Part shown: positions 1-53,233 of the stretch, one piece after another
Layout of the letters: the number at the start of each line of letters is the position of its first letter
Position numbering within the stretch: the stretch's first letter is position 1
NCBI RefSeq assembly: GCF_009939295.1
Contig: NZ_WVIC01000031.1
Location: forward strand, 1-53,233
From: Petrachloros mirabilis ULC683
GTDB lineage: Bacteria > Cyanobacteriota > Cyanobacteriia > Thermosynechococcales > Thermosynechococcaceae
Direction of reading: 5' to 3'
Length of the DNA stretch: 53,233 nucleotides
Position numbers and translations under genes: made by a program
Notes under the pieces: model-generated
Database searches by the model: none
Told to the model about the DNA's origin: nothing
Seen by the model: the letters and a program-made list of their open reading frames with translations, nothing else

Positions 1-107
1 GGCAGGGGGGCGAGTGTAAGGATGTTAGAGGCTTTTAAATCATCTTCTTAGATTTATGTGTACACGGTAGCCCAGACCGGGAGAGGGGCTAAAACCTTGA
101 ATAGGAG
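1..107 (-). repeat. Dispersed palindromic repeat, family C, cut by window edge
   Basis: This stretch carries the module GTGTACACGGTAGCCCA next to a GGGAGAGGGGCTA arm and a GGGGGGCGAGTG arm. The same modules recur in inverted orientation at 52905-53058 and 53059-53233, and in part at 12290-12470, 24219-24540 and 39155-39310. It looks non-coding. The following bases to 214 hold only a short palindrome (164-177) just downstream of plsC. Confidence 0.7.
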
Positions 108-214
108 CATTTCAGGGAATCAGAGCACCCTAGAAGAAAAATGATCCAATATGAGTTGCCATTGGGGAAATTTCCCCGAATCCCTTTTCTAGATTCCGAT
201 CAATGCCCTAATAT

Positions 215-874
215 TCAGCGCCCTTGAGCATGGAGGGTGTTAATGACCTCAGCACAGCGTTGGGTCACTGCTTCAAGGGCTTGGCGATCGCCTGTGGTCG
301 GACAGGCAATAGGAGCCCCGATGCGCACCGTGACTGGGGCAGGTCGCGGCCAACGCTGGTCTTTGGCCAAAATATTTTCGGTCCCCCAAAGGCTCACGGG
401 CAACAGGGGAACCTGAGCCTTGTAGGCAATTAAGGCAGCTCCTAGCTTGGGATCGGTAATGCGACCATCAGGGGTACGGGTGCCCTGCAAAAAAATGCCA
501 GTGGCCCAGCCTTCTTTGAGGGCGTCGAGGGTAGCACGGAGGGCAGCGCGATCGGCAGCACCCCGCTTCACGGGATAAGCGCCGTACCAGCGAATTAAGG
601 TGGACAGAACCGGAACTTGAAACAGCTCTTCTTTGGCCATAAAGGCCACAGGTCTGCCCACACAATTGGATACTAAGGGAGGGTCAAAATCACTGGCATG
701 ATTACTGACCACCAGGAGGGGACCGGTGCGAGGTACCTGTTCAGCGCCATAGATGTTTCCCCGCAGCAGGGTATGTAGTCCAGGGCTGACGACTGACCAC
801 TTAAACAGGTGGTACAGCACTAGACTAATCAGGGGTTCGCGATCGCGCTTGGGAACTAGAGCTTCTGGAGTCAC
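215..874 (-). CDS. plsC: 1-acyl-sn-glycerol-3-phosphate acyltransferase (PlsC family)
   Basis: This 219-residue protein should transfer an acyl chain to lysophosphatidic acid in membrane phospholipid and glycolipid synthesis, at the cytoplasmic membrane. The acyltransferase HX4D motif is at residues 59-64 (NHASDFD). The third block reads FLQGTRTPDG, so Gln130 stands where the family usually has Glu in FPEGT; this may alter substrate binding or be a lineage variant. The start codon overlaps the fabD stop by 4 nt, so the two genes form a translationally coupled lipid operon. The length is normal for small bacterial PlsC proteins. The family call is secure, the exact acyl acceptor is not. Confidence 0.9.
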   Translation of the reverse strand: MTPEALVPKRDREPLISLVLYHLFKWSVVSPGLHTLLRGNIYGAEQVPRTGPLLVVSNHASDFDPPLVSNCVGRPVAFMAKEELFQVPVLSTLIRWYGAYPVKRGAADRAALRATLDALKEGWATGIFLQGTRTPDGRITDPKLGAALIAYKAQVPLLPVSLWGTENILAKDQRWPRPAPVTVRIGAPIACPTTGDRQALEAVTQRCAEVINTLHAQGR

Positions 875-1752
875 GCCACCATATCTGCGAAACTGCTGAT
901 ATTCTCAAGGGTCATTTGGGGACAGGTGCGCTTGATTAAACCGGTCAAGACCCGGCCAGGACCAACTTCTATAACCCGTTCAATGCCCAATTCCGAAAGC
1001 CCCAAAGCAATCTCTCGCCAGCGCACAGGGCCGGTCATTTGACGCCTCAAGCGCTCGCGCAGTTGGTCAGCATCGGTTGCTGCGGTGGGCTCAACGTTAG
1101 AGAGCACTGGCAACTGAGCCATCTTAAAGCTCACCCCATCTAGAGCTTCTTGAAAGCTAGCAGCCGCTTCGGCCATCAACGGCGAATGGAAAGCCCCACT
1201 GACGTTAAGTTCAACTGCGCGCTTGACTTTAATTGCCCCTAACAGTTGGGTGACAGCCTCAGAGGTGCCAGAAATCACCCCCTGGCCGGCATGGTTGTCG
1301 TTGGCTAAAACCACCCCGTCAATGGCCTGGACTTGCTGCTCCAACTGATCTCGATCAAAGCCCATCAGAGCCACCATGGTGCCATCCGAGGCTTGATCCA
1401 TGAGCTCGGCTCGTCGTTTTACTAGGCGCAGTCCCGACTCAAAATCAATGACCCCCGCCGCATAGAGCGCGACATATTCGCCGAGACTGTGCCCTGCCGC
1501 CACATCCGGTACAGCACCCTGATCGCGCAATAGATCGGCCAGGGTAGCTGAAATCACATACAGACAGGGTTGCGTATAGAGGGTGCGGGACAAGGTGGCT
1601 TCATCACTCTGGCAAATTTGGGGCACTGACCAGCCTAAAATAGATTCCGCCTGTTGCAATCGCGTCTTGCCCAACTCAGTGGTGAGCAAATCGACATCCA
1701 TGCCCAGGGCTTGGGAACCTTGGCCGGGAAAAACCCATGCGGTTTTGGTCAT
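871..1752 (-). CDS. fabD: Malonyl-CoA:ACP transacylase
   Basis: FabD moves malonyl groups from CoA to acyl carrier protein, supplying elongation units for type II fatty acid synthesis. The 293 residues carry the N-terminal FPGQGSQ motif (8-14), the nucleophile elbow GHSLGEY with Ser89, and the catalytic His189 in GAFHSP. This is full family length. It is the first gene of a minus-strand pair with plsC, and runs divergently from the VanX-like gene that starts 67 nt away. Nothing is missing or unusual. Confidence 0.96.
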   Translation of the reverse strand: MTKTAWVFPGQGSQALGMDVDLLTTELGKTRLQQAESILGWSVPQICQSDEATLSRTLYTQPCLYVISATLADLLRDQGAVPDVAAGHSLGEYVALYAAGVIDFESGLRLVKRRAELMDQASDGTMVALMGFDRDQLEQQVQAIDGVVLANDNHAGQGVISGTSEAVTQLLGAIKVKRAVELNVSGAFHSPLMAEAAASFQEALDGVSFKMAQLPVLSNVEPTAATDADQLRERLRRQMTGPVRWREIALGLSELGIERVIEVGPGRVLTGLIKRTCPQMTLENISSFADMVA

Positions 1753-1819
1753 GGTTGGTTTACCTTCGGTGGGGGGGCACTCGACAATCCCTGATCATAC
1801 CGTTCCCTGGCCGCCAAAT

Positions 1820-2572
1820 ATGCCAAAGCCGTCCAAGCCCTATTTGCAAATTCCCATTGTGGAGTGTGGTGACCCCCTGGTGCCGATTCCGCTCTCTACT
1901 TTTGCCCGTCAAACCCCCCATGCCTATGCAGCCCTGGGGGCTCCCTATGGTCAAGCCTCACCTTTTTGGGTGCGATCGCAAGTCCTCCAGGCGCTCATCG
2001 AAGCCCAGGCACACTTGCAACTAACCCATCCTCACTGGCAACTGTTGATTTTCGATGCCTACCGCCCCATCGCTGTGCAGCAGTTCATGGTGGACTATAC
2101 CTTTGCCCAGGTGTTACAGGCGCGCCATCTGCAAATGGAGTCCCTCTCCGACATAGAGCAGCAAAACATTTGGGATCAGGTCTATCAACTCTGGGCCGCG
2201 CCCAGCCTCGATCCGCAAACGCCCCCCCCACACAGTACCGGCGCAGCCGTAGATGTCACCCTCTGGGATGCTCAAGCCCAGCAGAGCATCGATATGGGAT
2301 CCGAGATTGACGAACTGTCAGCGCGATCGCACCCCAGCCACTTTGCCTATCTGGCTAAAGACCCACACATTGAAGCCAGCGCGCGCACAGCCGCACAGCA
2401 AGCCAATACCCATCGTCACATCCTGCACACCGCTATGACTGCCGCAGACTTCCAGCGACATCCAGGGGAATGGTGGCACTTCTGTTTAGGAGATCAAATG
2501 TGGGCCTGGTTGCAACAGCAAGCCCACAGCACCACAGAGATCACAGCTCGCTACGGCAACATTGAGCCTTAA
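1820..2572 (+). CDS. D-alanyl-D-alanine dipeptidase (VanX/DdpX-like, peptidase M15D)
   Basis: This is a zinc dipeptidase expected to cleave D-Ala-D-Ala during peptidoglycan precursor turnover. Counting from the chosen ATG at 1820 (250 residues), Arg82 lies in FDAYRP, the zinc ligands His138 and Asp145 in HSTGAAVD, and Glu217 and His220 in GEWWHF, which completes the M15D active site. The frame stays open upstream to 1583, but that part lies inside fabD on the other strand and has no family resemblance, so the later ATG is preferred. It overlaps the convergent metallohydrolase gene by 4 nt. No vanA or vanH-like genes are nearby, so a housekeeping recycling role is more likely than glycopeptide resistance. 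Confidence 0.88.
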   Translation: MPKPSKPYLQIPIVECGDPLVPIPLSTFARQTPHAYAALGAPYGQASPFWVRSQVLQALIEAQAHLQLTHPHWQLLIFDAYRPIAVQQFMVDYTFAQVLQARHLQMESLSDIEQQNIWDQVYQLWAAPSLDPQTPPPHSTGAAVDVTLWDAQAQQSIDMGSEIDELSARSHPSHFAYLAKDPHIEASARTAAQQANTHRHILHTAMTAADFQRHPGEWWHFCLGDQMWAWLQQQAHSTTEITARYGNIEP

Positions 2573-3345
2573 AACCGATAGGTCATCACCTCAACAACGG
2601 GGCCAGCACTGGGCAAACTCCCCGCCGTCACAGACAGAGAATCACTCCCAGCACTGCGGATCGTTGCGCCCTGCATCAGCGCCAGGAAGTCATCCACCGG
2701 CTGCAAATCGCAGGCATCAGGATTCGCTGCCGCCGTCAGATAGTGAGTGGGAATCACTATTTTGGGCTGAAGACTATCCACCGCAGCCTTAGCTTCTTCG
2801 GGGGTATAGGCTTTAGCGCTGCCCCCCACTGGAATCAACAAGACATCGGGCTGACCCATGAGAATTCGTTGCTCAATTGTAATGGGGGCAGCAATGCCGC
2901 CAAGGTGCAAAAGATTGATCCCAGCTTGGGTCCACTTCCAAGCCACATTTACACCAAAACGGAACCCATTTTGGCGATCGTGAAGCGTCCGAATCCCTTG
3001 AAACTCCAGACCATTGGTGCGATAGGTGCCGGGTTCAAACAGCAACCGAGGACGACCTGGCAATCCTTCTACCACCCCTTCGTCCAACAGCCGACTGCTA
3101 ATCAGCACCAGATCTGTGCTCACCTGAGGGGCGCGATAGTTGGCAGTGCAACCCAAGGGTCGGAAGGGGTTAACCAAAACAGTTTGGCCACCACCGCTAA
3201 AGCGAAAACAAGTGTGCCCCAACCACTGAATCGATAAAGGGGTTGCCGCCGTAGCAGGTTGCATGGGCAGTTTCCTGACGATGGCTGCCCCCACGCTGAC
3301 AATCACCCCGGCCTGCACAGATCTCAAAAAATCTCGCCGCTTCAT
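2569..3345 (-). CDS. Metallo-beta-lactamase-fold protein with degenerate metal motif
   Basis: This 258-residue protein begins with MKRRDFLRS and a hydrophobic stretch to about residue 36, resembling a twin-arginine-like export signal, although only RR is followed by D-F-L. Residues 37-258 follow the UPF0173/ascorbate-6-phosphate-lactonase-type fold: GHTCFRF near 43-49, an NPF strand, and a C-terminal PTHYLT. Where the family normally has HxHxDH, residues 83-89 read SSRLLDE, so the primary metal site appears lost. Later histidines (TLHDR, LLHLGG, PTHY) remain. It is probably exported and may bind rather than hydrolyse its ligand, which is an inference. It is convergent with the VanX-like gene. 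Confidence 0.75.
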   Translation of the reverse strand: MKRRDFLRSVQAGVIVSVGAAIVRKLPMQPATAATPLSIQWLGHTCFRFSGGGQTVLVNPFRPLGCTANYRAPQVSTDLVLISSRLLDEGVVEGLPGRPRLLFEPGTYRTNGLEFQGIRTLHDRQNGFRFGVNVAWKWTQAGINLLHLGGIAAPITIEQRILMGQPDVLLIPVGGSAKAYTPEEAKAAVDSLQPKIVIPTHYLTAAANPDACDLQPVDDFLALMQGATIRSAGSDSLSVTAGSLPSAGPVVEVMTYRF

Positions 3346-3668
3346 CTAACACTCCTTTCAGGATACTGTGCCTGTTCGACTGAAGGCTGATCTACAAAAT
3401 CCCAGCCTCTAGCGATCTCGCTATCAGTTGTACCTCAGCACGGGCAAACTCACCAAGCCACCCCATGCTGCTGAGTCAAACCTAGAGACGAAACCATCAC
3501 CTATTTAGCTCCCAAGATGTTATCTCTAAGCAAAATGCTTCATCTCGATACGAGAGTAGCCTCATCTTACTAAGTCACTGCAACCAGGGCAGCCTATGGC
3601 GAATGAGACATAAAGAAGGCGGAGGCTACCGCAGTAGTAGCCCGCAATCGTTATCATAGAAGCCAATT
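3346..3668. promoter_or_regulatory. Divergent intergenic region between metallohydrolase and ruvB
   Basis: These 323 nt separate two divergent start codons and must hold both promoters. A TATCAT hexamer lies close to the ruvB start (about 3652-3657). I see no convincing operator, repeat or small ORF here. Confidence 0.4.
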
Positions 3669-4805
3669 ATGGCTATTTTGTCTTCTAAGCAACCCTTTGA
3701 GCCTGAGCGTCCTGAGTCATCCAAGCCAGGGCGCTCGATGCCGCCCGTTGGGCGGAAATTTTCAGCCAAACCAGCTTTACAGCCGACGGATCTCTTACAG
3801 GCTGAAGCCACTCCCCAAGACAGCAATCCGCTCCAAGATGAAAAACTGAGACCCCAGCGACTCGCTGAGTATGTAGGCCAACGGGAACTCAAGGAAGTTC
3901 TGAACATTGCCATTCAAGCCACGCAGTCCCGAAAAGAAGCGCTCGATCATTTGCTGCTATACGGTCCTCCTGGTTTGGGGAAGACCACCATTGCTCTGAT
4001 TCTGGCTGTCGAAATGGGGGTCAACTGTAAAGTTACCAGTGCCCCAGCTCTGGAACGCCCCCGGGATATTGTGGGTTTGTTGGTCAATTTACAAGCTGGG
4101 GATGTTTTATTCATTGATGAAATCCACCGACTCTCTCGCATGACGGAAGAGCTGCTTTACCCAGCCATGGAGGACTTTCGCCTTGACATCACCATTGGCA
4201 AGGGTCAGTCTGCTCGCATTCGCAGTTTGCCGCTCCAGCCCTTCACCTTGGTTGGCGCAACCACGCGGGTGGGGGCACTTAGTTCTCCCCTACGCGATCG
4301 CTTCGGATTTGTCCAGCGACTCCGTTTTTACGAGCCTGAAGAACTCAGTCAAATCGTCCAGCGCACGGCTACCATCCTGGCCACGGATCTGACGGTCGAA
4401 GCGGCCATTGAAGTGGCTCGACGCTCAAGGGGCGCCCCCCGAATTGCCAATCGGCTCCTAAAGCGGGTGCGTGACTACGCTGAGGTCAAAACCCCTGGAA
4501 CCATTACTGCTGAGGTTGCGATCGCAGCCCTAGAGCTGTTTAACGTTGACCCTTGCGGCCTCGACTGGACAGATCGGCGGTTACTGAGCCTCATGATTGA
4601 GCACTACAACGGTGGCCCAGTAGGATTGGACACCCTGGCCGCAGCGACCGGCGAAGATGCCCAAACCATCGAAGAAGTCTACGAACCCTATCTCCTGCAA
4701 ATCGGCTACCTCAACCGTACCCCCAGGGGACGAGTTGCCACCCCTGCGGCCTGGAAGCACCTGGGCTTTATTCCCCCAAGTGAGCAACTGCCATTACTGA
4801 GCTAA
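3669..4805 (+). CDS. ruvB: Holliday junction branch migration helicase RuvB
   Basis: RuvB is the AAA+ motor that drives branch migration with RuvA during recombinational repair. The 378 residues contain Walker A GPPGLGKT (99-106), Walker B with DEIH (150-153), the sensor GATTR, an arginine-finger region near PLRDRFG, and the C-terminal winged-helix domain. The N-terminus is about 50 residues longer than E. coli RuvB, rich in Pro, Ser and Lys and poorly conserved; extensions of this kind are common in cyanobacteria. The flavoprotein gene begins 10 nt downstream, suggesting co-transcription. ruvA and ruvC are not in the window. Confidence 0.97.
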
Positions 4806-4815
4806 TGTCCATGCC

Positions 4816-6156
4816 ATGAAAAGCTTATTAACGCACAGCCCTATTGCGATCGCACTGTTTTGGATTAGCGCCTATTTAGTGCTGACCGTCGCGCCCTTAT
4901 TTCTGCTGTTGTTGTATCCACCCACAGCGAGCGATCGCAGCTTCTGGACAGAATTTTCCGTAGCGTTGGGGTTTATCGGCCTAGCCATGATGGCGCTTCA
5001 GTTTGCCCTCACCGCCCGAATTAACCGGATTGAAGCCTCCTATGGGGTAGACATCATCTTGCAGTTTCATCGCTTTATCTCCATCGTGGCAGTGATTTTC
5101 ATTGTGATTCACCCCATTCTGCTGTTTATCGATCAGCCTGAGACGCTGCAACTGCTTAACTTTCCTCAAGCCCCATGGCGAGCCCAGGCCGCCATGGGAT
5201 CAACCTTAGCGCTGCTGCTGTTGATTGCTACAGCCATTTGGCGACAGCCCCTCAAAATTCCCTACGAACCCTGGCGTACCTCCCATGGCATTTTGGCCAC
5301 CTTGGCTCTGGCCTTGGGCGTCACCCATGCCATTGGCGTGGGATATTACCTGTCACTGTTTTGGAAAGCCGTGTTGTGGGCAGGCATTGCCCTCACGGCT
5401 CTGTGGCTGCTCGTTTATGTGCGGGTGATCAAACCCTGGATGATGCTAAAGAAGCCTTACCTGGTCGAGTCTGTTACTGCAGAGCGGGGAGAGGTGTGGA
5501 CGCTCACCCTCCATCCCCGAGGCCACGATGGCCTGCAATTCCAACCCGGACAGTTTGCCTGGATTACCCTAGATATTTCCCCCTTTCAAATGCGGGAGCA
5601 TCCCTTTTCCATGTCCTCCAGTGCCGAAAATACCAACCGATTGGCCTTCAGCATCAAAGCCCTCGGAGACTTTACCCGCACCATCAAAGAGGTGAAACCC
5701 GGCACCAAAGCCTACTTAGATGGTCCCTATGGCGTCTTTACCACCGACCGCTACGAAGACACCTCCGGGTTCGTGCTCATTGCTGGAGGCATTGGCATTA
5801 CGCCCATGATTAGCATTTTGCGGACTGAAGCCGACCGAGATGACGAACGACCCCATCTGCTTATCTATGCCAGCCGCTCCTGGGAAGACATCACCTTTCG
5901 TGAAAAGCTAGAAGAATTAGAATCTCGGCTTAACCTGAAGGTAGTGCATGTGTTGCGCCATCCACCTCAAGGGTGGATAGGGGAAACAGGCTATGTGGAT
6001 AAAGCTCTCCTGGGAAAATATATTCCCAAACGACGGGCTACCCGCCAGTATTTCATCTGCGCCGCCCCTCGGATGATGGATCAAGTCGAGGCCGATCTCC
6101 ACGCCCTGGGCGTTCCGGTAACCCATGTACATATGGAGCACTTCAATATGGTCTAG
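4816..6156 (+). CDS. Ferric-reductase-like transmembrane flavoprotein
   Basis: This 446-residue membrane oxidoreductase is of the predicted ferric reductase/NADPH-oxidase-like type. The first 215 residues hold about six hydrophobic helices, with histidines in HRF, IHPIL, SHGIL and THAIG that could ligate haem. The FAD-binding module follows (HPFSMSSS, about 260), then the NAD(P) module with GGIGITPMISIL. It probably passes electrons from NAD(P)H via FAD and haem to an acceptor across the membrane. Ferric iron, a quinone or oxygen are all possible, and the sequence does not decide between them. It sits 10 nt behind ruvB and ends 1 nt before the convergent next gene. Confidence 0.85.
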   Translation: MKSLLTHSPIAIALFWISAYLVLTVAPLFLLLLYPPTASDRSFWTEFSVALGFIGLAMMALQFALTARINRIEASYGVDIILQFHRFISIVAVIFIVIHPILLFIDQPETLQLLNFPQAPWRAQAAMGSTLALLLLIATAIWRQPLKIPYEPWRTSHGILATLALALGVTHAIGVGYYLSLFWKAVLWAGIALTALWLLVYVRVIKPWMMLKKPYLVESVTAERGEVWTLTLHPRGHDGLQFQPGQFAWITLDISPFQMREHPFSMSSSAENTNRLAFSIKALGDFTRTIKEVKPGTKAYLDGPYGVFTTDRYEDTSGFVLIAGGIGITPMISILRTEADRDDERPHLLIYASRSWEDITFREKLEELESRLNLKVVHVLRHPPQGWIGETGYVDKALLGKYIPKRRATRQYFICAAPRMMDQVEADLHALGVPVTHVHMEHFNMV

Positions 6157-6157
6157 G

Positions 6158-7288
6158 CTAGACCGACCAGCGATAGATCATCCCTGCCGCATCGGGATTG
6201 CCATACCATTGCCCATCAATCCACTCACAGCCCAGTCCCAAATACCAGTCACCGTCTAAGTAGGCAAAAGCTCGGGCAAAGCTGGGGAGCTGGGTAGTAA
6301 AGGTGACTGCCCAGTTGGTGAGATCCCGGGAGGTACGCACCTGCACCTCGAACTGATCGCCTATGGGCTTCGAGAACAACCCATAGGCCGCCCCATCCAC
6401 CACTGTGACATCCCAGGGTAAAAAGCCCGCTTCACACCCCTCTGGACAGGGAATCGGGGTCACCGATTGGCCATCAGTCCAGGCCATTTGCTGCGGCCAG
6501 TGGTGATGGTCATTGTGCTTTTTGCTGACGATGTAAACTAGACGGTCATTTAAGTTGGCACTGAAGCGGATCGTGGCCAGTTTGGGATTGACCCCCAGAA
6601 AAAACAGGTTATCAAGCTGATTCCAGGCATTTGACCAAGGGCTATAGACATAAGCCCCACCAGGCCCAGCGCCAGAGTAAGTATTGAGGTTGCTCAATTC
6701 GCCAATGGCGTAGAGTTGCCCCCCTACTTCAAAAAAGTGATACAGCCGCCAAGCAGGGCGACACATTGTACACAAGCGGGAACGACTGGGTACGGGCAGC
6801 TCTGTAAACCGATACTGCTCCGCCCAGAAATCAGAGAGGCGAATACGGGCAGCAGCATCAGACTGGAGAAAGTTAATGCCTTTGGCCAGATAAAGCCAGC
6901 CCTGATAGGGGGTCAAGTCATAGAGATGATATTGGCGTTGACCCTCTCCGCAAGGAATAAAGGTCCAACTGCCGTCGGCTTCGCGTAAATAGATCCGCAA
7001 GTTGTCATTGCGGGTGGGGTCATGTCCGGGCAGCAAGAGGCGATCATCGAGGATCACAAACCGCTCAATCTGTTCTTCAGGAATCTGGCTGGCCTCAACC
7101 ACAAAGTCTTGGCTGGCAGGGTCATAGCAGACAATGTCCACTGGCCCAGCATTAGGAGAGGGTTGCTCATTGGAAGAGTTGCCGCAGCCTAGATAAAGGC
7201 GACCCCGGTAAGCCTTCAGTTCCCAAATGTTACGGGGATAGGGGGCATTAAATCGAGATTTGGCATAGTTGCCGATGTAATGAAGCAT
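6158..7288 (-). CDS. Conserved hypothetical, probable beta-propeller protein
   Basis: I do not recognise a named family. The 376 residues consist of repeated short beta-rich units of about 50 residues (GRLYLGCG, GWLYLAKG, GQLYAIGE, DRLVYIVS, GAAYGLFS, GDWYLGLG), as in kelch or WD-like propellers. Trp, Tyr and Gly are abundant. No signal peptide or membrane helix is visible, so it is probably cytoplasmic. The ending GMIYRWSV could close a propeller blade. It is convergent with the ferric-reductase-like gene and has no operon partner. A binding or scaffold role is possible but unsupported. Confidence 0.7.
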   Translation of the reverse strand: MLHYIGNYAKSRFNAPYPRNIWELKAYRGRLYLGCGNSSNEQPSPNAGPVDIVCYDPASQDFVVEASQIPEEQIERFVILDDRLLLPGHDPTRNDNLRIYLREADGSWTFIPCGEGQRQYHLYDLTPYQGWLYLAKGINFLQSDAAARIRLSDFWAEQYRFTELPVPSRSRLCTMCRPAWRLYHFFEVGGQLYAIGELSNLNTYSGAGPGGAYVYSPWSNAWNQLDNLFFLGVNPKLATIRFSANLNDRLVYIVSKKHNDHHHWPQQMAWTDGQSVTPIPCPEGCEAGFLPWDVTVVDGAAYGLFSKPIGDQFEVQVRTSRDLTNWAVTFTTQLPSFARAFAYLDGDWYLGLGCEWIDGQWYGNPDAAGMIYRWSV

Positions 7289-7726
7289 GAAACAGAGTCG
7301 TAAGCACTATTCCTATTACAACAGGATGGCGAGATCTTAGACGGTTCTGTGTTTTTACGGATTAACCCAATGATCTGGGTGGAAAATTTCCGTGATTTTG
7401 CGGGTGTGGAGTAGAAGCCAGGGCAGCTATTCTTAAATTGTTGATTGGGCTGTCATACCCCCCGCATATAGCCCAGACAAGTCCCCGAAATGGCAACTTG
7501 CTCCGAAAGGACAGGGCGCAAATTAGCAGACCTAAGCCATAAAAAGCATTGCGGGGTATGGATGCTGCTAGTGCCGAAGGGACTTTCCCTAATTATCAAA
7601 AGCTCCGGCCTTCACGGGTTGGAGCTTTTGTTTGCTCCCTCAGCACTTGAGTTTGGACTAAATAATGCCAGACCGGGGTCGCACCCACTCAACACCAAAA
7701 GCTTTCAACCGTCCGCTGCCTTTGAA
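7289..7726. other. Intergenic region, possible small RNA
   Basis: No convincing protein gene lies here. The plus-strand ORF at 7490-7849 runs into the MOSC gene on the other strand and has no coding character. The main structure is the hairpin at 7598-7629, listed separately. Upstream bases 7480-7597 have no assigned function and could be the body of a non-coding transcript. Confidence 0.35.
7598..7629. terminator. Bidirectional intrinsic-terminator-like hairpin
   Basis: The arms AAAAGCTCC and GGAGCTTTT pair perfectly across a 14-nt loop, and each strand ends in a T-run. On the minus strand it lies about 100 nt beyond the MOSC gene stop and fits its terminator. On the plus strand no gene precedes it, which hints at an unannotated transcript. 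Confidence 0.65.
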
Positions 7727-8374
7727 TCAGCGCATCGAGAAACATCGTCTCCAACTCGAAGCAAGGAGCGGGCAAGCGGCGAGTTCCGCACAAGGCTTTT
7801 TCTCTTGATAAAACGCATGATTCACTTGTGCAATACTCCATTGAGGTAAGGGACGGTCTAGAAGTAACAACGGCAGTCCGCTCTCGACTAGACCTTCGGA
7901 TAGGACTCGGAAGTACCAACCCGATCGCCCCGTTTTGATGACTCGCTTTGGAAGATCCTTCATTCGCCATCGTCGCGCCAGTTTCCAGCAAGGTTCTCTC
8001 GGTTGTGAGACCTGAATCTGGGCTTCACCTACCGCAAAAATATCCCCAATACAAACCTCTGCTTCCGTCTGACCCAAAATTGTAAAGTTTTCGCCAAATG
8101 CTCCGTAAGGAAAGTTGGATAGGCCGAGTTCTTGTTGCCAATGCGGATAGTGACTCGCTGCATAGGCAAGAACGGCTTTCTCAGGACCGCCATGCAGTAC
8201 TAGATCTGCCTGCCCATCTCCGACGAGATTTGTTTTGCCAAGATGAATCGTTCCAGCAATTGGCTCTTTAAAGAACCCTGTTGTCCAAGGACGATCCATT
8301 GGATCGGTTGCGCCTTCTGCTCCAAACTGTTTGGGTAAACCAACTTGAATCGATAGAATACGAGGAATATCCAT
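7727..8374 (-). CDS. MOSC-domain protein (YiiM-like)
   Basis: MOSC domains are found in molybdenum cofactor sulfurases and in YiiM-type proteins that handle molybdenum-cofactor-linked reduction of N-hydroxylated compounds. The sequence from MDIPRIL has the expected order: an N-terminal strand, DGQADLVLHGGPEKAVLAY, NFPYGAFGENFTI, VCIGDIFAVGEAQIQVSQPREPCWKLARR with the conserved Cys, and SGWYFRVL. Length is 215 residues, close to E. coli YiiM. The frame continues upstream to 8422, but the start at 8374 matches family length. It is monocistronic, with a terminator-like hairpin downstream. Confidence 0.85.
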   Translation of the reverse strand: MDIPRILSIQVGLPKQFGAEGATDPMDRPWTTGFFKEPIAGTIHLGKTNLVGDGQADLVLHGGPEKAVLAYAASHYPHWQQELGLSNFPYGAFGENFTILGQTEAEVCIGDIFAVGEAQIQVSQPREPCWKLARRWRMKDLPKRVIKTGRSGWYFRVLSEGLVESGLPLLLLDRPLPQWSIAQVNHAFYQEKKPCAELAACPLLASSWRRCFSMR

Positions 8375-8422
8375 ATGCAAAATGTAAGGTAGGCTATGCA
8401 ATTGCTGATTTATCAGCACCAA

Positions 8423-8598
8423 AGCTAATATGAAACACTTGTCTATCCAGAACGAGAGCGCGAACGGTTTTTACCCCTGCGGAGTCTGCCTCTGCAATCC
8501 GATTGGGCGTTTCGCTCAAGTCCACTCTAAGTCGTATTGGTTTGAGTCGAGATGTTGGACAATGGCGTGATCGACTTGAAAAAGTTATTCCAGCCCTC
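8423..8598 (+). other. Intergenic segment with open frame, possible gene remnant
   Basis: One plus-strand frame is open from 8434 into the adjoining MITE. The predicted residues after a TTG at 8503 (GVSLKSTLSR, then GQWRDRLEKVIPALY) look protein-like, but there is no ATG and no family I recognise. It may be the decayed end of a gene interrupted by the repeat. Confidence 0.25.
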
Positions 8599-8706
8599 TA
8601 TAGCGGTTTACAGATCAATGGAGTACATGGGGTGCAGGGGGCAGTGCCCCCTGCGTGGGGGTGGAACCCCCACACCCCGTACCTCACTCAGGTGAGAACC
8701 GCTATA
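8599..8706 (+). repeat. MITE-like repeat, family A, copy 1
   Basis: This 108-bp unit is bounded by TATAGCGGTT and AACCGCTATA as terminal inverted repeats. Inside are nested palindromes (CAGGGGGCAGTGCCCCCTG and GGGGGTGGAACCCCC). Near-identical copies lie inverted at 26653-26759 and at 50998-51105. No transposase is encoded. The TA-rich ends would suit mobilisation by an IS630/Tc1-type enzyme, which is an inference. Confidence 0.85.
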
Positions 8707-8739
8707 TCAGATTTTCTCTAGACTTTTTCGACGGAACAC

Positions 8740-9765
8740 TTAACGCCCCTGCAAATAATTTAAGATGCCTTGGGCAATGGCTTCTCCCATCTGTTGCCGA
8801 TAGCTGGGGGTTTGGAGGCGGGCAGCATCGATTTGCCCGGTGACAAAACCGACCTCGACCAGGACTGCGGGCATGGTGGTGTTGCGTAGAACATAGAATC
8901 GGGCTTGACGGATGCCGCGATCGCGCACATCCACTCGCTGCAAAATGCTGCGATGAATCCGCTGTGCCAGTTGATAACCCGTCTGAAAATAATAGGTCTC
9001 TAACCCATTCACATCTGGGCGGCTGAGACTAATGGCATTGGCGTGAATACTCACAAACACGTTAGCCCTGACCCCATTGGCGAGTGCCACCCGAGGGGCT
9101 AGCTCAACATTTTGATCACTCGTGCGGGTCATGCGTACTGTCACTCCCTGTTGCTGTAAGACCCGGCTGACATGATTGGAAATGTCAAGCACCACCCCCT
9201 TTTCTTGGAGACCACCCCGACCCACCGCCCCCGGATCGACTCCTCCATGCCCTGGATCAATGACCACCACTTGTCCAGTTGCGGGCCGACTCGCGACCGT
9301 CACTTGAGGCGCTGGAATTTGAGGGGGCGGTACAGAAATGGTAGCCGTTTTCAACGCATCGGCGTCTAGATCTTGAATGGCCAAAAAATTAGGAAGTTGA
9401 ACAAACCAGCGGTTGGGCGCGATGCCCCGTACCCGTACCTGATCGGCTCGTAGGGTAAAACCAGGCGATAGCTCTAACACGACACGCGTGGTCTGTCGAT
9501 CATGTTGGGCAACCCGCACAGCACGGACAAACCGACTAATCTGGGTGCGATCGCGCGCTCTAGGCACGGTGGTATTGGGTAGATCAATCACCAAGCGAGT
9601 GGGATTCATCAATATAAAGGCACGGGGCTGCATGCCCTCATCGGCCACCAACTCAATCCGGCTTTGTTGGGGATTAAAGCGCCAGAAAGTTAACCGTCCG
9701 GCCAAAGCCACTTCAGCCCCAAGCAGTGCCCATAAAATTCCTAAGCCAACCCAGGTATACTTCAC
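8740..9765 (-). CDS. N-acetylmuramoyl-L-alanine amidase with AMIN domain (AmiC-like)
   Basis: This enzyme cleaves the amide bond between MurNAc and the peptide stem, for septal peptidoglycan splitting in the periplasm. The 341 residues comprise a signal peptide (1-22), an N-terminal AMIN domain (about 24-125, envelope targeting), a linker, and an Amidase_3 domain from about 165. Zinc and catalytic motifs are visible: IDPGHGG, a Glu in LQEKGVVLDIS, SIHANA, and a C-terminal VEVGF. In filamentous cyanobacteria, AmiC enzymes drill the septal nanopores and split daughter cells. It is monocistronic as far as can be seen. Full length and intact. Confidence 0.93.
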   Translation of the reverse strand: MKYTWVGLGILWALLGAEVALAGRLTFWRFNPQQSRIELVADEGMQPRAFILMNPTRLVIDLPNTTVPRARDRTQISRFVRAVRVAQHDRQTTRVVLELSPGFTLRADQVRVRGIAPNRWFVQLPNFLAIQDLDADALKTATISVPPPQIPAPQVTVASRPATGQVVVIDPGHGGVDPGAVGRGGLQEKGVVLDISNHVSRVLQQQGVTVRMTRTSDQNVELAPRVALANGVRANVFVSIHANAISLSRPDVNGLETYYFQTGYQLAQRIHRSILQRVDVRDRGIRQARFYVLRNTTMPAVLVEVGFVTGQIDAARLQTPSYRQQMGEAIAQGILNYLQGR

Positions 9766-10676
9766 AAACGCCCACCTTCAATCCAGGAATCCAGTGCCAC
9801 TTTTACGACTGTTCCCCCAGCGTTCATGTTTCTGAGGGGTCAGCAGAGTCATCCGAAATCGGATCCTCAGTACCAACCCTGATGAGCGACTGGAGTTTTT
9901 CTTCGTTTAAGTGCAAGACAGTGGGAGTGATTACGGGCGTCAACAAGCCCTGATTCCACAAAAATCCTGATTGATGCTGATTCCAGCAAAAATTCAGGCT
10001 ATTTTCATTCGACAAGGGCAAAATTTACCGTTTGACACCGACGCTTACGCATCCTAGAAGCCTGGGTTCATCCCTGTCAAGCGACCTCTCTGGGTCTAAT
10101 CCCCTGCGAATTGGGGAATCCTTACCAATAGAGACTGTCTTTTCTGGGCTTAAATCGTGTAGATTAGTATCTTGAACATTTTCTAGCCTTGGCAATTGCG
10201 TCCACCTGTCGGGGGAGTTCAGTCTTTATCTTTAGTGTTCCGTCAGGAAAATTTTGAGGGGTCGCAGACCCTCAAAATTTAACCCCCATCAACTTCTGGG
10301 TATTCAGCTATCCTTCAAGACAAAGTTGACAGACTATTTAGTCCTACGATCCGCCATGGCGGGCATATGCTCGTCTGAGCCGGTGCCATACCTGGCATCT
10401 ACAGTCCTCCTCACACTCCGAACGGCATGAACATTCTGAATATGCTACTCATTTGGGTGCGAAATCCCCAACAGTCTGCACGACTGCCAGGGAATCTGGT
10501 AATTTTGGCACTGGTAAGCTGTTATCTCTTCGTGGCGCTGGCAACGGAGCGCTCAAGTTGTAACTCGACCTTCCCCTCTTCAGGGACTTTAAGCCCTCTA
10601 GTCACCCATTTGGCCTGCAATCCAGCGACCAGCAATCGCTCAAGCGATCCTTAACCTGCTTTCTCTTGAGCAAAAC
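9766..10676. other. Long intergenic region without a convincing gene
   Basis: These 911 nt contain repeat B copy 1 (10233-10286) and several short ORFs. One plus-strand ORF at 10427-10654 could encode 75 residues with a hydrophobic segment (LVILALVSCYLFVAL), but it has no clear ribosome binding site and an irregular C-terminus. A minus-strand ORF at 9824-10021 (65 residues) is likewise unsupported. I cannot assign a function. Confidence 0.4.
10233..10286 (+). repeat. Hairpin repeat, family B, copy 1
   Basis: The module TAGTGTTCCGTCAGG leads into a near-perfect hairpin, AAATTTTGAGGG / CCCTCAAAATTT (10249-10280), and a run of C. The same arrangement is found inverted at 13740-13797 and degenerate at 41093-41145. 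It resembles a non-autonomous palindromic element. Confidence 0.7.
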
Positions 10677-11288
10677 TTACAGCCCAGAGAAATAGACCTT
10701 TGATTTCACCGGATCGGGGGTCATGGTTTTTTCGCCAGGTTGCCAGTCAATGGGACATACCTCATTGGGATGAACCTGTACATGCTGAATAGCTTGTAGA
10801 GTTCGTAGGGTTTCGTCGATGCTACGCCCAAAGGCAAGGTTATTGATGGTGACATGCTGAATCACACCATCAGGGTCAATGATAAAAAGCCCCCGCAAGG
10901 CCATTCCGGCCTCAGAATCTAGGACATTGTAGGCAATGCTAATCTCTCTCTTGAGATCGGATACCAGGGGGTAATTGAGTTCTCCGACCCCTCCTTCTTT
11001 GAGGTCGGTCAAAATCCAGGCTAAGTGGGCATATTCACTATCCACTGAAACCCCCAACACTTCGGTATTGAGAGCCTGAAACTCGCCATAGCGCTTGCTA
11101 AAAGCTCTAACCTCCGTGGGACAGACGAACGTAAAGTCTAGCGGATAGAAAAACAAGATGACGTATTTTCCCCGGTAGTCAGTCAGTTGAATCTGCTTAA
11201 ATTCTTGGTCAACAACCGCAGTTGCCGTAAAGTTGGGTGCCTGCTGTCCCACTCGCAAACTGGTGGATTTTTCTGGCTCTAAAGTCAC
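10677..11288 (-). CDS. Typical 2-Cys peroxiredoxin
   Basis: This is a thiol peroxidase that reduces hydrogen peroxide and organic peroxides using thioredoxin. The peroxidatic Cys56 is in FTFVCPTE and the resolving Cys178 in NEVCPIDW, in a 203-residue protein of normal length. A C-terminal VYF segment resembles the YF motif of overoxidation-sensitive peroxiredoxins, and GGVG stands near the GGLG position. It is probably cytosolic and in cyanobacteria protects the photosynthetic machinery. It lies 49 nt downstream of the ChaN-like gene on the same strand, so co-transcription is possible. Confidence 0.95.
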
Positions 11289-11337
11289 GGATTGTGCCCC
11301 TTAGTCTATTAAATATCCTGAGTGTACTGTAGACACT

Positions 11338-12219
11338 TTAAGGTCTTGAAGAAGACTCAGGGCTATACCAGAGCAAATCAGCCATGTCGTCTGCGGTGAT
11401 CTCATCGGATGGGTTGAGCAAAATGGTCTTTTGAGTGATGGATGACCCCAGTCGCCGCGCCACCCGATCAGGAATGCCGTAGCCATACAGGATATGTCCC
11501 TGCCCTGCTAGTACGACGACCTGGGTGTCAGGATGGGCTTGCCGGAACTCGACAATGGCTTGAGCCATGGTTTCATCCCAAAGCACCTGAGCCGCAAAAA
11601 AATTGTCAAAATCCATGGCTTCAGGGGCGCTATGAGCCTTGAAAGCTGTGAGCACCCAGGCGCGGTAGTCCGGGTTACTGGTGTCAATTTCGGCAAGGGG
11701 TGGAATATGCACAAAATCTTCTGCGGCCAAACCTTGGAGTCCGTGGCGGGCCACCTGCCGCACCGCCTCTGAGGGGGCATTTACAGCCAAGACGGGCAGG
11801 TTGTGTGCCAGGGCAAATCGCAGGACTGGCGCATAAAATTCCCAGGGGAACCCCCAACGGTGTTCGTATTCGGTGTGGATAACGAGGTCGGTTTCACTGA
11901 TTTCACCAGCTAAGTACTGATCAATCACAGGCTGAAAAGGACGCTGAAACATTTCCATGGCGATGGCCAGGTTGGGATTTTGAGCTTGAAGTGCTCGGAG
12001 AATATCAAGCTGGAGGGCATGATCCTGGGGATTGTCATGGCGTTCACCCAAGTAGATGATGTCGGCTTCTAAGAGGGGCTGGAGCTGCTGAGTGTCAATC
12101 TTCTGGGCACTGGGATGGGCAGATGAAAAGTGAACCGTGACGAAGGCCGCACTCATGAACAGTAATCCACTGCCTAAGAGAATCCAGGTGAGTTTGGGCA
12201 GATACAGTCGGTTGATCAC
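11338..12219 (-). CDS. ChaN-family haem/iron-regulated lipoprotein-like protein
   Basis: ChaN proteins (DUF399) are small envelope proteins; the Campylobacter member binds two haems. The 293 residues start with a hydrophobic N-terminal helix (about 8-30: WILLGSGLLFMSAAFVTV) with no lipobox Cys, so it is probably membrane-anchored or secreted. The domain carries IIYLGERHDN, AIAMEMFQRPFQPVIDQYL, and later VVVLAGQGHILYGYGIP. The conserved His and Glu in GERHD and AMEMF are present. The peroxiredoxin gene follows 49 nt downstream. A role in iron or haem handling is inferred from family membership only. Confidence 0.85.
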   Translation of the reverse strand: MINRLYLPKLTWILLGSGLLFMSAAFVTVHFSSAHPSAQKIDTQQLQPLLEADIIYLGERHDNPQDHALQLDILRALQAQNPNLAIAMEMFQRPFQPVIDQYLAGEISETDLVIHTEYEHRWGFPWEFYAPVLRFALAHNLPVLAVNAPSEAVRQVARHGLQGLAAEDFVHIPPLAEIDTSNPDYRAWVLTAFKAHSAPEAMDFDNFFAAQVLWDETMAQAIVEFRQAHPDTQVVVLAGQGHILYGYGIPDRVARRLGSSITQKTILLNPSDEITADDMADLLWYSPESSSRP

Positions 12220-12595
12220 GTTTTGCTTTTAAGGGTCTGCATGAGGCAGTGTAGCGCGATCTTCGATGGGGGTGTGGGTAACGCCCGCTTGAGGGTGTAC
12301 GAAAAAAAGCGCGGGCACTTGATGACTTATGAGGCTGTCTTTAAAGCCTTCCCATGCTCTGCATTCGCCCCCCAACCCCCCATTTTGGGGGGCTTTGATC
12401 ACTCTTAAGTCCCCCAGAATGGGGGATTGAGGGGGCAGGTGCAAGGCGTTAGAAACCTTTCAAACCGCCTATTTGAAGCGTCAAAAGCATTGTCCTGCCG
12501 TTTAGTAGTACAAACATCCCGCGTAAAATTTCGTTCACCCCCCGCTTGAAGCTGTGTTAGGGACTTGAGCTGATTGACTGGACGAGGATCCTAAG
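12220..12595. repeat. Intergenic region with family C repeat
   Basis: Between the ChaN-like gene and the brnT promoter, 12290-12470 carries paired C- and G-rich arms (CCCCCCATTTTGGGGGG and CCCCCAGAATGGGGG) and the flanking phrase GCAAGGCGTTAGAAAC. The same arrangement recurs at 24420-24540. No gene is seen. Bases 12480-12595 show nothing recognisable. Confidence 0.6.
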
Positions 12596-12624
12596 TTCAC
12601 TTTTGTATATGATGACAATATACT
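12596..12624 (+). promoter_or_regulatory. brnTA promoter with operator-like palindrome
   Basis: A -35-like TTCACT (12596-12601) and a -10 TATACT (12619-12624) are 17 bp apart. The inverted repeat GTATAT-N7-ATATAC (12605-12623) spans the spacer and overlaps the -10. The brnT ATG is at 12629, about where transcription would begin, so the message may be leaderless. BrnA-type antitoxins autorepress, and this is the likely site. Confidence 0.55.
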
Positions 12625-12628
12625 TAGA

Positions 12629-12952
12629 ATGATTAATTGGACTCAAATTACCGGCTTTCAGTGGGATGCAGGTAATGCCCGTAAGAGTGTTGATAAGCAT
12701 GGTGTTAGGCAATCCGAAGCTGAACAGGTCTTTTTTAATCAACCTTTGGTGGTTCTGCTAGATCTCAAACATAGCCAAGAAGAAGTTAGATACCATGCGC
12801 TGGGTATTACAGACGAGAATCGGTACCTTCATATCACCTTCACATTGCGAGGGGGAGATACACTGATTCGGGTCATTTCTGCCCGTGACATGCACCGTAG
12901 AGAAAGAGCTTCCTATGAGCAACATCAAAAAGATTCCCAAATTCCAGAGTGA
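12629..12952 (+). CDS. brnT: BrnT-family ribonuclease toxin
   Basis: BrnT is a RelE-fold ribonuclease that halts translation when not bound by BrnA. The 107 residues show the family core: GFQWDAGNARKSVDKHGV, AEQVFFNQPLVVLLD, RYHALGITDENRYLHITFTLRGG and IRVISARDMHRRERASYE. The C-terminal R-x-IS-AR-x-x-x-R-E-R segment is the catalytic region of the family. It overlaps brnA by 38 nt, the usual toxin-first order. Upstream is a promoter with a palindrome over the -10. The gene looks intact. Confidence 0.92.
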   Translation: MINWTQITGFQWDAGNARKSVDKHGVRQSEAEQVFFNQPLVVLLDLKHSQEEVRYHALGITDENRYLHITFTLRGGDTLIRVISARDMHRRERASYEQHQKDSQIPE

Positions 12953-13190
12953 AGCGGAAGAACGCGCCTTCTGGGAAAGTCATGACTCTAGTGATTACGT
13001 AGATTGGGGAAAGGCAAAGCCCGTATTATTACCAAATCTAAAGCCTTCAACAAAAACGATCTCACTTCGGCTGCCTGAAGCATTGCTTGACCGCATCAAG
13101 GTTGAGGCCAATAAGCGCGACATGCCCTATCAGTCGCTAATTAAATTTTTGGTAGCCAGTGAGATGGAAAGAATTTCTGGCAATAAATAG
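12915..13190 (+). CDS. brnA: BrnA-family antitoxin
   Basis: BrnA neutralises BrnT and represses the operon through a C-terminal ribbon-helix-helix domain. From the ATG at 12915 the protein has 91 residues: an acidic N-terminal half (FQSEAEERAFWESHDSSDYVDWGKAK) of the kind that covers the toxin, then TKTISLRLPEALLDRIKVEANKRDMPYQSLIKFLV, a clear ribbon-helix-helix. The frame stays open to 12885 but the family starts near MSNIKKIP. It overlaps brnT, consistent with coupled translation. Confidence 0.92.
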   Translation: MSNIKKIPKFQSEAEERAFWESHDSSDYVDWGKAKPVLLPNLKPSTKTISLRLPEALLDRIKVEANKRDMPYQSLIKFLVASEMERISGNK

Positions 13191-13506
13191 ATTTCGTTGT
13201 GGATCTCAAACTCGATTCTCGACGACAATATTTTCGGCTCTTCCGGATCTATGGCATAAACCGTATAACAGGATACAAAATCTCATTCAATTGGCTTGAA
13301 ACTAGCTATGGTAAGCCATAAGCTTATCTTATCACTGCAAAGCCGGGAGAGCCATATTTTCTTGAGTTCTGCCTGGCTACACTAGTGTGTCAACTTTTCA
13401 GCTTAAACCATGCTCTACTTCCCTTCTAGCTTACGTTTTGTAGCTTCCTGGTTTTGTCAGTCAACCAGGGAACTTGAGCGATCTGGGAGGAATCTTGTCA
13501 GAAAAG
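13191..13506. other. Intergenic region upstream of tRNA
   Basis: I see no gene here. There is a small inverted repeat around TATGGTAAGCCATA (about 13305-13320), and the region ends in the tRNA promoter. Its 3' part is AT-rich. Confidence 0.4.
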
Positions 13507-13536
13507 TTGTTAAAAATAACAGGGAGTCGCTATGAT
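13507..13536 (+). promoter_or_regulatory. Promoter of initiator tRNA
   Basis: TTGTTA (13507-13512) and TATGAT (13531-13536) are 18 bp apart and place transcription start near 13543, a few bases before the mature tRNA 5' end at 13549. Confidence 0.6.
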
Positions 13537-13548
13537 GAGAAAGCGCAT

Positions 13549-13625
<77 letters not shown>

Positions 13626-13635
13626 GTTTGGAAGG

Positions 13636-13669
13636 CGCTGTGTGAATAAACTTCACACAGCGTTTTTTT
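13636..13669 (+). terminator. Intrinsic terminator of tRNA-fMet
   Basis: The stem CGCTGTGTGAA / TTCACACAGCG has a 5-nt loop (taaac) and is followed by TTTTTTT. Confidence 0.92.
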
Positions 13670-13739
13670 ATGGCTAGAGTTCTGGCCTAGTGGCCTTTCA
13701 GCTTTGATTTGAAGGGTAGGTTGAGCGAGAGAAGGAGAA

Positions 13740-13797
13740 TGGGGTTAAATTTTGAGGGGTCTTCTACCCCTCAAAATTTTCCTGACGGCACACTAGG
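13740..13797 (-). repeat. Hairpin repeat, family B, copy 2
   Basis: This is the inverse of copy 1: AAATTTTGAGGGG / CCCCTCAAAATTT, then CCTGACGGCACACTA, the complement of TAGTGTgCCGTCAGG. It sits between the tRNA terminator and the GTPase gene. The remaining intergenic bases to 13939 show no gene. Confidence 0.75.
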
Positions 13798-13939
13798 TAA
13801 CGTTCCACGAAAACCTGCGTTGGGGGGAACGGGGCTTGGTAATCTTGGATAGGTTACTGGGGTGTTGCTGCCATGCAGCGAAGGTTTCCCTGACCACCAC
13901 TGCTTGGGTTTCCATGAAGAGGCTCTGTCTTGAGTTTGT

Positions 13940-15412
13940 TTGCTGAGTTTGAGAGGTCTGGCGCACGTGCAACAATCGATCCGATGGAGTGTAGGAGGGT
14001 TGGTGATCCTGGCTTGGCTGGGGTCTTCTTGGGCACACAATAGCCTGACTGGGTTGCTGTTGGCTGCGATCGCACTCATTGGGGTCGTCTGGCAACCCTG
14101 GTTTCGGACTTCAGCTCAGTCTGTACCTCGTCCGATGCCCACGACGCTAACTTGGGCGCAGGTGCAACAAGCACTACAAGCCACCACCCAAGTTTTGGAG
14201 ATGTTGGCTGAAGAGGCTCCCGCCAGGGCTTCAGGCTGGCAGGCCGCCCTAGGGCACCTAGGGCAAGATGCTCAGCGTCAGCAGCTTCGCATTGGCCTGA
14301 TGGGGGAAGCTGGGGTGGGTAAGTCCACCCTATTGGCAGGCTTGACGCACCAATGGCTCCCTGGGCTATCTCGCCCTTGTGAGCTGATAGAAAGTGCTTG
14401 TCCTAGAGAGGGCGACATCATCGTGAAGACAGCTTTGCAGTCTGCCAAAGGATTGCCAGACATCATCCTATTTCTGACAACTGGCGACCTGGCGGATGCT
14501 GCTTACCAGCAGTTGACTACCCTCCAAGGGCAACGACAGCGCCTAGTTGTTGTCCTAACTCAAATAGATCGCCTGCTGCCTGGACAGATGGAGAGGTTGC
14601 AACAGCATCTCCAGGAACGCCTTCCTTTTGCTGTCAATATAATCCCCATTGCGGTTCAGCCCCAGCCGGTGAAGGTGCGCCGCCACCAAGTCAGTGGAGC
14701 CGTGACTGAAATTTGGGAAACTCCTGAGCCGATCCTCCAGCCTTTAATTACGCATCTGAATCAGGTGGTGCAAACTGACGCTGAGCAGCTCATTTGGCAG
14801 CAGACTTACCGCCAAACCCGAGTTTTGCAGCAGGGGCTTTGGGGAACCTTACATCAGGTACGCCGCGATCGCGCCCTCCCCCTCATTGAGCGCTATCAGT
14901 GGATCAGTGCTGCGACCCTCTTTGCCAACCCCCTCCCCGCTTTGGATCTGCTGGCCACTTCCGTCATAACCACCAAACTAATTTTGGAGCTAGGAACCCT
15001 CTATCGGCAACGCTTATCTCTGGCTCAGGCCCAGGGCTTGGCCACGGTCATGGCCAAATTGTTAATCCAACTGGGGATTGTGGAGTTGTCCACCCAAACC
15101 CTAATGGGATTTTTTAAGAGTAACTCTCTGACTTTTGTGGCCGGGGGGCTCTGTCAGGGAGCCAGTGCCGCCTACTTAACTCGGATTGCTGGGTTAAGCC
15201 TGATTGAACACTTTCAAATCCTGAGTGAGCAGGAAACCGCTAGGGTTGGGTGCAGCACCCAAGGACTAGAGCCAATCATGCGACGGGTGTTTGAATCACA
15301 TCAAAAACTAGACCTACTCAAAGATTTGGCGCAGCAAACCCTCAAGCGCTTGCGTCCAGTCTTGCCTCACTTAGATGGGCATGAGCCAGACACTTCCACC
15401 CCCTCGGCCTAG
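13940..15412 (+). CDS. Membrane-associated GTPase-like protein (DUF697-type)
   Basis: This 490-residue P-loop protein has two N-terminal hydrophobic helices (about 15-33 and 37-52), Walker A GEAGVGKST (122-130), and VVVLTQIDRL as a G4-like motif with TQID instead of NKxD. A usual DxxG G3 motif is missing. The C-terminal half has hydrophobic helices (PLPALDLLATSVITTKLILELG and following) as in the DUF697/YcjF family. Cyanobacteria often carry such proteins, with unknown function. The chosen start is TTG at 13940; GTG at 13967 is an alternative. It overlaps the end of the convergent photolyase-like remnant by 4 nt. Confidence 0.78.
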   Translation: MLSLRGLAHVQQSIRWSVGGLVILAWLGSSWAHNSLTGLLLAAIALIGVVWQPWFRTSAQSVPRPMPTTLTWAQVQQALQATTQVLEMLAEEAPARASGWQAALGHLGQDAQRQQLRIGLMGEAGVGKSTLLAGLTHQWLPGLSRPCELIESACPREGDIIVKTALQSAKGLPDIILFLTTGDLADAAYQQLTTLQGQRQRLVVVLTQIDRLLPGQMERLQQHLQERLPFAVNIIPIAVQPQPVKVRRHQVSGAVTEIWETPEPILQPLITHLNQVVQTDAEQLIWQQTYRQTRVLQQGLWGTLHQVRRDRALPLIERYQWISAATLFANPLPALDLLATSVITTKLILELGTLYRQRLSLAQAQGLATVMAKLLIQLGIVELSTQTLMGFFKSNSLTFVAGGLCQGASAAYLTRIAGLSLIEHFQILSEQETARVGCSTQGLEPIMRRVFESHQKLDLLKDLAQQTLKRLRPVLPHLDGHEPDTSTPSA

Positions 15413-15561
15413 CTCATCGCGGCCAGGTACAGGATCAACTTGTGCTTATGAAAGCGATAGCGGGTACACAGCCCCGCATCCTCAGCCATAAACACGGGCA
15501 ACTCACCCCAGGGCAGCCCCCCATGTTGGGGAAACAGCATATTACCGAACAAAATAATCAT
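15409..15561 (-). pseudogene. N-terminal remnant of cryptochrome/photolyase-related protein
   Basis: A 50-residue minus-strand ORF starts MIILFGNMLFPQ and contains VFMAEDAGLCTRYRFHKHKL followed by ILYLAAM. That pattern (LFP..., v-f-aED...f...Y.FHKhKL-l-L-AM) matches the beginning of the COG3046 deoxyribodipyrimidine-photolyase-related proteins, normally about 500 residues. The frame ends in TAG after AAMS and nothing of the remaining family sequence follows, because the GTPase gene occupies that DNA. I read it as a truncated relic rather than a functional small protein. Confidence 0.6.
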
Positions 15562-15570
15562 GATCTGGAC

Positions 15571-16458
15571 TTATAAAATGGCTAAGGTGCCGCGATCCCC
15601 ATCTAGGCAGGCCATCACCCCCACCGGCAGGGCGGCATTGGCCCCATGATGGCCAAAGGGCAGTTCCGACACCACAGGAATGCCTAAGTCGCCGATGCGA
15701 TCGCGGAGCACCGTCTCCACGGTAAAACTGGGAGCTGGCGCTTCACACTGACTAAACCGCCCCAGGGCAACCCCCCCCAGTTGGGGCAATATGCCGCTGA
15801 GTCGCCATTGGGTCAACATCCGATCAATGCGATAGGGCGCTTCAGTGACATCCTCCAGCGCTAAAATACAACCGCGCAGATCCGGTTGCAGAGGGGTGCC
15901 CAACAGGTGAGTGGCCACCGTGAGATTAGCTGGAATTAACCGCCCCATTGCTTGCCCTTGCCCCCAGCCCTTGCCAATCAGCGGCGGCAGTGGGCGTCCT
16001 TCCACGCAGTCAAAAAGGCGCTGCCGCGACCAGTTTGGCTCTTGAGCCAGGGTCGTCAATACGGGGCCATGCACCCCAGAAATACCCTGACCCAAAAGCC
16101 CCCACAGCAAACTGGTAATATCTGAAAAGCCAATCAGCCATTTGAGATCGGCTGGAGGCCACTGCCAATCTTCTAATAGTCGGGCACTCCCATACCCCCC
16201 CCGACCACAAAGAATGCCTTTAATGGTTGGCTCCTTTAGCCCCTGAGCCAAGGCCAGACGCCGCTCAGCATCGGTGCCCGCTAAATAGCCCCAGCGATGA
16301 TCATAGGTGTCGCACAGGTGTACTTGATAGCCCCGGCCTCGCCAAATCTCAACCCCCTGCTCAAACAATTCCAGTTCTCGGAGTGCGCCACTGGGCAAAA
16401 TAACCCACAGATGATCTCCTGGGGCTAAGGGGGGTGGCAAGACTAGGGGAAGATTCAT
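15571..16458 (-). CDS. ldcA: LD-carboxypeptidase (muramoyltetrapeptide carboxypeptidase, S66 family)
   Basis: This cytoplasmic serine peptidase trims the terminal D-Ala from murein tetrapeptides during cell-wall recycling. The 295 residues carry GRGGYGSARLL (about 85-95), the nucleophile Ser112 in GFSDIT, Glu202 in LALEDVTEAPYRIDRM, and His270 in GHHGANAALPVG, completing the Ser-Glu-His triad. The start overlaps the end of the upstream glycosyltransferase by 4 nt, so both are translated from one message. It is intact and of normal length. Confidence 0.93.
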   Translation of the reverse strand: MNLPLVLPPPLAPGDHLWVILPSGALRELELFEQGVEIWRGRGYQVHLCDTYDHRWGYLAGTDAERRLALAQGLKEPTIKGILCGRGGYGSARLLEDWQWPPADLKWLIGFSDITSLLWGLLGQGISGVHGPVLTTLAQEPNWSRQRLFDCVEGRPLPPLIGKGWGQGQAMGRLIPANLTVATHLLGTPLQPDLRGCILALEDVTEAPYRIDRMLTQWRLSGILPQLGGVALGRFSQCEAPAPSFTVETVLRDRIGDLGIPVVSELPFGHHGANAALPVGVMACLDGDRGTLAIL

Positions 16459-17543
16459 TTGTGGTGCAACAGGGTTGTGAACCAGGCTTCGGTTCGATCG
16501 CCCAAGGCTTCTAGGGAAAACTCCGCCTCAGCCTGAGAACGACAAGCCCACCGATCAATGTGAGACAGGGTTTGAATCCCCTTAATTAAGCCTGCCACAC
16601 TATCGGGCTCAACGAGCCAGCCCGTTTCGCCATGGCGAACAATTTCTGCGGGTCCTCCCCGACGATAGGCAATCACTGGCACCCCACAGGCCAGTGCCTC
16701 AATCAAAACATTGCCAAAGGCTTCTACCCAGCGGGAGGTGACCAGCAGAGCCCGACACCGTCGCAATACGGCCTGCATCTCGGCTGTGGGCAAAAAACCC
16801 AAATATTCAATGGGAGCTTGGGGAAACTGCCGTTGAATCTGCTCAAAATAGTCTGAATCCTGAATCCGACCCAGGATCTTTAATGGCAGTTCCGTGGCTT
16901 CAGCGGCAGCCACCGCATCTTCTAAGCCTTTTTCAGGGGAAATTCGACCCAGCCAGGCCAGCCCAGCATCCGGGGTTTCACAAAAGTCATACCGCGAGAG
17001 ATCGAGGCCACTCCCGAGCAAGACACAGCGATCAGCAAAGGCAAAGGTTTCAGCTTGAGTGCGGGTGTACACCCCAATGCGAGCCGGGTAGCGATGGGCA
17101 ACGGCTGCGATCGCAGCATCCATAGCATCGGTCAGTGACCCCATACTCACCAGATGCGCCACCGGGGTATGGAAGAAAGGGGTCAGAAAAAAGGGCAGCC
17201 AATCGTAGGCAAAATTCACAATCAAATCATAATCAGACTGCATTGCATGGGCACACTGCCACAGATTGGCTAAAACCGACTGAGGTGGCATCACAATTGG
17301 GGTTATCCGGGTTTGAGTTTGCGCCGGAACCTGACCCTGCCCCTCAACCCCAATCACCTGAGCGTTGGGAACCTCTGACCCCAGGGGGGCAAGCACCGTT
17401 ACCCTGTACCCGCGCCCTGCCAGAACTTGAACGGTATTCAGTAAGGTTAACTCTACGCCGCCCCCTTCTCCAGACCCCAAAGACCCAACCGGGGTTGACA
17501 CAAATAAAAGCCGCAGGGATGACTGCTCAATCACCGCCGACAC
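16455..17543 (-). CDS. GT-B glycosyltransferase, family 4
   Basis: This is a retaining glycosyltransferase of the GT-B fold. The N-terminal domain has a glycine-rich loop (PVGSLGSGEGGGVELTLLNT, about 17-36) and the C-terminal nucleotide-sugar domain starts at about LAWLGRISPEKGLEDAV. The donor-binding E-x7-E region reads EAFGNVLIEALACGVPVIAYRRGG, followed by EIVRHGETGWLV. The sugar and acceptor cannot be read from the sequence. It is coupled to the LD-carboxypeptidase gene, but this may only reflect an operon of convenience. Confidence 0.88.
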   Translation of the reverse strand: MSAVIEQSSLRLLFVSTPVGSLGSGEGGGVELTLLNTVQVLAGRGYRVTVLAPLGSEVPNAQVIGVEGQGQVPAQTQTRITPIVMPPQSVLANLWQCAHAMQSDYDLIVNFAYDWLPFFLTPFFHTPVAHLVSMGSLTDAMDAAIAAVAHRYPARIGVYTRTQAETFAFADRCVLLGSGLDLSRYDFCETPDAGLAWLGRISPEKGLEDAVAAAEATELPLKILGRIQDSDYFEQIQRQFPQAPIEYLGFLPTAEMQAVLRRCRALLVTSRWVEAFGNVLIEALACGVPVIAYRRGGPAEIVRHGETGWLVEPDSVAGLIKGIQTLSHIDRWACRSQAEAEFSLEALGDRTEAWFTTLLHHK

Positions 17544-17620
17544 AACAATCCCGAAACAACCAATCTTCAGCAGTCTAGCGAAATCTTGAAACTATCGTCC
17601 AAGTGCACGGCCTTGTTGGG

Positions 17621-18013
17621 CTACGTTGGTGTATGGTTGCTCGTGACAAATTTCCGTAGCATAAGGGACACCGCGACGAATGCCGCGCATGCATATATTG
17701 AGGTGCCCAGAATGGGAATTTTGGTGGGAAAGATGAACACATAGCCCTGGCCTTTGATGAGCGCGGCGAAGCTGGAGACGCAAAATGGCATGAGAAAAAG
17801 CCGGAATGTCTGCCATCGCCTCTCCTTGGCGTCGGCGTTCGAGACGCTGAGTTGCAGCGCAACGCCAATTATCAGGCTGATCCCTACTGAATTGAGCCAA
17901 AGGGATAGAGATGAATCGAAAAGAAAGGCAACAGTAACCAGATACCAAATCAAATAGCACCAGAGGATCAGCTTACGCAGTGGCAGTGAGCCGAAATAGC
18001 GAAGGAGAGTCAT
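17621..18013 (-). CDS. Hypothetical small membrane protein
   Basis: From the preferred ATG at 18013 the protein has 130 residues and four predicted hydrophobic segments: LILWCYLIWYLVTVAFLF, WLNSVGISLIIGVALQL, LFLMPFCVSSFAALI and IYACAAFVAVSLMLRKF. A positively charged linker (NADAKERRWQTFR) lies between the second and third. The frame is open to 18118 but the upstream part is less protein-like. I recognise no family. It has no operon partner and may be acquired DNA. Confidence 0.55.
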   Translation of the reverse strand: MTLLRYFGSLPLRKLILWCYLIWYLVTVAFLFDSSLSLWLNSVGISLIIGVALQLSVSNADAKERRWQTFRLFLMPFCVSSFAALIKGQGYVFIFPTKIPILGTSIYACAAFVAVSLMLRKFVTSNHTPT

Positions 18014-18574
18014 GTAGTGCACACGGAATTGCCGAACTATAAAAGTAGCCCAAAGAAGCAGCTCTAAATGAGTATCAACTGACCCGTTCACAGGGTTTGC
18101 AGGGAATATGCCTGCCAAGGATCACGAGAATATCGGTTGATTGGGCAGGACTCGCCGTTGGCTGAGCGTTTCAACCACAGTTTCTACTTTTTGGGGAGGA
18201 TAACCAGTGAGCTCGCTGATCCAAAAGCGCATCAGATCTTTTTGATTGGCATCTTCACACAGTGAGTACATGCTGATCACACTCCAGTTTGGCTCAAGAC
18301 GAAATTTAAACTAGATTGCTGGAGTATAGGGAGAAATCACGAAGAGAATCGGTATTCCACCTTACAACGGGCCGCTCTTTTGGCCTTGATCTTAACCGAG
18401 GTAGAGAATTTTGACTTTTATGGAAAACCGCAAAACCGAAACCAAGGTAGCGAGTTAGACTAGTGACGGTATCATAAATCGCAGTTTAGCCAAGGCTAAC
18501 TGCCAAGTTGTCCCTGAGCAATCGCAAAGACAACCCATACCCAACCTTGAATGGAAAGGAATTTAGCAGAAACT
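18014..18574. other. Intergenic region with possible short reading frame
   Basis: A minus-strand frame from ATG 18271 to stop 18122 would give 49 residues (MYSLCEDANQKDLMRFWISE, then LTGYPPQKVETVVETL). The residues look protein-like and the same frame continues upstream without an ATG (RLEPNWSVIS), which suggests the tail of a decayed gene. Bases 18300-18574 should carry the cp12 promoter; TATCAT at about 18470 is a candidate -10. Confidence 0.3.
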
Positions 18575-18802
18575 ATGAGTGATATTCAAACCCAAATTGA
18601 AAAAGAACTAGAAAACGCTCGTGCCGCCTGTGGAACCAGCGGCGCTAGCTCCAGTGAATGTGCAGCCGCCTGGGATGTCGTCGAAGAACTCCAAGCTGAG
18701 GCATCTCATCAAAAAAGCAAAAATGAGCACACCAAGACTTCTCTAGAAGAGTACTGCGACGCCAATCCCGACGCTGCTGAGTGCCGAATTTATGACGACT
18801 AG
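18575..18802 (+). CDS. cp12: CP12, redox regulator of the Calvin cycle
   Basis: CP12 is a small, partly disordered protein that in the dark (oxidised) binds GAPDH and phosphoribulokinase into an inactive complex. The 75 residues have both cysteine pairs, Cys19/Cys29 and Cys61/Cys70 (CDANPDAAEC), plus the AWD-VEEL core motif at 32-39. The ATG at 18575 is preferred over one at 18551, which would add MERNLAET; AAGGAAT lies upstream. A strong hairpin follows downstream. This is a solid cyanobacterial marker. Confidence 0.95.
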   Translation: MSDIQTQIEKELENARAACGTSGASSSECAAAWDVVEELQAEASHQKSKNEHTKTSLEEYCDANPDAAECRIYDD

Positions 18803-18876
18803 CCCTCGTAGGGGCATCTGACGTGACTCTAGTTTATCTAGATCCAAGACGGCCAGCCTCAATTTAACTTCAACCC

Positions 18877-18906
18877 AGCGCCTGAGGGACTTTAACCTCA
18901 GGCGCT
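18877..18906 (+). terminator. Hairpin downstream of cp12
   Basis: AGCGCCTGAGG / CCTCAGGCGCT form a perfect 11-bp stem with loop gactttaa. It lacks a following T-run, so it may act as an mRNA 3'-end stabiliser rather than a classic intrinsic terminator. Confidence 0.6.
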
Positions 18907-18961
18907 AACGCTGTTGGGGATGAGAGCTGTCCCCAGCGCAATGACAGACACAGCAAAGATC

Positions 18962-19831
18962 ATGTGGATTGAACTTGAGCAATACATTACCCAGGCAACG
19001 GGGCAGCCATTTAGCGGATGTCGCTACACCCCTGTCGGGGGAGGGAGTATCAATCAGGCTTACTGCTTGCAAAGTAACAGCCAACGCTATTTTGTCAAGC
19101 TCAACGCGGCTCACAAGCTCAGCATGTTTGCAGCGGAGGCTGCGGGCCTCTTAGAAATGGAAGCCTCAAAATGTATTCGAGTTCCCCACCCGATTACGAC
19201 CGGAGTGGTTGCTGAGCATAGTTTTATCGTCCTGGAATGGATTGACCTTGGACGAGGAACGCCCCAAACTTGGTACACCCTGGGGCAACAACTGGCGCAA
19301 ATGCATACCACCTCAAGCCCACGAGGGTTTGGATGGCATCAGTCCAACACCATTGGTGACACCCCCCAGTTAAATTCATGGACAGCAGACTGGGCAACCT
19401 TTTTTGCCGAGCATCGCATTGGGTATCAACTGCGCCTCGCCCGACATCGAGGTGGTCGATTTTCCCAGGGAGCGGCGCTACAAGCGGCCATTCCCCAACT
19501 TTTAGCGAATCACCACCCTCAGCCAGCCCTTGTCCATGGGGATTTGTGGTCAGGCAATGCCGCCTTTACTGCGGCTGGAGAGCCGATTATTTTGGATCCT
19601 GCCCCCTATTACGGCGATCGAGAGGTAGATGTGGCCATGACTGAACTGTTTGGTGGGTTTCCCGCTGCATTCTATGAAGGCTATCAGCAGACTTTCCCCT
19701 TGCCGCCAGGGTATCAGCACCGCAGACTCCTCTATAACCTCTACCACATCCTCAATCACTTTAATTTGTTTGGGGGTGGCTACGGTGGACAAGCCGAGCG
19801 GATGATTGAGACGCTGTTGGCCAGCATATAG
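18962..19831 (+). CDS. Fructosamine kinase family protein
   Basis: Members phosphorylate sugar amines such as ribulosamines on glycated proteins, leading to their removal (deglycation). The 289 residues from ATG 18962 (MWIELEQYIT) show GGGSINQAYCLQSNSQRYFVKLN (nucleotide loop and Lys), FIVLEWIDLG, LVHGDLWSGNAAF (catalytic Asp) and ILDPAPYYGDREVDVAMTELFGGF (metal Asp). Length matches the family (about 288), which favours this start over ATG 18914. It appears monocistronic between cp12 and cikA. The in vivo substrate is not evident. Confidence 0.92.
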   Translation: MWIELEQYITQATGQPFSGCRYTPVGGGSINQAYCLQSNSQRYFVKLNAAHKLSMFAAEAAGLLEMEASKCIRVPHPITTGVVAEHSFIVLEWIDLGRGTPQTWYTLGQQLAQMHTTSSPRGFGWHQSNTIGDTPQLNSWTADWATFFAEHRIGYQLRLARHRGGRFSQGAALQAAIPQLLANHHPQPALVHGDLWSGNAAFTAAGEPIILDPAPYYGDREVDVAMTELFGGFPAAFYEGYQQTFPLPPGYQHRRLLYNLYHILNHFNLFGGGYGGQAERMIETLLASI

Positions 19832-20087
19832 CCTATCCCAAGCCAAGCCACAGCCAGTGATAGGGATTGAGATCTGCCCTATGCACTCCCCAAAGGTTAA
19901 AGGATTTGGAGGAATTTCCAAAGCGGGGCTTATCTACGCTAGAACGGAATTAACCAAAGGAAAATCAGTTTAGATACAGGCACCCTTGTGGTGTTTCCAA
20001 TCTCTGTCTCCAAACTGTTCCCAATAGCTTCAGGTCTGCGCCCCATCCTTGTGGCAGCGGGTCAATGACCGCCTAAGGAAAAGCATC

Positions 20088-22370
20088 ATGTCTAGTTCGG
20101 CGGTGACGACCCTGGTTCGTCCCTTGTCTATTTCTACTTTTGAGACGCTGCGATCGCTCCTCGCCCAGACTGCTCAAGATCTGCCCCGAGCCTCAGTTCA
20201 TCTCACTGAGACTGATTTGCCTGTGCGACCCCCTTCGCCCCTGGTGTTTACGGTTGTGGTCTCAAAGCGATTTAGCGCTCTGTTGCACGGCACTTCAGAT
20301 GGGGTAAACCCAACCCTTCAGGCTACATTGACCTTTGAGCTACAACACATTCATGACTTCTTAGATAGCTTAGCGGCACAGTATCCAGAGAGTCCTAAAT
20401 TGGATCAAGCCTTGGGGGCGATGGGGAATCGTGCCAATGACACCCATCTACAAAGCCAAATCACCCTGCGCTTAGTGGAGTTGCTGGCTACCCCCTCAGA
20501 TGTCCCTGAAGCGTTACCCACCCCCGCTTCCTGTCAACCCATGGTGGATGCGGCTCTCCATGAGCAAATTGCCCAAGAGCACTTGCTCAATCAAGTCACT
20601 ACTCAAATCCGTCAGAGTCTCGATCTGTCCCTGATTTTAAACACCGCAATTGAGCAGGCCAGGATCTTTCTAGAAGTAGATCGGGTGGTGATTTACCAGT
20701 TATTGGATACACCTGCGGAAACTGATCTCGACGCCCATGACACCCAGGTGATGGGGAGTGTGACCTATGAATCTTTGACATCACCGGATTTGCCCTCAAG
20801 CCTGCACTACCAAGAGCAACGGTGTTGGCAGCAGAATCACCCCTGTTTGCAAAAATATCTCCAAGGAAAACCCCTCGCAATTGCTGACATTGAGCAGGGG
20901 GGGGTTCACTCCCAATGCCTGTTCAATTTTCTTAAGGCAATGCAGGTTCGGGCTCAGTTGATCATGCCGATTTTGGTACAGTCTCGGTTGTGGGGGTTTT
21001 TAATTGCCCACCAGTGCGCCATTCCCCGCACCTGGCAAGACCGCGAACAACACTTGATGGAACATATTGCGGAGCATCTGGCCATTGCCATTTATCAGTC
21101 TCAACTCTATCAGCAGCTTCAGCAGCAAAAGCAAACCTTAGAAGATCAGGTAATGCAACGCACTCAAGAGCTTCAATCGGCACTCCTGGTCACTCAGTCT
21201 GCTCATCGAGCCAAGAGTGATTTTTTGGCCACCATGAGTCACGAGTTAAAAACCCCACTGACCTGTGTCATTGGTATGTCCGCCACGCTGCTGCGCTGGT
21301 CTCTAGGCCCCTTGACCGAAAAGCAACGCAGCTACCTGCAAACCATTCATGACAGTGGTGAGCACTTGCTAGAGTTGATCAACGACATTCTAGAGTTTTC
21401 CCATGCCGAGGCTGGCAAGGCGACTCTAAACCTGGTAGAGTTTTCGATTTTGTCACTGGCTAAACAATGTCTACAAATGCTTCGCGACAAGGCGCTGGCC
21501 AATCAAATTACCCTCAAAACCAGTTTTGATATTCCAGCGCAGCGCGATCGCTTTCTGGCTGATCCTCGGCGAGTCAAGCAGATTTTGTTAAATCTGCTCA
21601 GCAATGCGGTTAAATTTACCCCCCCAGGCGGTCAAGTCACCTTACGCCTTTGGATGGAATCTCACACAGTGGTATTCCAGGTAGAAGATACTGGCATTGG
21701 CATCTCTACCAGTCAGCAGTCACTCCTGTTTCAGCGGTTCCAACAATTGGATAGCTCTTACCGCCGCAATTATGAAGGTACCGGGCTAGGCTTAGCTTTA
21801 ACCAAACAATTGGTTGAGTTGCACCAGGGCTGGATTGAGGTCACGTCTGAAGAGGGCAAAGGATCAATCTTTACTGTCAAGATTCCCCATCAAGCTCGCT
21901 CCGAGGTGGCACCATCCTCGCTGCCGGTCTTAGCTTCTACCGGCACCTTGCAGTCTGCGGGACGAATTATGTTGGTTGAAGATGAAGAGGAGTCTGCAAG
22001 CATGGTGTGCGACATGCTAACGGCTGCTGGGTATCATGTGGTTTGGTTAGTGGATGGGGCAGCGGCTCTAGAGCAAATCCGTTTTGTGCAGCCGATTGCC
22101 ATGATTGTCAACCTGGAGACACCTCACATCGCCCAACTCAATCTTGTGCAACGGGTTCGCTCCCAAACGGAAAGGCGACCGATTAAGATCTTGGCATTTG
22201 CAGGTGTCGTTGTAGAGTCTGAAGACTGTGCGTTGATGGACTGGGGGGCTGATGCGATCTTGCCAAAACCGGTTCGTCCTGAGGACTTGATCTATACGAT
22301 TGAAGCGCTTTTGGGCAACAGAGCCCGTAAGCCTCTCGAAGCAGATTCTCTCGGGACTCTGGAAAGATAA
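20088..22370 (+). CDS. cikA: CikA-type circadian input histidine kinase with pseudo-receiver
   Basis: CikA resets the Kai clock and, as a phosphatase, acts on RpaA; its pseudo-receiver binds quinones and KaiB. From ATG 20088 (AAGGAAAA upstream) the protein has 760 residues, close to the S. elongatus protein (754). Order: N-terminal region 1-160, GAF about 165-340, HisKA with His385 in SHELKTP, HATPase (N-box NLLSNAVKF, DTGIGIS, GTGLGLAL), and a C-terminal receiver from about 626 in which the phospho-acceptor is Asn675 (MIVNLET). Cys277 (HSQCLFNFL) sits where bilin-binding GAF domains carry the chromophore Cys, though without the usual following His. The Kai genes are not in this window. Confidence 0.88.
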   Translation: MSSSAVTTLVRPLSISTFETLRSLLAQTAQDLPRASVHLTETDLPVRPPSPLVFTVVVSKRFSALLHGTSDGVNPTLQATLTFELQHIHDFLDSLAAQYPESPKLDQALGAMGNRANDTHLQSQITLRLVELLATPSDVPEALPTPASCQPMVDAALHEQIAQEHLLNQVTTQIRQSLDLSLILNTAIEQARIFLEVDRVVIYQLLDTPAETDLDAHDTQVMGSVTYESLTSPDLPSSLHYQEQRCWQQNHPCLQKYLQGKPLAIADIEQGGVHSQCLFNFLKAMQVRAQLIMPILVQSRLWGFLIAHQCAIPRTWQDREQHLMEHIAEHLAIAIYQSQLYQQLQQQKQTLEDQVMQRTQELQSALLVTQSAHRAKSDFLATMSHELKTPLTCVIGMSATLLRWSLGPLTEKQRSYLQTIHDSGEHLLELINDILEFSHAEAGKATLNLVEFSILSLAKQCLQMLRDKALANQITLKTSFDIPAQRDRFLADPRRVKQILLNLLSNAVKFTPPGGQVTLRLWMESHTVVFQVEDTGIGISTSQQSLLFQRFQQLDSSYRRNYEGTGLGLALTKQLVELHQGWIEVTSEEGKGSIFTVKIPHQARSEVAPSSLPVLASTGTLQSAGRIMLVEDEEESASMVCDMLTAAGYHVVWLVDGAAALEQIRFVQPIAMIVNLETPHIAQLNLVQRVRSQTERRPIKILAFAGVVVESEDCALMDWGADAILPKPVRPEDLIYTIEALLGNRARKPLEADSLGTLER

Positions 22371-22412
22371 CCCATTGTCACGTTTCTACTGGTTTAGCTA
22401 GCTCAACTCGGG

Positions 22413-23750
22413 TTATGGGTTGCGCCGCTGTTGAGCGAGTAAGTAATCAATACACTGGCGGGCGGTTCGGCCTGAGCGTCCGTTTTGGCGGGTTGCCCAC
22501 TGTAGGGCTTGAAATTCTAAGGCGTCGGTGGCCAATTCCAGGTGAGACTGGCAGGCTAGGTGATGCACGATCTGTAAGTAAGTCGGCTGATCCGGTGGCT
22601 CAAAAGTTAGGGTGAGGCCAAAGCGATCGCTGAGGGAGAGCTTTTCTTGCACGGTATCCCAGGCATGAATTTCGTCGGCGTGGCTAGGTCGGGGCCGCTC
22701 ATCAAAAAATTCTCGAATCAAGTGCCGCCGGTTTGAGGTGGCATACACGACCACATTTTGGGGGCGAGCTGTCAGGTTGCCCTCTAAGACGACTTTTAGG
22801 GCTTTGTAGCTGTCTTCCTCTGCTTCAAAGGACAGATCATCGACAAATAAGATGAACTTCTGGGTGCGATCGCACACTTGTTCCACAATTTGGGGCAGTT
22901 GGGACAAATCGGCCTTGGCAATTTCAATTAACCGGAGGCCGCGATCGCAGTATTCCCACAGCAGCGCCTTAATCAGAGCCGACTTCCCCGTCCCCCGACT
23001 GCCGTATAACAGCACATTCAAAGCCCGACTTCCTGCTAGCAGCGCCTCGGTATTGGCCAACAGCGCCTCCTGTTGACGCTCATAACCAACCAAGTCAACC
23101 AGCCGAATGGGGTCAGGCGTTCTAATGCCTTGGAGTTGCCCCGACTGCCAACGAAGCGCCAGGTATTGACCCACAATGCCAGTCCCCTGCTGACCGTAAG
23201 CCTCCACCAGCACCGGTAACTGCTCTGCCCAAGTAGCCTCATCAGTAAACACCGCCAACAAAGGGTGAGCTGCCCCAACTTGGACTGGGCGCAGCCCATC
23301 CCAGGTTGCCCCAGCCCCTTGCACGGCCAAGATCATCATCCACTCCGAGATTTTCGCTTCGCCCTGCGCCAGTGCTTGCAAGTGGGTGAGATCCTGCTGC
23401 GCCGCCGCCAGCCATTCCTCTGGAATTTGCGCTCCTTCACAACTTTGGACATATTGGGTCAGCGGATTTTCAGCAATAGCCAGTTGGTGAACAAGATACC
23501 CTCGCCAGCTCTGCTGTGTTGCCGCCAAGGCATAAAACCAATCTCCATAGGCTCGGAGGCAAGCTGCGATCGCTGTCGTCTCTTCTACGGGGCGCGCAGA
23601 GGGTGAACTGAGCCAAGCCACCCTGGCCAACTTACTCAACAGCCGCTGAAAGGCAATGCCCACAGAGCCCGCCAAAACCGGCGCATAGATCAGCAGGGCA
23701 GCAGCGTGATACTGCAACTGAATGACTTCATCCAAGGGAATCACAGACAT
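22413..23750 (-). CDS. DUF815 AAA+-like ATPase
   Basis: DUF815 proteins are P-loop ATPases of unknown role. The 445 residues from ATG 23750 have an alpha-helical N-terminal half (to about 225) and a C-terminal ATPase core beginning LVDLVGYERQQEALLANTEAL, with Walker A LLYGSRGTGKSALIKALL, Walker B FILFVDDLSF, sensor VVVYATSNRRHLI and an arginine-rich region ERPRPSHADEIHAWDTVQEKLSLSDRFG. The final residues NGRSGRTARQCIDYLL fit the lid. It is convergent with cikA. A short antibiotic-biosynthesis-monooxygenase-like gene lies 45 nt upstream on the same strand. Confidence 0.85.
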   Translation of the reverse strand: MSVIPLDEVIQLQYHAAALLIYAPVLAGSVGIAFQRLLSKLARVAWLSSPSARPVEETTAIAACLRAYGDWFYALAATQQSWRGYLVHQLAIAENPLTQYVQSCEGAQIPEEWLAAAQQDLTHLQALAQGEAKISEWMMILAVQGAGATWDGLRPVQVGAAHPLLAVFTDEATWAEQLPVLVEAYGQQGTGIVGQYLALRWQSGQLQGIRTPDPIRLVDLVGYERQQEALLANTEALLAGSRALNVLLYGSRGTGKSALIKALLWEYCDRGLRLIEIAKADLSQLPQIVEQVCDRTQKFILFVDDLSFEAEEDSYKALKVVLEGNLTARPQNVVVYATSNRRHLIREFFDERPRPSHADEIHAWDTVQEKLSLSDRFGLTLTFEPPDQPTYLQIVHHLACQSHLELATDALEFQALQWATRQNGRSGRTARQCIDYLLAQQRRNP

Positions 23751-23795
23751 GTTCCTTGTCCTGGATTCAGGTCGATTGAGCATTCGGGCATCCGG

Positions 23796-24137
23796 CTAAA
23801 CTTTGGAGTCATCAGCATGGGCTGGGTCAATTGCGCATACCAACTCATAGGTGTGAGTTGCAGGAGGGGAAACAAACAGAGGGCTCATCTGTGCCAGAAT
23901 CTGGTCGTAGACCTGAGTATGGTTGGCTTCCATATCTTCTATGCTCTCCCAGAAGATCACGGAAATGCCCCGATCTGTACCGGGCTCTTGCAGCAAGTAT
24001 GCCCCCTTAAACCCCTGTCCGTAAGTGCCGACAGCCTCTTCGTAGAGGTGCCGCATTTCATTGAATTTGCCGGGCTTAAACTCACCAATGGCAACATAGG
24101 CATATTGCCGCTTCAGAAAATCTTGAAAGTCTGACAT
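23796..24137 (-). CDS. ABM-like dimeric alpha/beta-barrel protein
   Basis: The 113 residues from ATG 24137 have one ferredoxin-like repeat: YAYVAIGEFKPGKFNEMRHLYEEAVGTYGQGFKGAYLLQ, then GISVIFWESIEDMEANHTQVYDQI, as in antibiotic-biosynthesis-monooxygenase (ABM) domains and other small dimeric barrels. Most cyanobacterial members have unknown substrates. No cofactor residues stand out. It may be co-transcribed with the DUF815 gene. The frame is open to 24167 but MSDFQDF is the natural start. Confidence 0.65.
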   Translation of the reverse strand: MSDFQDFLKRQYAYVAIGEFKPGKFNEMRHLYEEAVGTYGQGFKGAYLLQEPGTDRGISVIFWESIEDMEANHTQVYDQILAQMSPLFVSPPATHTYELVCAIDPAHADDSKV

Positions 24138-24625
24138 TGCAAAACCGCTCACGATATAGTGCCACACTAAAGGAAGCTGGTTCCAGTTCCGAAAAGTTAT
24201 GCACAGTTCTTAAGAATTCCCTCCCATTCTGAGAGGCCGTCTGAAAAGCCTCATTCATCCCTGCATTAGCCCCCCCGACCCCCCAATTTGGGGGGAGAAA
24301 GCCAAAAACTCTGCTCATTTCCCCCCAGAATTACGCCCTGCGGGCACGCTGCGCGAGGGGGGGCTAGGGGGGCAAGTGCAAGGTCCAAGCAACTTCTCAA
24401 ACAAGCTCTGAGAGGCCGTCTTTAAGGTTTTGCTCTACATTCGCCCCCAACCCGCATTCTGGAGGACTTAAGAGTGATCAAAGTCCCCCAGAATGGGGGA
24501 TTTTGAGGGCGGGTGCAAAGTGTTAGAAACTTTTCAAACCACCCTGACGGGTCTGCGGCCTCAAGTCCTAGTATTCCGTCAATGGTACGCTAGCAGGCAA
24601 CTCTCACCCCAGCTTATTCCCAACT
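24138..24625. repeat. Repeat block, family C, two tandem units
   Basis: Bases 24219-24410 and 24411-24540 are two related units, each beginning GAGAGGCCGTCT and containing G/C-rich inverted arms (CCCCCCAATTTGGGGGG; CCCCCAGAATGGGGG). The first unit is nearly the same as 39155-39310, including the phrase AGAAAGCCAAAAACTCTG. Short ORFs through it (such as 24082-24318) are repeat-encoded and not genes. TAGTATTCCGTCAA at 24570 echoes family B. Confidence 0.75.
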
Positions 24626-25501
24626 ATGAAAGGCATCATTCTTGCAGGTGGCTCTGGCACTCGCCTTTATCCAGTGACTCAGGTGTTATCAAAACAGCTG
24701 ACTCCTGTCTATGACAAACCCATGATCTACTACCCGCTCTCAACCCTGATGTTGGCTGGAATTGACCAAATCTTAATTATCTCCACCCCCCAAGATCGCC
24801 CCCTGTTCCAACGCTTACTCCAAGACGGCACCCAACTTGGAATCCATCTGAGCTACGCAGAGCAACCCCGTCCAGAAGGGTTGGCGCAAGCCTTCATCAT
24901 TGGTCGAGAATTCATTGGTTCAGACAGTGTCGCCCTGATTTTGGGGGATAATATCTTTTATGGCAGCGATCTGGCCAAGGGGTTGCAACAGGCGACGGCA
25001 CTTGAATCAGGGGGCTTAGTCTTTGGCTATTGGGTGAACGACCCTCAACGCTACGGGGTGCTGGCTTTTGACGAACAGGGAAACATTGCAGACATCGAAG
25101 AAAAACCAGCGGTGCCTCAGTCCAACTATGCCGTCACCGGGTTGTACTTCTATGACAATCAAGTCATTGATATTGCGGCAAGCCTCAAGCCCTCAGCTCG
25201 GGGAGAACTGGAGATCACGGATGTTAACCGCACCTATCTCAAGCAGAACCAACTAAAGGTAGAAAAACTGAGCCGAGGAGTAGCCTGGCTCGATACAGGA
25301 ACCCACGAAAGCTTACTGCAAGCGGCCTCTTTTGTGGCTACCATTGAGCAGCGTCAAGGGCTCAAAATTGCCTGTATTGAGGAGGTTGCCTACCACATGG
25401 GTTACATTGACAAAGAGCAGGTGATTCGGCTCAGTCACCCGCTCCAAAAAAGTGGCTATGGTCAATACCTACTGAGGATGATCGAAGGCCCACAGCCCTG
25501 A
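24626..25501 (+). CDS. rfbA: Glucose-1-phosphate thymidylyltransferase
   Basis: RfbA makes dTDP-glucose from dTTP and glucose-1-phosphate, the first step toward dTDP-L-rhamnose and other deoxysugars for surface polysaccharides. The 291 residues start [18 protein letters not shown] with the nucleotidyltransferase signature, then [57 protein letters not shown] and [12 protein letters not shown]. It is full length. No rfbB, rfbC or rfbD lies next to it, and it is bordered by repeats, so it stands apart from any polysaccharide cluster. Confidence 0.96.
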
Positions 25502-25503
25502 TT

Positions 25504-25525
25504 CTGATTAACTGTAGTTAATCAG
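25504..25525. terminator. Hairpin after rfbA
   Basis: CTGATTAACT / AGTTAATCAG form a perfect 10-bp stem with loop GT, starting 3 nt after the rfbA stop. There is no T-run. Just beyond it, TAGTGTTCCGTCAGG (25557-25571) matches the family B module. Confidence 0.5.
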
Positions 25526-25610
25526 GGTGGCCACGATTCAGAACCAGTTGACTACTAGTGTTCCGTCAGGTTGGGGGGTGAACATAGAGCAAGACTTTAA
25601 AGACAGCCTC

Positions 25611-26609
25611 TTAAGTTAGGAGATTGTTGGAAAGGATAGCGGTTCTTCCCCCTAGCCCCCCCATGGGAACCCGTCCCGTTTGCATACATCGCCAAATATG
25701 TTCAAAGACAAGACCCGGTTCTCCTGATGGCATTTCAGCAAAGTAGCCATGACCCATGGGCGGATCATAGGTGTTATTGAAATCAGCGCAATCTAATGCA
25801 TAGACATTTTTACTGACTTTAAATATGTTTTCTGGGCCAGTGTGTCCAAGTCGTTTAGAGGCAATACTATGAGCGACATTGGCCACTTTGCTGGCACGCA
25901 TGGCTAGGTCGTCAGCCGCAAAGTAAACAGCTACATTTCTAGCAGAAGATGGAATATGTTGTCCTTCTTTCCCTGATTCAAGCGCTTCATTGACAAGATC
26001 TGCCGCAGCCATGAAGATATTCCGAAAAATTAATGGTATACCTTGAGGCAAGAAGTAGTGAACAGTGTCTGCAAAGGCAGCGCGGAGTACCCGATTTCCC
26101 ATGGAATGAGCTAGAATATTAATTCGCTTTGTGCAAGGGTTGGCTTCATTACTGTTTTGCTCACGCCAGTCTAAAAATTTTTGAAATAATCTTGAGTATG
26201 CTACTCCACTTTGATCGGCAGCAATTTGATCATTAAAGTAGTCTCTGACTTGACCAAAGTTGTTGTCGCATGGCCAGATGAGTGGCACAACCTGGACATA
26301 ATTGGGAGACTTGAGATTAAACAAGCTTTGCAAGGTTTGAGCGCGTGGAAAAATGGCTGGTTCGGGTAGATTATTATATCCATGAATGTAGAATAATATT
26401 TCTTTTACATTCCTATTTCGAAGCTCGCTGAGAAAAACCTGGCTGCCAATTTCAGTGTAGGTGTTTGCACTGTCTCTCCTGCAAAAGTAAACAGACTGCT
26501 CTGCCTGATTATTTTTTAAGTCAAAACTAACTGAACGAGGTAAACCTGCATTGGCTTCTCGAACAGGCGTTGGGCCTTCATTCAGCACTCGATTGGTGAT
26601 AAATAACAT
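25611..26609 (-). CDS. DUF900 alpha/beta-hydrolase
   Basis: This is a predicted serine hydrolase of the alpha/beta fold. The 332 residues contain EILFYIHGYNN (oxyanion region), VVPLIWPCDN, the nucleophile elbow in INILAHSMGNRVLRAAF, and a C-terminal MGHGYF likely to supply the His. An acidic partner may lie in VYFAADDLAMRAS. The substrate is unknown. The gene is visibly AT-richer than its neighbours and is bounded by repeats on both sides (25557-25612, 26653-26759), which suggests acquisition. The C-terminal tail (from about GRVPMGGLGGRTAIL) reaches into G/C-rich repeat-like sequence and may be repeat-derived. Confidence 0.8.
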   Translation of the reverse strand: MLFITNRVLNEGPTPVREANAGLPRSVSFDLKNNQAEQSVYFCRRDSANTYTEIGSQVFLSELRNRNVKEILFYIHGYNNLPEPAIFPRAQTLQSLFNLKSPNYVQVVPLIWPCDNNFGQVRDYFNDQIAADQSGVAYSRLFQKFLDWREQNSNEANPCTKRINILAHSMGNRVLRAAFADTVHYFLPQGIPLIFRNIFMAAADLVNEALESGKEGQHIPSSARNVAVYFAADDLAMRASKVANVAHSIASKRLGHTGPENIFKVSKNVYALDCADFNNTYDPPMGHGYFAEMPSGEPGLVFEHIWRCMQTGRVPMGGLGGRTAILSNNLLT

Positions 26610-27037
26610 AATTAATCTGCCTCAGAAGCTTTAGTGACTTTCACTTCCTGCCTATAGCGGTTCTCACCTGAGTGAGGTACGGGGTGTGGGGTTCCACCCC
26701 CACGCAGGGGGCACTGCCCCCTGCACCCCATTTACTCCATCGATCTATAAACCGCTATATATTGTCTGTCAAACATCATCGAAAGATAAGACTTGCTGGA
26801 AATCGTTACAGATCCAAGCCTTTCTCTGATGCCATTCTTCTGGTGCCATTAATTGATCTAGCTCTACAGCAGCATGGCGCGGTTGGGGGTTCGCCCATGA
26901 GATGTCCTTCTGGACAAAATGGAAACCGCTAGAGACTCTGATGCCGCAGCGGTTGGCCAACATCTGCGTCTTCTACCCTGTTGTTTCAGACCCTTGAGTC
27001 TAGCCGCAAGCCGCCTGCTCGCAAAGCCTGATTCAGT
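26610..27037. other. Intergenic region with MITE and unassigned sequence
   Basis: Besides family A copy 2 (listed separately), 26769-26963 on the minus strand holds a 64-residue frame ending LDQLMAPEEWHQRKAWICND followed by FQQVLSFDDV. It looks protein-like but matches nothing I recognise and has no good start signal. It may be a gene fragment left beside the MITE. Confidence 0.35.
26653..26759 (-). repeat. MITE-like repeat, family A, copy 2
   Basis: This 107-bp unit has ends TATAGCGGTT and AACCGCTATA and the same internal palindromes as copy 1, in inverted orientation. It lies upstream of the DUF900 hydrolase gene. Confidence 0.85.
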
Positions 27038-27595
27038 TTAGCTGGCCTTTTGTTCCACGCCAAACCCGACCAGTACGACCTCTTGCAGGGGTTGGTCGGC
27101 TTCTGGGCGGCGATAGTTGAGAATTTTTCGGATCCGCAGTTGGGGGTTGATCAAGGTGATGGAATCTACAGAGACGACTTGGGTGTAGTAGGTGGTCATC
27201 AACAGCTCTCGGTGCGCCAGGTCAAAGCGAAAGTTCGCCACGATGGACTTGGCTTCTTCATAGGCGCGATCGCGCAAATAATGTCCCTTGAGCGCATCAG
27301 CCTCAAAGTCTTGGGGCACAAACAACATATTTAACTGCTGGGAAACTTCTTCTCCCGTTTCTGAGACCGTGTCAAACTTGAGGTGAAAACCCGGCAGCGA
27401 CGCCAGGTTCTCAGGCATGGGGTACTGGTTATCGCTCAGCACCTTGGTTTTCAAGTCCGTGGAGATTGATTCAATGGTGAATTCTGTGTGCGATCGCTCC
27501 ACCTCTTGATGGCTCAGGTAGTGATAGGTGCGCTCAGTCACCCAGGTGCCGATACAAGCATCAAAAAAAGATTGGAACGAGGTCAGGTGATCCAT
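27038..27595 (-). CDS. CpcS/CpeS-type phycobiliprotein lyase
   Basis: These lyases attach phycocyanobilin or related bilins to cysteines of phycobiliproteins during phycobilisome assembly. The 185 residues from ATG 27595 begin MDHLTSFQSFFDACIGTWVT, continue ERTYHYLSHQEVERSHTEF, and end with a beta-rich segment (ITLINPQLRIRKILNYRR, VVLVGFGVEQK), typical of the lipocalin-like family. The frame is open to 27655 but MDHLTSF is the family start. Bilin specificity (CpcS, CpcU or CpeS type) cannot be told from sequence alone. No phycobiliprotein structural gene is in the window. Confidence 0.8.
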   Translation of the reverse strand: MDHLTSFQSFFDACIGTWVTERTYHYLSHQEVERSHTEFTIESISTDLKTKVLSDNQYPMPENLASLPGFHLKFDTVSETGEEVSQQLNMLFVPQDFEADALKGHYLRDRAYEEAKSIVANFRFDLAHRELLMTTYYTQVVSVDSITLINPQLRIRKILNYRRPEADQPLQEVVLVGFGVEQKAS

Positions 27596-27852
27596 GGGGT
27601 TCTTGAATTGCACACGACTTGAATTGCACACTAAAGACATCACTGCCTTTATCATCGCTCATCTAGCGATCCTAAATGATTTACAAATTTATAGACCTTG
27701 CACTACCTCTCTGTTCCCCTTAGTTCTAGCGCAGCGACGCAAAGCGCGGGGGACGGCGACGACAGCAGGGGGTTATGCAGGGGGTCTAGAAGCTTGGGGT
27801 CAGTCTCAAAGTCTTCAAAAGAGCCAGTTCCTAGCAGGTGAATTGCGCTCGC

Positions 27853-28827
27853 TCACCCTTCAGGAAATTGGTTGAGATCAATGCCTTGGGTTCGCATAAG
27901 GGCTTCTAGCTGCTCTAATCGTTGCTGAGCTTGCTCTGCCCGTTGGCGCTCCTGGTCAGCTCGTTGCTGAGCCTGCTCTGCCCGTTGGCGCTCCTGCTCT
28001 AGTCGTTGCTGAGCTTGTTCTGCCCGTTGGTGTTCTTGGTCAGCTCGTTGGCGTTCCTGGTCAGCTCGTTGACGTTCTGCCGCTTGCCCCTCCGCCCCGG
28101 TAAGAATCACCTGACCCTTCTGGTCACACCACCGCAACCACAGCCGAGGGGTTTCCTCTTCGTAGGCTCCTTGCCACAGAGTCAGTCCCAGTCCAATTCC
28201 ATCTAGCCAGACCAACTCGCCCACGCTGGCGACGCCTGAGGGTAACGTTAACTCGGTGTAGCCAGTTGGGGAGATTGTCCACACGCGCAACAGCGCCTCC
28301 CCCATATCTTGATCACCCTGAATCTGCTGAAGCGGGTCAAACACCACGTAGTAGGGCACCCCAACTTGGGCATAGATGTCTTTTTTACTCCGCATTTTTC
28401 CTTTGCGCTGAGGTTTTTGGCTAATAGATAGCTCGTCACCTTCTTGATTAGACACAATCTCAATACAGACATCGGGAACCTTGCCAAATTGCCAGACAAA
28501 GTAGGTGCGATTTTCCCGTTGCGAGAAGTCTTCAGCCCGCTTTACCCCCAGGCTGAGAAGCATATCTGGAACAACTGGGTCGCTTTTGAGCTTATAAAAT
28601 AACCCGACATCAGCTTCGGCGATGAAAGGTAGAGCAATGGGTCGGGTGGCATAGAGCGGGTCAATGAGCAATCGTTGTTGCTGGGCCGATTGGAAATTAT
28701 CCACAGGGGTATCGTCTTCGATCACAAGGTGACTGGTGTCGAGGGCAGTGACAATCCCGTCAGGGTGCTCGTCTGAGATCTCAAACTGGTGAGTTTCCGA
28801 GTTGAGCAGTTCTTGAGCCATAGACAA
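27853..28827 (-). CDS. Uma2-family protein with heptad-repeat tail
   Basis: Uma2 (DUF820) proteins have a PD-(D/E)XK-type endonuclease fold and are greatly expanded in cyanobacteria. The 324 residues contain the core FGKVPDVCIEIVSNQEGDEL, then KKDIYAQVGVPYYVVFDP, with plausible Asp, Glu and Lys active-site residues. Residues 253-308 are eight consecutive heptads of QRA(D/E)Q(E/A)(R/Q) type, a strong coiled coil, ending in LEALMRTQGIDLNQF. The paralogue at 31067-31954 has the same architecture. Upstream lies a Fur-like palindrome (28919-28934) shared with the AraC gene. Confidence 0.85.
   Translation of the reverse strand: MSMAQELLNSETHQFEISDEHPDGIVTALDTSHLVIEDDTPVDNFQSAQQQRLLIDPLYATRPIALPFIAEADVGLFYKLKSDPVVPDMLLSLGVKRAEDFSQRENRTYFVWQFGKVPDVCIEIVSNQEGDELSISQKPQRKGKMRSKKDIYAQVGVPYYVVFDPLQQIQGDQDMGEALLRVWTISPTGYTELTLPSGVASVGELVWLDGIGLGLTLWQGAYEEETPRLWLRWCDQKGQVILTGAEGQAAERQRADQERQRADQEHQRAEQAQQRLEQERQRAEQAQQRADQERQRAEQAQQRLEQLEALMRTQGIDLNQFPEG
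27904..28071 (-). repeat. In-frame 21-bp tandem repeats coding for a heptad coiled coil
   Basis: Eight 21-bp units encode one heptad each (consensus QRAEQER/QRADQER) within the Uma2 gene. Unit boundaries match codon boundaries and the sequence is near-identical between units, so the array could expand or shrink by slippage. Confidence 0.8.
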
Positions 28828-28918
28828 CCCTCAGCATTTGGCAACAGGCATAGCTGCTTTCAGTATAGCTTTGGTGACTCTGAACCCTGAAAAGGCTTGA
28901 CTAAGCTTACTTTTACAG

Positions 28919-28934
28919 ATGAGAATATTCTCAT
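28919..28934. promoter_or_regulatory. Fur-like perfect palindrome
   Basis: ATGAGAATATTCTCAT is a perfect 16-bp palindrome resembling the TGAGAAT/ATTCTCA half-sites of cyanobacterial Fur boxes. It lies 92 nt upstream of the Uma2 start and about 360 nt upstream of the AraC gene. Confidence 0.5.
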
Positions 28935-29004
28935 TAGAATATCAAAAATTCTCAATCCTTACTCTGCTAGTACAATGGCCATTCCCCTATCGAGTGCAGA
29001 CTAC

Positions 29005-29040
29005 GACTAGCTCTGGCAGTCGGCAAACCCAGAGCTAGTC
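29005..29040. terminator. Strong hairpin in divergent region
   Basis: GACTAGCTCTGG / CCAGAGCTAGTC pair over 12 bp around a 12-nt loop. There is no T-run; it may be a structural or attenuator element. Confidence 0.4.
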
Positions 29041-29226
29041 TGCGCCGCACCGCTGCCACCCTGCCGCGAAATACAGGAGGTCATTCCAGATCAGCTAATG
29101 GGAGTGATCGCTGAGCCATCTCTTGGCCGCGATCATTGCCCACCTTGCCTTTGCTCCTCCTAGGCAAGACCCCTAGCGTGACCTTGCTCAGCCTAGAGCG
29201 GCAACTGCTTGCCAAAACAGGTTAGT

Positions 29227-29249
29227 CAAATGAGAATAGTTCTTATTTG
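29227..29249. promoter_or_regulatory. Fur-box-like inverted repeat before the AraC gene
   Basis: The arms CAAATGAGAA and TTCTTATTTG enclose a 7-1-7 core, TGAGAAT-A-GTTCTTA (29231-29245). It is 46 nt upstream of the AraC start codon, a plausible position for iron-dependent repression. Confidence 0.5.
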
Positions 29250-29294
29250 CTGGCAGTCGTTTTTGGGTTCTCCTGAGCAAGCCCGATTATCTCC

Positions 29295-30272
29295 ATGACT
29301 ATTCTCCTTTCAGAACAGGCAAGGCTCGCCTCTCGCTCTACCGCTGCCGACCGTCCAAGCTCTGGCGACTATGAACTGGTGATTCAAGCTCCCCAGGCAA
29401 CCAGTCGGGGCTATAAGCGATCGCTTAACTTTAGCCGCGGCCTGAATCTGCTGATTCGCGACTACTGGCTGCAAGACACCCTAGTCGAAGAACTGCTGCC
29501 TGAACCCGAAGGTCTGACCCTGGAGTTTGGATTTGATTTGGTGATGGCTTCAGAAATAGATCTGGCCAGACCACCCCAGGAAGGCTTTGTGCAAGTAGCC
29601 TCAAATCGCACCCATGCTGACACGGTGGAATGGCCCTACCGGGGTCGACTGCTGAAAGTTGACCTGCACCTGAAAGCCCCAGCGGCAATGGCTGACTTTA
29701 GCCCTGAGCAACTGGCTCTGATTCCAGTGGAGCTGCAAGGGGTGGTTAACCAGCAGCCCGATTTTTGGTATCGGTCTCTGGGGGAGATCGCCCCTAACAT
29801 CCAGGTCGTACTCCAGCAAATTCTCAACTGCCCCTACACCGGCTCCATCCAGCAAGTCTACCTGGAAGGAAAAGCCCTGGAGTTGATCGCCATCCAAACC
29901 GCCCAATGGGCAGAATCTAAACCCTCCAGGTTGACCCAACGGCTGAAATTGTCAGATATTGACCGCATCCACCAAGCCAGAGATCTCATTGTCCAACGCC
30001 TGGACGATCCTCCGTCGCTGCTGGATCTGGCTCGAGCCGTCGGGCTCAACGACTGCACCCTGAAGCGAGGGTTTCGCCAGGTGTTTGGTACGACGGTGTT
30101 TGGCTACCTGCGGCAGCAGCGCCTGAGAAAAGCGCGACAGCTTTTGCAAGACACCGAAATGAGCGTGGCAGAGGTCACCTGCCAAGTGGGCTATAGCCAC
30201 GCGGGGCATTTTGCTGCCGCCTTTAAGCGCGAGTTTGGGGTTAGCCCGAAAGTATTCCAACGGTCAACATAG
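29295..30272 (+). CDS. AraC-family regulator (PchR-like)
   Basis: This is a transcription factor of 325 residues. The C-terminal DNA-binding region has two helix-turn-helix units: LLDLARAVGLNDCTLKRGFRQVFG and EMSVAEVTCQVGYSHAGHFAAAFKREFGVSPKVFQ. The N-terminal half (about 20-200) resembles the effector domain of PchR-type regulators, which sense ferric siderophores and switch on the matching receptor. A TonB receptor and binding protein lie 1.9 kb downstream on the same strand, which fits. Its own promoter region has a Fur-like box. The siderophore is unknown. Confidence 0.87.
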   Translation: MTILLSEQARLASRSTAADRPSSGDYELVIQAPQATSRGYKRSLNFSRGLNLLIRDYWLQDTLVEELLPEPEGLTLEFGFDLVMASEIDLARPPQEGFVQVASNRTHADTVEWPYRGRLLKVDLHLKAPAAMADFSPEQLALIPVELQGVVNQQPDFWYRSLGEIAPNIQVVLQQILNCPYTGSIQQVYLEGKALELIAIQTAQWAESKPSRLTQRLKLSDIDRIHQARDLIVQRLDDPPSLLDLARAVGLNDCTLKRGFRQVFGTTVFGYLRQQRLRKARQLLQDTEMSVAEVTCQVGYSHAGHFAAAFKREFGVSPKVFQRST

Positions 30273-30295
30273 GGCAGGAGAGGATTCCGCCCACT

Positions 30296-30871
30296 TCATC
30301 TTCCAGCCTGAAGCACTTGGGTTGTGGTTAATTTCAGCATTGGAAACATTGGAGAAATCAGGCGATCGCCGCCTCGAAACACGGCGGCCTCATACAACCC
30401 ATCGACCAGCCTTAACACCGTCACCTGAGCCTGATCCGGATCGACAAGCCAATATTCGGCGATGCCCCTTGCCCCATATTCTGATCGCTTGTAACGGTAA
30501 TCGCGGTCTTCATTCTCTTTCCCTGGCGATACAATTTCAATGGCCAACAGCGGCGGCGGCATATCCATCATCACAATGCTGCGGTTTGCCCCTGCCAGGG
30601 CAGCCTCCAATTCCTCAGACAACACCAGCAAATCAGGCACCCGAACTGTTGCCCGAGAGCCACTGACGGCTACCTCTGTTCCTCGACGCAGCCGCTGCAC
30701 TGGCACAACTTGAATAAAGACCCCAATTAGGTACATGGCGATTGCATTATTCAAATCGCTCTCTGACGGCATTTCTACTAACTCTCCATTCACCAACTCA
30801 TAGCGCCGATCGGTGCCGTCGTCATAGGTCAGATACTCGGCTAAAGTGAACCGCTGGGTAGCTGTAACCAT
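30296..30871 (-). CDS. Uma2-family protein
   Basis: This 191-residue protein is the short, tail-less form of the Uma2 (DUF820) family. It starts MVTATQRFTLAEYLTYDDGT and shows YELVNGELVEMPSES, VRVPDLLVLSEEL, LLAIEIVSPGKENEDRDYRYKRSEYGARGIAEYWLVDP and a beta-strand ending. The pattern with Glu in AIEIVSPG and Lys in RYKRSEY is the predicted nuclease core. It lies tail to tail with the AraC gene (24 nt apart) and is one of three Uma2 genes within 4.1 kb, all on the minus strand. No function is known beyond the fold. Confidence 0.88.
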   Translation of the reverse strand: MVTATQRFTLAEYLTYDDGTDRRYELVNGELVEMPSESDLNNAIAMYLIGVFIQVVPVQRLRRGTEVAVSGSRATVRVPDLLVLSEELEAALAGANRSIVMMDMPPPLLAIEIVSPGKENEDRDYRYKRSEYGARGIAEYWLVDPDQAQVTVLRLVDGLYEAAVFRGGDRLISPMFPMLKLTTTQVLQAGR

Positions 30872-31066
30872 CGTTTTTTATGCTGAACTTTTTTGCTGCG
30901 ACCGAGCCTCTATAGCGTATTCTAGCGCAGGCACCCATGGCCTCCATCTGGTCTTTTGAGACGCGCTAAACCTGCTCATAGGCTGCCTCCCAACCAGGTA
31001 AAACCCAAATTTAGCCTCCCTGCTGATGCTCAGAAACGCGATCCCCCCTGTCTCAAGATCAGCCCC

Positions 31067-31954
31067 TTATTCCAAATTAGGCAGTTGATCTGGATCAATG
31101 CCCTGCGATCGCAGATAGGCTTCTAGCCGCTCTCTGGCTTGCCGCTCCTGTTCAGCCCGCTGCTGCTCCTGTTCAGCCCGTTCTCGCTCCTGTTCAGCCC
31201 GTTGTCGCTCCTGTTCAGCTCGTTGCCGTTCAAGTGCTTGTCCTTCTGCACCCGTGAGAATCACCTGACCCTCGCGATCGCACCAGCGTAGCCACAATCT
31301 TGGGATATCTTCCTCAAACGCCCCTTGCCAAAGGGTCAGTCCTAGTTCAACTCTCTCTAACCAGACAGACTCTTCTAAGTTGACAACTCCCTGGGAGGGT
31401 GTTAGTTCGACATACCCAGTGGAAGTAATAGACCATACCCGCAGCAGCGCCCCATTCATTTCCATTTCGCCTTGAATCTGCTGAAGGGGGTCAAATACGA
31501 CGTAATAAGGCACACCAATTTGAGTGTAGATCTCTTTTTTGCTAGTCACTCTTCCCTTCTGTCGTGATTTTTGACTCAGGGTTAATTCATCACCTTCTTG
31601 ATTAGACACAATTTCGATACAAACATCAGGAACTTTGCCAAATTCCCAGACAAAGTAAGAACGATGACGACGTTCAGAGAAATTCTCAGCTCGCTGTACT
31701 CCTAAGCTCAATAGCACATCTGGAACAATCGGGTCGCCTTTCAATTTATAGAATAGTCCGACATTGGCAGCCGCCAAAAAAGGAGAAGGAAGCACCTTGG
31801 AACTACAAATAGGCTCTACGAGTAAGCGCTGCTGCAATTCTGATTGAAAATTGTCCACCGGGGTATCGTCCTCAATGACGAGATGACTGATGTCAAGCTC
31901 AGTGATGATTTCTTCGGTATCCAGCACGGGTGGATTCTCATTAAGACGAACCAT
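31067..31954 (-). CDS. Uma2-family protein with coiled-coil tail
   Basis: This 295-residue protein is a paralogue of the product of 27853-28827; they share HLVIEDDTPVDNFQS, then FGKVPDVCIEIVSNQEGDEL and GVPYYVVFDPLQQIQGE. The C-terminal tail (244-278) is five heptads of QRAEQER type, ending RERLEAYLRSQGIDPDQLPN. Tail length differs from the paralogue (five against eight heptads). Its start lies 180 nt from the divergent TonB receptor gene, across a perfect palindrome (32084-32110), so the two genes may share regulation. Confidence 0.87.
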   Translation of the reverse strand: MVRLNENPPVLDTEEIITELDISHLVIEDDTPVDNFQSELQQRLLVEPICSSKVLPSPFLAAANVGLFYKLKGDPIVPDVLLSLGVQRAENFSERRHRSYFVWEFGKVPDVCIEIVSNQEGDELTLSQKSRQKGRVTSKKEIYTQIGVPYYVVFDPLQQIQGEMEMNGALLRVWSITSTGYVELTPSQGVVNLEESVWLERVELGLTLWQGAFEEDIPRLWLRWCDREGQVILTGAEGQALERQRAEQERQRAEQERERAEQEQQRAEQERQARERLEAYLRSQGIDPDQLPNLE

Positions 31955-32083
31955 AGTAGGGTGCTCCGGCGATACTGCGTTTAGTATAACTTGAGGGTAA
32001 AATCCTCAAGAATTCCGCTGGGGGACTGAAAAATTCCGCCGCATAGCAGACGCGATCGCACCTTTCAGCTTAAAGTCCCTGTA

Positions 32084-32110
32084 GCTAGATGCAAATGATT
32101 TGCATCTAGC
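32084..32110. promoter_or_regulatory. Perfect 12-bp palindrome before the TonB receptor gene
   Basis: The arms GCTAGATGCAAA and TTTGCATCTAGC flank the trinucleotide TGA, 25 nt before the receptor ATG. The core CAAATGATTTG resembles iron-responsive sites, and the position suits binding by Fur or by the nearby AraC regulator. It could instead form a hairpin in the leader RNA. Confidence 0.55.
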
Positions 32111-32134
32111 TGGGGCAAATATCTGGATGGTGGT

Positions 32135-34675
32135 GTGCAGAAGATGACTCAGAAGCGGATGGGATGGGGCTTATTGGCTGGCGTGGTAGGGATGATCACC
32201 GTAATTGAACCATTGCTCGTCCGGGCTAATGACGATGCTCCCGTGCTTAACTCGAATGACTCATTTGCCGGCGATCTCGACTCTGTTGCCACAACCGTTG
32301 AGGAGTGGTTAGCTCAGATAGCCCAGGCACGGGTACAAATAACGGGAGTGCAGCTAGACATTTCAGAGTCAGGCTTGCAGGTGGTGCTAGAAACGGCGGG
32401 GGAACTGTTGACACCGACCACGCGATTGCTGGGCAACGCTCTGATTGCTGAATTTCCCAATGCGGTGCTGTCTCTGCCCGAGGGCGACGAATTTTCCCAA
32501 GCCAATCCGACTGAGGGCATTGCCTTGGTCACGGTGAGCAATCTACCCGGTGACCAAGTGCGAGTGGCAATCACTGGCACCGAGGCTCCCCCAATGGCAA
32601 CAGTGAGCCCTGGAGTGCAGGGTTTGATCTTCAGTGTGGTGCCTGGAACTGCCACAGCGGAGGCCGATGAAGAGGCGATTCAGGTGGTGGTGACGGGGGA
32701 GCAGGATGAGGGGTATAACCCCTCTAGCGCTAGCACTGCGACTCGCACCGATACTCCATTGCGGGATATTCCGCAAGCGATTCAGGTAATTCCTCGGCAG
32801 GTGATTGAAGACCAGGGTATAACCCGGATTGAAGATGCGTTGCGAAATGCGGTTGGGGTTTCTCAGCAGGTCGATCGCCGGTCTCCCGCAGGCAGTTTTG
32901 CCATTCGGGGCTTTCGTTCCAACGGACTCAGAAATGGATTCGAATTTATCCAAAGTGGGCAAGGAAGGCAAACTGCGATTCAGCTCCCCAATACAATTGA
33001 ACGGGTTGAAGTCCTTAGAGGGCCAGATTCTGTTTTGTACGGAGCCGGTGAACCCGGAGGCACAGTTAACTACGTTACAAAGCAGCCGCTCAGTGAGCCA
33101 TACTATGGAGCCGACTTTACAGTCGGGCAATTTAGTTTTTATCAACCTTCGCTTGATCTGTCTGGCCCCCTCCGAGAAGATCGATCATTGCTGTATCGGT
33201 TGACAGCAACGTATCAAAATTTTGGTAGCTTCCTGGATTTTGTAAATGGAGAAGCGGTCTCAATAGCGCCTATTATTAGCTATCAAATCAGTGAAAATAC
33301 CCGCTTAGGCTTTGAATATGAGTATGCTTATTATAGCCAAACCTCTAACTCTGGCTTGCCGCTAGATTCAGTTATTTTTGATCTTCCTAGAAGTCGAAAT
33401 TATGATTTCTCAAATCGTCCTCGAAATGGTGAAAATCATGCTTTAATTTTTAGTCTAGAGCATGTCTTGAACGAATCAATTAGATTGAAATCAGCTTTTC
33501 GAGCTAATTTTTTTAATGCCAATGATCGATCACTTGGCTTATTCGATTTTGATGCTAATACCAATGAAATATTTCTGGGATATAGAGAAGGTAAAGATCG
33601 AAGAAATACCTATTCGCTACAAAATAGTTTAACGGCTCAATTCAACACTGGCTCAGTACAGCATAAGCTCTTGTTTGGAGTGGACTGGATAACTGGAAAA
33701 TCTGCTGATAGCGTAACTGAATTTGGCACACTTACTTTAAATGCTTTTAATCCTAATTTCAATCAACCTTTTCAGTTTGATCAAGATTTTTTCTTTGAGC
33801 GAGAAATTAACACTACAGAGGTAGGAATTTATCTGCAAGACCAAATTACATTGCTATCAAATCTGAAATTACTCATTGGAGGTCGATATGACTTCCTCAC
33901 CTATAATGAGGAAGGATTTGAATTGTTTGAGGGAGAACGGACTGATTTTTCAGCAAGTTTTTCAGAGCAAGCTTTTTCACCCCGTGTAGGTATTGTCTAT
34001 CAACCTATTGAACCGATTTCGCTTTATGCCAGCTATAATCAATCATTTTCACCCAACAATGCACTGACTCGCAATGGAGACATCATCAAACCTGAACGTG
34101 GCAATCAGTATGAAGTAGGGATAAGAGCAGAGTTTGGCAATCTATCGGCCAATCTGGCAGCTTACCAAATCACTAAAACAAATGTCCTCAGAACGGATCC
34201 AAATGATCCAGATTTCCAAATTCCCATTGGTGAAGTGAGAAGTCGTGGCCTTGAATTTGATATTGGCGGTGAAATCTTACCTGGGTGGAATATTATCGCC
34301 ACAGCATTTTTGAATGATGCGGTGGTTACTGTTGGAGATGAGTCTAGCCCGGAAGGCAATACTTTGATCAATGCACCTCGACATGGTGTTAGCTTGTGGT
34401 CAACCTATGAAATTCAGCAGGGAAGTTTCCAAGGGTTCGGGTTGGGGACAGGCTTATTTTATGTAGGGAATCGCGAAACTCAAATTCCTAATAACTTTGT
34501 GTTACCGTCTTATGTTCGTACAGATGCAGTACTATTTTATCGCCGTGATAACTGGAATGTACAACTCAATTTTAGAAATCTGTTTAACACTCGATATTTT
34601 GAAGGAAATGCTGGACAACTAACGACTGCTGGTGAACCGTTTACGGTACAAGGAAAAGTTTCAGTTCAATTTTGA
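32135..34675 (+). CDS. TonB-dependent siderophore receptor with N-terminal AMIN domain
   Basis: This outer-membrane receptor takes up ferric siderophores using TonB energy. The 846 residues comprise a signal peptide (to about 32, ending VRA), an AMIN domain (about 65-175) as in many cyanobacterial receptors, a TonB-box-like IQVVVTG, the plug domain (DTPLRDIPQAIQVIPRQVIE, then LRGPDSVLYGAGEPGGTVNY) and a 22-strand barrel ending in FTVQGKVSVQF with the terminal Phe. The DNA before about 33180 has the GC content of the surrounding chromosome, whereas the rest of the gene is clearly AT-rich. It heads a unit with the binding-protein gene 21 nt downstream. Confidence 0.93.
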   Translation: MQKMTQKRMGWGLLAGVVGMITVIEPLLVRANDDAPVLNSNDSFAGDLDSVATTVEEWLAQIAQARVQITGVQLDISESGLQVVLETAGELLTPTTRLLGNALIAEFPNAVLSLPEGDEFSQANPTEGIALVTVSNLPGDQVRVAITGTEAPPMATVSPGVQGLIFSVVPGTATAEADEEAIQVVVTGEQDEGYNPSSASTATRTDTPLRDIPQAIQVIPRQVIEDQGITRIEDALRNAVGVSQQVDRRSPAGSFAIRGFRSNGLRNGFEFIQSGQGRQTAIQLPNTIERVEVLRGPDSVLYGAGEPGGTVNYVTKQPLSEPYYGADFTVGQFSFYQPSLDLSGPLREDRSLLYRLTATYQNFGSFLDFVNGEAVSIAPIISYQISENTRLGFEYEYAYYSQTSNSGLPLDSVIFDLPRSRNYDFSNRPRNGENHALIFSLEHVLNESIRLKSAFRANFFNANDRSLGLFDFDANTNEIFLGYREGKDRRNTYSLQNSLTAQFNTGSVQHKLLFGVDWITGKSADSVTEFGTLTLNAFNPNFNQPFQFDQDFFFEREINTTEVGIYLQDQITLLSNLKLLIGGRYDFLTYNEEGFELFEGERTDFSASFSEQAFSPRVGIVYQPIEPISLYASYNQSFSPNNALTRNGDIIKPERGNQYEVGIRAEFGNLSANLAAYQITKTNVLRTDPNDPDFQIPIGEVRSRGLEFDIGGEILPGWNIIATAFLNDAVVTVGDESSPEGNTLINAPRHGVSLWSTYEIQQGSFQGFGLGTGLFYVGNRETQIPNNFVLPSYVRTDAVLFYRRDNWNVQLNFRNLFNTRYFEGNAGQLTTAGEPFTVQGKVSVQF

Positions 34676-34696
34676 GCAAGTTGACATAGTTAGGTT

Positions 34697-35665
34697 ATGC
34701 AATTAAAGTTTTTCTGGCAAAAAATTCATAGTCTCTTCCTATTAATTCTGATCTTGGGTCTGATTATTACTTGTCAACATAAAACTTTAGAAAAATCTGC
34801 TCCAAGCGCAAGATACTCCACAACAGAAGATTGCAGAACAATTTCTCATTCAATGGGAGAGACTTGTGTTCCAAATGAACCTCAGAAAGTTGTCGTACTT
34901 ACTCATCTTGATAATACTTTGACTTTAGGAATTAAGCCTATCGGTGCATCCACAAAAAATGACAATAAGTTTAGCAGTTTACTAATTGAACAAACTAAAG
35001 AGATTGAAAATGTTGGGTTACTGGGAGAGCCTAGCCTAGAGAAACTAGTACAGCTCAATCCTGACCTTATTGTGCTGGCTTATCCGAGGCAAATCTATAC
35101 ACAATTATCAGAGATCGCTCCAACTGTCCTGTTCTGGGATCAAGATGAAGCTTATGAAAATTGGAAGGATATATTCAACGCTTATGCTAATGTTTTAGGA
35201 AAAACTAAAGAAGCGAATGAAATTTTGAATGACTACCAACAACGAGTAATTGATTTTAGAAACGCAATGGGCGATCGTCTATCGAATACTGAAGTTTCCA
35301 TAGTTAATTTCTTTGCCAATGACGTTCGCCTTTACCTGAAGCAATCATTTGCAGGACAGATTCTTGAAGAAGTTGGTCTGCCACGACCTCCTGAGCAAGA
35401 TAAGGACGAATGGTCTGTTGAACACCTTTCCTTGGAAGCGATTCCTCAAATGGCAGGCGATGTTATTTTCCTGACTCTTGGCGGTCATGAGCAATCAAAG
35501 TTAGATCAGTTTACAAGTCATCCGCTTTGGTCTCAGTTAGAAGCCGTACAAAAAGGTAGAGTCTATGAGGTAAGTAGTAGAGTTTGGATAGGTGGAGAAA
35601 CCCCTGTTGCCGCCAATCTTGTTCTAGATGATTTGTTTAAATATTTGATCAGTGACTCGCAATAA
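34697..35665 (+). CDS. Iron-siderophore ABC transporter substrate-binding protein (FhuD/FecB-like)
   Basis: This periplasmic lipoprotein-like binding protein has 322 residues. The N-terminus is a signal peptide ending LGLIITC, where Cys27 would be lipidated, although Thr at -1 is not the usual Gly or Ala. The class III binding-protein fold follows: VVVLTHLDNTLTLGIKPIGAS, VGLLGEPSLEKLVQLNPDLIVLAYP, IAPTVLFWDQD, ETPVAANLVLDDL. The gene is AT-rich like the 3' part of the receptor gene. No permease or ATPase is nearby, so it must rely on a transporter encoded elsewhere. Confidence 0.9.
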   Translation: MQLKFFWQKIHSLFLLILILGLIITCQHKTLEKSAPSARYSTTEDCRTISHSMGETCVPNEPQKVVVLTHLDNTLTLGIKPIGASTKNDNKFSSLLIEQTKEIENVGLLGEPSLEKLVQLNPDLIVLAYPRQIYTQLSEIAPTVLFWDQDEAYENWKDIFNAYANVLGKTKEANEILNDYQQRVIDFRNAMGDRLSNTEVSIVNFFANDVRLYLKQSFAGQILEEVGLPRPPEQDKDEWSVEHLSLEAIPQMAGDVIFLTLGGHEQSKLDQFTSHPLWSQLEAVQKGRVYEVSSRVWIGGETPVAANLVLDDLFKYLISDSQ

Positions 35666-35680
35666 AGTCTCAGGTAAACC

Positions 35681-36070
35681 ATGGCTAAGGATCAATTCTT
35701 TTGTGCTGAAGCATCTCGTCAGTCTGGTGTAGACATTATTGGTACGGCGTCAACCCACAGGATTTATATCGCGATTGAACATGCCCCACCCTGGGAGTCC
35801 TATGATCTTGAGTCTAAGGGGATTCCAGAAAATTTATGCGAGTTAGATGAAGAACTTGATGAGGCATACGATCGCTATCAGACTCGCTTTTTGCTGGTTT
35901 ATAATGAGCGTCTGAAACTGGAAAAGGGAGTTCGAGTTCTCTGTTTTCGTAAACCACCTGGACTGGCCAACGCTTACGATAAGCAAGAATTTCACCTGAG
36001 TGACATTCAAGCGGTGGCTCCCTTGGTAAAAGAGTATGTGGTGGAGGGCTCAGTCAGTGTTAGGTTGTGA
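35681..36070 (+). pseudogene. Sucrase/ferredoxin-like protein, C-terminally truncated
   Basis: The 129 residues (FFCAEASRQSGVDIIGTAST, HRIYIAIEHAPPWESYD, then IPENLCELDEEL and RFLLVYNE) match the N-terminal part of Suc_Fer-like proteins, which in cyanobacteria often follow siderophore-uptake genes. The family is usually about 300 residues, with a thioredoxin-like cysteine region in the missing second half. Here the frame ends at 36070, 21 nt inside the convergent Anbu gene. It is probably a 3' deletion joined to unrelated DNA. It may be a non-functional remnant, or less likely a short functional domain. Confidence 0.65.
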
Positions 36071-36820
36071 GTCTTCAGTGGCTTTCAATGAATAACGCCA
36101 CGGAATGTCAGGCATCTGTTCTGATGCCTCTTTTAAGGCATTCTGCCAGCGTGAACTCAGGTCAATCAGATAGGGATCTTCCCCGCTTAATTTCAGATGA
36201 TATTTGATTTCAAAACTATCTGTCTCATACATGACCAATAGAATGGGGGGGCCAACCGACAGGTTTGACTTGATTGTGGCATCAATAGATAGCAAGGCAC
36301 ACTTGGCCGCTGTTTCTAAGGGTGTTTGATATTGCACCGTACGATCTAAGATTGGTTTGCCATACTTGGTTTCACCAATCTGGAAGTAAGGGGTTTCTTG
36401 AGTGGCGTGAATAAAGTTTCCTTCGTTATAGATTAGATAGAGCTCTGGTTCCTCTCCCAAAATTTGACCCCCCACAATAAATCGGCAGCTAAAGGCAACA
36501 CCATCTTTCTTCAACCACTGACCTTCCTGCTGATGCATTTTACGAATGAGGCTACCCATATAGGAGGCGACATGGTAAAGCGTTGGGCAAGAATACAGGT
36601 TTGTCTCTACCTGTTGTTTGATGTCTCTGCGGATCAGGGTTAAGACGCCCTGACTTAAAGAGAGACTCCCTGAGGTACACAGAACAATGGCTCGCTCTCC
36701 AGGAACAGAAAAATCAAATAGTTTTTGAAAAGTCGAAACTTTGTCAACACCGGCATTGGTTCGAGAATCTGCGGCCATAATCAGGCCAGAACTCGTCGTA
36801 ATACCAAGGCAATAGGTCAT
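36050..36820 (-). CDS. Anbu-type (ancestral beta subunit) proteasome homologue
   Basis: Anbu proteins are proteasome-fold Ntn hydrolases that assemble into open rings. From ATG 36820 (256 residues) the sequence is MTYCLGITTSSGLIMAADSR, then TNAGVDKVSTFQKLF: after removal of Met the N-terminal Thr1 is the predicted nucleophile, with Asp17 and Lys32 as expected catalytic residues. The frame is open to 36859 but adding residues would bury Thr1, so 36820 is preferred. Anbu genes often sit with transglutaminase, alpha-E and ATP-grasp genes; none is present here. The 3' end overlaps the truncated Suc_Fer gene. Confidence 0.88.
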   Translation of the reverse strand: MTYCLGITTSSGLIMAADSRTNAGVDKVSTFQKLFDFSVPGERAIVLCTSGSLSLSQGVLTLIRRDIKQQVETNLYSCPTLYHVASYMGSLIRKMHQQEGQWLKKDGVAFSCRFIVGGQILGEEPELYLIYNEGNFIHATQETPYFQIGETKYGKPILDRTVQYQTPLETAAKCALLSIDATIKSNLSVGPPILLVMYETDSFEIKYHLKLSGEDPYLIDLSSRWQNALKEASEQMPDIPWRYSLKATEDSQPNTD

Positions 36821-36872
36821 AAGCTCAAAATTAAGATGTCCTGGACATGGGGTTGGCAAAAGATCCTAGCTG

Positions 36873-38345
36873 TTATGGTAGCCAAACTGGGTTCAGTCCT
36901 GCTGCTAAACGTTGAGGCTGTGCTGCGGTGAGCCCAGATTCATCCAGGGGCAACCACCAAAGTTGACTCGATGCGATCGCACTTCCCCGTTCAGTGGTCA
37001 AAGTTTCAGGAGCTTGTTGCTGCCCCGCCAAGGGAATAGCCAGATCAAAGAGCAAGGCAGTGCCATCAGCAGCCAGACTAAAGGTGAGATCCGGTTGTCC
37101 AGGCAGATCCAGCAAAGCGTGTAGGGTTTGAGTCTCTAAATCTACCGCTCCCAGGTAAGGCTGCTCTCGGTATTCCTCACCAGGCAGCAAGCGTGTAAAA
37201 ACCCCATACAGAATTTTGCCTTGAGAGCCAAAAGCAGCCTGCAAAATTGAACCCTCCGTGCGCAGTAACTCGGTTTGAGTGCCTTGGGTCGTCACCAAAA
37301 ACAGCGACCGCGTAAAGTCAGGATTGAATTTGACCATCGCTGCGGCAGCACCATCCGCCCGGAAACTCAACACCGTGCCAAACTGCGGCAGAAAATCTAG
37401 GGGCTGAGCATCTGTTTCTGCCGCCAAGGGGATAATAGCCAGCCCCTGGCCTTGAGCCATCACTAGGGTCTGGCTATCGGGGGCAATCAGAAAATCGCCA
37501 CCGCTTTCGGTTTCAATGGGTCGTGGACGCCCTTCCCGTACCAGTTGCCATAGAGACGACTGTCCCTGAAGCTGTCGATCGGCGCGCTGAATCACAATTC
37601 GCTCACCATCGGCTGACAAATCAAACTTCAAAAGCTGATAGTCTCGGTTGTCCAACACCTGGGTGATGCGTCCAAGGGACTCATTCTCAGAATCAGCCTC
37701 TAGATTTGCCCCCGTGGTTACGATATAAAGCCGTGGATCTACTCCGTCCACCCCATTGCGATCAGTCGCTGAAAATAAAATCCGGTTGCCCTGAGGATAG
37801 GGCTGAAAATGTAACACGGATAAATTCTCAGGGGTGAGAATCACCTTCGTGTCCTGGGTGAGATTATTCAGCACCAAACGTCCCGCCTCTGCGCCACTGA
37901 CCCCCACATAGGCAAAGGCGCGATCGCGACTCCGAAACGTGCCTTCAAAGGGCTGCACAGTCTTCGGGTCAACCGTCGTGCCAAACACCCGCTCTTGGGC
38001 ATTAGAAAGGCGCACCCGAAATAATTCACCGTAGGGAATCGGTTCCGTCAACGTATAAGCCAGTCGCCGCCCTGACCAACTCACCTTCCCCGGCAAAAGC
38101 GGATCAATGCTCAAGTTCTCCGCCACACTGTCCCAATCCATAGGACGATTAAAGGTCAGTGTAAAGGCGATGTCCGCTTGCCCGATCTGCTGATCTTGCC
38201 AACTAAACTCGCGCACCTTTGGGACGGTGTGATCACCGCCCCACAAGAGCAAGCCAATCAACACCGCCAACACCGTCATCAGAGTCAGGGCAGTGCGATC
38301 TAAGGGTTGTTTAGCCCATTGACGCAGGATCGGCAACCGTAGCAT
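36873..38345 (-). CDS. Membrane-anchored Ig-like plus propeller-like protein
   Basis: The 490-residue protein has one N-terminal membrane helix (about 20-36, TLMTVLAVLIGLLLWGG), then an Ig-like Big_5/SbsA type domain (FTLTFNRPMDWDSVAENLSI, then GRRLAYTLTEPIPYGELFRV, about 58-115), and then a TolB-like run of beta repeats to the end (NRILFSATDRNGVDGVDPRL, LKFDLSADGERIVIQRAD). It probably faces the periplasm. Its ATG overlaps the fabI stop by 1 nt (TAATG), so translation is coupled, although a functional link with fatty acid synthesis is not obvious. No specific family name is warranted. Confidence 0.75.
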   Translation of the reverse strand: MLRLPILRQWAKQPLDRTALTLMTVLAVLIGLLLWGGDHTVPKVREFSWQDQQIGQADIAFTLTFNRPMDWDSVAENLSIDPLLPGKVSWSGRRLAYTLTEPIPYGELFRVRLSNAQERVFGTTVDPKTVQPFEGTFRSRDRAFAYVGVSGAEAGRLVLNNLTQDTKVILTPENLSVLHFQPYPQGNRILFSATDRNGVDGVDPRLYIVTTGANLEADSENESLGRITQVLDNRDYQLLKFDLSADGERIVIQRADRQLQGQSSLWQLVREGRPRPIETESGGDFLIAPDSQTLVMAQGQGLAIIPLAAETDAQPLDFLPQFGTVLSFRADGAAAAMVKFNPDFTRSLFLVTTQGTQTELLRTEGSILQAAFGSQGKILYGVFTRLLPGEEYREQPYLGAVDLETQTLHALLDLPGQPDLTFSLAADGTALLFDLAIPLAGQQQAPETLTTERGSAIASSQLWWLPLDESGLTAAQPQRLAAGLNPVWLP

Positions 38346-39121
38346 TACATCCCCATAATGGAATAGCCAGAATCCACATAAAGAATTTGCCCCGTAATCC
38401 CACTCGCCAAATCGCTACAGAGAAATGCCGCCGCATTGCCCACCTCTGTTTGGGTGACCGTGCGTTTCAACGGAGCAACAGACTCCACATGGTGAATCAT
38501 ATCTAAAATGCCTCCCACTGCTGACGAAGCCAAGGTGCGTATGGGGCCAGCCGAAATACCATTCACCCGCACTTGCTGGGAGCCCAGTTCAGCGGCCAAG
38601 TAGCGCACATTCATTTCCAGGGCAGCCTTAGCAACCCCCATGACATTATAGTTGGGCACCACCCGCACCCCCCCTAGATAGCTGAGGGTGACCACACTGC
38701 CCCCCTCAGTCATAAGCGGCTTAGCAGCCGCACATAGGCTCACCAAAGAATAGGCACTCACATCCAGAGCCAAATTGAAGTTAGCCTCGCTGACCCCACT
38801 AAAATCTCCCGACAGATCATCCCGATTGGCAAAGGCCAAACAATGGATCAGCACATCTAGACGACCCCATTGTTCCTGAATGGCGGCAAAGGTAGCCTTG
38901 ACTTGATCCGCATCTTGGACATTTAAGGGCAAAAAGAGACTGGGATTCAGCGGCTCAACCAGGCTTTCAACCTTGATTTGATTACGACCCTTTTCATCCG
39001 GCAGATAGGTCACGCCAAGATTGGCACCTGCGTGATGCAGTTGTTGGGCGATGCCCCAAGCAATAGAGCGATTGTTGGCAATTCCAGTAACCAGGGCATT
39101 TTTTCCAGTCAGATCTAGCAT
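38345..39121 (-). CDS. fabI: Enoyl-[acyl-carrier-protein] reductase (NADH)
   Basis: FabI carries out the last reduction of each fatty-acid elongation cycle. From ATG 39121 (258 residues): MLDLTGKNALVTGIANNRSI with the NADH-binding glycine region, AFANRDDLSGDFS, SYLGGVRVVPNYNVMGVAKAALE with the Tyr-x6-Lys catalytic pair, and GPIRTLASSAVGG. The frame continues upstream to 39229, but that part is encoded by the family C repeat (FWGVGGANAGMNKAFQTA) and is rejected. The next gene follows in a TAATG overlap. Full length. Confidence 0.96.
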   Translation of the reverse strand: MLDLTGKNALVTGIANNRSIAWGIAQQLHHAGANLGVTYLPDEKGRNQIKVESLVEPLNPSLFLPLNVQDADQVKATFAAIQEQWGRLDVLIHCLAFANRDDLSGDFSGVSEANFNLALDVSAYSLVSLCAAAKPLMTEGGSVVTLSYLGGVRVVPNYNVMGVAKAALEMNVRYLAAELGSQQVRVNGISAGPIRTLASSAVGGILDMIHHVESVAPLKRTVTQTEVGNAAAFLCSDLASGITGQILYVDSGYSIMGM

Positions 39122-39310
39122 AATTTCTTTCAGCAAAGGTAAAAATAGCGTTCTACAGGCCGTTTGAAAAGCCTTATTCATTCCTGCATTAGCCCCCCCG
39201 ACCCCCCAAAAGTGGGGGGAGAAAGCCAAAAACTCTGACCATTTTCCCCCAGAATTGGGGAGCTAGGGGGGCGAGTGCAAGGTCTAAGCAACTTCGCAAA
39301 CAAGCTCTAA
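39122..39310 (+). repeat. Repeat, family C, upstream of fabI
   Basis: Bases 39155-39310 match the unit at 24219-24410: CAGGCCGTTTGAAAAGCC, then CCCCCCAAAAGTGGGGGG, AGAAAGCCAAAAACTCTGAC, CCCCCAGAATTGGGG and GCAAGGTCTAAGCAACTTC. It lies directly before the fabI start and may influence its leader. Confidence 0.75.
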
Positions 39311-39419
39311 CAGCAAGATCCATCCATAAAACAAATCCCGCTATGATCAACTCAAAGGTCTTCAACCCAGCGATCAGCCGATGGAGCCTTAGGTTCAGCG
39401 TTTTCTCCAGCCGATATTT

Positions 39420-39471
39420 GTATTATTCAATACAAAAAAACCGCTGTGAGTCCGTTTTAGTGATTTACAAT
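39420..39471 (+). promoter_or_regulatory. ntcA promoter with NtcA-binding box
   Basis: GTATTATTCAATAC (39420-39433) is a perfect GTA-N8-TAC site. A perfect-consensus-like -10 hexamer, TACAAT, lies at 39466-39471. The distance (32 nt between box and -10) is larger than the usual 20-24 nt, so another -10 may be used. NtcA autoregulation is known in other cyanobacteria. Confidence 0.65.
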
Positions 39472-39517
39472 TGAGAACTTTGGATCACCTGTCCTTGTCG
39501 ATGGGCTGAGAGGGGTT

Positions 39518-39544
39518 AAATTATAGGGTTGAACCCTATAATTT
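39518..39544. repeat. Hairpin in ntcA leader, family B-like
   Basis: AAATTATAGGGTT and AACCCTATAATTT pair around a single G, preceded by GAGGGGTT. The layout resembles the family B elements but the sequence has diverged. It would lie in the 5' untranslated region of ntcA. Confidence 0.5.
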
Positions 39545-39602
39545 TACGGTCTGAGGACATTGCAAATAAATTTGTCTTGGGAGCGCAGCGTCGGGTAGCA
39601 CT

Positions 39603-40274
39603 ATGGTGGCAACGCATAACAACCCTTTAGCATCCGTATTTCGGCAGATGAGCAGTGGTTCGTTTCCCCCGGTCACTGAGTCCTATGACCGAGGTAAGAC
39701 CATCTTTTTTCCAGGCGATCCGGCAGAGCGCGTCTATTTTTTGATGAAAGGGGCGGTGAAGCTATCACGAGTCTACGAAGCAGGTGAAGAAATTACCGTT
39801 GCGCTCTTGCGGGAAAACAGCGTGTTTGGCGTTCTGTCTTTGTTGACCAAGCACCGCTCTGATCGCTTTTATCATGCTGTCGCCTTTACCCCTGTGGAGT
39901 TGCTCTCTGTGCCAATCGAGCAGGTCGAAAAAGCCATGAAGGAAGACTCTGAACTGCCCATGGTTCTGTTACGGGGATTATCATCACGGATCTTACAAAC
40001 CGAAATGATGATTGAAACCCTAGCTCATCGAGATATGGGATCACGACTGGTCAGCTTTCTGCTCATTCTCTGTCGAGATTTTGGCGCGCCCAGCGGCAAC
40101 GGCATTACTGTAGACCTAAAGCTTTCTCACCAGGCGATTGCAGAAGCCATTGGTTCAACTCGCGTGACAGTAACTCGTCTTTTAGGTGAACTGCGCGATC
40201 AGGAAATGATTTCGATTCACAAGAAAAAAATTACCGTTCACAACCCAATTTTGCTGGGGAAAAAGTTTACCTAG
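39603..40274 (+). CDS. ntcA: Global nitrogen regulator NtcA
   Basis: NtcA is the CRP-family activator that senses 2-oxoglutarate and controls nitrogen assimilation in cyanobacteria. The 223 residues have the cNMP-like effector domain ([20 protein letters not shown], then [20 protein letters not shown]), the dimerisation helix, and the C-terminal helix-turn-helix [21 protein letters not shown] followed by [20 protein letters not shown], essentially the family signature. The ATG is at 39603. A perfect NtcA box lies upstream. Length is as usual. Confidence 0.98.
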
Positions 40275-40668
40275 ACAAGCGATGGGCAGCCCATGGCCGA
40301 TAATACCCAGCAGTTTCGCTGGATTGTGCTGCCAACCTCAGACACCCTGACGGTCTGAGCCCGATGGCCAGTGATTCCTCACCCCGGTCGAGCTAAAGCA
40401 ACGTGAGTTCGACGACTTATCCGCCCTCACCCCCTAAGCCCCTCTCCCAACATTGGGAGAGGGGGAACAGAGCAGAAATTCAACGTTTTAGCCCCTCTCC
40501 CAGGATTGGGAGAGGGGTTGGGGTGAGGGCAGACGAGAGCTATCGAACTCACGTTAAAGCAGCAAATGCTGTAAGCCCAACAGCGAGCCGAACAACTGGC
40601 GGCTCAACTCTAAGCCTTGGGTATGGATCCAGATACAGAGAGTCCAGAGATTTCGTGAGGTCAGCTAA
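40275..40668. other. Intergenic region hosting a MITE
   Basis: Apart from the MITE at 40401-40554 the sequence shows no gene. Removing the element and one target copy restores a continuous AGCTAAAGCAGCAAATGC. Confidence 0.5.
40394..40561. mobile_element. MITE with perfect terminal inverted repeats and target duplication
   Basis: The element (40401-40554, 154 bp) begins ACGTGAGTTCGA and ends TCGAACTCACGT, perfect 12-bp inverted repeats. The 7-bp sequence TAAAGCA lies on each side (40394-40400 and 40555-40561) as a target-site duplication. Inside are two hairpins (CCCTCTCCCAACATTGGGAGAGGG and a close relative) nested in a larger CCCTCACCCC / GGGGTGAGGG stem. It encodes no protein. Confidence 0.85.
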
Positions 40669-41097
40669 ATGGAAGAACTCGTCACACTGCGGAACTATAT
40701 TGAGGCTGAGCAGTATGATCAAGCGCTGGCACTGGTGGCTGAGTTAGAGGAGATGTCCAAGGAAGATAAGCTCAATAAAATCTATTCCTACGGCATCATC
40801 CTCCTGATTCACCTGATCAAACAACAGGCCGAGGGACGCAGCCTTCGATCCTGGGAAGTTTCGATTTATAGTGCGGCTACAGAAATTCGCCGAGTGAATC
40901 GCAGGCGGAAATCGGAGGAGCACTATGCAAACCCCGAAGAACTGGCTGAAATTTTCACCGAGGCGTTTGAGACCGCCATCCGCAAGGCGGCTCTGGAAGC
41001 CTTTGAAGGTCAGTATTCAGACCAGGCTTTGCGGGAGATGGTAGATGCCGATCAAGTGATTGCTCAAGCACTAGAGTGGGTTGCCGCCAAAGATTAG
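40669..41097 (+). CDS. DUF29-family protein
   Basis: This 142-residue, mostly helical protein begins MEELVTLRNYIEAEQYDQAL, then ALVAELEEMSKEDKLNKIYS and YGIILLIHLIKQQAEGRSLR SWEVSI in order, the pattern of cyanobacterial DUF29 proteins (unknown function; often in accessory regions and sometimes near toxin-antitoxin loci). The second half (EELAEIFTEAFETAIRKAAL) is also helical. It lies between the MITE and a family B repeat. There is no close partner gene; the RND gene is convergent. Confidence 0.75.
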   Translation: MEELVTLRNYIEAEQYDQALALVAELEEMSKEDKLNKIYSYGIILLIHLIKQQAEGRSLRSWEVSIYSAATEIRRVNRRRKSEEHYANPEELAEIFTEAFETAIRKAALEAFEGQYSDQALREMVDADQVIAQALEWVAAKD

Positions 41098-41145
41098 GGT
41101 TCGCTCAGGAAAATTTTGAGGGTTAGTGACCCCTCAAATGAAATT
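41093..41145 (+). repeat. Hairpin repeat, family B, degenerate copy 3
   Basis: TTCGCTCAGGAAAATTTTGA leads into GAGGGTTAGTGACCCCTC, so the hairpin arm is intact but the far AAATTT is displaced by four bases. It lies between two convergent genes and could serve as a terminator for both. Confidence 0.6.
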
Positions 41146-41158
41146 TGACAGGCTAGGA

Positions 41159-44100
41159 CTAGTGGACAGGGGTTTTGGGGGTTGCGCCGTGACCGTCTGT
41201 TTCGGCAATGGTGAGTTGGGTTGCCTGATGCCGCCGTCGGAACCGAGCCGCGAGTCCTTTAATCACCAGATACAGCACCGGCACAATAAACAAGCTTAAG
41301 ACCGTGGCCACGGACATGCCGCCGATAATGGCGGTTCCCAAAGACTGACGAGCGGCGGCACCTGGCCCCCTTGCCAACATGAGGGGCACGGCGCTAATGA
41401 CGGTGGAAAAGGCGGTCATTAAAATGGGGCGAAGTCGCTCTCGACTGGCGGTGACGATGGCTTTGGTGAGGGTCACGCCTTGTTCGTAGAGCTGGTTGGC
41501 AAACTCCACAATCAAAATGGCGTTTTTACTGGCCATACCGATCAGCATCACAAAGCCAATCTGGGTATAAATATCGTTGGCACCGCCCCGGATAAACACC
41601 GCAGCCAAAGCTCCCAACACCGCCAGAGGCACGGTGAGCATAATGATCAGCGGATCTACAAAGCTCTCGTACTGGGCGGCTAGGGTCAGAAACACAAACA
41701 CTAAGCCCAAGCCAAAGATCACCAGGGCACCGCCCCCGGCCTCGACTTCTTCTAGAGATAGCCCTGACCACTCGTAGCCAAAGCCTTGGGGCAAGACTTC
41801 GCTAGCTACGGCTTCCATGGCCTCTAATGCCTGTCCTGAACTGGTGCCAAAGGCGGGGGAGCCGTTAATTTCGACCGAGCGGAAGAGGTTGTAGTGGGTA
41901 ATGATCGATGGGCCAATGGTCTGGGTGATTCTGACTAAGTTACCCAGGGGAATCATGTCATCGGTGCGCGATCGCACATACAACCGATTGATGTCTTCCG
42001 GGTTTGCCCGAAACTGCTGATCCGCCTGGACATAGACACGATAGGCCCGCTCAAACTGGTTAAAGTCGTTGACATAGGACGACCCCAGCAGAATTTGAAG
42101 GGTTGAGAAAATTTCTTCCGGCGAGACCTGCAACTGATTGGCACGGGTGCGATCCACTTCAACGGTAATTTGAGGGGTATTGACGTTGAAATTAGGCCGT
42201 AACCCTGTCACCCTAGGATTTTGAGCCGATGGGTAAGCTTCCGCCCGCTCCAGGAATCGACCCAGCACCTCACCAATGCCATCAAACCCAACGCCCGTGC
42301 GATCTTGGAGGTGAAACTCAAACCCGCCAAAATTGCCCAACCCTGGAATCGCAGGCAAATTAAAGGGAATCACCACCGCATCTTGAATCGCCAGCATTTT
42401 GGGGAACAAGCCCGTGGGCTCTGGGAAAAAGCCACCAATCACGGCTGTCAGAGATTGATCAGGTCGGGTGCGCTCTGACCAGGGTTTCAGGGTGCTAAAA
42501 ATTAACCCATTGTTGGGGGTGGCACCGCTAAAGCTAAAGCCGCCCACAGCAAAAATATTGGCAATTTCCGGCTGCTCTTTGAGAATAGCTTCCGCTTGCT
42601 CCAGAACATTTTCGGTATATTCTAACGACACCCCTTCAGGAGCCTGAACAATGGTAATAAACACCCCCTGATCTTCATCGGGCAAAAAGGCACGGGGTGA
42701 AACCGTGTACACCCAATAGGTGAGCGTCAACGCCCCAATAAACAGGAGCGTAATCATGCCCTTGCGACGGATGAGCTTGCCAACGGTACGGCTGTAGCTA
42801 GCTCGGGTGCGATCAATGGTGTGATTTACCCGATCAAAAAACCAGTTGTGCGGCGTCTGCCCTTGCCGAAGCAGCAGGGCTGAGAGCATCGGCGTAAAGG
42901 TCAGGGCATTGAACGTGGAAACTGTAATCGAAAAGGCGATAGTCAGGGCAAACTGGCGGTAGAGCTGCCCTGTGGTTCCGGGGAAAAAGGCCACAGGCAC
43001 AAACACCGTGATCAATACCACGGAGGTCGCCACCACCGCTCCAAACAGTGCTTTCATAGAGGCCATTGCCGCCTGCACCGGGGGTATCCCCTCTTCCTGA
43101 ATCCGGCGGGTGATGTCTTCCACAATCACAATGGCGTCATCCACCACCAGCCCCGTTGCCAAGGTGAGGCCAAAGAGGGTGAGGGTATTGATGGAGAAGT
43201 CCAGTGCCTGCACAAAAATGAAGGTACCGATCAAGGCCACGGGGATGGCAATAGAGGCAATCAGGGCAGCTCGCCAGTTCTGCAAAAAGATAAAAATCAC
43301 GATCACCACCAGGATGATCGCCAGAATCAGGGTGATGATGACTTCCTGGGTTCCCGCGGCAATAAAGGTGGTGGTGTCAAAGGCAATTTCGTAGTGCAGT
43401 CCGGGAGGAAAATTGGCGGAGAGCCGCTGCATTTCTGCCTTGGCCTGAGCGGCCACTTGCAAGGCATTGCTGCCAAATTCCTGGTTAATCCCCAGCCCTA
43501 CCCCCCGGTGCGTCACCCGATCTTCGTCGGTAAAGCGCAGGATTGAGCTGTAGTTCTCAGCACCCAACTCAGCTCGACCCACATCTCGCAGCCGCACCAG
43601 AGTACCTTCCGGGGTGGTTTTGACCACCACCTCTTCAAATTCCGCGACCTCTTGCAGCCGCCCCTGGGCGGTCACCGCGTACTGAAATTGCTGTCCGGCC
43701 CGGGTCGGGGGCTGACCAATTTGCCCTGCCCCCACTTGCAGGTTTTGCTGCTGGAGTGCCGTAATCACGTCCTGGGGGGTGAGGTTGCGACCGGCTAGGC
43801 GCTCTGGATCCAGCCAGAGGCGCATGGCATAGGCCCGTTCCCCAAAGATTTGCACCCCACCCACGCCGTTGATGCGGTTGAGGGCATCCACAATATACAA
43901 ATCGGCGTAGTTGCTCAGATAAATGTCGTCGTAAAGCTCAGCCCCTGTTTCCGGGTCGTTATCGGCATACAGACCAATGGCCAGTAGAAAGTTGTTGTTG
44001 GCTTTAGAAACCTGTACTCCAGTTTGAGAGACGGGACCCGGCAGCCGCGACAGCACCGTAGATACCCGATTCTGGACATCCACAGCCGCAATGTCTTGAT

Positions 44101-44407
44101 CTTCACCCAGATCAAAGGTGAGGCTGATGCTGCTGGTGCCATCATTGGCGCTGGTGGAGCGGATATAGCGCACCCCTGGGATGCCGTTGAGTTCCCGTTC
44201 CAAAATATTGGTGACCGTAGACTCCACCACTTCGGCACTGGCACCAATGTAGTTGGAGGTCACACTCACCTGAGGTGGGGCAATTTCAGGATATTGCGAC
44301 ACCGGCAGGGTGGGAATTACCGTTAGCCCCATCAGCGTGATCACAATGGAGCAGACCGTGGCAAAAACAGGCCGACGAATGAAAAAGTTGGAAATGGAGA
44401 ACATCAA
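41159..44407 (-). CDS. RND-family multidrug efflux permease (HAE1/AcrB-like)
   Basis: This inner-membrane proton-driven pump has 1082 residues. It has 12 predicted membrane helices: one at the N-terminus (FFIRRPVFATVCSIVITLMG), a cluster around 350-560 containing the proton-relay acidic pair in GLVVDDAIVIVEDI, and a matching cluster around 890-1060. Large periplasmic loops lie between. It should work with the adaptor encoded 35 nt upstream on the same strand and an outer-membrane channel encoded elsewhere. The substrate range cannot be inferred. Confidence 0.95.
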   Translation of the reverse strand: MMFSISNFFIRRPVFATVCSIVITLMGLTVIPTLPVSQYPEIAPPQVSVTSNYIGASAEVVESTVTNILERELNGIPGVRYIRSTSANDGTSSISLTFDLGEDQDIAAVDVQNRVSTVLSRLPGPVSQTGVQVSKANNNFLLAIGLYADNDPETGAELYDDIYLSNYADLYIVDALNRINGVGGVQIFGERAYAMRLWLDPERLAGRNLTPQDVITALQQQNLQVGAGQIGQPPTRAGQQFQYAVTAQGRLQEVAEFEEVVVKTTPEGTLVRLRDVGRAELGAENYSSILRFTDEDRVTHRGVGLGINQEFGSNALQVAAQAKAEMQRLSANFPPGLHYEIAFDTTTFIAAGTQEVIITLILAIILVVIVIFIFLQNWRAALIASIAIPVALIGTFIFVQALDFSINTLTLFGLTLATGLVVDDAIVIVEDITRRIQEEGIPPVQAAMASMKALFGAVVATSVVLITVFVPVAFFPGTTGQLYRQFALTIAFSITVSTFNALTFTPMLSALLLRQGQTPHNWFFDRVNHTIDRTRASYSRTVGKLIRRKGMITLLFIGALTLTYWVYTVSPRAFLPDEDQGVFITIVQAPEGVSLEYTENVLEQAEAILKEQPEIANIFAVGGFSFSGATPNNGLIFSTLKPWSERTRPDQSLTAVIGGFFPEPTGLFPKMLAIQDAVVIPFNLPAIPGLGNFGGFEFHLQDRTGVGFDGIGEVLGRFLERAEAYPSAQNPRVTGLRPNFNVNTPQITVEVDRTRANQLQVSPEEIFSTLQILLGSSYVNDFNQFERAYRVYVQADQQFRANPEDINRLYVRSRTDDMIPLGNLVRITQTIGPSIITHYNLFRSVEINGSPAFGTSSGQALEAMEAVASEVLPQGFGYEWSGLSLEEVEAGGGALVIFGLGLVFVFLTLAAQYESFVDPLIIMLTVPLAVLGALAAVFIRGGANDIYTQIGFVMLIGMASKNAILIVEFANQLYEQGVTLTKAIVTASRERLRPILMTAFSTVISAVPLMLARGPGAAARQSLGTAIIGGMSVATVLSLFIVPVLYLVIKGLAARFRRRHQATQLTIAETDGHGATPKTPVH

Positions 44408-44442
44408 GTCACCCTCGTTTGGGCCGCGTCATGGGGTTGAGG

Positions 44443-45885
44443 CTAAACCTCGTTCTGATCCACGATGGGGGTACAGTTTTGCAATTGCAGGATGCCCGTG
44501 GGAATGATGCGATCGCGCTCACTAATCCCCTCCAGCACCTCTTGATCATCGCCCACAATTTTGCCCAGTTGAATCGGCTTTTGCACCGCCACCAGTTGAT
44601 CTGGCTCCACCTCGACCGGGCCACCAAAGCCAGATGCAGCAGGTTCTTCACAGCCCGACTCCCCAAACGGTGCCGCCGCAAAAATGAAGTTGCGCCCCCC
44701 CAATCGGGAAATCGCCGAGGTGGGCACCAAGACCCCCGGACGGGTACTCCAGGTCATCCGAGCCCGTACAAACTGATCAGGACGCAGATTGGCCGGGTTG
44801 CCAAAGGTCGCCCGAGCCTGCACCGATTGGGTGGTCGGATCAACATTAGGATCTACATAGGAAATTTGACCCGATTGCAGCACCCGGTTGTCGGTATTTA
44901 AAAGCTGCACGGGCAGCCCCAGCCGCAGTTCATCGGCTCGCTCCAGGGGAACCGCGATTTTAACCTCTAGCTGCTGGCTTTGGGTCAGGGAAATCAGCGA
45001 CGTGGTGCTGCTTACCATGTCTCCCACCTTGGCTGGGATATCCCCTACTACCCCACTAAAAGGAGCCGTAATCCTATAGTTACTGAGTTGAGCTTGCCCC
45101 TCGGTGACCACCGCCTGCGCTTGTTCGAGGGCACGCTGGTTGCGCTCGACCTGGGCCTGTGCACGGGTAATTCCGGCTTGCTGAGCTTGCATTTCGGCCT
45201 CCACCTGACTTTGGGTGGCTTCAGCCGTTTGCACCGCATTGAGCCGTTGATCTAGCACCTGCCGAGAAGTAGCCCCCTCTTCAAATAGAGCCTGAAATCG
45301 CTCGTATTCACGACGATTGAGCAAGACATCTGAGCGGGCAGATTCTCGACGAGCTTCCAGAGATCTTAAAGTCTGCTGGGCACTGGCCACTTCCGCCTGT
45401 GCCGTACTCACCTCTGCCCGAGCCGTTTCTACGGCTGCGGCGCGGCTGGCCACTTGAGCCTGCTGCTCTGCGGCATCAATTTGTAAGAGGGGCTGCCCAG
45501 CGGTAACAGTCTCCCCTGCCTGTACCAAAATGGCCACCACTCGCCCCGACACTTGCGGCTGCAACGTCACCGCTTCCCGCGAGTCCAGACTGGCGGCATA
45601 GTCTGAGGTATCAGAAACCGTCGCTGTGCGCGGATTAGTCAACTGCACCGGCGTGGGCTGGGCTTTCATGCCACTAAACATCAGAAATGGCATAATAAAG
45701 CGACTGTAGACCAGCCAGCCAATGCCACCAAAGACGGCTAGCCCCAGCAAGATGGGCCACAAAAATCGTCGCCATCCCGTGGAGCTAGCCTCGTTCTCAT
45801 CGACCTCAGAATCTAGGGGGCTTGGCAGAGCCTCAGGCTCCTCCACTTCCACTTGTGAACGATGTTGGGAACTGTTTTCGCCCAT
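44443..45885 (-). CDS. RND efflux periplasmic adaptor (membrane fusion protein)
   Basis: This 480-residue adaptor links the RND pump to an outer-membrane channel. It has a cytoplasmic acidic N-terminus, a membrane helix (about 37-57, RFLWPILLGLAVFGGIGWLV), a biotinyl-lipoyl-like half-motif (GRVVAILVQAGETVTAGQPL), a long coiled coil (about 110-250, rich in Ala, Gln, Glu, Arg) and a beta-barrel part (APFSGVVGDIPAKVGDMVSS, then VQARATFGNPANLRPDQFVR). The long helical hairpin suggests contact with a TolC-like channel. It precedes the permease gene by 35 nt in the same operon; no TolC gene is in the window. Confidence 0.93.
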   Translation of the reverse strand: MGENSSQHRSQVEVEEPEALPSPLDSEVDENEASSTGWRRFLWPILLGLAVFGGIGWLVYSRFIMPFLMFSGMKAQPTPVQLTNPRTATVSDTSDYAASLDSREAVTLQPQVSGRVVAILVQAGETVTAGQPLLQIDAAEQQAQVASRAAAVETARAEVSTAQAEVASAQQTLRSLEARRESARSDVLLNRREYERFQALFEEGATSRQVLDQRLNAVQTAEATQSQVEAEMQAQQAGITRAQAQVERNQRALEQAQAVVTEGQAQLSNYRITAPFSGVVGDIPAKVGDMVSSTTSLISLTQSQQLEVKIAVPLERADELRLGLPVQLLNTDNRVLQSGQISYVDPNVDPTTQSVQARATFGNPANLRPDQFVRARMTWSTRPGVLVPTSAISRLGGRNFIFAAAPFGESGCEEPAASGFGGPVEVEPDQLVAVQKPIQLGKIVGDDQEVLEGISERDRIIPTGILQLQNCTPIVDQNEV

Positions 45886-45953
45886 GTCTCTTGAAGCCTC
45901 TTGCGACGACCACCATTCTTAGAGCACCACAAATGCCCCCTTTGATGCTACAC

Positions 45954-46089
45954 GACAGCTTCGCAAATCGTCACAACGAGTCAACTTGATGCCACTGCTC
46001 CAGAGTTCATGTATGAGCTAGGGCGGCTCCAGATTCCTGTCATCAACCTAGATGACGACCCAATCGCAGACGAACTTCGCGATGACTAA
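45954..46089 (+). pseudogene. Antitoxin C-terminal remnant
   Basis: The frame just after an in-frame stop gives QLDATAPEFMYELGRLQIPV followed by INLDDDPIADELRDD, ending at 46089 and overlapping the next start codon by a few bases. The acidic tail and its position fit the 3' end of an antitoxin gene (for example UPF0175 type) preceding a DUF3368 toxin. No N-terminal part remains. Confidence 0.4.
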
Positions 46090-46363
46090 TGCCGCCATCA
46101 TCGCCGACAGCAGCCCACTTATCTCCCTTGCCATCATTGAGCAGCTTGAACTGCTGTCGCAGCTCTATCAACGGATACTCATTCCTCCAGCCGTTTGGGA
46201 TGAAGTTACCATTCAGGGCGCAGGATTACCTGGCTCACTAGCCGTGAGTCAAGCTGCTTGGCTAGAAGTTCAAATAATTTCAGCTCCTACACACAAATCC
46301 TTGACATCACGTACACCTTTCTCTAGTGACCTCTCTATACTGAAGATGGCTTGGCCTTATTGA
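46082..46363 (+). pseudogene. DUF3368 PIN-like toxin, truncated
   Basis: From ATG 46082 the frame gives 93 residues. The first 64 match DUF3368/PIN-type proteins: IIADSSPLISLAIIEQLELL, then ILIPPAVWDEVTIQGAGLPG, with the first catalytic Asp in ADSSPL. The family is normally about 155 residues and has further acidic residues in a C-terminal DPGEAEA-like segment. Here the sequence departs after AWLEVQ (IISAPTHKSLTSRTPFSSDL) and stops, so the active site is incomplete. It belongs with the antitoxin remnant directly upstream. The locus is probably dead. Confidence 0.7.
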
Positions 46364-46477
46364 AACCACCCTGGCCATTTCCAGACAGACCCATCGTGAA
46401 GCGTCCTCTTTTGCTGCCCACCTTTCTGACGATGTTGCTTACGTCAAGGTATTCGTCTTCCTTCCGTTCAAGAGTTT

Positions 46478-49045
46478 TTGCCTGTGTCTTCTGAACACAC
46501 AACCCTCGCTGATTTTGTGCAAAAAACCTGGACGTTGGCAGCAACGACCTCTTTGGCAGAAACTCTTCAGATTGTACAGCAATGGCAGATCCACACCCCA
46601 GATGCTCCTTCAACCGATCGCGTCGTGGTGGTAGATGCCCAGCAAAAAGCCTTCGGATTGCTCTCGATAGCACAACTCCTAGCAAAAGTCTGCCTCGCAG
46701 ATCGGCAGACTCATCACCAAGAGCCGATTCAGATCCTGGCACAGGGGCTTCTACACCCCATCTGGCCACTGTCAGTCAATCTCACCCCCTTAGAGGTTTG
46801 GCACCAGTGGCAAGTGCTACCAGATGTGACTGAGCTGACCTGGGGTGTCATCCATCCGGATTCGGAAGAATTTTTGGGGCTCCTAGATCTTTCCCGCCTA
46901 CAGCAGTCCTTTACAGCAGTAGAACTGGGTTATCCAGCCACTAACTCCCATCAAATTGCTACCTGGACGCCGCAAGTGTTGAACGCACTAGTGGGCTTGT
47001 TTGAACAGTTGCCCACACCACTCTTGCTCCAGACAACCCGTGGCGAAGTAATTACCCGCAACTTGGCCTGGCGACAGCAGGTAGACCCGATGATCTCACC
47101 CAGCCAGATTGCCCAGACCAATCCCCAGACCTTCTCTCCTGCCTCTCCCCACTTTTGGGGACGCTGCCACCGGGGCGACCTGCCCAACTCACTGGTCTGT
47201 ACTTACTCCCTTCAGGATGGCCAGGAGCAAATTTGGCAATTTCACAAGGTGCCCGTGGCCCTGCTAAACCCCACAGAAACAAGCCATTCCCCCCGCCAGC
47301 TCGAAGATGGATCCATTTCAGAGATCTCCTCTGTTGCCCCTGAATCAACTGAACTCTGGATCACCCAGGCTCAAGATGTGACCGATACTCACCACTTAGT
47401 CCCAGAATTAGAAGCCAAAAATGCAGATTTAATGCTGCTCAATTCTCTCAATGAAGATTTTTTGGCGGAGTTGAGCCACGATATCAAAACCCCCTTAACT
47501 GCTCTAGTAGGTCTGTCTAACGTTCTGCAAGAAAAACGACTGGGAACCCTGAGCCAACGGCAAACCAAGTACCTTCAGCTCATCTATCAGAAAAGTCAGC
47601 AGTTGTTGCTCATTATGAATGACTTGCTTGATCTCACCCAAATTCGCACTCAACGACTGATGCTGCACCCCGAAACAGTGGAGATCGAGTCCCTGTGCCA
47701 AGACGCGATTACCCAGGCACTCCGACGACACTCTCTGGAACAAGGCACTCCCCATCCCCCTGATTTAGTGATTCCGGTCAACATTGACCCTGAACTCACC
47801 GATGTCGTAGCTGACCCATCTCGGCTACGGCAGAGCCTTGTGCTGTTACTCTGTCAGTCACTCGGACTGATCACAGCGTCTGATCAGATAGGGCTACAGG
47901 TGAAGAACTGGGGTCGATGGGTTGCCTGGACGGTTTGGGACACGGGTATGGGGATTCCCAGTGCCCAACAGCATCTCATCTTTCAAACTCCAGTTGTTTT
48001 TGAGGCATCTCCCACCAAGCTCTACCAAACCCGTCTAGGCTTTATCTTGGCACGGCGTTTAGCCCAACTCCAAGGGGGAGATGTCACCTTTTTGTCCACC
48101 CCCCAGCAACCTAACCACATGACTTTGCTGCTGCCAGCAAAACTGCCCCAGGCCATAAGTCAAAATGCTGATCCTGGCAACGCTTGCCTGGTCTTGGTGA
48201 TTGCCGCGATGCCTGCGCTGATTACCGAACTCCATCAGATTTTGGGGGAACTGGATGCCCAGTTGGTGGTGGCTCGTTCTGGCCCTGAAGCTCTGGAAAA
48301 AAGCCGTCAACTCCTACCTCAGCTGATCTTTCTGCACTTGCCCCTCCCCTATATCTCTGGTTGGGATGTTCTGACCTTACTGAAGCGAGATACGATCACT
48401 CGCTCTATTCCGGTGGTGATCATAGGGGATGTGCCCGATTTCCAACGGACTCGGCTTGAGATTAGTGAATCTCTGAGCCTGCCGTTGCAACCAGAAGCGG
48501 TGCAAGGGAGTTTACGGCGCTTAGGGTTGATCACGACGGCTGCCTCAGAATCTGCTCAACACCCTTCAGCTTCAGTGTCAGAAATGGCTGGGACAAAGGG
48601 ACTGGAGAGTACTCTTGATCCTGAGAGCGCTATGACCATTCTGCACTTGGAAGACTTGACCTCACCGCAGGATCAAAGTGCATGGCATCATGAAGCCCAG
48701 GTTAGTCATTATCTGCACCGTCAGGGCTGTCGGGTGATTGCGGCTACTGATATTGAGCAGGCAGAACTCCTGGCAACCATCTGGCGACCCCAGGTGGTTT
48801 TATACACCAGTCCCCATCCCCAACTGATTGCGACCCTAGAGCGTCATTCTCCCTTAAGTCAGCTTCCTTTTGTGGTACTTCATACTGAGGTAATACAACA
48901 ACTTGATCCTAGTTTGCGGCTCAATGTGTTCTTGGTACCGCTGGCAGAAGGATGGGAACATGCCTCAACAAGGGCTAGCGCTAACCTATTGTTGGAAACC
49001 GTGAAGGCTGCTGCCGATTTGCTGACGCTGCAGTCACAGGAGTAA
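46478..49045 (+). CDS. Sensor-kinase-like protein with CBS pair, degenerate ATPase and two pseudo-receivers
   Basis: The frame gives 855 residues from a TTG at 46478 (GTG 46484 is an alternative; no ATG is available). Order: a CBS-like pair (about 8-150; VVVVDAQQKAFGLLSIAQLL), a PAS-like region (about 165-310), HisKA with His334 (ELSHDIKTPLTAL), then an HATPase-like domain. In the latter the N-box reads SLVLLLCQSLGLI, lacking the usual Asn; DTGMGIP remains; the G2 box reads QTRLGFILA instead of GTGLGLA. Two receiver-like domains follow: His620 stands at the phospho-acceptor (LIFLHLPLP) in the first, and Thr (VVLYTSPHP) in the second. Probably a regulatory pseudokinase or a phosphate-independent scaffold. 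Confidence 0.8.
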   Translation: MPVSSEHTTLADFVQKTWTLAATTSLAETLQIVQQWQIHTPDAPSTDRVVVVDAQQKAFGLLSIAQLLAKVCLADRQTHHQEPIQILAQGLLHPIWPLSVNLTPLEVWHQWQVLPDVTELTWGVIHPDSEEFLGLLDLSRLQQSFTAVELGYPATNSHQIATWTPQVLNALVGLFEQLPTPLLLQTTRGEVITRNLAWRQQVDPMISPSQIAQTNPQTFSPASPHFWGRCHRGDLPNSLVCTYSLQDGQEQIWQFHKVPVALLNPTETSHSPRQLEDGSISEISSVAPESTELWITQAQDVTDTHHLVPELEAKNADLMLLNSLNEDFLAELSHDIKTPLTALVGLSNVLQEKRLGTLSQRQTKYLQLIYQKSQQLLLIMNDLLDLTQIRTQRLMLHPETVEIESLCQDAITQALRRHSLEQGTPHPPDLVIPVNIDPELTDVVADPSRLRQSLVLLLCQSLGLITASDQIGLQVKNWGRWVAWTVWDTGMGIPSAQQHLIFQTPVVFEASPTKLYQTRLGFILARRLAQLQGGDVTFLSTPQQPNHMTLLLPAKLPQAISQNADPGNACLVLVIAAMPALITELHQILGELDAQLVVARSGPEALEKSRQLLPQLIFLHLPLPYISGWDVLTLLKRDTITRSIPVVIIGDVPDFQRTRLEISESLSLPLQPEAVQGSLRRLGLITTAASESAQHPSASVSEMAGTKGLESTLDPESAMTILHLEDLTSPQDQSAWHHEAQVSHYLHRQGCRVIAATDIEQAELLATIWRPQVVLYTSPHPQLIATLERHSPLSQLPFVVLHTEVIQQLDPSLRLNVFLVPLAEGWEHASTRASANLLLETVKAAADLLTLQSQE

Positions 49046-49075
49046 CCACAATCGGGATCTCTGCTGAGATATCCT

Positions 49076-49783
49076 TTATCCCATTCGTTCTTGCAGAGCC
49101 ATAGCATCAGGTTCAAGCACATCGGCAACCGCCTGAACTGTGTCCCATCCCAGTCCTTTACGGAGCACCCTGGGCTCAGACTGGCACAAGTCCAAAATAG
49201 TAGAGACTTTGACTGTGGGGGGTTGACCGTTGTCTACAATAATATCAACGCTCTTCTGGAAGCGGTCAAAGAGTTCAGCTTGGGACAAGTTTCCATCTAA
49301 AGGTTCACTGTCTAAGGGGTCTAGCTCACTGTCCGAGTGGGCTAGGGGTGCTGAGGTGGAAATCACCGGATTCCCTAAAACTTGCAAGAGCGCCTGGCAG
49401 ACGGTGTGGCTGGGCACCCGAATGCCGGTGCTCTTCCGTTTGGGATTTTGCACCAGACGCGGCACCAACTTAGTAGCAGGCAGCAAAAAGGTAAAGGGAC
49501 CAGGAACTAGACGCTTCATCGTGCGGTAGGCGGCATCGGTGACTTGGGCATAGCGGGCAATATCTGACAGGGAGGGGCACAAAAAGGTCAACGGTTTGTC
49601 GTTGGAGAGCTGTTTCAATTGTCTGACCCGCTGCACAGCGGCCTTGGAATTCAAGTCACAGCCAATGGCGTAGACTGTATCCGTGGGATAGAGCATGATG
49701 GCACCTGCCAACAGTTCGGTGCAAATTTGTTCAATGGTGCGCGTTTGAGGATTATCAGGGTGAACCGTAAAAATATGAGCCAT
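49076..49783 (-). CDS. YrdC/Sua5-family protein
   Basis: The Sua5/YrdC/YciO family includes threonylcarbamoyl-AMP synthase, which starts t6A modification of ANN-decoding tRNAs. The 235 residues contain GAIMLYPTDTVYAIGCDLNS, RQLKQLSNDKPLTFLCPS, KRLVPGPFTFLLPATKLVP, STGIRVPSHTVCQALL and NPVISTSAPLAHSD, all in order. It lacks the extra Sua5 C-terminal domain. Members of this size can be either TsaC or the YciO subgroup; KR-S-TGIRVP and its spacing look closest to the YciO type. It is convergent with the sensor-kinase-like gene. Confidence 0.85.
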   Translation of the reverse strand: MAHIFTVHPDNPQTRTIEQICTELLAGAIMLYPTDTVYAIGCDLNSKAAVQRVRQLKQLSNDKPLTFLCPSLSDIARYAQVTDAAYRTMKRLVPGPFTFLLPATKLVPRLVQNPKRKSTGIRVPSHTVCQALLQVLGNPVISTSAPLAHSDSELDPLDSEPLDGNLSQAELFDRFQKSVDIIVDNGQPPTVKVSTILDLCQSEPRVLRKGLGWDTVQAVADVLEPDAMALQERMG

Positions 49784-49923
49784 GTTCTCTGCTTGAGCTT
49801 GAGTAAAGAATGCCGAGCATCAGATGGAACTCTTCCTTGATCAACCCCTATGAGCCAGAAAACATCCTCAAATCCACACGGATTTTCCGGCCTGTCCCTT
49901 GGGAGTAAGCACCACTGACTTCT

Positions 49924-50140
49924 ATGACCAACGTAGCCTATCTTGAGTACCCCACAGGCATGTCTGGCAATATGTGTCTGGCAGAAGTACTGCTTGATGT
50001 GGGGGTGCCCTTGGCCCATCTCCAAGCTCAGTTGGCGCGCCTGAAGCTGGTTAAAGTCTATGACTAGAGCCGGTGCATTTTGATGGCGCGGACGATGCCA
50101 TTGTCGATATTGTGTGCACCTGCTTGGGTCTGGACTGGTT
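49924..50140 (+). pseudogene. Decayed duplicate fragment of larC
   Basis: Bases 49924-50067 encode 47 residues (MTNVAYLEYPTGMSGNMCLA, then DVGVPLAHLQAQLARLKLVK) almost the same as the start of the intact larC at 51170, then a TAG. From 50068 to 50140 the DNA resumes similarity with the larC region for VHFHEVGATDAIIDIVGTCL (GCATTTTGATGGCGCGGACG), so about 65 codons are deleted. The match begins a few bases upstream of the ATG (ACTTCT). It is a partial, broken copy, separated from intact larC by the MntA/HepT genes and a MITE. Confidence 0.85.
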
Positions 50141-50173
50141 ACTATAGAGGCAACAGCAGTCAAACATGTTCTC

Positions 50174-50524
50174 ATGTCCTTCAATACCGATATCCTCGAT
50201 GCTGCATTAGGCCGTCGTCGCCAGGAGCATGAGCAGCAGCGACTGATGGCTCTAGAGGGGACAATTCAATGGCTAGAAACCCAAGGTGGCCAGTATGGGA
50301 TTAACCGAGCCTATCTCTTCGGCTCTGTCCTCTGGCCTTACCGATTTATCCCGCGATCGGATGTTGATGTGGCAGTGGAGCAAATAAAGCCAGAGTCATT
50401 CTTTGTTGCCTTGGCTGCCCTATCGGAGGCATTAGAACGAGACATAGACTTGGTGGAACTGTCTAGATGTCATTTTGCTGATCGCATTCGCCAGCAGGGG
50501 ATGCTATGGAAACGCAAAATCTAG
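50174..50524 (+). CDS. mntA: MntA-type nucleotidyltransferase antitoxin
   Basis: MntA-type antitoxins (minimal nucleotidyltransferases) inactivate HepT toxins by adenylylating them near the active site. From ATG 50174 the protein has 116 residues: MSFNTDILDAALGRRRQEHE, then YLFGSVLWPYRFIPRSDVDVAVE, the GSx10DxD nucleotidyltransferase motif, with a further acidic residue in ERDIDLVEL. The frame is open to 50114 but that part lies inside the larC fragment. The stop lies 19 nt inside the HepT gene, the usual order and overlap. Confidence 0.88.
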   Translation: MSFNTDILDAALGRRRQEHEQQRLMALEGTIQWLETQGGQYGINRAYLFGSVLWPYRFIPRSDVDVAVEQIKPESFFVALAALSEALERDIDLVELSRCHFADRIRQQGMLWKRKI

Positions 50525-50991
50525 CTGTTTTTCAGGCAGATATTGCCGCTCAATGTCAGGCTATTGAGGGCGTTTTTGTCAGCTTGGAGCAGCGAGCCGT
50601 AGGACTGACACCAGAGAGTCCAGAGAAGCTGGAAAGTGTCGCCTACCAACTGCATAATTTTTACAGCGCCATCGAAGATTTGTTCAGAATTATTGCTAAT
50701 TTTTTTGAAAACAATGTTTCAGAGACTGCTCGTTGGCATAGTTTGTTGCTCCAGCGCATGACTCAACCTGTGCAAGGCATTCGACCGGCAGTGATCACCG
50801 CAGAGAGCTATGCGCTGCTGAATGCTCTCAGAGGATTTCGGCACTTTTTCCGCCATGCTTATGGAGTTTCTATTGAGTTTGCTCAGCTTCAAAGTAATTT
50901 ACAAAAAGCTCGACAGTTGAAGCCAATGGTTGATAAAGACATCCAAGCTTTTTTGCAAGCTTTGTCTTCTGATAGTGCAGGAAATACGTGA
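50506..50991 (+). CDS. hepT: HepT-type HEPN ribonuclease toxin
   Basis: HepT is a HEPN-domain RNase toxin partnered by MntA. The 161 helical residues contain the family motif R-x4-H-x-Y as Arg112, His117 and Tyr119 (RGFRHFFRHAYGV), with YQLHNFYSAIEDLFRIIANF in the first half. Tyr119 would be the residue near which the antitoxin places AMP. The gene overlaps mntA by 19 nt and starts METQNLAVFQ. It is intact. Just downstream is a family A MITE. Confidence 0.88.
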   Translation: METQNLAVFQADIAAQCQAIEGVFVSLEQRAVGLTPESPEKLESVAYQLHNFYSAIEDLFRIIANFFENNVSETARWHSLLLQRMTQPVQGIRPAVITAESYALLNALRGFRHFFRHAYGVSIEFAQLQSNLQKARQLKPMVDKDIQAFLQALSSDSAGNT

Positions 50992-50997
50992 AAATGT

Positions 50998-51105
50998 TAT
51001 GGCGGTTCTCACCTGAGTAAGGTACGGGGTGTGGGGGTTCCACCCCCACGCAGGGGGCACTGCCCCCTGCGCCCCATGTACTCCATTGATCTGAAACCCG
51101 CTATA
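50998..51105 (-). repeat. MITE-like repeat, family A, copy 3
   Basis: This 108-bp unit has ends TATGGCGGTT and ACCCGCTATA (one or two changes from copies 1 and 2) and the same internal palindromes. It lies between hepT and intact larC, and probably over the larC promoter region. Confidence 0.82.
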
Positions 51106-51169
51106 GTTTTGCTGACAAGATTTTCCAGTTAATCCGACTATCTTTTAAGTGGGAGAGCTATTTACTTCT

Positions 51170-52417
51170 ATGACCAACGTAGCCTATCTTGAGTGCGCCA
51201 CTGGCATTGCTGGCAATATGTGCCTGGGGGCACTGCTCGATGGGGGGGTACCCCTGGCTTATCTCCAAACTCAGTTGGCGCGCCTGAAGCTGGTTGAAGC
51301 CTATGATTTGCAGGTCACTACTGTAAAGCAGGGGGGGCAACAGGCGACTCAGGTGACGGTGGAGATCAATGCTCCCAATGCGATTGCCCACCGTCATTTG
51401 CCTGAAATTGAGGCGCTCTTGGGGCGCTCTGATCTGCCCGCCTCGGTATTGGCAAACAGTCTCGCAGTTTTCAAAACTTTGGCCATTGCTGAGGGAGCTG
51501 TGCATGGGGTGCCTCCAGAGTCGGTGCATTTTCATGAGGTGGGCGCGACCGATGCCATTATCGATATTGTGGGCACTTGCTTGGGTCTGGACTGGCTGGG
51601 GGTTGAGTATTTGGTGTGCTCTCCCATGCCCACAGGCGGCGGCACGGTGCGAGCGGCCCATGGGCAACTGCCCGTGCCGGTGCCCGCTGTCTTGAAGCTT
51701 TGGGAGCAGCGACAGGTGCCTGTTTATGACAATGGCATTGCGCGGGAGCTGGTGACGCCTACGGGGGCTGCGATCGCACTCACCCTGGCCGACAGCTTTG
51801 GCCCTCCCCCAGCCATGACCTTAGAGCGGGTGGGTCTGGGTGCGGGAACCCATGTCTTACCCCTTCCCAATCTCCTGAGGCTCTGGCTAGGCAAAGCCAC
51901 CGCCTCTGCCCTTGAGTCACCATTTGAGGCCAACCTAGAAGTGATCACGGTCTTGGAAACCCAACTGGATGACCTCACCCCCCAGGCCATTGGCTATGCC
52001 TATGATGCCCTTTTTGCCGCAGGTGCCCTAGATGTATTTACCCAAGCCATTGGCATGAAAAAATCACGCCCAGGGCTGTTGCTCACGGTCATTTGCCCCC
52101 CCAACAAGGTTTCCGCTTGCGAGACCGTGCTGTTTCGAGAAACCAGCACCCTAGGCATTCGCCGCACCCAGCAGCAGCGCCATGCCCTCCGCCGAGAGCA
52201 CCGTGTCGTCGAGACCCCCTGGGGGTCTGTCGGCATTAAACTTGCCTGGCACAAAAATACCTTGGTCAACGTCAACCCCGAGTATGAGGACTGTGCCCAA
52301 CTGGCACAGCAGCATCAACGAACCTGGCAAGAGATCCAGCATTTAGCTCTGACAGCTTGGTATCAGCAGCAAAGTGCTGTTTGTAGTGATATTCGGGCTG
52401 CTCACCCACAAACTTGA
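51170..52417 (+). CDS. larC: LarC nickel-insertion protein (P2TMN nickel chelatase)
   Basis: LarC inserts nickel into the pyridinium-3,5-bisthiocarboxylic mononucleotide, finishing the cofactor of lactate racemase and related LarA enzymes. The 415 residues from ATG 51170 show MTNVAYLECATGIAGNMCLG, ESVHFHEVGATDAIIDIVGT, SPMPTGGGTVRAAHGQLPVP, ELVTPTGAAIALTLADSFGP, and ETQLDDLTPQAIGYAYDAL with the Asp/Glu-rich site. The ATG matches the start of the decayed duplicate at 49924. No larA, larB or larE is in the window, so the user enzyme is elsewhere, or the protein serves another role. Confidence 0.9.
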   Translation: MTNVAYLECATGIAGNMCLGALLDGGVPLAYLQTQLARLKLVEAYDLQVTTVKQGGQQATQVTVEINAPNAIAHRHLPEIEALLGRSDLPASVLANSLAVFKTLAIAEGAVHGVPPESVHFHEVGATDAIIDIVGTCLGLDWLGVEYLVCSPMPTGGGTVRAAHGQLPVPVPAVLKLWEQRQVPVYDNGIARELVTPTGAAIALTLADSFGPPPAMTLERVGLGAGTHVLPLPNLLRLWLGKATASALESPFEANLEVITVLETQLDDLTPQAIGYAYDALFAAGALDVFTQAIGMKKSRPGLLLTVICPPNKVSACETVLFRETSTLGIRRTQQQRHALRREHRVVETPWGSVGIKLAWHKNTLVNVNPEYEDCAQLAQQHQRTWQEIQHLALTAWYQQQSAVCSDIRAAHPQT

Positions 52418-52520
52418 TCCAAATCACTGCTTGAGAACCCACTGGCCTCTAAGCTGAAATTAGCGAATGGCAGCTCTGCCAGATTCATCCCCTTCCATTT
52501 TTCTGTACAGAGAGAACCCT

Positions 52521-52886
52521 ATGTCAGTGAAATCCCTTGCATTTGTCACCACTGCTTGTTTGATCACCCTATCTGCCCCTGCCACCCAGGTGGCTACAGC
52601 TCAAGGTGGACTGCCGGAGGAAACCGAAATCAATCTGGTCACTCAAGTGAGTAAACAGTTGGCAACCAACATTTCCGGACAGTCTTGCGATCAATTTGCT
52701 CAGCTTCTGAGCACCATCAAGCCTGGTACTACGACCACCGATCCCAATTCCTTAATCGGTAATTTGCTCAACTCGGTGCGCACGAAGCCAAATCTGCGAG
52801 CCATTGCTGTCAGTGAATTGGGCGAGCCCCTGATTACCAAACTCCTAGACTGCAATATGATTCCAATTGAGGCGCTCATGCCCTAG
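52521..52886 (+). CDS. Hypothetical secreted protein
   Basis: From ATG 52521 the protein has 121 residues: a signal peptide MSVKSLAFVTTACLITLSAP, with cleavage likely after VATA, and a mature part of about 93 residues with two cysteines (SGQSCDQFAQ, LLDCNM) that could form a disulfide. The remaining sequence is helical and Thr/Ser-rich (KPGTTTTDPNSLIGNLL). I do not recognise the family. A frame is open to 52467 but the signal-peptide start is preferred. It is monocistronic, followed by family C repeats. Confidence 0.65.
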   Translation: MSVKSLAFVTTACLITLSAPATQVATAQGGLPEETEINLVTQVSKQLATNISGQSCDQFAQLLSTIKPGTTTTDPNSLIGNLLNSVRTKPNLRAIAVSELGEPLITKLLDCNMIPIEALMP

Positions 52887-53233
52887 CCCCCTCTCCCAGG
52901 ATTGCTACCGTGTACACACAAGTCTTGAAAAATTCAAAATCTTTGCACTCGCCCCCCTAGCCCCCCAATTCTGGGGGGAACTAGTTCTAACTTTCGGATT
53001 TCTCCCCCCAATTTTGGGGGGTTGGGGGGCTAATGCAGCGTGGAAAACGGAGAACTAGAGATGTGTGTACACCGTAGCCCAGGATTGGGAGGATGAACAA
53101 AACAGAAATTCGGGTGCCACCTCAACCTGATACACCTGAGAAGGCTTGCCCTCATCCCCTAGCCCCCTCTCCCAGCTTGGGCTACCGTGTACACACAAGT
53201 CTGAGAAAAACGATTTCACCCTGCATTCGCCCC
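52887..53233 (+). repeat. Repeat block, family C, running to window end
   Basis: Two units are visible. The first (52905-53058) has GCTACCGTGTACACACAAGTC, a CCCCCCTAGCCCCCC arm and CCCCCCAATTTTGGGGGG. The second (53059-53233) has GTGTACACCGTAGCCCAGGA and, near the end, GGGCTACCGTGTACACACAAG. The last is the reverse complement of the window start (1-107). No gene is seen. Confidence 0.75.

Follow-up and report, generated by a model that had tools for sequence, protein, structure and literature searches.

The AMIN-type TonB-dependent siderophore receptors of cyanobacteria appear to be mosaics of a resident front and a travelling body joined by recombination, and the receptor encoded in the window (the whole analyzed stretch of 53,233 nucleotides from Petrachloros mirabilis ULC683) is probably one of them; we give this reading a probability of about 0.78. 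The window's receptor is called the target here, its AMIN/TonB-box part the front, and its plug and barrel the body; "own" marks what comes from the target's genome, G numbers denote genomes, and L numbers or compound G numbers denote individual receptors. The 5′ stretch, from the signal peptide through the AMIN domain and linker to the TonB box, would be resident, most receptors of a genome carrying one type, and it may be adapted to the envelope of the cell and possibly also to the cell's TonB. The 3′ part (the plug with the barrel and, in the clearest case, also the adjoining binding-protein gene) would circulate among species and set specificity. Homologous recombination would join the two in the conserved stretch at and just after the TonB box, which would act as shared homology, with bodies brought onto fronts and TonB matching as a possible reason. 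The target would then be a type-1, host-like front on an AT-rich body that was acquired, with its binding protein, from another lineage.

The receptor locus and its composition break

The window makes up contig C48 of a genome of 4.12 Mb in 79 contigs, and the features that matter here are as follows.

29295..30272, + strand: AraC-type regulator (PF12833), by its position possibly that of the receptor operon
32090..32104, + strand: 15-base palindrome TGCAAATGATTTGCA, which may be a regulator site, 30 nt upstream of the receptor ORF
32135-34675, + strand: receptor ORF with AMIN, plug, and barrel domains (Pfam scan)
32135..32662, + strand: putative resident front, comprising the signal peptide, the AMIN domain at residues ~62-175, and the first part of the linker
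32663..32854, + strand: probable joint (residues 177-240), with disordered linker, putative TonB box, and conserved stretch STATRTDTPLRDIPQAIQVIPRQVIED
32855..34675, + strand: putative guest body, the remaining plug and the barrel, AT-rich (PF07715 at 209-310, PF00593 at 383-816)
33128..33361, + strand: composition step, from the single best break (33128) to the second break of the two-break fit (33361)
34697..35665, + strand: iron-siderophore binding protein (PF01497, 93.3 bits against a gathering score of 27.5; GC3 0.303)

The scanned neighbor genes of the locus are AraC, Uma2, and proteasome-like. The own genome has seven close paralogues of the receptor (45 to 57% identity) and several distant matches, and 16 of the 18 homologue loci with names are cyanobacterial. 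The target is an AMIN-domain protein by its match to PF11741 at residues 77-167 (39.2 bits, gathering score 20.5), and a structure model built with 13 sequences (mean pLDDT, 72) predicts a beta domain at residues 66-170 (pLDDT mostly 73-84), a disordered linker at residues 174-213 (pLDDT < 50) followed by the plug, and barrel strands that start at residue 323. The putative TonB box is IQVVVTGEQ at residues 182-190. The Pfam scan (E 0.001) returned AMIN, Plug, and barrel alone, with no STN signalling domain ahead of the plug such as marks the FpvA/FecA type of TonB-dependent transducer. The body (residues 211-846) qualifies as a TonB-dependent siderophore receptor, matching TIGR01783 over its full length (model 1-649 of 649) with 388.2 bits against a cut-off of 223.5, and it lies below the cut-off of the ferrichrome receptor (FhuA) model NF007465 (293 versus 803 bits); the binding protein lies under the cut-off of all six NCBIfam models compared. 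The target body is like the TIGR01783/FhuA-like siderophore receptors, from which the target differs by an AMIN front that falls outside the model and has a separate genealogy.

The composition break that the first-pass annotation reported inside the TonB receptor gene is real. Window GC drops from 0.53-0.58 over 32001-33000 to 0.35-0.43 over 33251-35500, receptor GC3 is 0.55 before codon 331 (33128) and 0.28 after it (log-likelihood gain, 30), and the GC of the segment 33128-35665 (0.387) is below that of all 420 sampled 2.5-kb genome windows (lowest, 0.394), which overlap and were taken from four contigs (12 stretches of 20 kb, 240 kb of the 4.12 Mb in all, with no receptor locus among them). 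A step is found, but single breaks gain 25-30 at every codon tried between 200 and 360, so that composition places it poorly, and a two-break fit is slightly better (gain, 34), with breaks at codon 205 (0.61 to 0.42) and codon 409 (0.42 to 0.27); GC is low up to 35665, as stated, but the AT-rich stretch continues past that point and fades out by ~36.7 kb. Part of the GC difference between the target's front and body sits in first and second codon positions.

Two sets of homologues were compared with the target. The first comprised 66 receptors, after 24 of 90 that were weak or distant, truncated, or lacking a matching front had been dropped (bit score < 400 or match start after residue 90). 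The second comprised 101 receptors (6 of 107 dropped) from eight multi-copy genomes of a class-wide sample, with 6-18 receptors of this family each, and none of these genomes had been used in finding the pattern. The combined set holds 135 receptors of 11 genomes, which are few and related. The front (residues 62-325) was GC-richer than the barrel in 66 of 66 first-set receptors, and GC3 was likewise higher in 47 of 66, the target showing the largest difference of all. The second set, with the front taken as residues 62-200, gave a higher front GC in 99 of 101 and a higher front GC3 in 64 of 101, with GC3 differences as large as 0.34 in single receptors. Composition steps were also present in all seven own paralogues tested, six of them at target residues 197-239 (that of L002 is weak, with an interval of 187-421) and one, L008, at 340, which runs against the first-pass idea of a single event in the target gene.

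Across the 11 genomes, which are non-independent points, the mean GC3 of fronts follows genome GC3 with a slope of 1.27±0.12 (r = 0.96), and the slopes for plug and barrel are 0.59 and 0.54 (the genome GC3 of G021 comes from one stretch with 6 ORFs). Because front GC3 tracks the genome and body GC3 does so about half as steeply, the bodies look like unadjusted guests and the fronts like residents.

Genealogies of front and body

Fronts are alike within genomes, and bodies are hardly so. In the combined set, the mean identity of fronts was 0.52 within and 0.38 between genomes, a difference of 0.137, while the within/between ratio was 1.02 for the plug and 1.04 for the barrel (differences of 0.009 and 0.016); the barrel excess, small as it is, exceeded every shuffle, and the plug value lay inside the shuffled range. 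The first set showed this in the AMIN region of the own genome (58 versus 44%), G007 (63 versus 38%), and G021 (49 versus 40%), with an identity profile that shifts at residues 200-220 and no same-genome excess in plug and barrel, except over the front half of the barrel in G021 (40 versus 35%). In the second set, the ratio was 1.26-1.41 at residues 41-200 and 1.01-1.07 from 201 onward, and the front ratio by genome ranged from 1.11 (G064) to 1.41, being greater than 1.1 in eight of eight genomes. Ratios of 1.22 and 1.02 remained for the 69 receptors left after removal of near copies. The nearest relative was of the same genome for 76 of 135 fronts (12 expected), 16 plugs, and 17 barrels, and the adjusted mutual information between clusters and genomes at two thresholds was 0.48 and 0.47 for fronts and 0.03 and 0.08 for bodies.

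The trees, which were quick searches with clades named after inspection, agree with these figures. Genome labels changed 31 times on the first-set front tree (46.5 when shuffled; 0 of 200 shuffles as low) and 33 times on that of the second set (69.5; 0 of 200), and the plug trees required 45 and 67 changes (47 of 200 and 48 of 200 shuffles as low). Front clustering is weak for G134 (54 of 500 shuffles as low) because G117 and G134 have one front type in common. The own labels also cluster weakly on the front tree (6 changes over 8 rows against 7.7 in shuffles, of which 24 of 500 were as low), and in the 32-row set used for topology tests they gave 6 changes against 6.5 (212 of 500 as low). Those 32 rows were hand-picked from 167 aligned receptors and comprised seven of the eight own receptors (L008 omitted), seven of the 17 from G007, the relatives of the target body, and some further receptors.

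In approximately unbiased (AU) tests on these rows, the front and body of the target belong to different genealogies. The target body falls into a starred clade with G172_1286, L009, L078, and G168_870; front data reject this five-member clade (delta lnL, 167) and the nine-member clade (229), and body data reject the pairing of the target with its front neighbor, G172_7903 (193). The seven G007 fronts used are not rejected as one clade by front data (p = 0.42) and are rejected by body data (732). The plug and barrel of the target are congruent, since plug data leave the nine-member clade unrejected (p = 0.75) and the best plug tree already includes the five-member clade of the barrel (unstarred, support 73); the three nearest relatives of the plug are also those of the barrel. 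Among the eight bodies nearest to the target's, four (L009, L010, L012, and L096) have a front identity to the target of only 33-35%, and the remaining four one of 50-60%. The own paralogues have fronts 54-60% identical to the target's in six of seven cases (L008, 44%). A single clade of the seven own fronts (L008 omitted) is nevertheless rejected by front data (delta lnL, 106), and the front nearest to the target's belongs to G172, so the front is best called a type common to the own and related genomes. The nearest body, that of G172_1286, is just 56% identical, and we name no donor lineage for the target body. The first-pass annotation was thus right in kind, though not in place, to suspect a mosaic made by recombination. 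It had named two observations that would speak against one: similar composition shifts in homologues, which do occur, and congruent phylogenies, which front and body do not show.

The proposal that the binding protein came with the body also fits, as, among the receptors whose binding protein could be placed, its nearest relative accompanies the nearest body, that of G172_1286 (61%; next, 43%). Over all receptors, binding proteins track the body in part only: Mantel correlations, with binding proteins paired for 55 of 135 receptors and many loci ending early, were 0.335 with the barrel and 0.27 with the front, and the target's binding protein had rank correlations over 54 receptors of 0.24 with the body and 0.50 with the front.

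The joint and the rival explanations

The ancestry joint is, judged from the shared tracts, at residues ~177-240 (~32663-32854), in the linker and the start of the plug, and the plug goes with the body. A tract census, in which some two-copy genomes are treated as different genomes, found fronts far more alike than bodies in 485 of 835 same-genome pairs and 1,201 of 6,360 between-genome pairs, and the reverse in 2 of 835 and 57 of 6,360. The commonest switch bin of the same-genome pairs was 220-239 (174 of 485); a further broad peak, at 360-400, we attribute to the barrel's first half, which is variable. Of the between-genome pairs, 54 of the 57 that share the body switch in bins 160 to 219. 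Front-sharing tracts end at residues 218-240 by best estimate in 11 of 13 chosen pairs and at 161 and 198 in the two others. At the DNA level, tracts comprise the front alone, upstream DNA plus the front (L101/L102 and the L190 pair), or the body onward. In the clearest body cassette, G073 and G117, of two families, share 3,053 nt at 78% from the TonB box to 22 nt short of the stop of the binding-protein gene, behind fronts that are 31% identical.

A rival reading, close to the proposal of the first-pass annotation, is one recent swap at residue ~340, in which an existing AMIN-plug front received a new barrel and binding protein in the target gene only. The steepest GC change, at ~33.1-33.4 kb, agrees with it. 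We nonetheless hold it to be very improbable, as plug and barrel share their three nearest relatives, the plug tree has the barrel's five-member clade (support 73) and does not reject the nine-member one (p = 0.75), the shared tracts switch earlier, and the composition step of six of the seven own paralogues falls where the plug begins. It is also improbable, to a slightly lesser degree, that the pattern is intrinsic to these proteins, with amino acid content, low expression, or constraints on RNA making barrels AT-rich and no transfer involved. The near-universal richness of the front (66 of 66 and 99 of 101) and the share of the difference in first and second codon positions would suit such a cause; third positions, however, also shift (47 of 66 and 64 of 101), as does the plug, which is not a barrel. 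Eight other own outer-membrane barrels (six of eight OprB matches and two of two Omp85 matches) have a GC3 of 0.47-0.59, the AT-rich genomes G064, G117, and G134 show little or no deficit of body GC3 relative to the front, and the conflict between trees is independent of composition.

Exchange may also have run the other way, with gene conversion spreading fronts among resident receptors whose bodies stay in place. Tracts confined to the front occur in paralogues with diverged bodies (L140/L142, L145/L148, and L106/L113), and an own receptor of another family carries a local front 68% identical; among testable other-family receptors, a local front was found in two of two own cases and none of four elsewhere, four more having no comparison rows. 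Conversion alone is a serious possibility, at roughly one chance in three, and it leaves unexplained both the body cassettes that different families have in common despite unrelated fronts and flanks and the body composition that departs from that of the genome. Front conversion and body movement may both be at work. Parallel selection, by which the fronts of one cell converge on one TonB and wall without DNA exchange, is unlikely: front type does co-vary with TonB form, and average same-genome fronts are near synonymous saturation (4-fold site identity, 0.31-0.38), but in some pairs synonymous sites agree over the front and not beyond it, with the switch confined to one narrow region (L101/L102, 0.83 in the front and 0.26 in the plug; L006/L085, 0.61 and 0.17), and convergence would leave third positions unrestored. 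The near saturation of the average pair indicates that exchange is episodic or old. The mosaic of resident fronts and travelling bodies remains the reading that we prefer. What the data show well is the separate genealogies, the place of the joint, the composition pattern, and the co-variation of one front type with one TonB form; the movement of bodies onto fronts, the agency of homologous recombination, TonB matching as the cause, and a body that determines specificity are inferred.

TonB form, related systems, and significance

One front type co-varies with the form of TonB. Clustering of the 167 fronts at 40% yielded three main types, with 84, 39, and 27 members, of which the target front belongs to type 1; when the clustering is tightened, six of the sixteen fronts of G073 make a separate cluster. 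The idea of a TonB match arose from two type-2 genomes, G007 and G073, in which the TonB C-terminal domain is without its YPxxA segment, and predictions were then set down for 10 genomes, 13 further genomes being searched with the best PF03544 match taken as the main TonB. The short form was found in all four genomes predicted to have it (G034, G047, G063, and G003; for G063, whose fronts are outside the alignment, TonB form alone was compared), and the long form in three of six (G009, G055, and G031). The other three (G012, G019, and G006) gave only a different protein with a low PF03544 score, and the prediction was thus borne out in all seven informative genomes. The alignment shows about six residues missing at the YPxxA segment, where about ten had been predicted; we take this segment to lie near the TonB-box contact of Escherichia coli TonB. 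All 39 type-2 fronts are in five short-TonB genomes of four families, and none is in the 11 long-form genomes. Both states occur within family f1, where G007 and G003 have a short TonB and type 2, and the own genome and G009 have a long TonB without type 2. G051 has a short TonB, yet its one front falls in another cluster, and the own genome has, besides its long best TonB, a second short one ~3 kb from a distant receptor with no AMIN domain listed there. Further PF03544 matches are long in G198 and unlike proteins in G168, G172, G003, G034, G051, and G009.

Over the 11 genomes, which make this weak evidence, fronts correlate with TonB_C at 0.40 (p = 0.004) and, with FabI partialled out, at 0.34 (p = 0.027), or at 0.43 without G117/G134 (partial, 0.46, p = 0.027), and the correlation for bodies is 0.23 (p = 0.09). 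Tentatively, and at somewhat less than even odds, the AMIN-TonB-box front could be a cell-specific docking adaptor that co-evolves with the TonB C-terminal form, so that an incoming cassette of plug, barrel, and binding protein would become usable in a new cyanobacterium once the local front is attached to it at the one conserved stretch.

Iron-uptake receptors are often traded between bacteria, and a foreign receptor still needs the TonB of its host. In the shufflon-type SusC/SusD loci of Bacteroides, the bodies of a receptor and its partner are swapped behind a constant start; those loci use a site-specific invertase within one genome, whereas the exchange here would be between species and on an evolutionary scale. 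The AMIN domains of PilQ and AmiC bind the cell wall. The target has the Pfam family PF11741 in common with nonreceptor AMIN proteins such as PilQ and amidases, but its AMIN domain, unlike theirs, sits on a TonB-dependent receptor; three nonreceptor AMIN proteins were retrieved from the own genome. The pyoverdine receptors FpvA of Pseudomonas have an STN-plug-barrel order with discriminating regions near the plug, according to the portions of PMC11444679 consulted. Like the target, they bear an extra N-terminal domain before the plug; the domain is STN there and AMIN here, and fronts common within a genome do not feature in those portions (PMC11444679). Such fronts are likewise not described in the titles and abstract openings listed by searches of open-licence papers, and in the main text of PMC2771747 the words "recombination" and "horizontal" are absent and "amin" occurs only as amino in references.

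Travelling bodies on a resident front would account for the diversification of sets of 6-18 receptors within one cyanobacterium. The joint is a place to look for receptor exchange, and the matching of TonB and receptor becomes directly testable. Caution is due with whole-gene receptor trees, which can blend two histories. If the docking reading is true, the form of TonB would decide which receptors a cyanobacterium can borrow.

Surroundings of the target receptor

The AraC gene and the TonB-dependent receptor (32135-34675, forward strand) are flanked by three Uma2-family genes, and the following features were recorded in this part of the window:

27853-28827, Uma2-family gene
30296-30871, Uma2-family gene
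31067-31954, Uma2-family gene
32090-32104, palindrome TGCAAATGATTTGCA, 30 nt 5' of the receptor ORF
35681-36070, small ORF downstream of the binding-protein gene

The palindrome may be an iron-regulator box. In a motif count, TGCAAATNATTTGCA was present in 4 of 247 loci, two of which represent the window site itself; the other copies lie 22 nt 5' of a receptor ORF in genome G117 (locus L186) and within a receptor stretch of G172 (L137). Weak relatives of the small ORF (29%) are located 3' of the binding-protein genes in two paralogue operons, and because both occupy longer frames (218 and 358 codons), the ORF may be a shortened copy.

Other receptor and TonB loci in the same genome

A receptor of another family (L058:3322-5961) carries a front with 68% identity to two own paralogues of the target, and its body matches are about 22 to 32% identical. 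At G000:C51:35658-39702 (L077, L261), this genome has a second TonB, which is of the short form. A distantly matching receptor, the domain listing of which does not include an AMIN domain, is located ∼3 kb away.

Unusual receptor genes in other genomes

Genome G186 encodes 15 receptors of the target's family inside about 200 kb of a single contig (G186:C5:272313-471949). Fifteen matches were found in G041 (L123-L125, L133). The long matches begin at residues 138 to 217, and their fronts therefore do not match the AMIN type; one short match begins at residue 60. In G021 (C170:14016-16512; L097), one receptor is split, with its front and body in different frames and a TGA in the front, representing either a gene in decay or an intermediate stage of a mosaic.

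Follow-up and report, generated by a model that had tools for sequence, protein, structure and literature searches.

Among described systems, the nearest to the locus reported here is CikA, a cyanobacterial hybrid kinase tied to the Kai clock and composed of a GAF domain, a HisKA and HATPase core and, at its end, one pseudo-receiver. Other kinases have been repurposed for regulation, such as DivL, where Tyr replaces His, and RetS, which acts by binding GacS. The pseudo-receiver of CikA restrains the kinase; like that of KaiA it binds quinones, and it also binds KaiB, which it meets through its alpha1-beta2-alpha2 face, and CikA itself is a phosphatase on RpaA (PMC12632262, PMC13421787). A regulatory pseudo-receiver is also found in the hybrid kinase ShkA of Caulobacter, and a 2025 review describes the way in which pseudo-receivers and pseudokinases signal as a "mystery" (PMC12632262).

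Here we describe a family of cyanobacterial signalling proteins, apparently unstudied so far, which resembles CikA in its HisKA and HATPase core, in its terminal pseudo-receiver and in its tie to the kai genes, but differs from it in having a CBS-like N-terminus, two pseudo-receivers and a gene that lies beside kaiA. A protein encoded in a stretch of 53,233 nucleotides from Petrachloros mirabilis ULC683 (the window) is, as judged from its domain layout and profile matches, a diverged member of this kai-adjacent CBS-like/HisKA/HATPase/pseudo-receiver 1/pseudo-receiver 2 family. Our preferred reading, to which we assign a probability of about 0.5, is that of a clock-neighbour family of hybrid kinases that parallels CikA in its logic and whose copy in the window has an eroded ATP site and would work through HisKA and its pseudo-receivers. 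The gene and its parts are as follows.

46478..49045 (+), whole open reading frame, 855 amino acids, TTG start, with full-length orthologues
46484 (+), alternative GTG start within that frame
46478..46927 (+), N-terminal CBS-pair-like region, residues 1-150, from Pfam CBS in orthologues and a low-confidence AF2 model
46970..47407 (+), putative PAS-like region, residues 165-310, from similarity seen by eye
47453..47650 (+), HisKA dimerisation and phospho-acceptor domain (Pfam 1e-15), with His334 in H-D-I-K-T at 47477-47479
47663..48145 (+), HATPase_c with degenerate ATP site, from Pfam and orthologue alignment
47855-47857 (+), Gln460 in place of the N-box Asn, orthologue alignment
47939-47959 (+), G1 box DTGMGIP, residues 488-494, kept, orthologue alignment
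48032-48034 (+), Arg519 in place of the first G2 Gly, orthologue alignment
48179..48547 (+), pseudo-receiver 1 (REC1), residues 568-690, from alignment and profile match to PleD/DivK receivers
48335-48337 (+), His620 in place of the REC1 phospho-Asp, orthologue alignment
48623..49021 (+), pseudo-receiver 2 (REC2), residues 716-848, from profile and modelled receiver fold
48731..48805 (+), well-kept beta2-alpha2-beta3 block of REC2, residues 752-776, consensus RVLEADDLEQAELLARVWxPDVV, per-block conservation
48806-48808 (+), Thr777 in place of the REC2 beta3 acceptor Asp, orthologue alignment

In the window protein Pfam recognises HisKA (residues 326-391, 1e-15), HATPase_c (466-554, 4e-8) and, slightly below its cut-off, Response_reg (572-650, 2e-6); REC2 falls below the sensitivity of Pfam, and no CBS domain is found by Pfam in the protein itself. 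The CBS label for the N-terminus is drawn from orthologues, 6 of 20 of which carry a Pfam CBS match (best 1e-6), and AF2 places alternating helix and strand there at low confidence. Over the PAS-like region the AF2 pLDDT is mostly below 70, and a GAF domain before HisKA was found by Pfam neither in the window protein nor in 19 orthologues. Against the family profile, built from 20 rows that include the window protein, the protein scores E 2e-276 across positions 2-806 of 820, from the CBS-like region through REC2; used alone as a query it also gave full-length matches to orthologues, and one scan of genome contigs with it as the single query returned no match. The best NCBIfam match, over HisKA-HATPase, is HrmK (NF038297), membership of which was rejected at 167.6 bits against an equivalog cut-off of 725. 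Most orthologues (L012, L013, L025, L038 and others) are 1000-1240 residues long, with additional sequence at the C-terminus that looks like a receiver by eye and is missing from the window protein.

Of 194 genomes of the class, about half have a full-length relative, as a rule one per genome. Clustering of neighbouring genes at 23 orthologue loci gave three conserved families, KaiB, KaiC and KaiA (F1, F2 and F3), whose genes follow one another beside the kinase gene in the order kaiA, kaiB, kaiC and are transcribed away from it. The Kai identities are confirmed by solved proteins, since the KaiC of the clock genome G058 is residue for residue the S. elongatus KaiC of the PDB and the KaiA encoded next to the Thermosynechococcus copy agrees with solved KaiA. 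A comparison of the places of the family with those of Pfam KaiA covered 95 genomes for which a kaiA place was listed; in 85 of them the orthologue is adjacent and divergent to kaiABC, every linked case being divergent, with a median gap of 886 bp between the matches; none of 41 next-nearest hybrid kinases lay beside kai. The divergent adjacency persists across many cyanobacterial families. The family is present in 105 of 172 kaiA-bearing genomes versus 1 of 22 that lack kaiA (Fisher p 2e-7, which overstates independence, the genomes being related; family membership was picked by hand from the match list). Viewed from the other side, kaiA is found in 105 of the 106 family-bearing and in 67 of the 88 family-free genomes, and the sole kaiA-lacking genome with the gene is a draft, 87% complete. 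One kai-linked orthologue (L029, G035:C23) is split across three reading frames, as a broken gene or through a sequencing fault.

Linkage is usual, not obligatory, and the window gene is therefore filed in the family by descent, not by locus. Ten genomes have the gene unlinked from kai, some of them with an intact ATP site. The Petrachloros genome carries kaiA-kaiB-kaiC on one contig (C46) and the kinase gene on another (C48); a glutamine amidotransferase gene occupies the divergent position beside its kaiABC, and it also encodes KaiB-domain proteins other than KaiB. The gene is likewise unlinked in the Acaryochloris-like sister clade. Within the window's own cyanobacterial family the gene has also been lost outright, since three good-quality genomes with kaiA (G001, G003 and G006) have no recognisable orthologue; the unlinking and the missing orthologues fit with dispensability. 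S. elongatus (G058) has kaiABC and no family member. In the open-access literature we found no description of a kinase beside kaiA. The kaiA gene of Anabaena PCC 7120 is alr2884 (PMC8064755), and from the locus numbering all2883 is probably the orthologue in that strain; the tag turned up nowhere except among tabulated predictions of CRP targets (PMC2633013).

The original prediction held that both receiver-like domains of the window protein lack the phospho-acceptor Asp, which the alignment bears out (His620 in REC1, Thr777 in REC2), the AF2 model adding a receiver fold for REC2. In REC1, which by profile matches the PleD/DivK receivers (E 1e-17 to 1e-15), the acidic pair is also replaced by Ala576/Ala577 and the conserved Lys is absent. 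The acceptor column of REC1 across 101 orthologues aligned with the window protein reads Asn in 62, Ser in 13, Arg in 10, Gln in 7 and Asp in 5, and REC1 is a pseudo-receiver across the whole family. Two unlinked orthologues with an intact ATP site (L010 and L011, in G030 and G055) depart from this pattern, with Asp620 retained in REC1. At the REC2 acceptor position 66 of the aligned orthologues have Asp; this domain too is mostly a pseudo-receiver, because only 12 of those 66 have any acidic residue at the metal-binding pair. The Thr777 of the window protein is common to the Acaryochloris-like sister clade. By its family profile REC2 resembles receivers (KdpE, E 1e-4), and REC2 modelled alone by AF2 (pLDDT 75; of five models one was good) gives a receiver fold which VIA-align places at Z 11-12 to PrrA, KdpE and DivK. 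Both domains of the window protein are pseudo-receivers, being receivers by sequence or fold with key catalytic residues absent. The pseudo-receivers of CikA and KaiA were not recovered in PDB profile searches with REC1 or REC2, nor are they among the rows shown by Foldseek and VIA-align for REC2; the profile searches lend no support to direct kinship with them, while leaving room for it.

The kinase core has had a different history. His occupies the His334 column in 100 of the 101 orthologues, the remaining one being a gap in a fragment, the acid at H+1 is nearly invariant and the E/D-x-x-T/N/S motif nearly universal; the window protein keeps both His334 and a D-x-x-T phosphatase-type motif. 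The N-box Asn is conserved in 85 and the G2 Gly in 87 of the 101, and the ATP site as a whole is intact in 71 of 102. The presence of His334 and DTGMGIP, the missing N-box Asn (Gln460) and the altered G2 box (Arg519) were all confirmed in this alignment, which contains no Asn or Asp at a shifted position that could make good the lost ones. The expectation that orthologues share the losses stands for REC1 and fails for the ATPase, where losses are repeated, differ in their substitutions and fall mostly in the window's own cyanobacterial family. That ATPase losses are common to orthologues is ruled out by the 71 intact sites and by L022, which lies in the window's sister clade and has all ATP-site motifs; that the losses are unique to the window copy is ruled out for REC1, whereas for the ATPase it is in its details largely correct. 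A maximum-likelihood tree, with several long branches and parts that are uncertain, recovers the Acaryochloris-like clade (7 rows, 100/98) as the sister of the window protein and requires at least seven changes for the loss of any ATP-site residue and at least four for loss of the Asn. The genus labels Acaryochloris-like (g11) and Thermosynechococcus (g6, also from its KaiA) are inferred ones. ATP-site loss shows no clear pattern with unlinking from kai: Thermosynechococcus is linked yet has lost Asn, Asp and Gly alike, and several unlinked copies are intact.

Those Thermosynechococcus copies have median dN/dS values of 0.02 in HisKA, 0.08 in REC1, 0.12 in REC2 and 0.18 in the ATPase, as against 0.04-0.09 for the ATPase in sets with an intact ATP site, indicating that selection maintains the degenerate form and is more relaxed on the ATPase than on the other domains. 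REC1 gives 0.03-0.18 across the ortholog sets measured; with the family-wide loss of its acceptor, this purifying selection marks the pseudo-receivers as a maintained feature, not local decay. By per-block conservation, the beta2-alpha2-beta3 block of REC2, with its invariant W769, is among the best kept in degenerate lineages.

The full AF2 model, from 28 rows, has a mean pLDDT of 69, with much of the ATPase and REC1 above 90; the N-terminal half (CBS-like and PAS-like) is poorly modelled because the rows comprise the window protein and related loci only. Foldseek against the PDB ranks ShkA best, then RetS, ZraS, HK853 and DivL. ShkA shares a regulatory pseudo-receiver with the window protein, but has a true receiver and an active kinase as well, whereas the window protein has no receiver Asp and a degenerate ATP site. 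DivL and RetS are likewise comparable as kinases turned to regulation, with the difference that the window protein, unlike DivL, keeps its His.

From these associations we infer a clock function, a partner and a mechanism for the family: its members, like CikA, would target either the clock itself or a regulator of clock output, for which RpaA is the obvious candidate; HisKA would serve as kinase or phosphatase, and the pseudo-receivers would offer sites for docking or for ligands and not accept phosphate. With the Asn and one G2 Gly gone, the window copy would autophosphorylate poorly, and probably no longer does so; most likely it retains ATP-independent functions only. The lost motif residues make it a candidate pseudo-histidine kinase, a class defined by the lack of ATP binding, autophosphorylation or phosphotransfer. 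It may act through the HisKA His and D-x-x-T, as a phosphatase, a trans-phosphorylated acceptor or a partner of another kinase, and also through its pseudo-receiver surfaces. This reading is supported by the kaiABC adjacency (85/95), the 0 of 41 next-nearest kinases, the co-occurrence with kaiA, REC1 Asp in 5/101, HisKA His in 100/101, the Thermosynechococcus dN/dS, the kept REC2 block, and ShkA, RetS and DivL among the structural neighbours. It is weakened by the failure of the REC1 and REC2 profiles to reach CikA or KaiA, by the unlinked gene in the window genome and sister clade and by the missing orthologues of G001, G003 and G006. The original prediction of a signalling scaffold that may couple CBS nucleotide sensing to protein binding, akin to the CikA pseudo-receiver, holds in part, in that pseudo-receivers are maintained and the family adjoins kaiABC, which gives the CikA comparison added weight; it falls short in that the ATPase losses are not general among orthologues.

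The window gene could instead be in decay, having left the kai locus and lost its function, with the ATP site eroding on the way to loss. Its unlinked position, the loss of the N-box Asn and G2 Gly on a long branch, the absence of the gene from G001, G003 and G006 and a HisKA with just 51% identity to the consensus of intact copies all point this way; however, the frame runs uninterrupted for 855 codons and shows a coding-type pattern of GC by codon position along its whole length, His334, D-x-x-T, the G1 box and the beta2-alpha2-beta3 block of REC2 have been retained, and purifying selection acts on the degenerate copies of Thermosynechococcus that are still linked to kai, so that we consider decay unlikely. 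Still less probable is that the window copy has stayed active as a kinase through an unusual ATP site, with Gln460 doing the work of Asn and T-x-L-G, which is left of G2, being enough. The G1 box is intact, HATPase_c scores 34.2 bits against a Pfam cut-off of 26.4 and AF2 gives the ATPase core high confidence, but fold confidence is uninformative on ATP binding, the N-box Asn and G2 Gly are conserved in most orthologues, and the lost Asn is the residue that coordinates ATP-bound Mg2+.

The link to kaiABC might, finally, have no functional meaning and stem from the sharing of an intergenic region or from long-standing neighbourhood, the protein regulating something else, for example via its CBS-like domain. 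The ten genomes with an unlinked gene, some with intact ATP sites, and the 67 kaiA-bearing genomes without the family speak for this; divergent adjacency across many families, next-nearest hybrid kinases that are never adjacent and a gene found in just one kaiA-lacking genome, the incomplete draft, make it very improbable. Returning to the reading of a clock-neighbour kinase family, we advance a broader proposal tentatively and at somewhat less than even odds: that a kai-adjacent hybrid kinase with non-phosphorylatable receivers is an overlooked clock component in about half of the class genomes sampled, missed because S. elongatus is without it, and that in the window's cyanobacterial family it has on more than one occasion become a regulator that works independently of ATP. 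If so, oscillator models based on S. elongatus would be missing a conserved clock input or output module. Thermosynechococcus, the source of much Kai structural work, carries the ATP-site-degenerate form beside kaiA, and the family, with intact and repeatedly degenerate ATP sites and near-constant pseudo-receivers, offers a natural series for the study of pseudo-receiver and pseudokinase signalling.

Other features of the window include a short frame just upstream of the kinase gene (46052-46363, +), by eye a truncated PIN-type (DUF3368-like) toxin preceded by antitoxin remains, for which Pfam gave no match. Downstream, at 50114-50991 (+), a nucleotidyltransferase-like frame (Polbeta, slightly below cut-off) overlaps a HepT-like_2 gene, a pair that we classify from its domains as a putative MNT/HepT-type toxin-antitoxin. 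A second hybrid kinase (20049-22370, +), of GAF-HisKA-HATPase-receiver layout, has all its domains above the Pfam cut-off, in contrast to the degenerate kinase.
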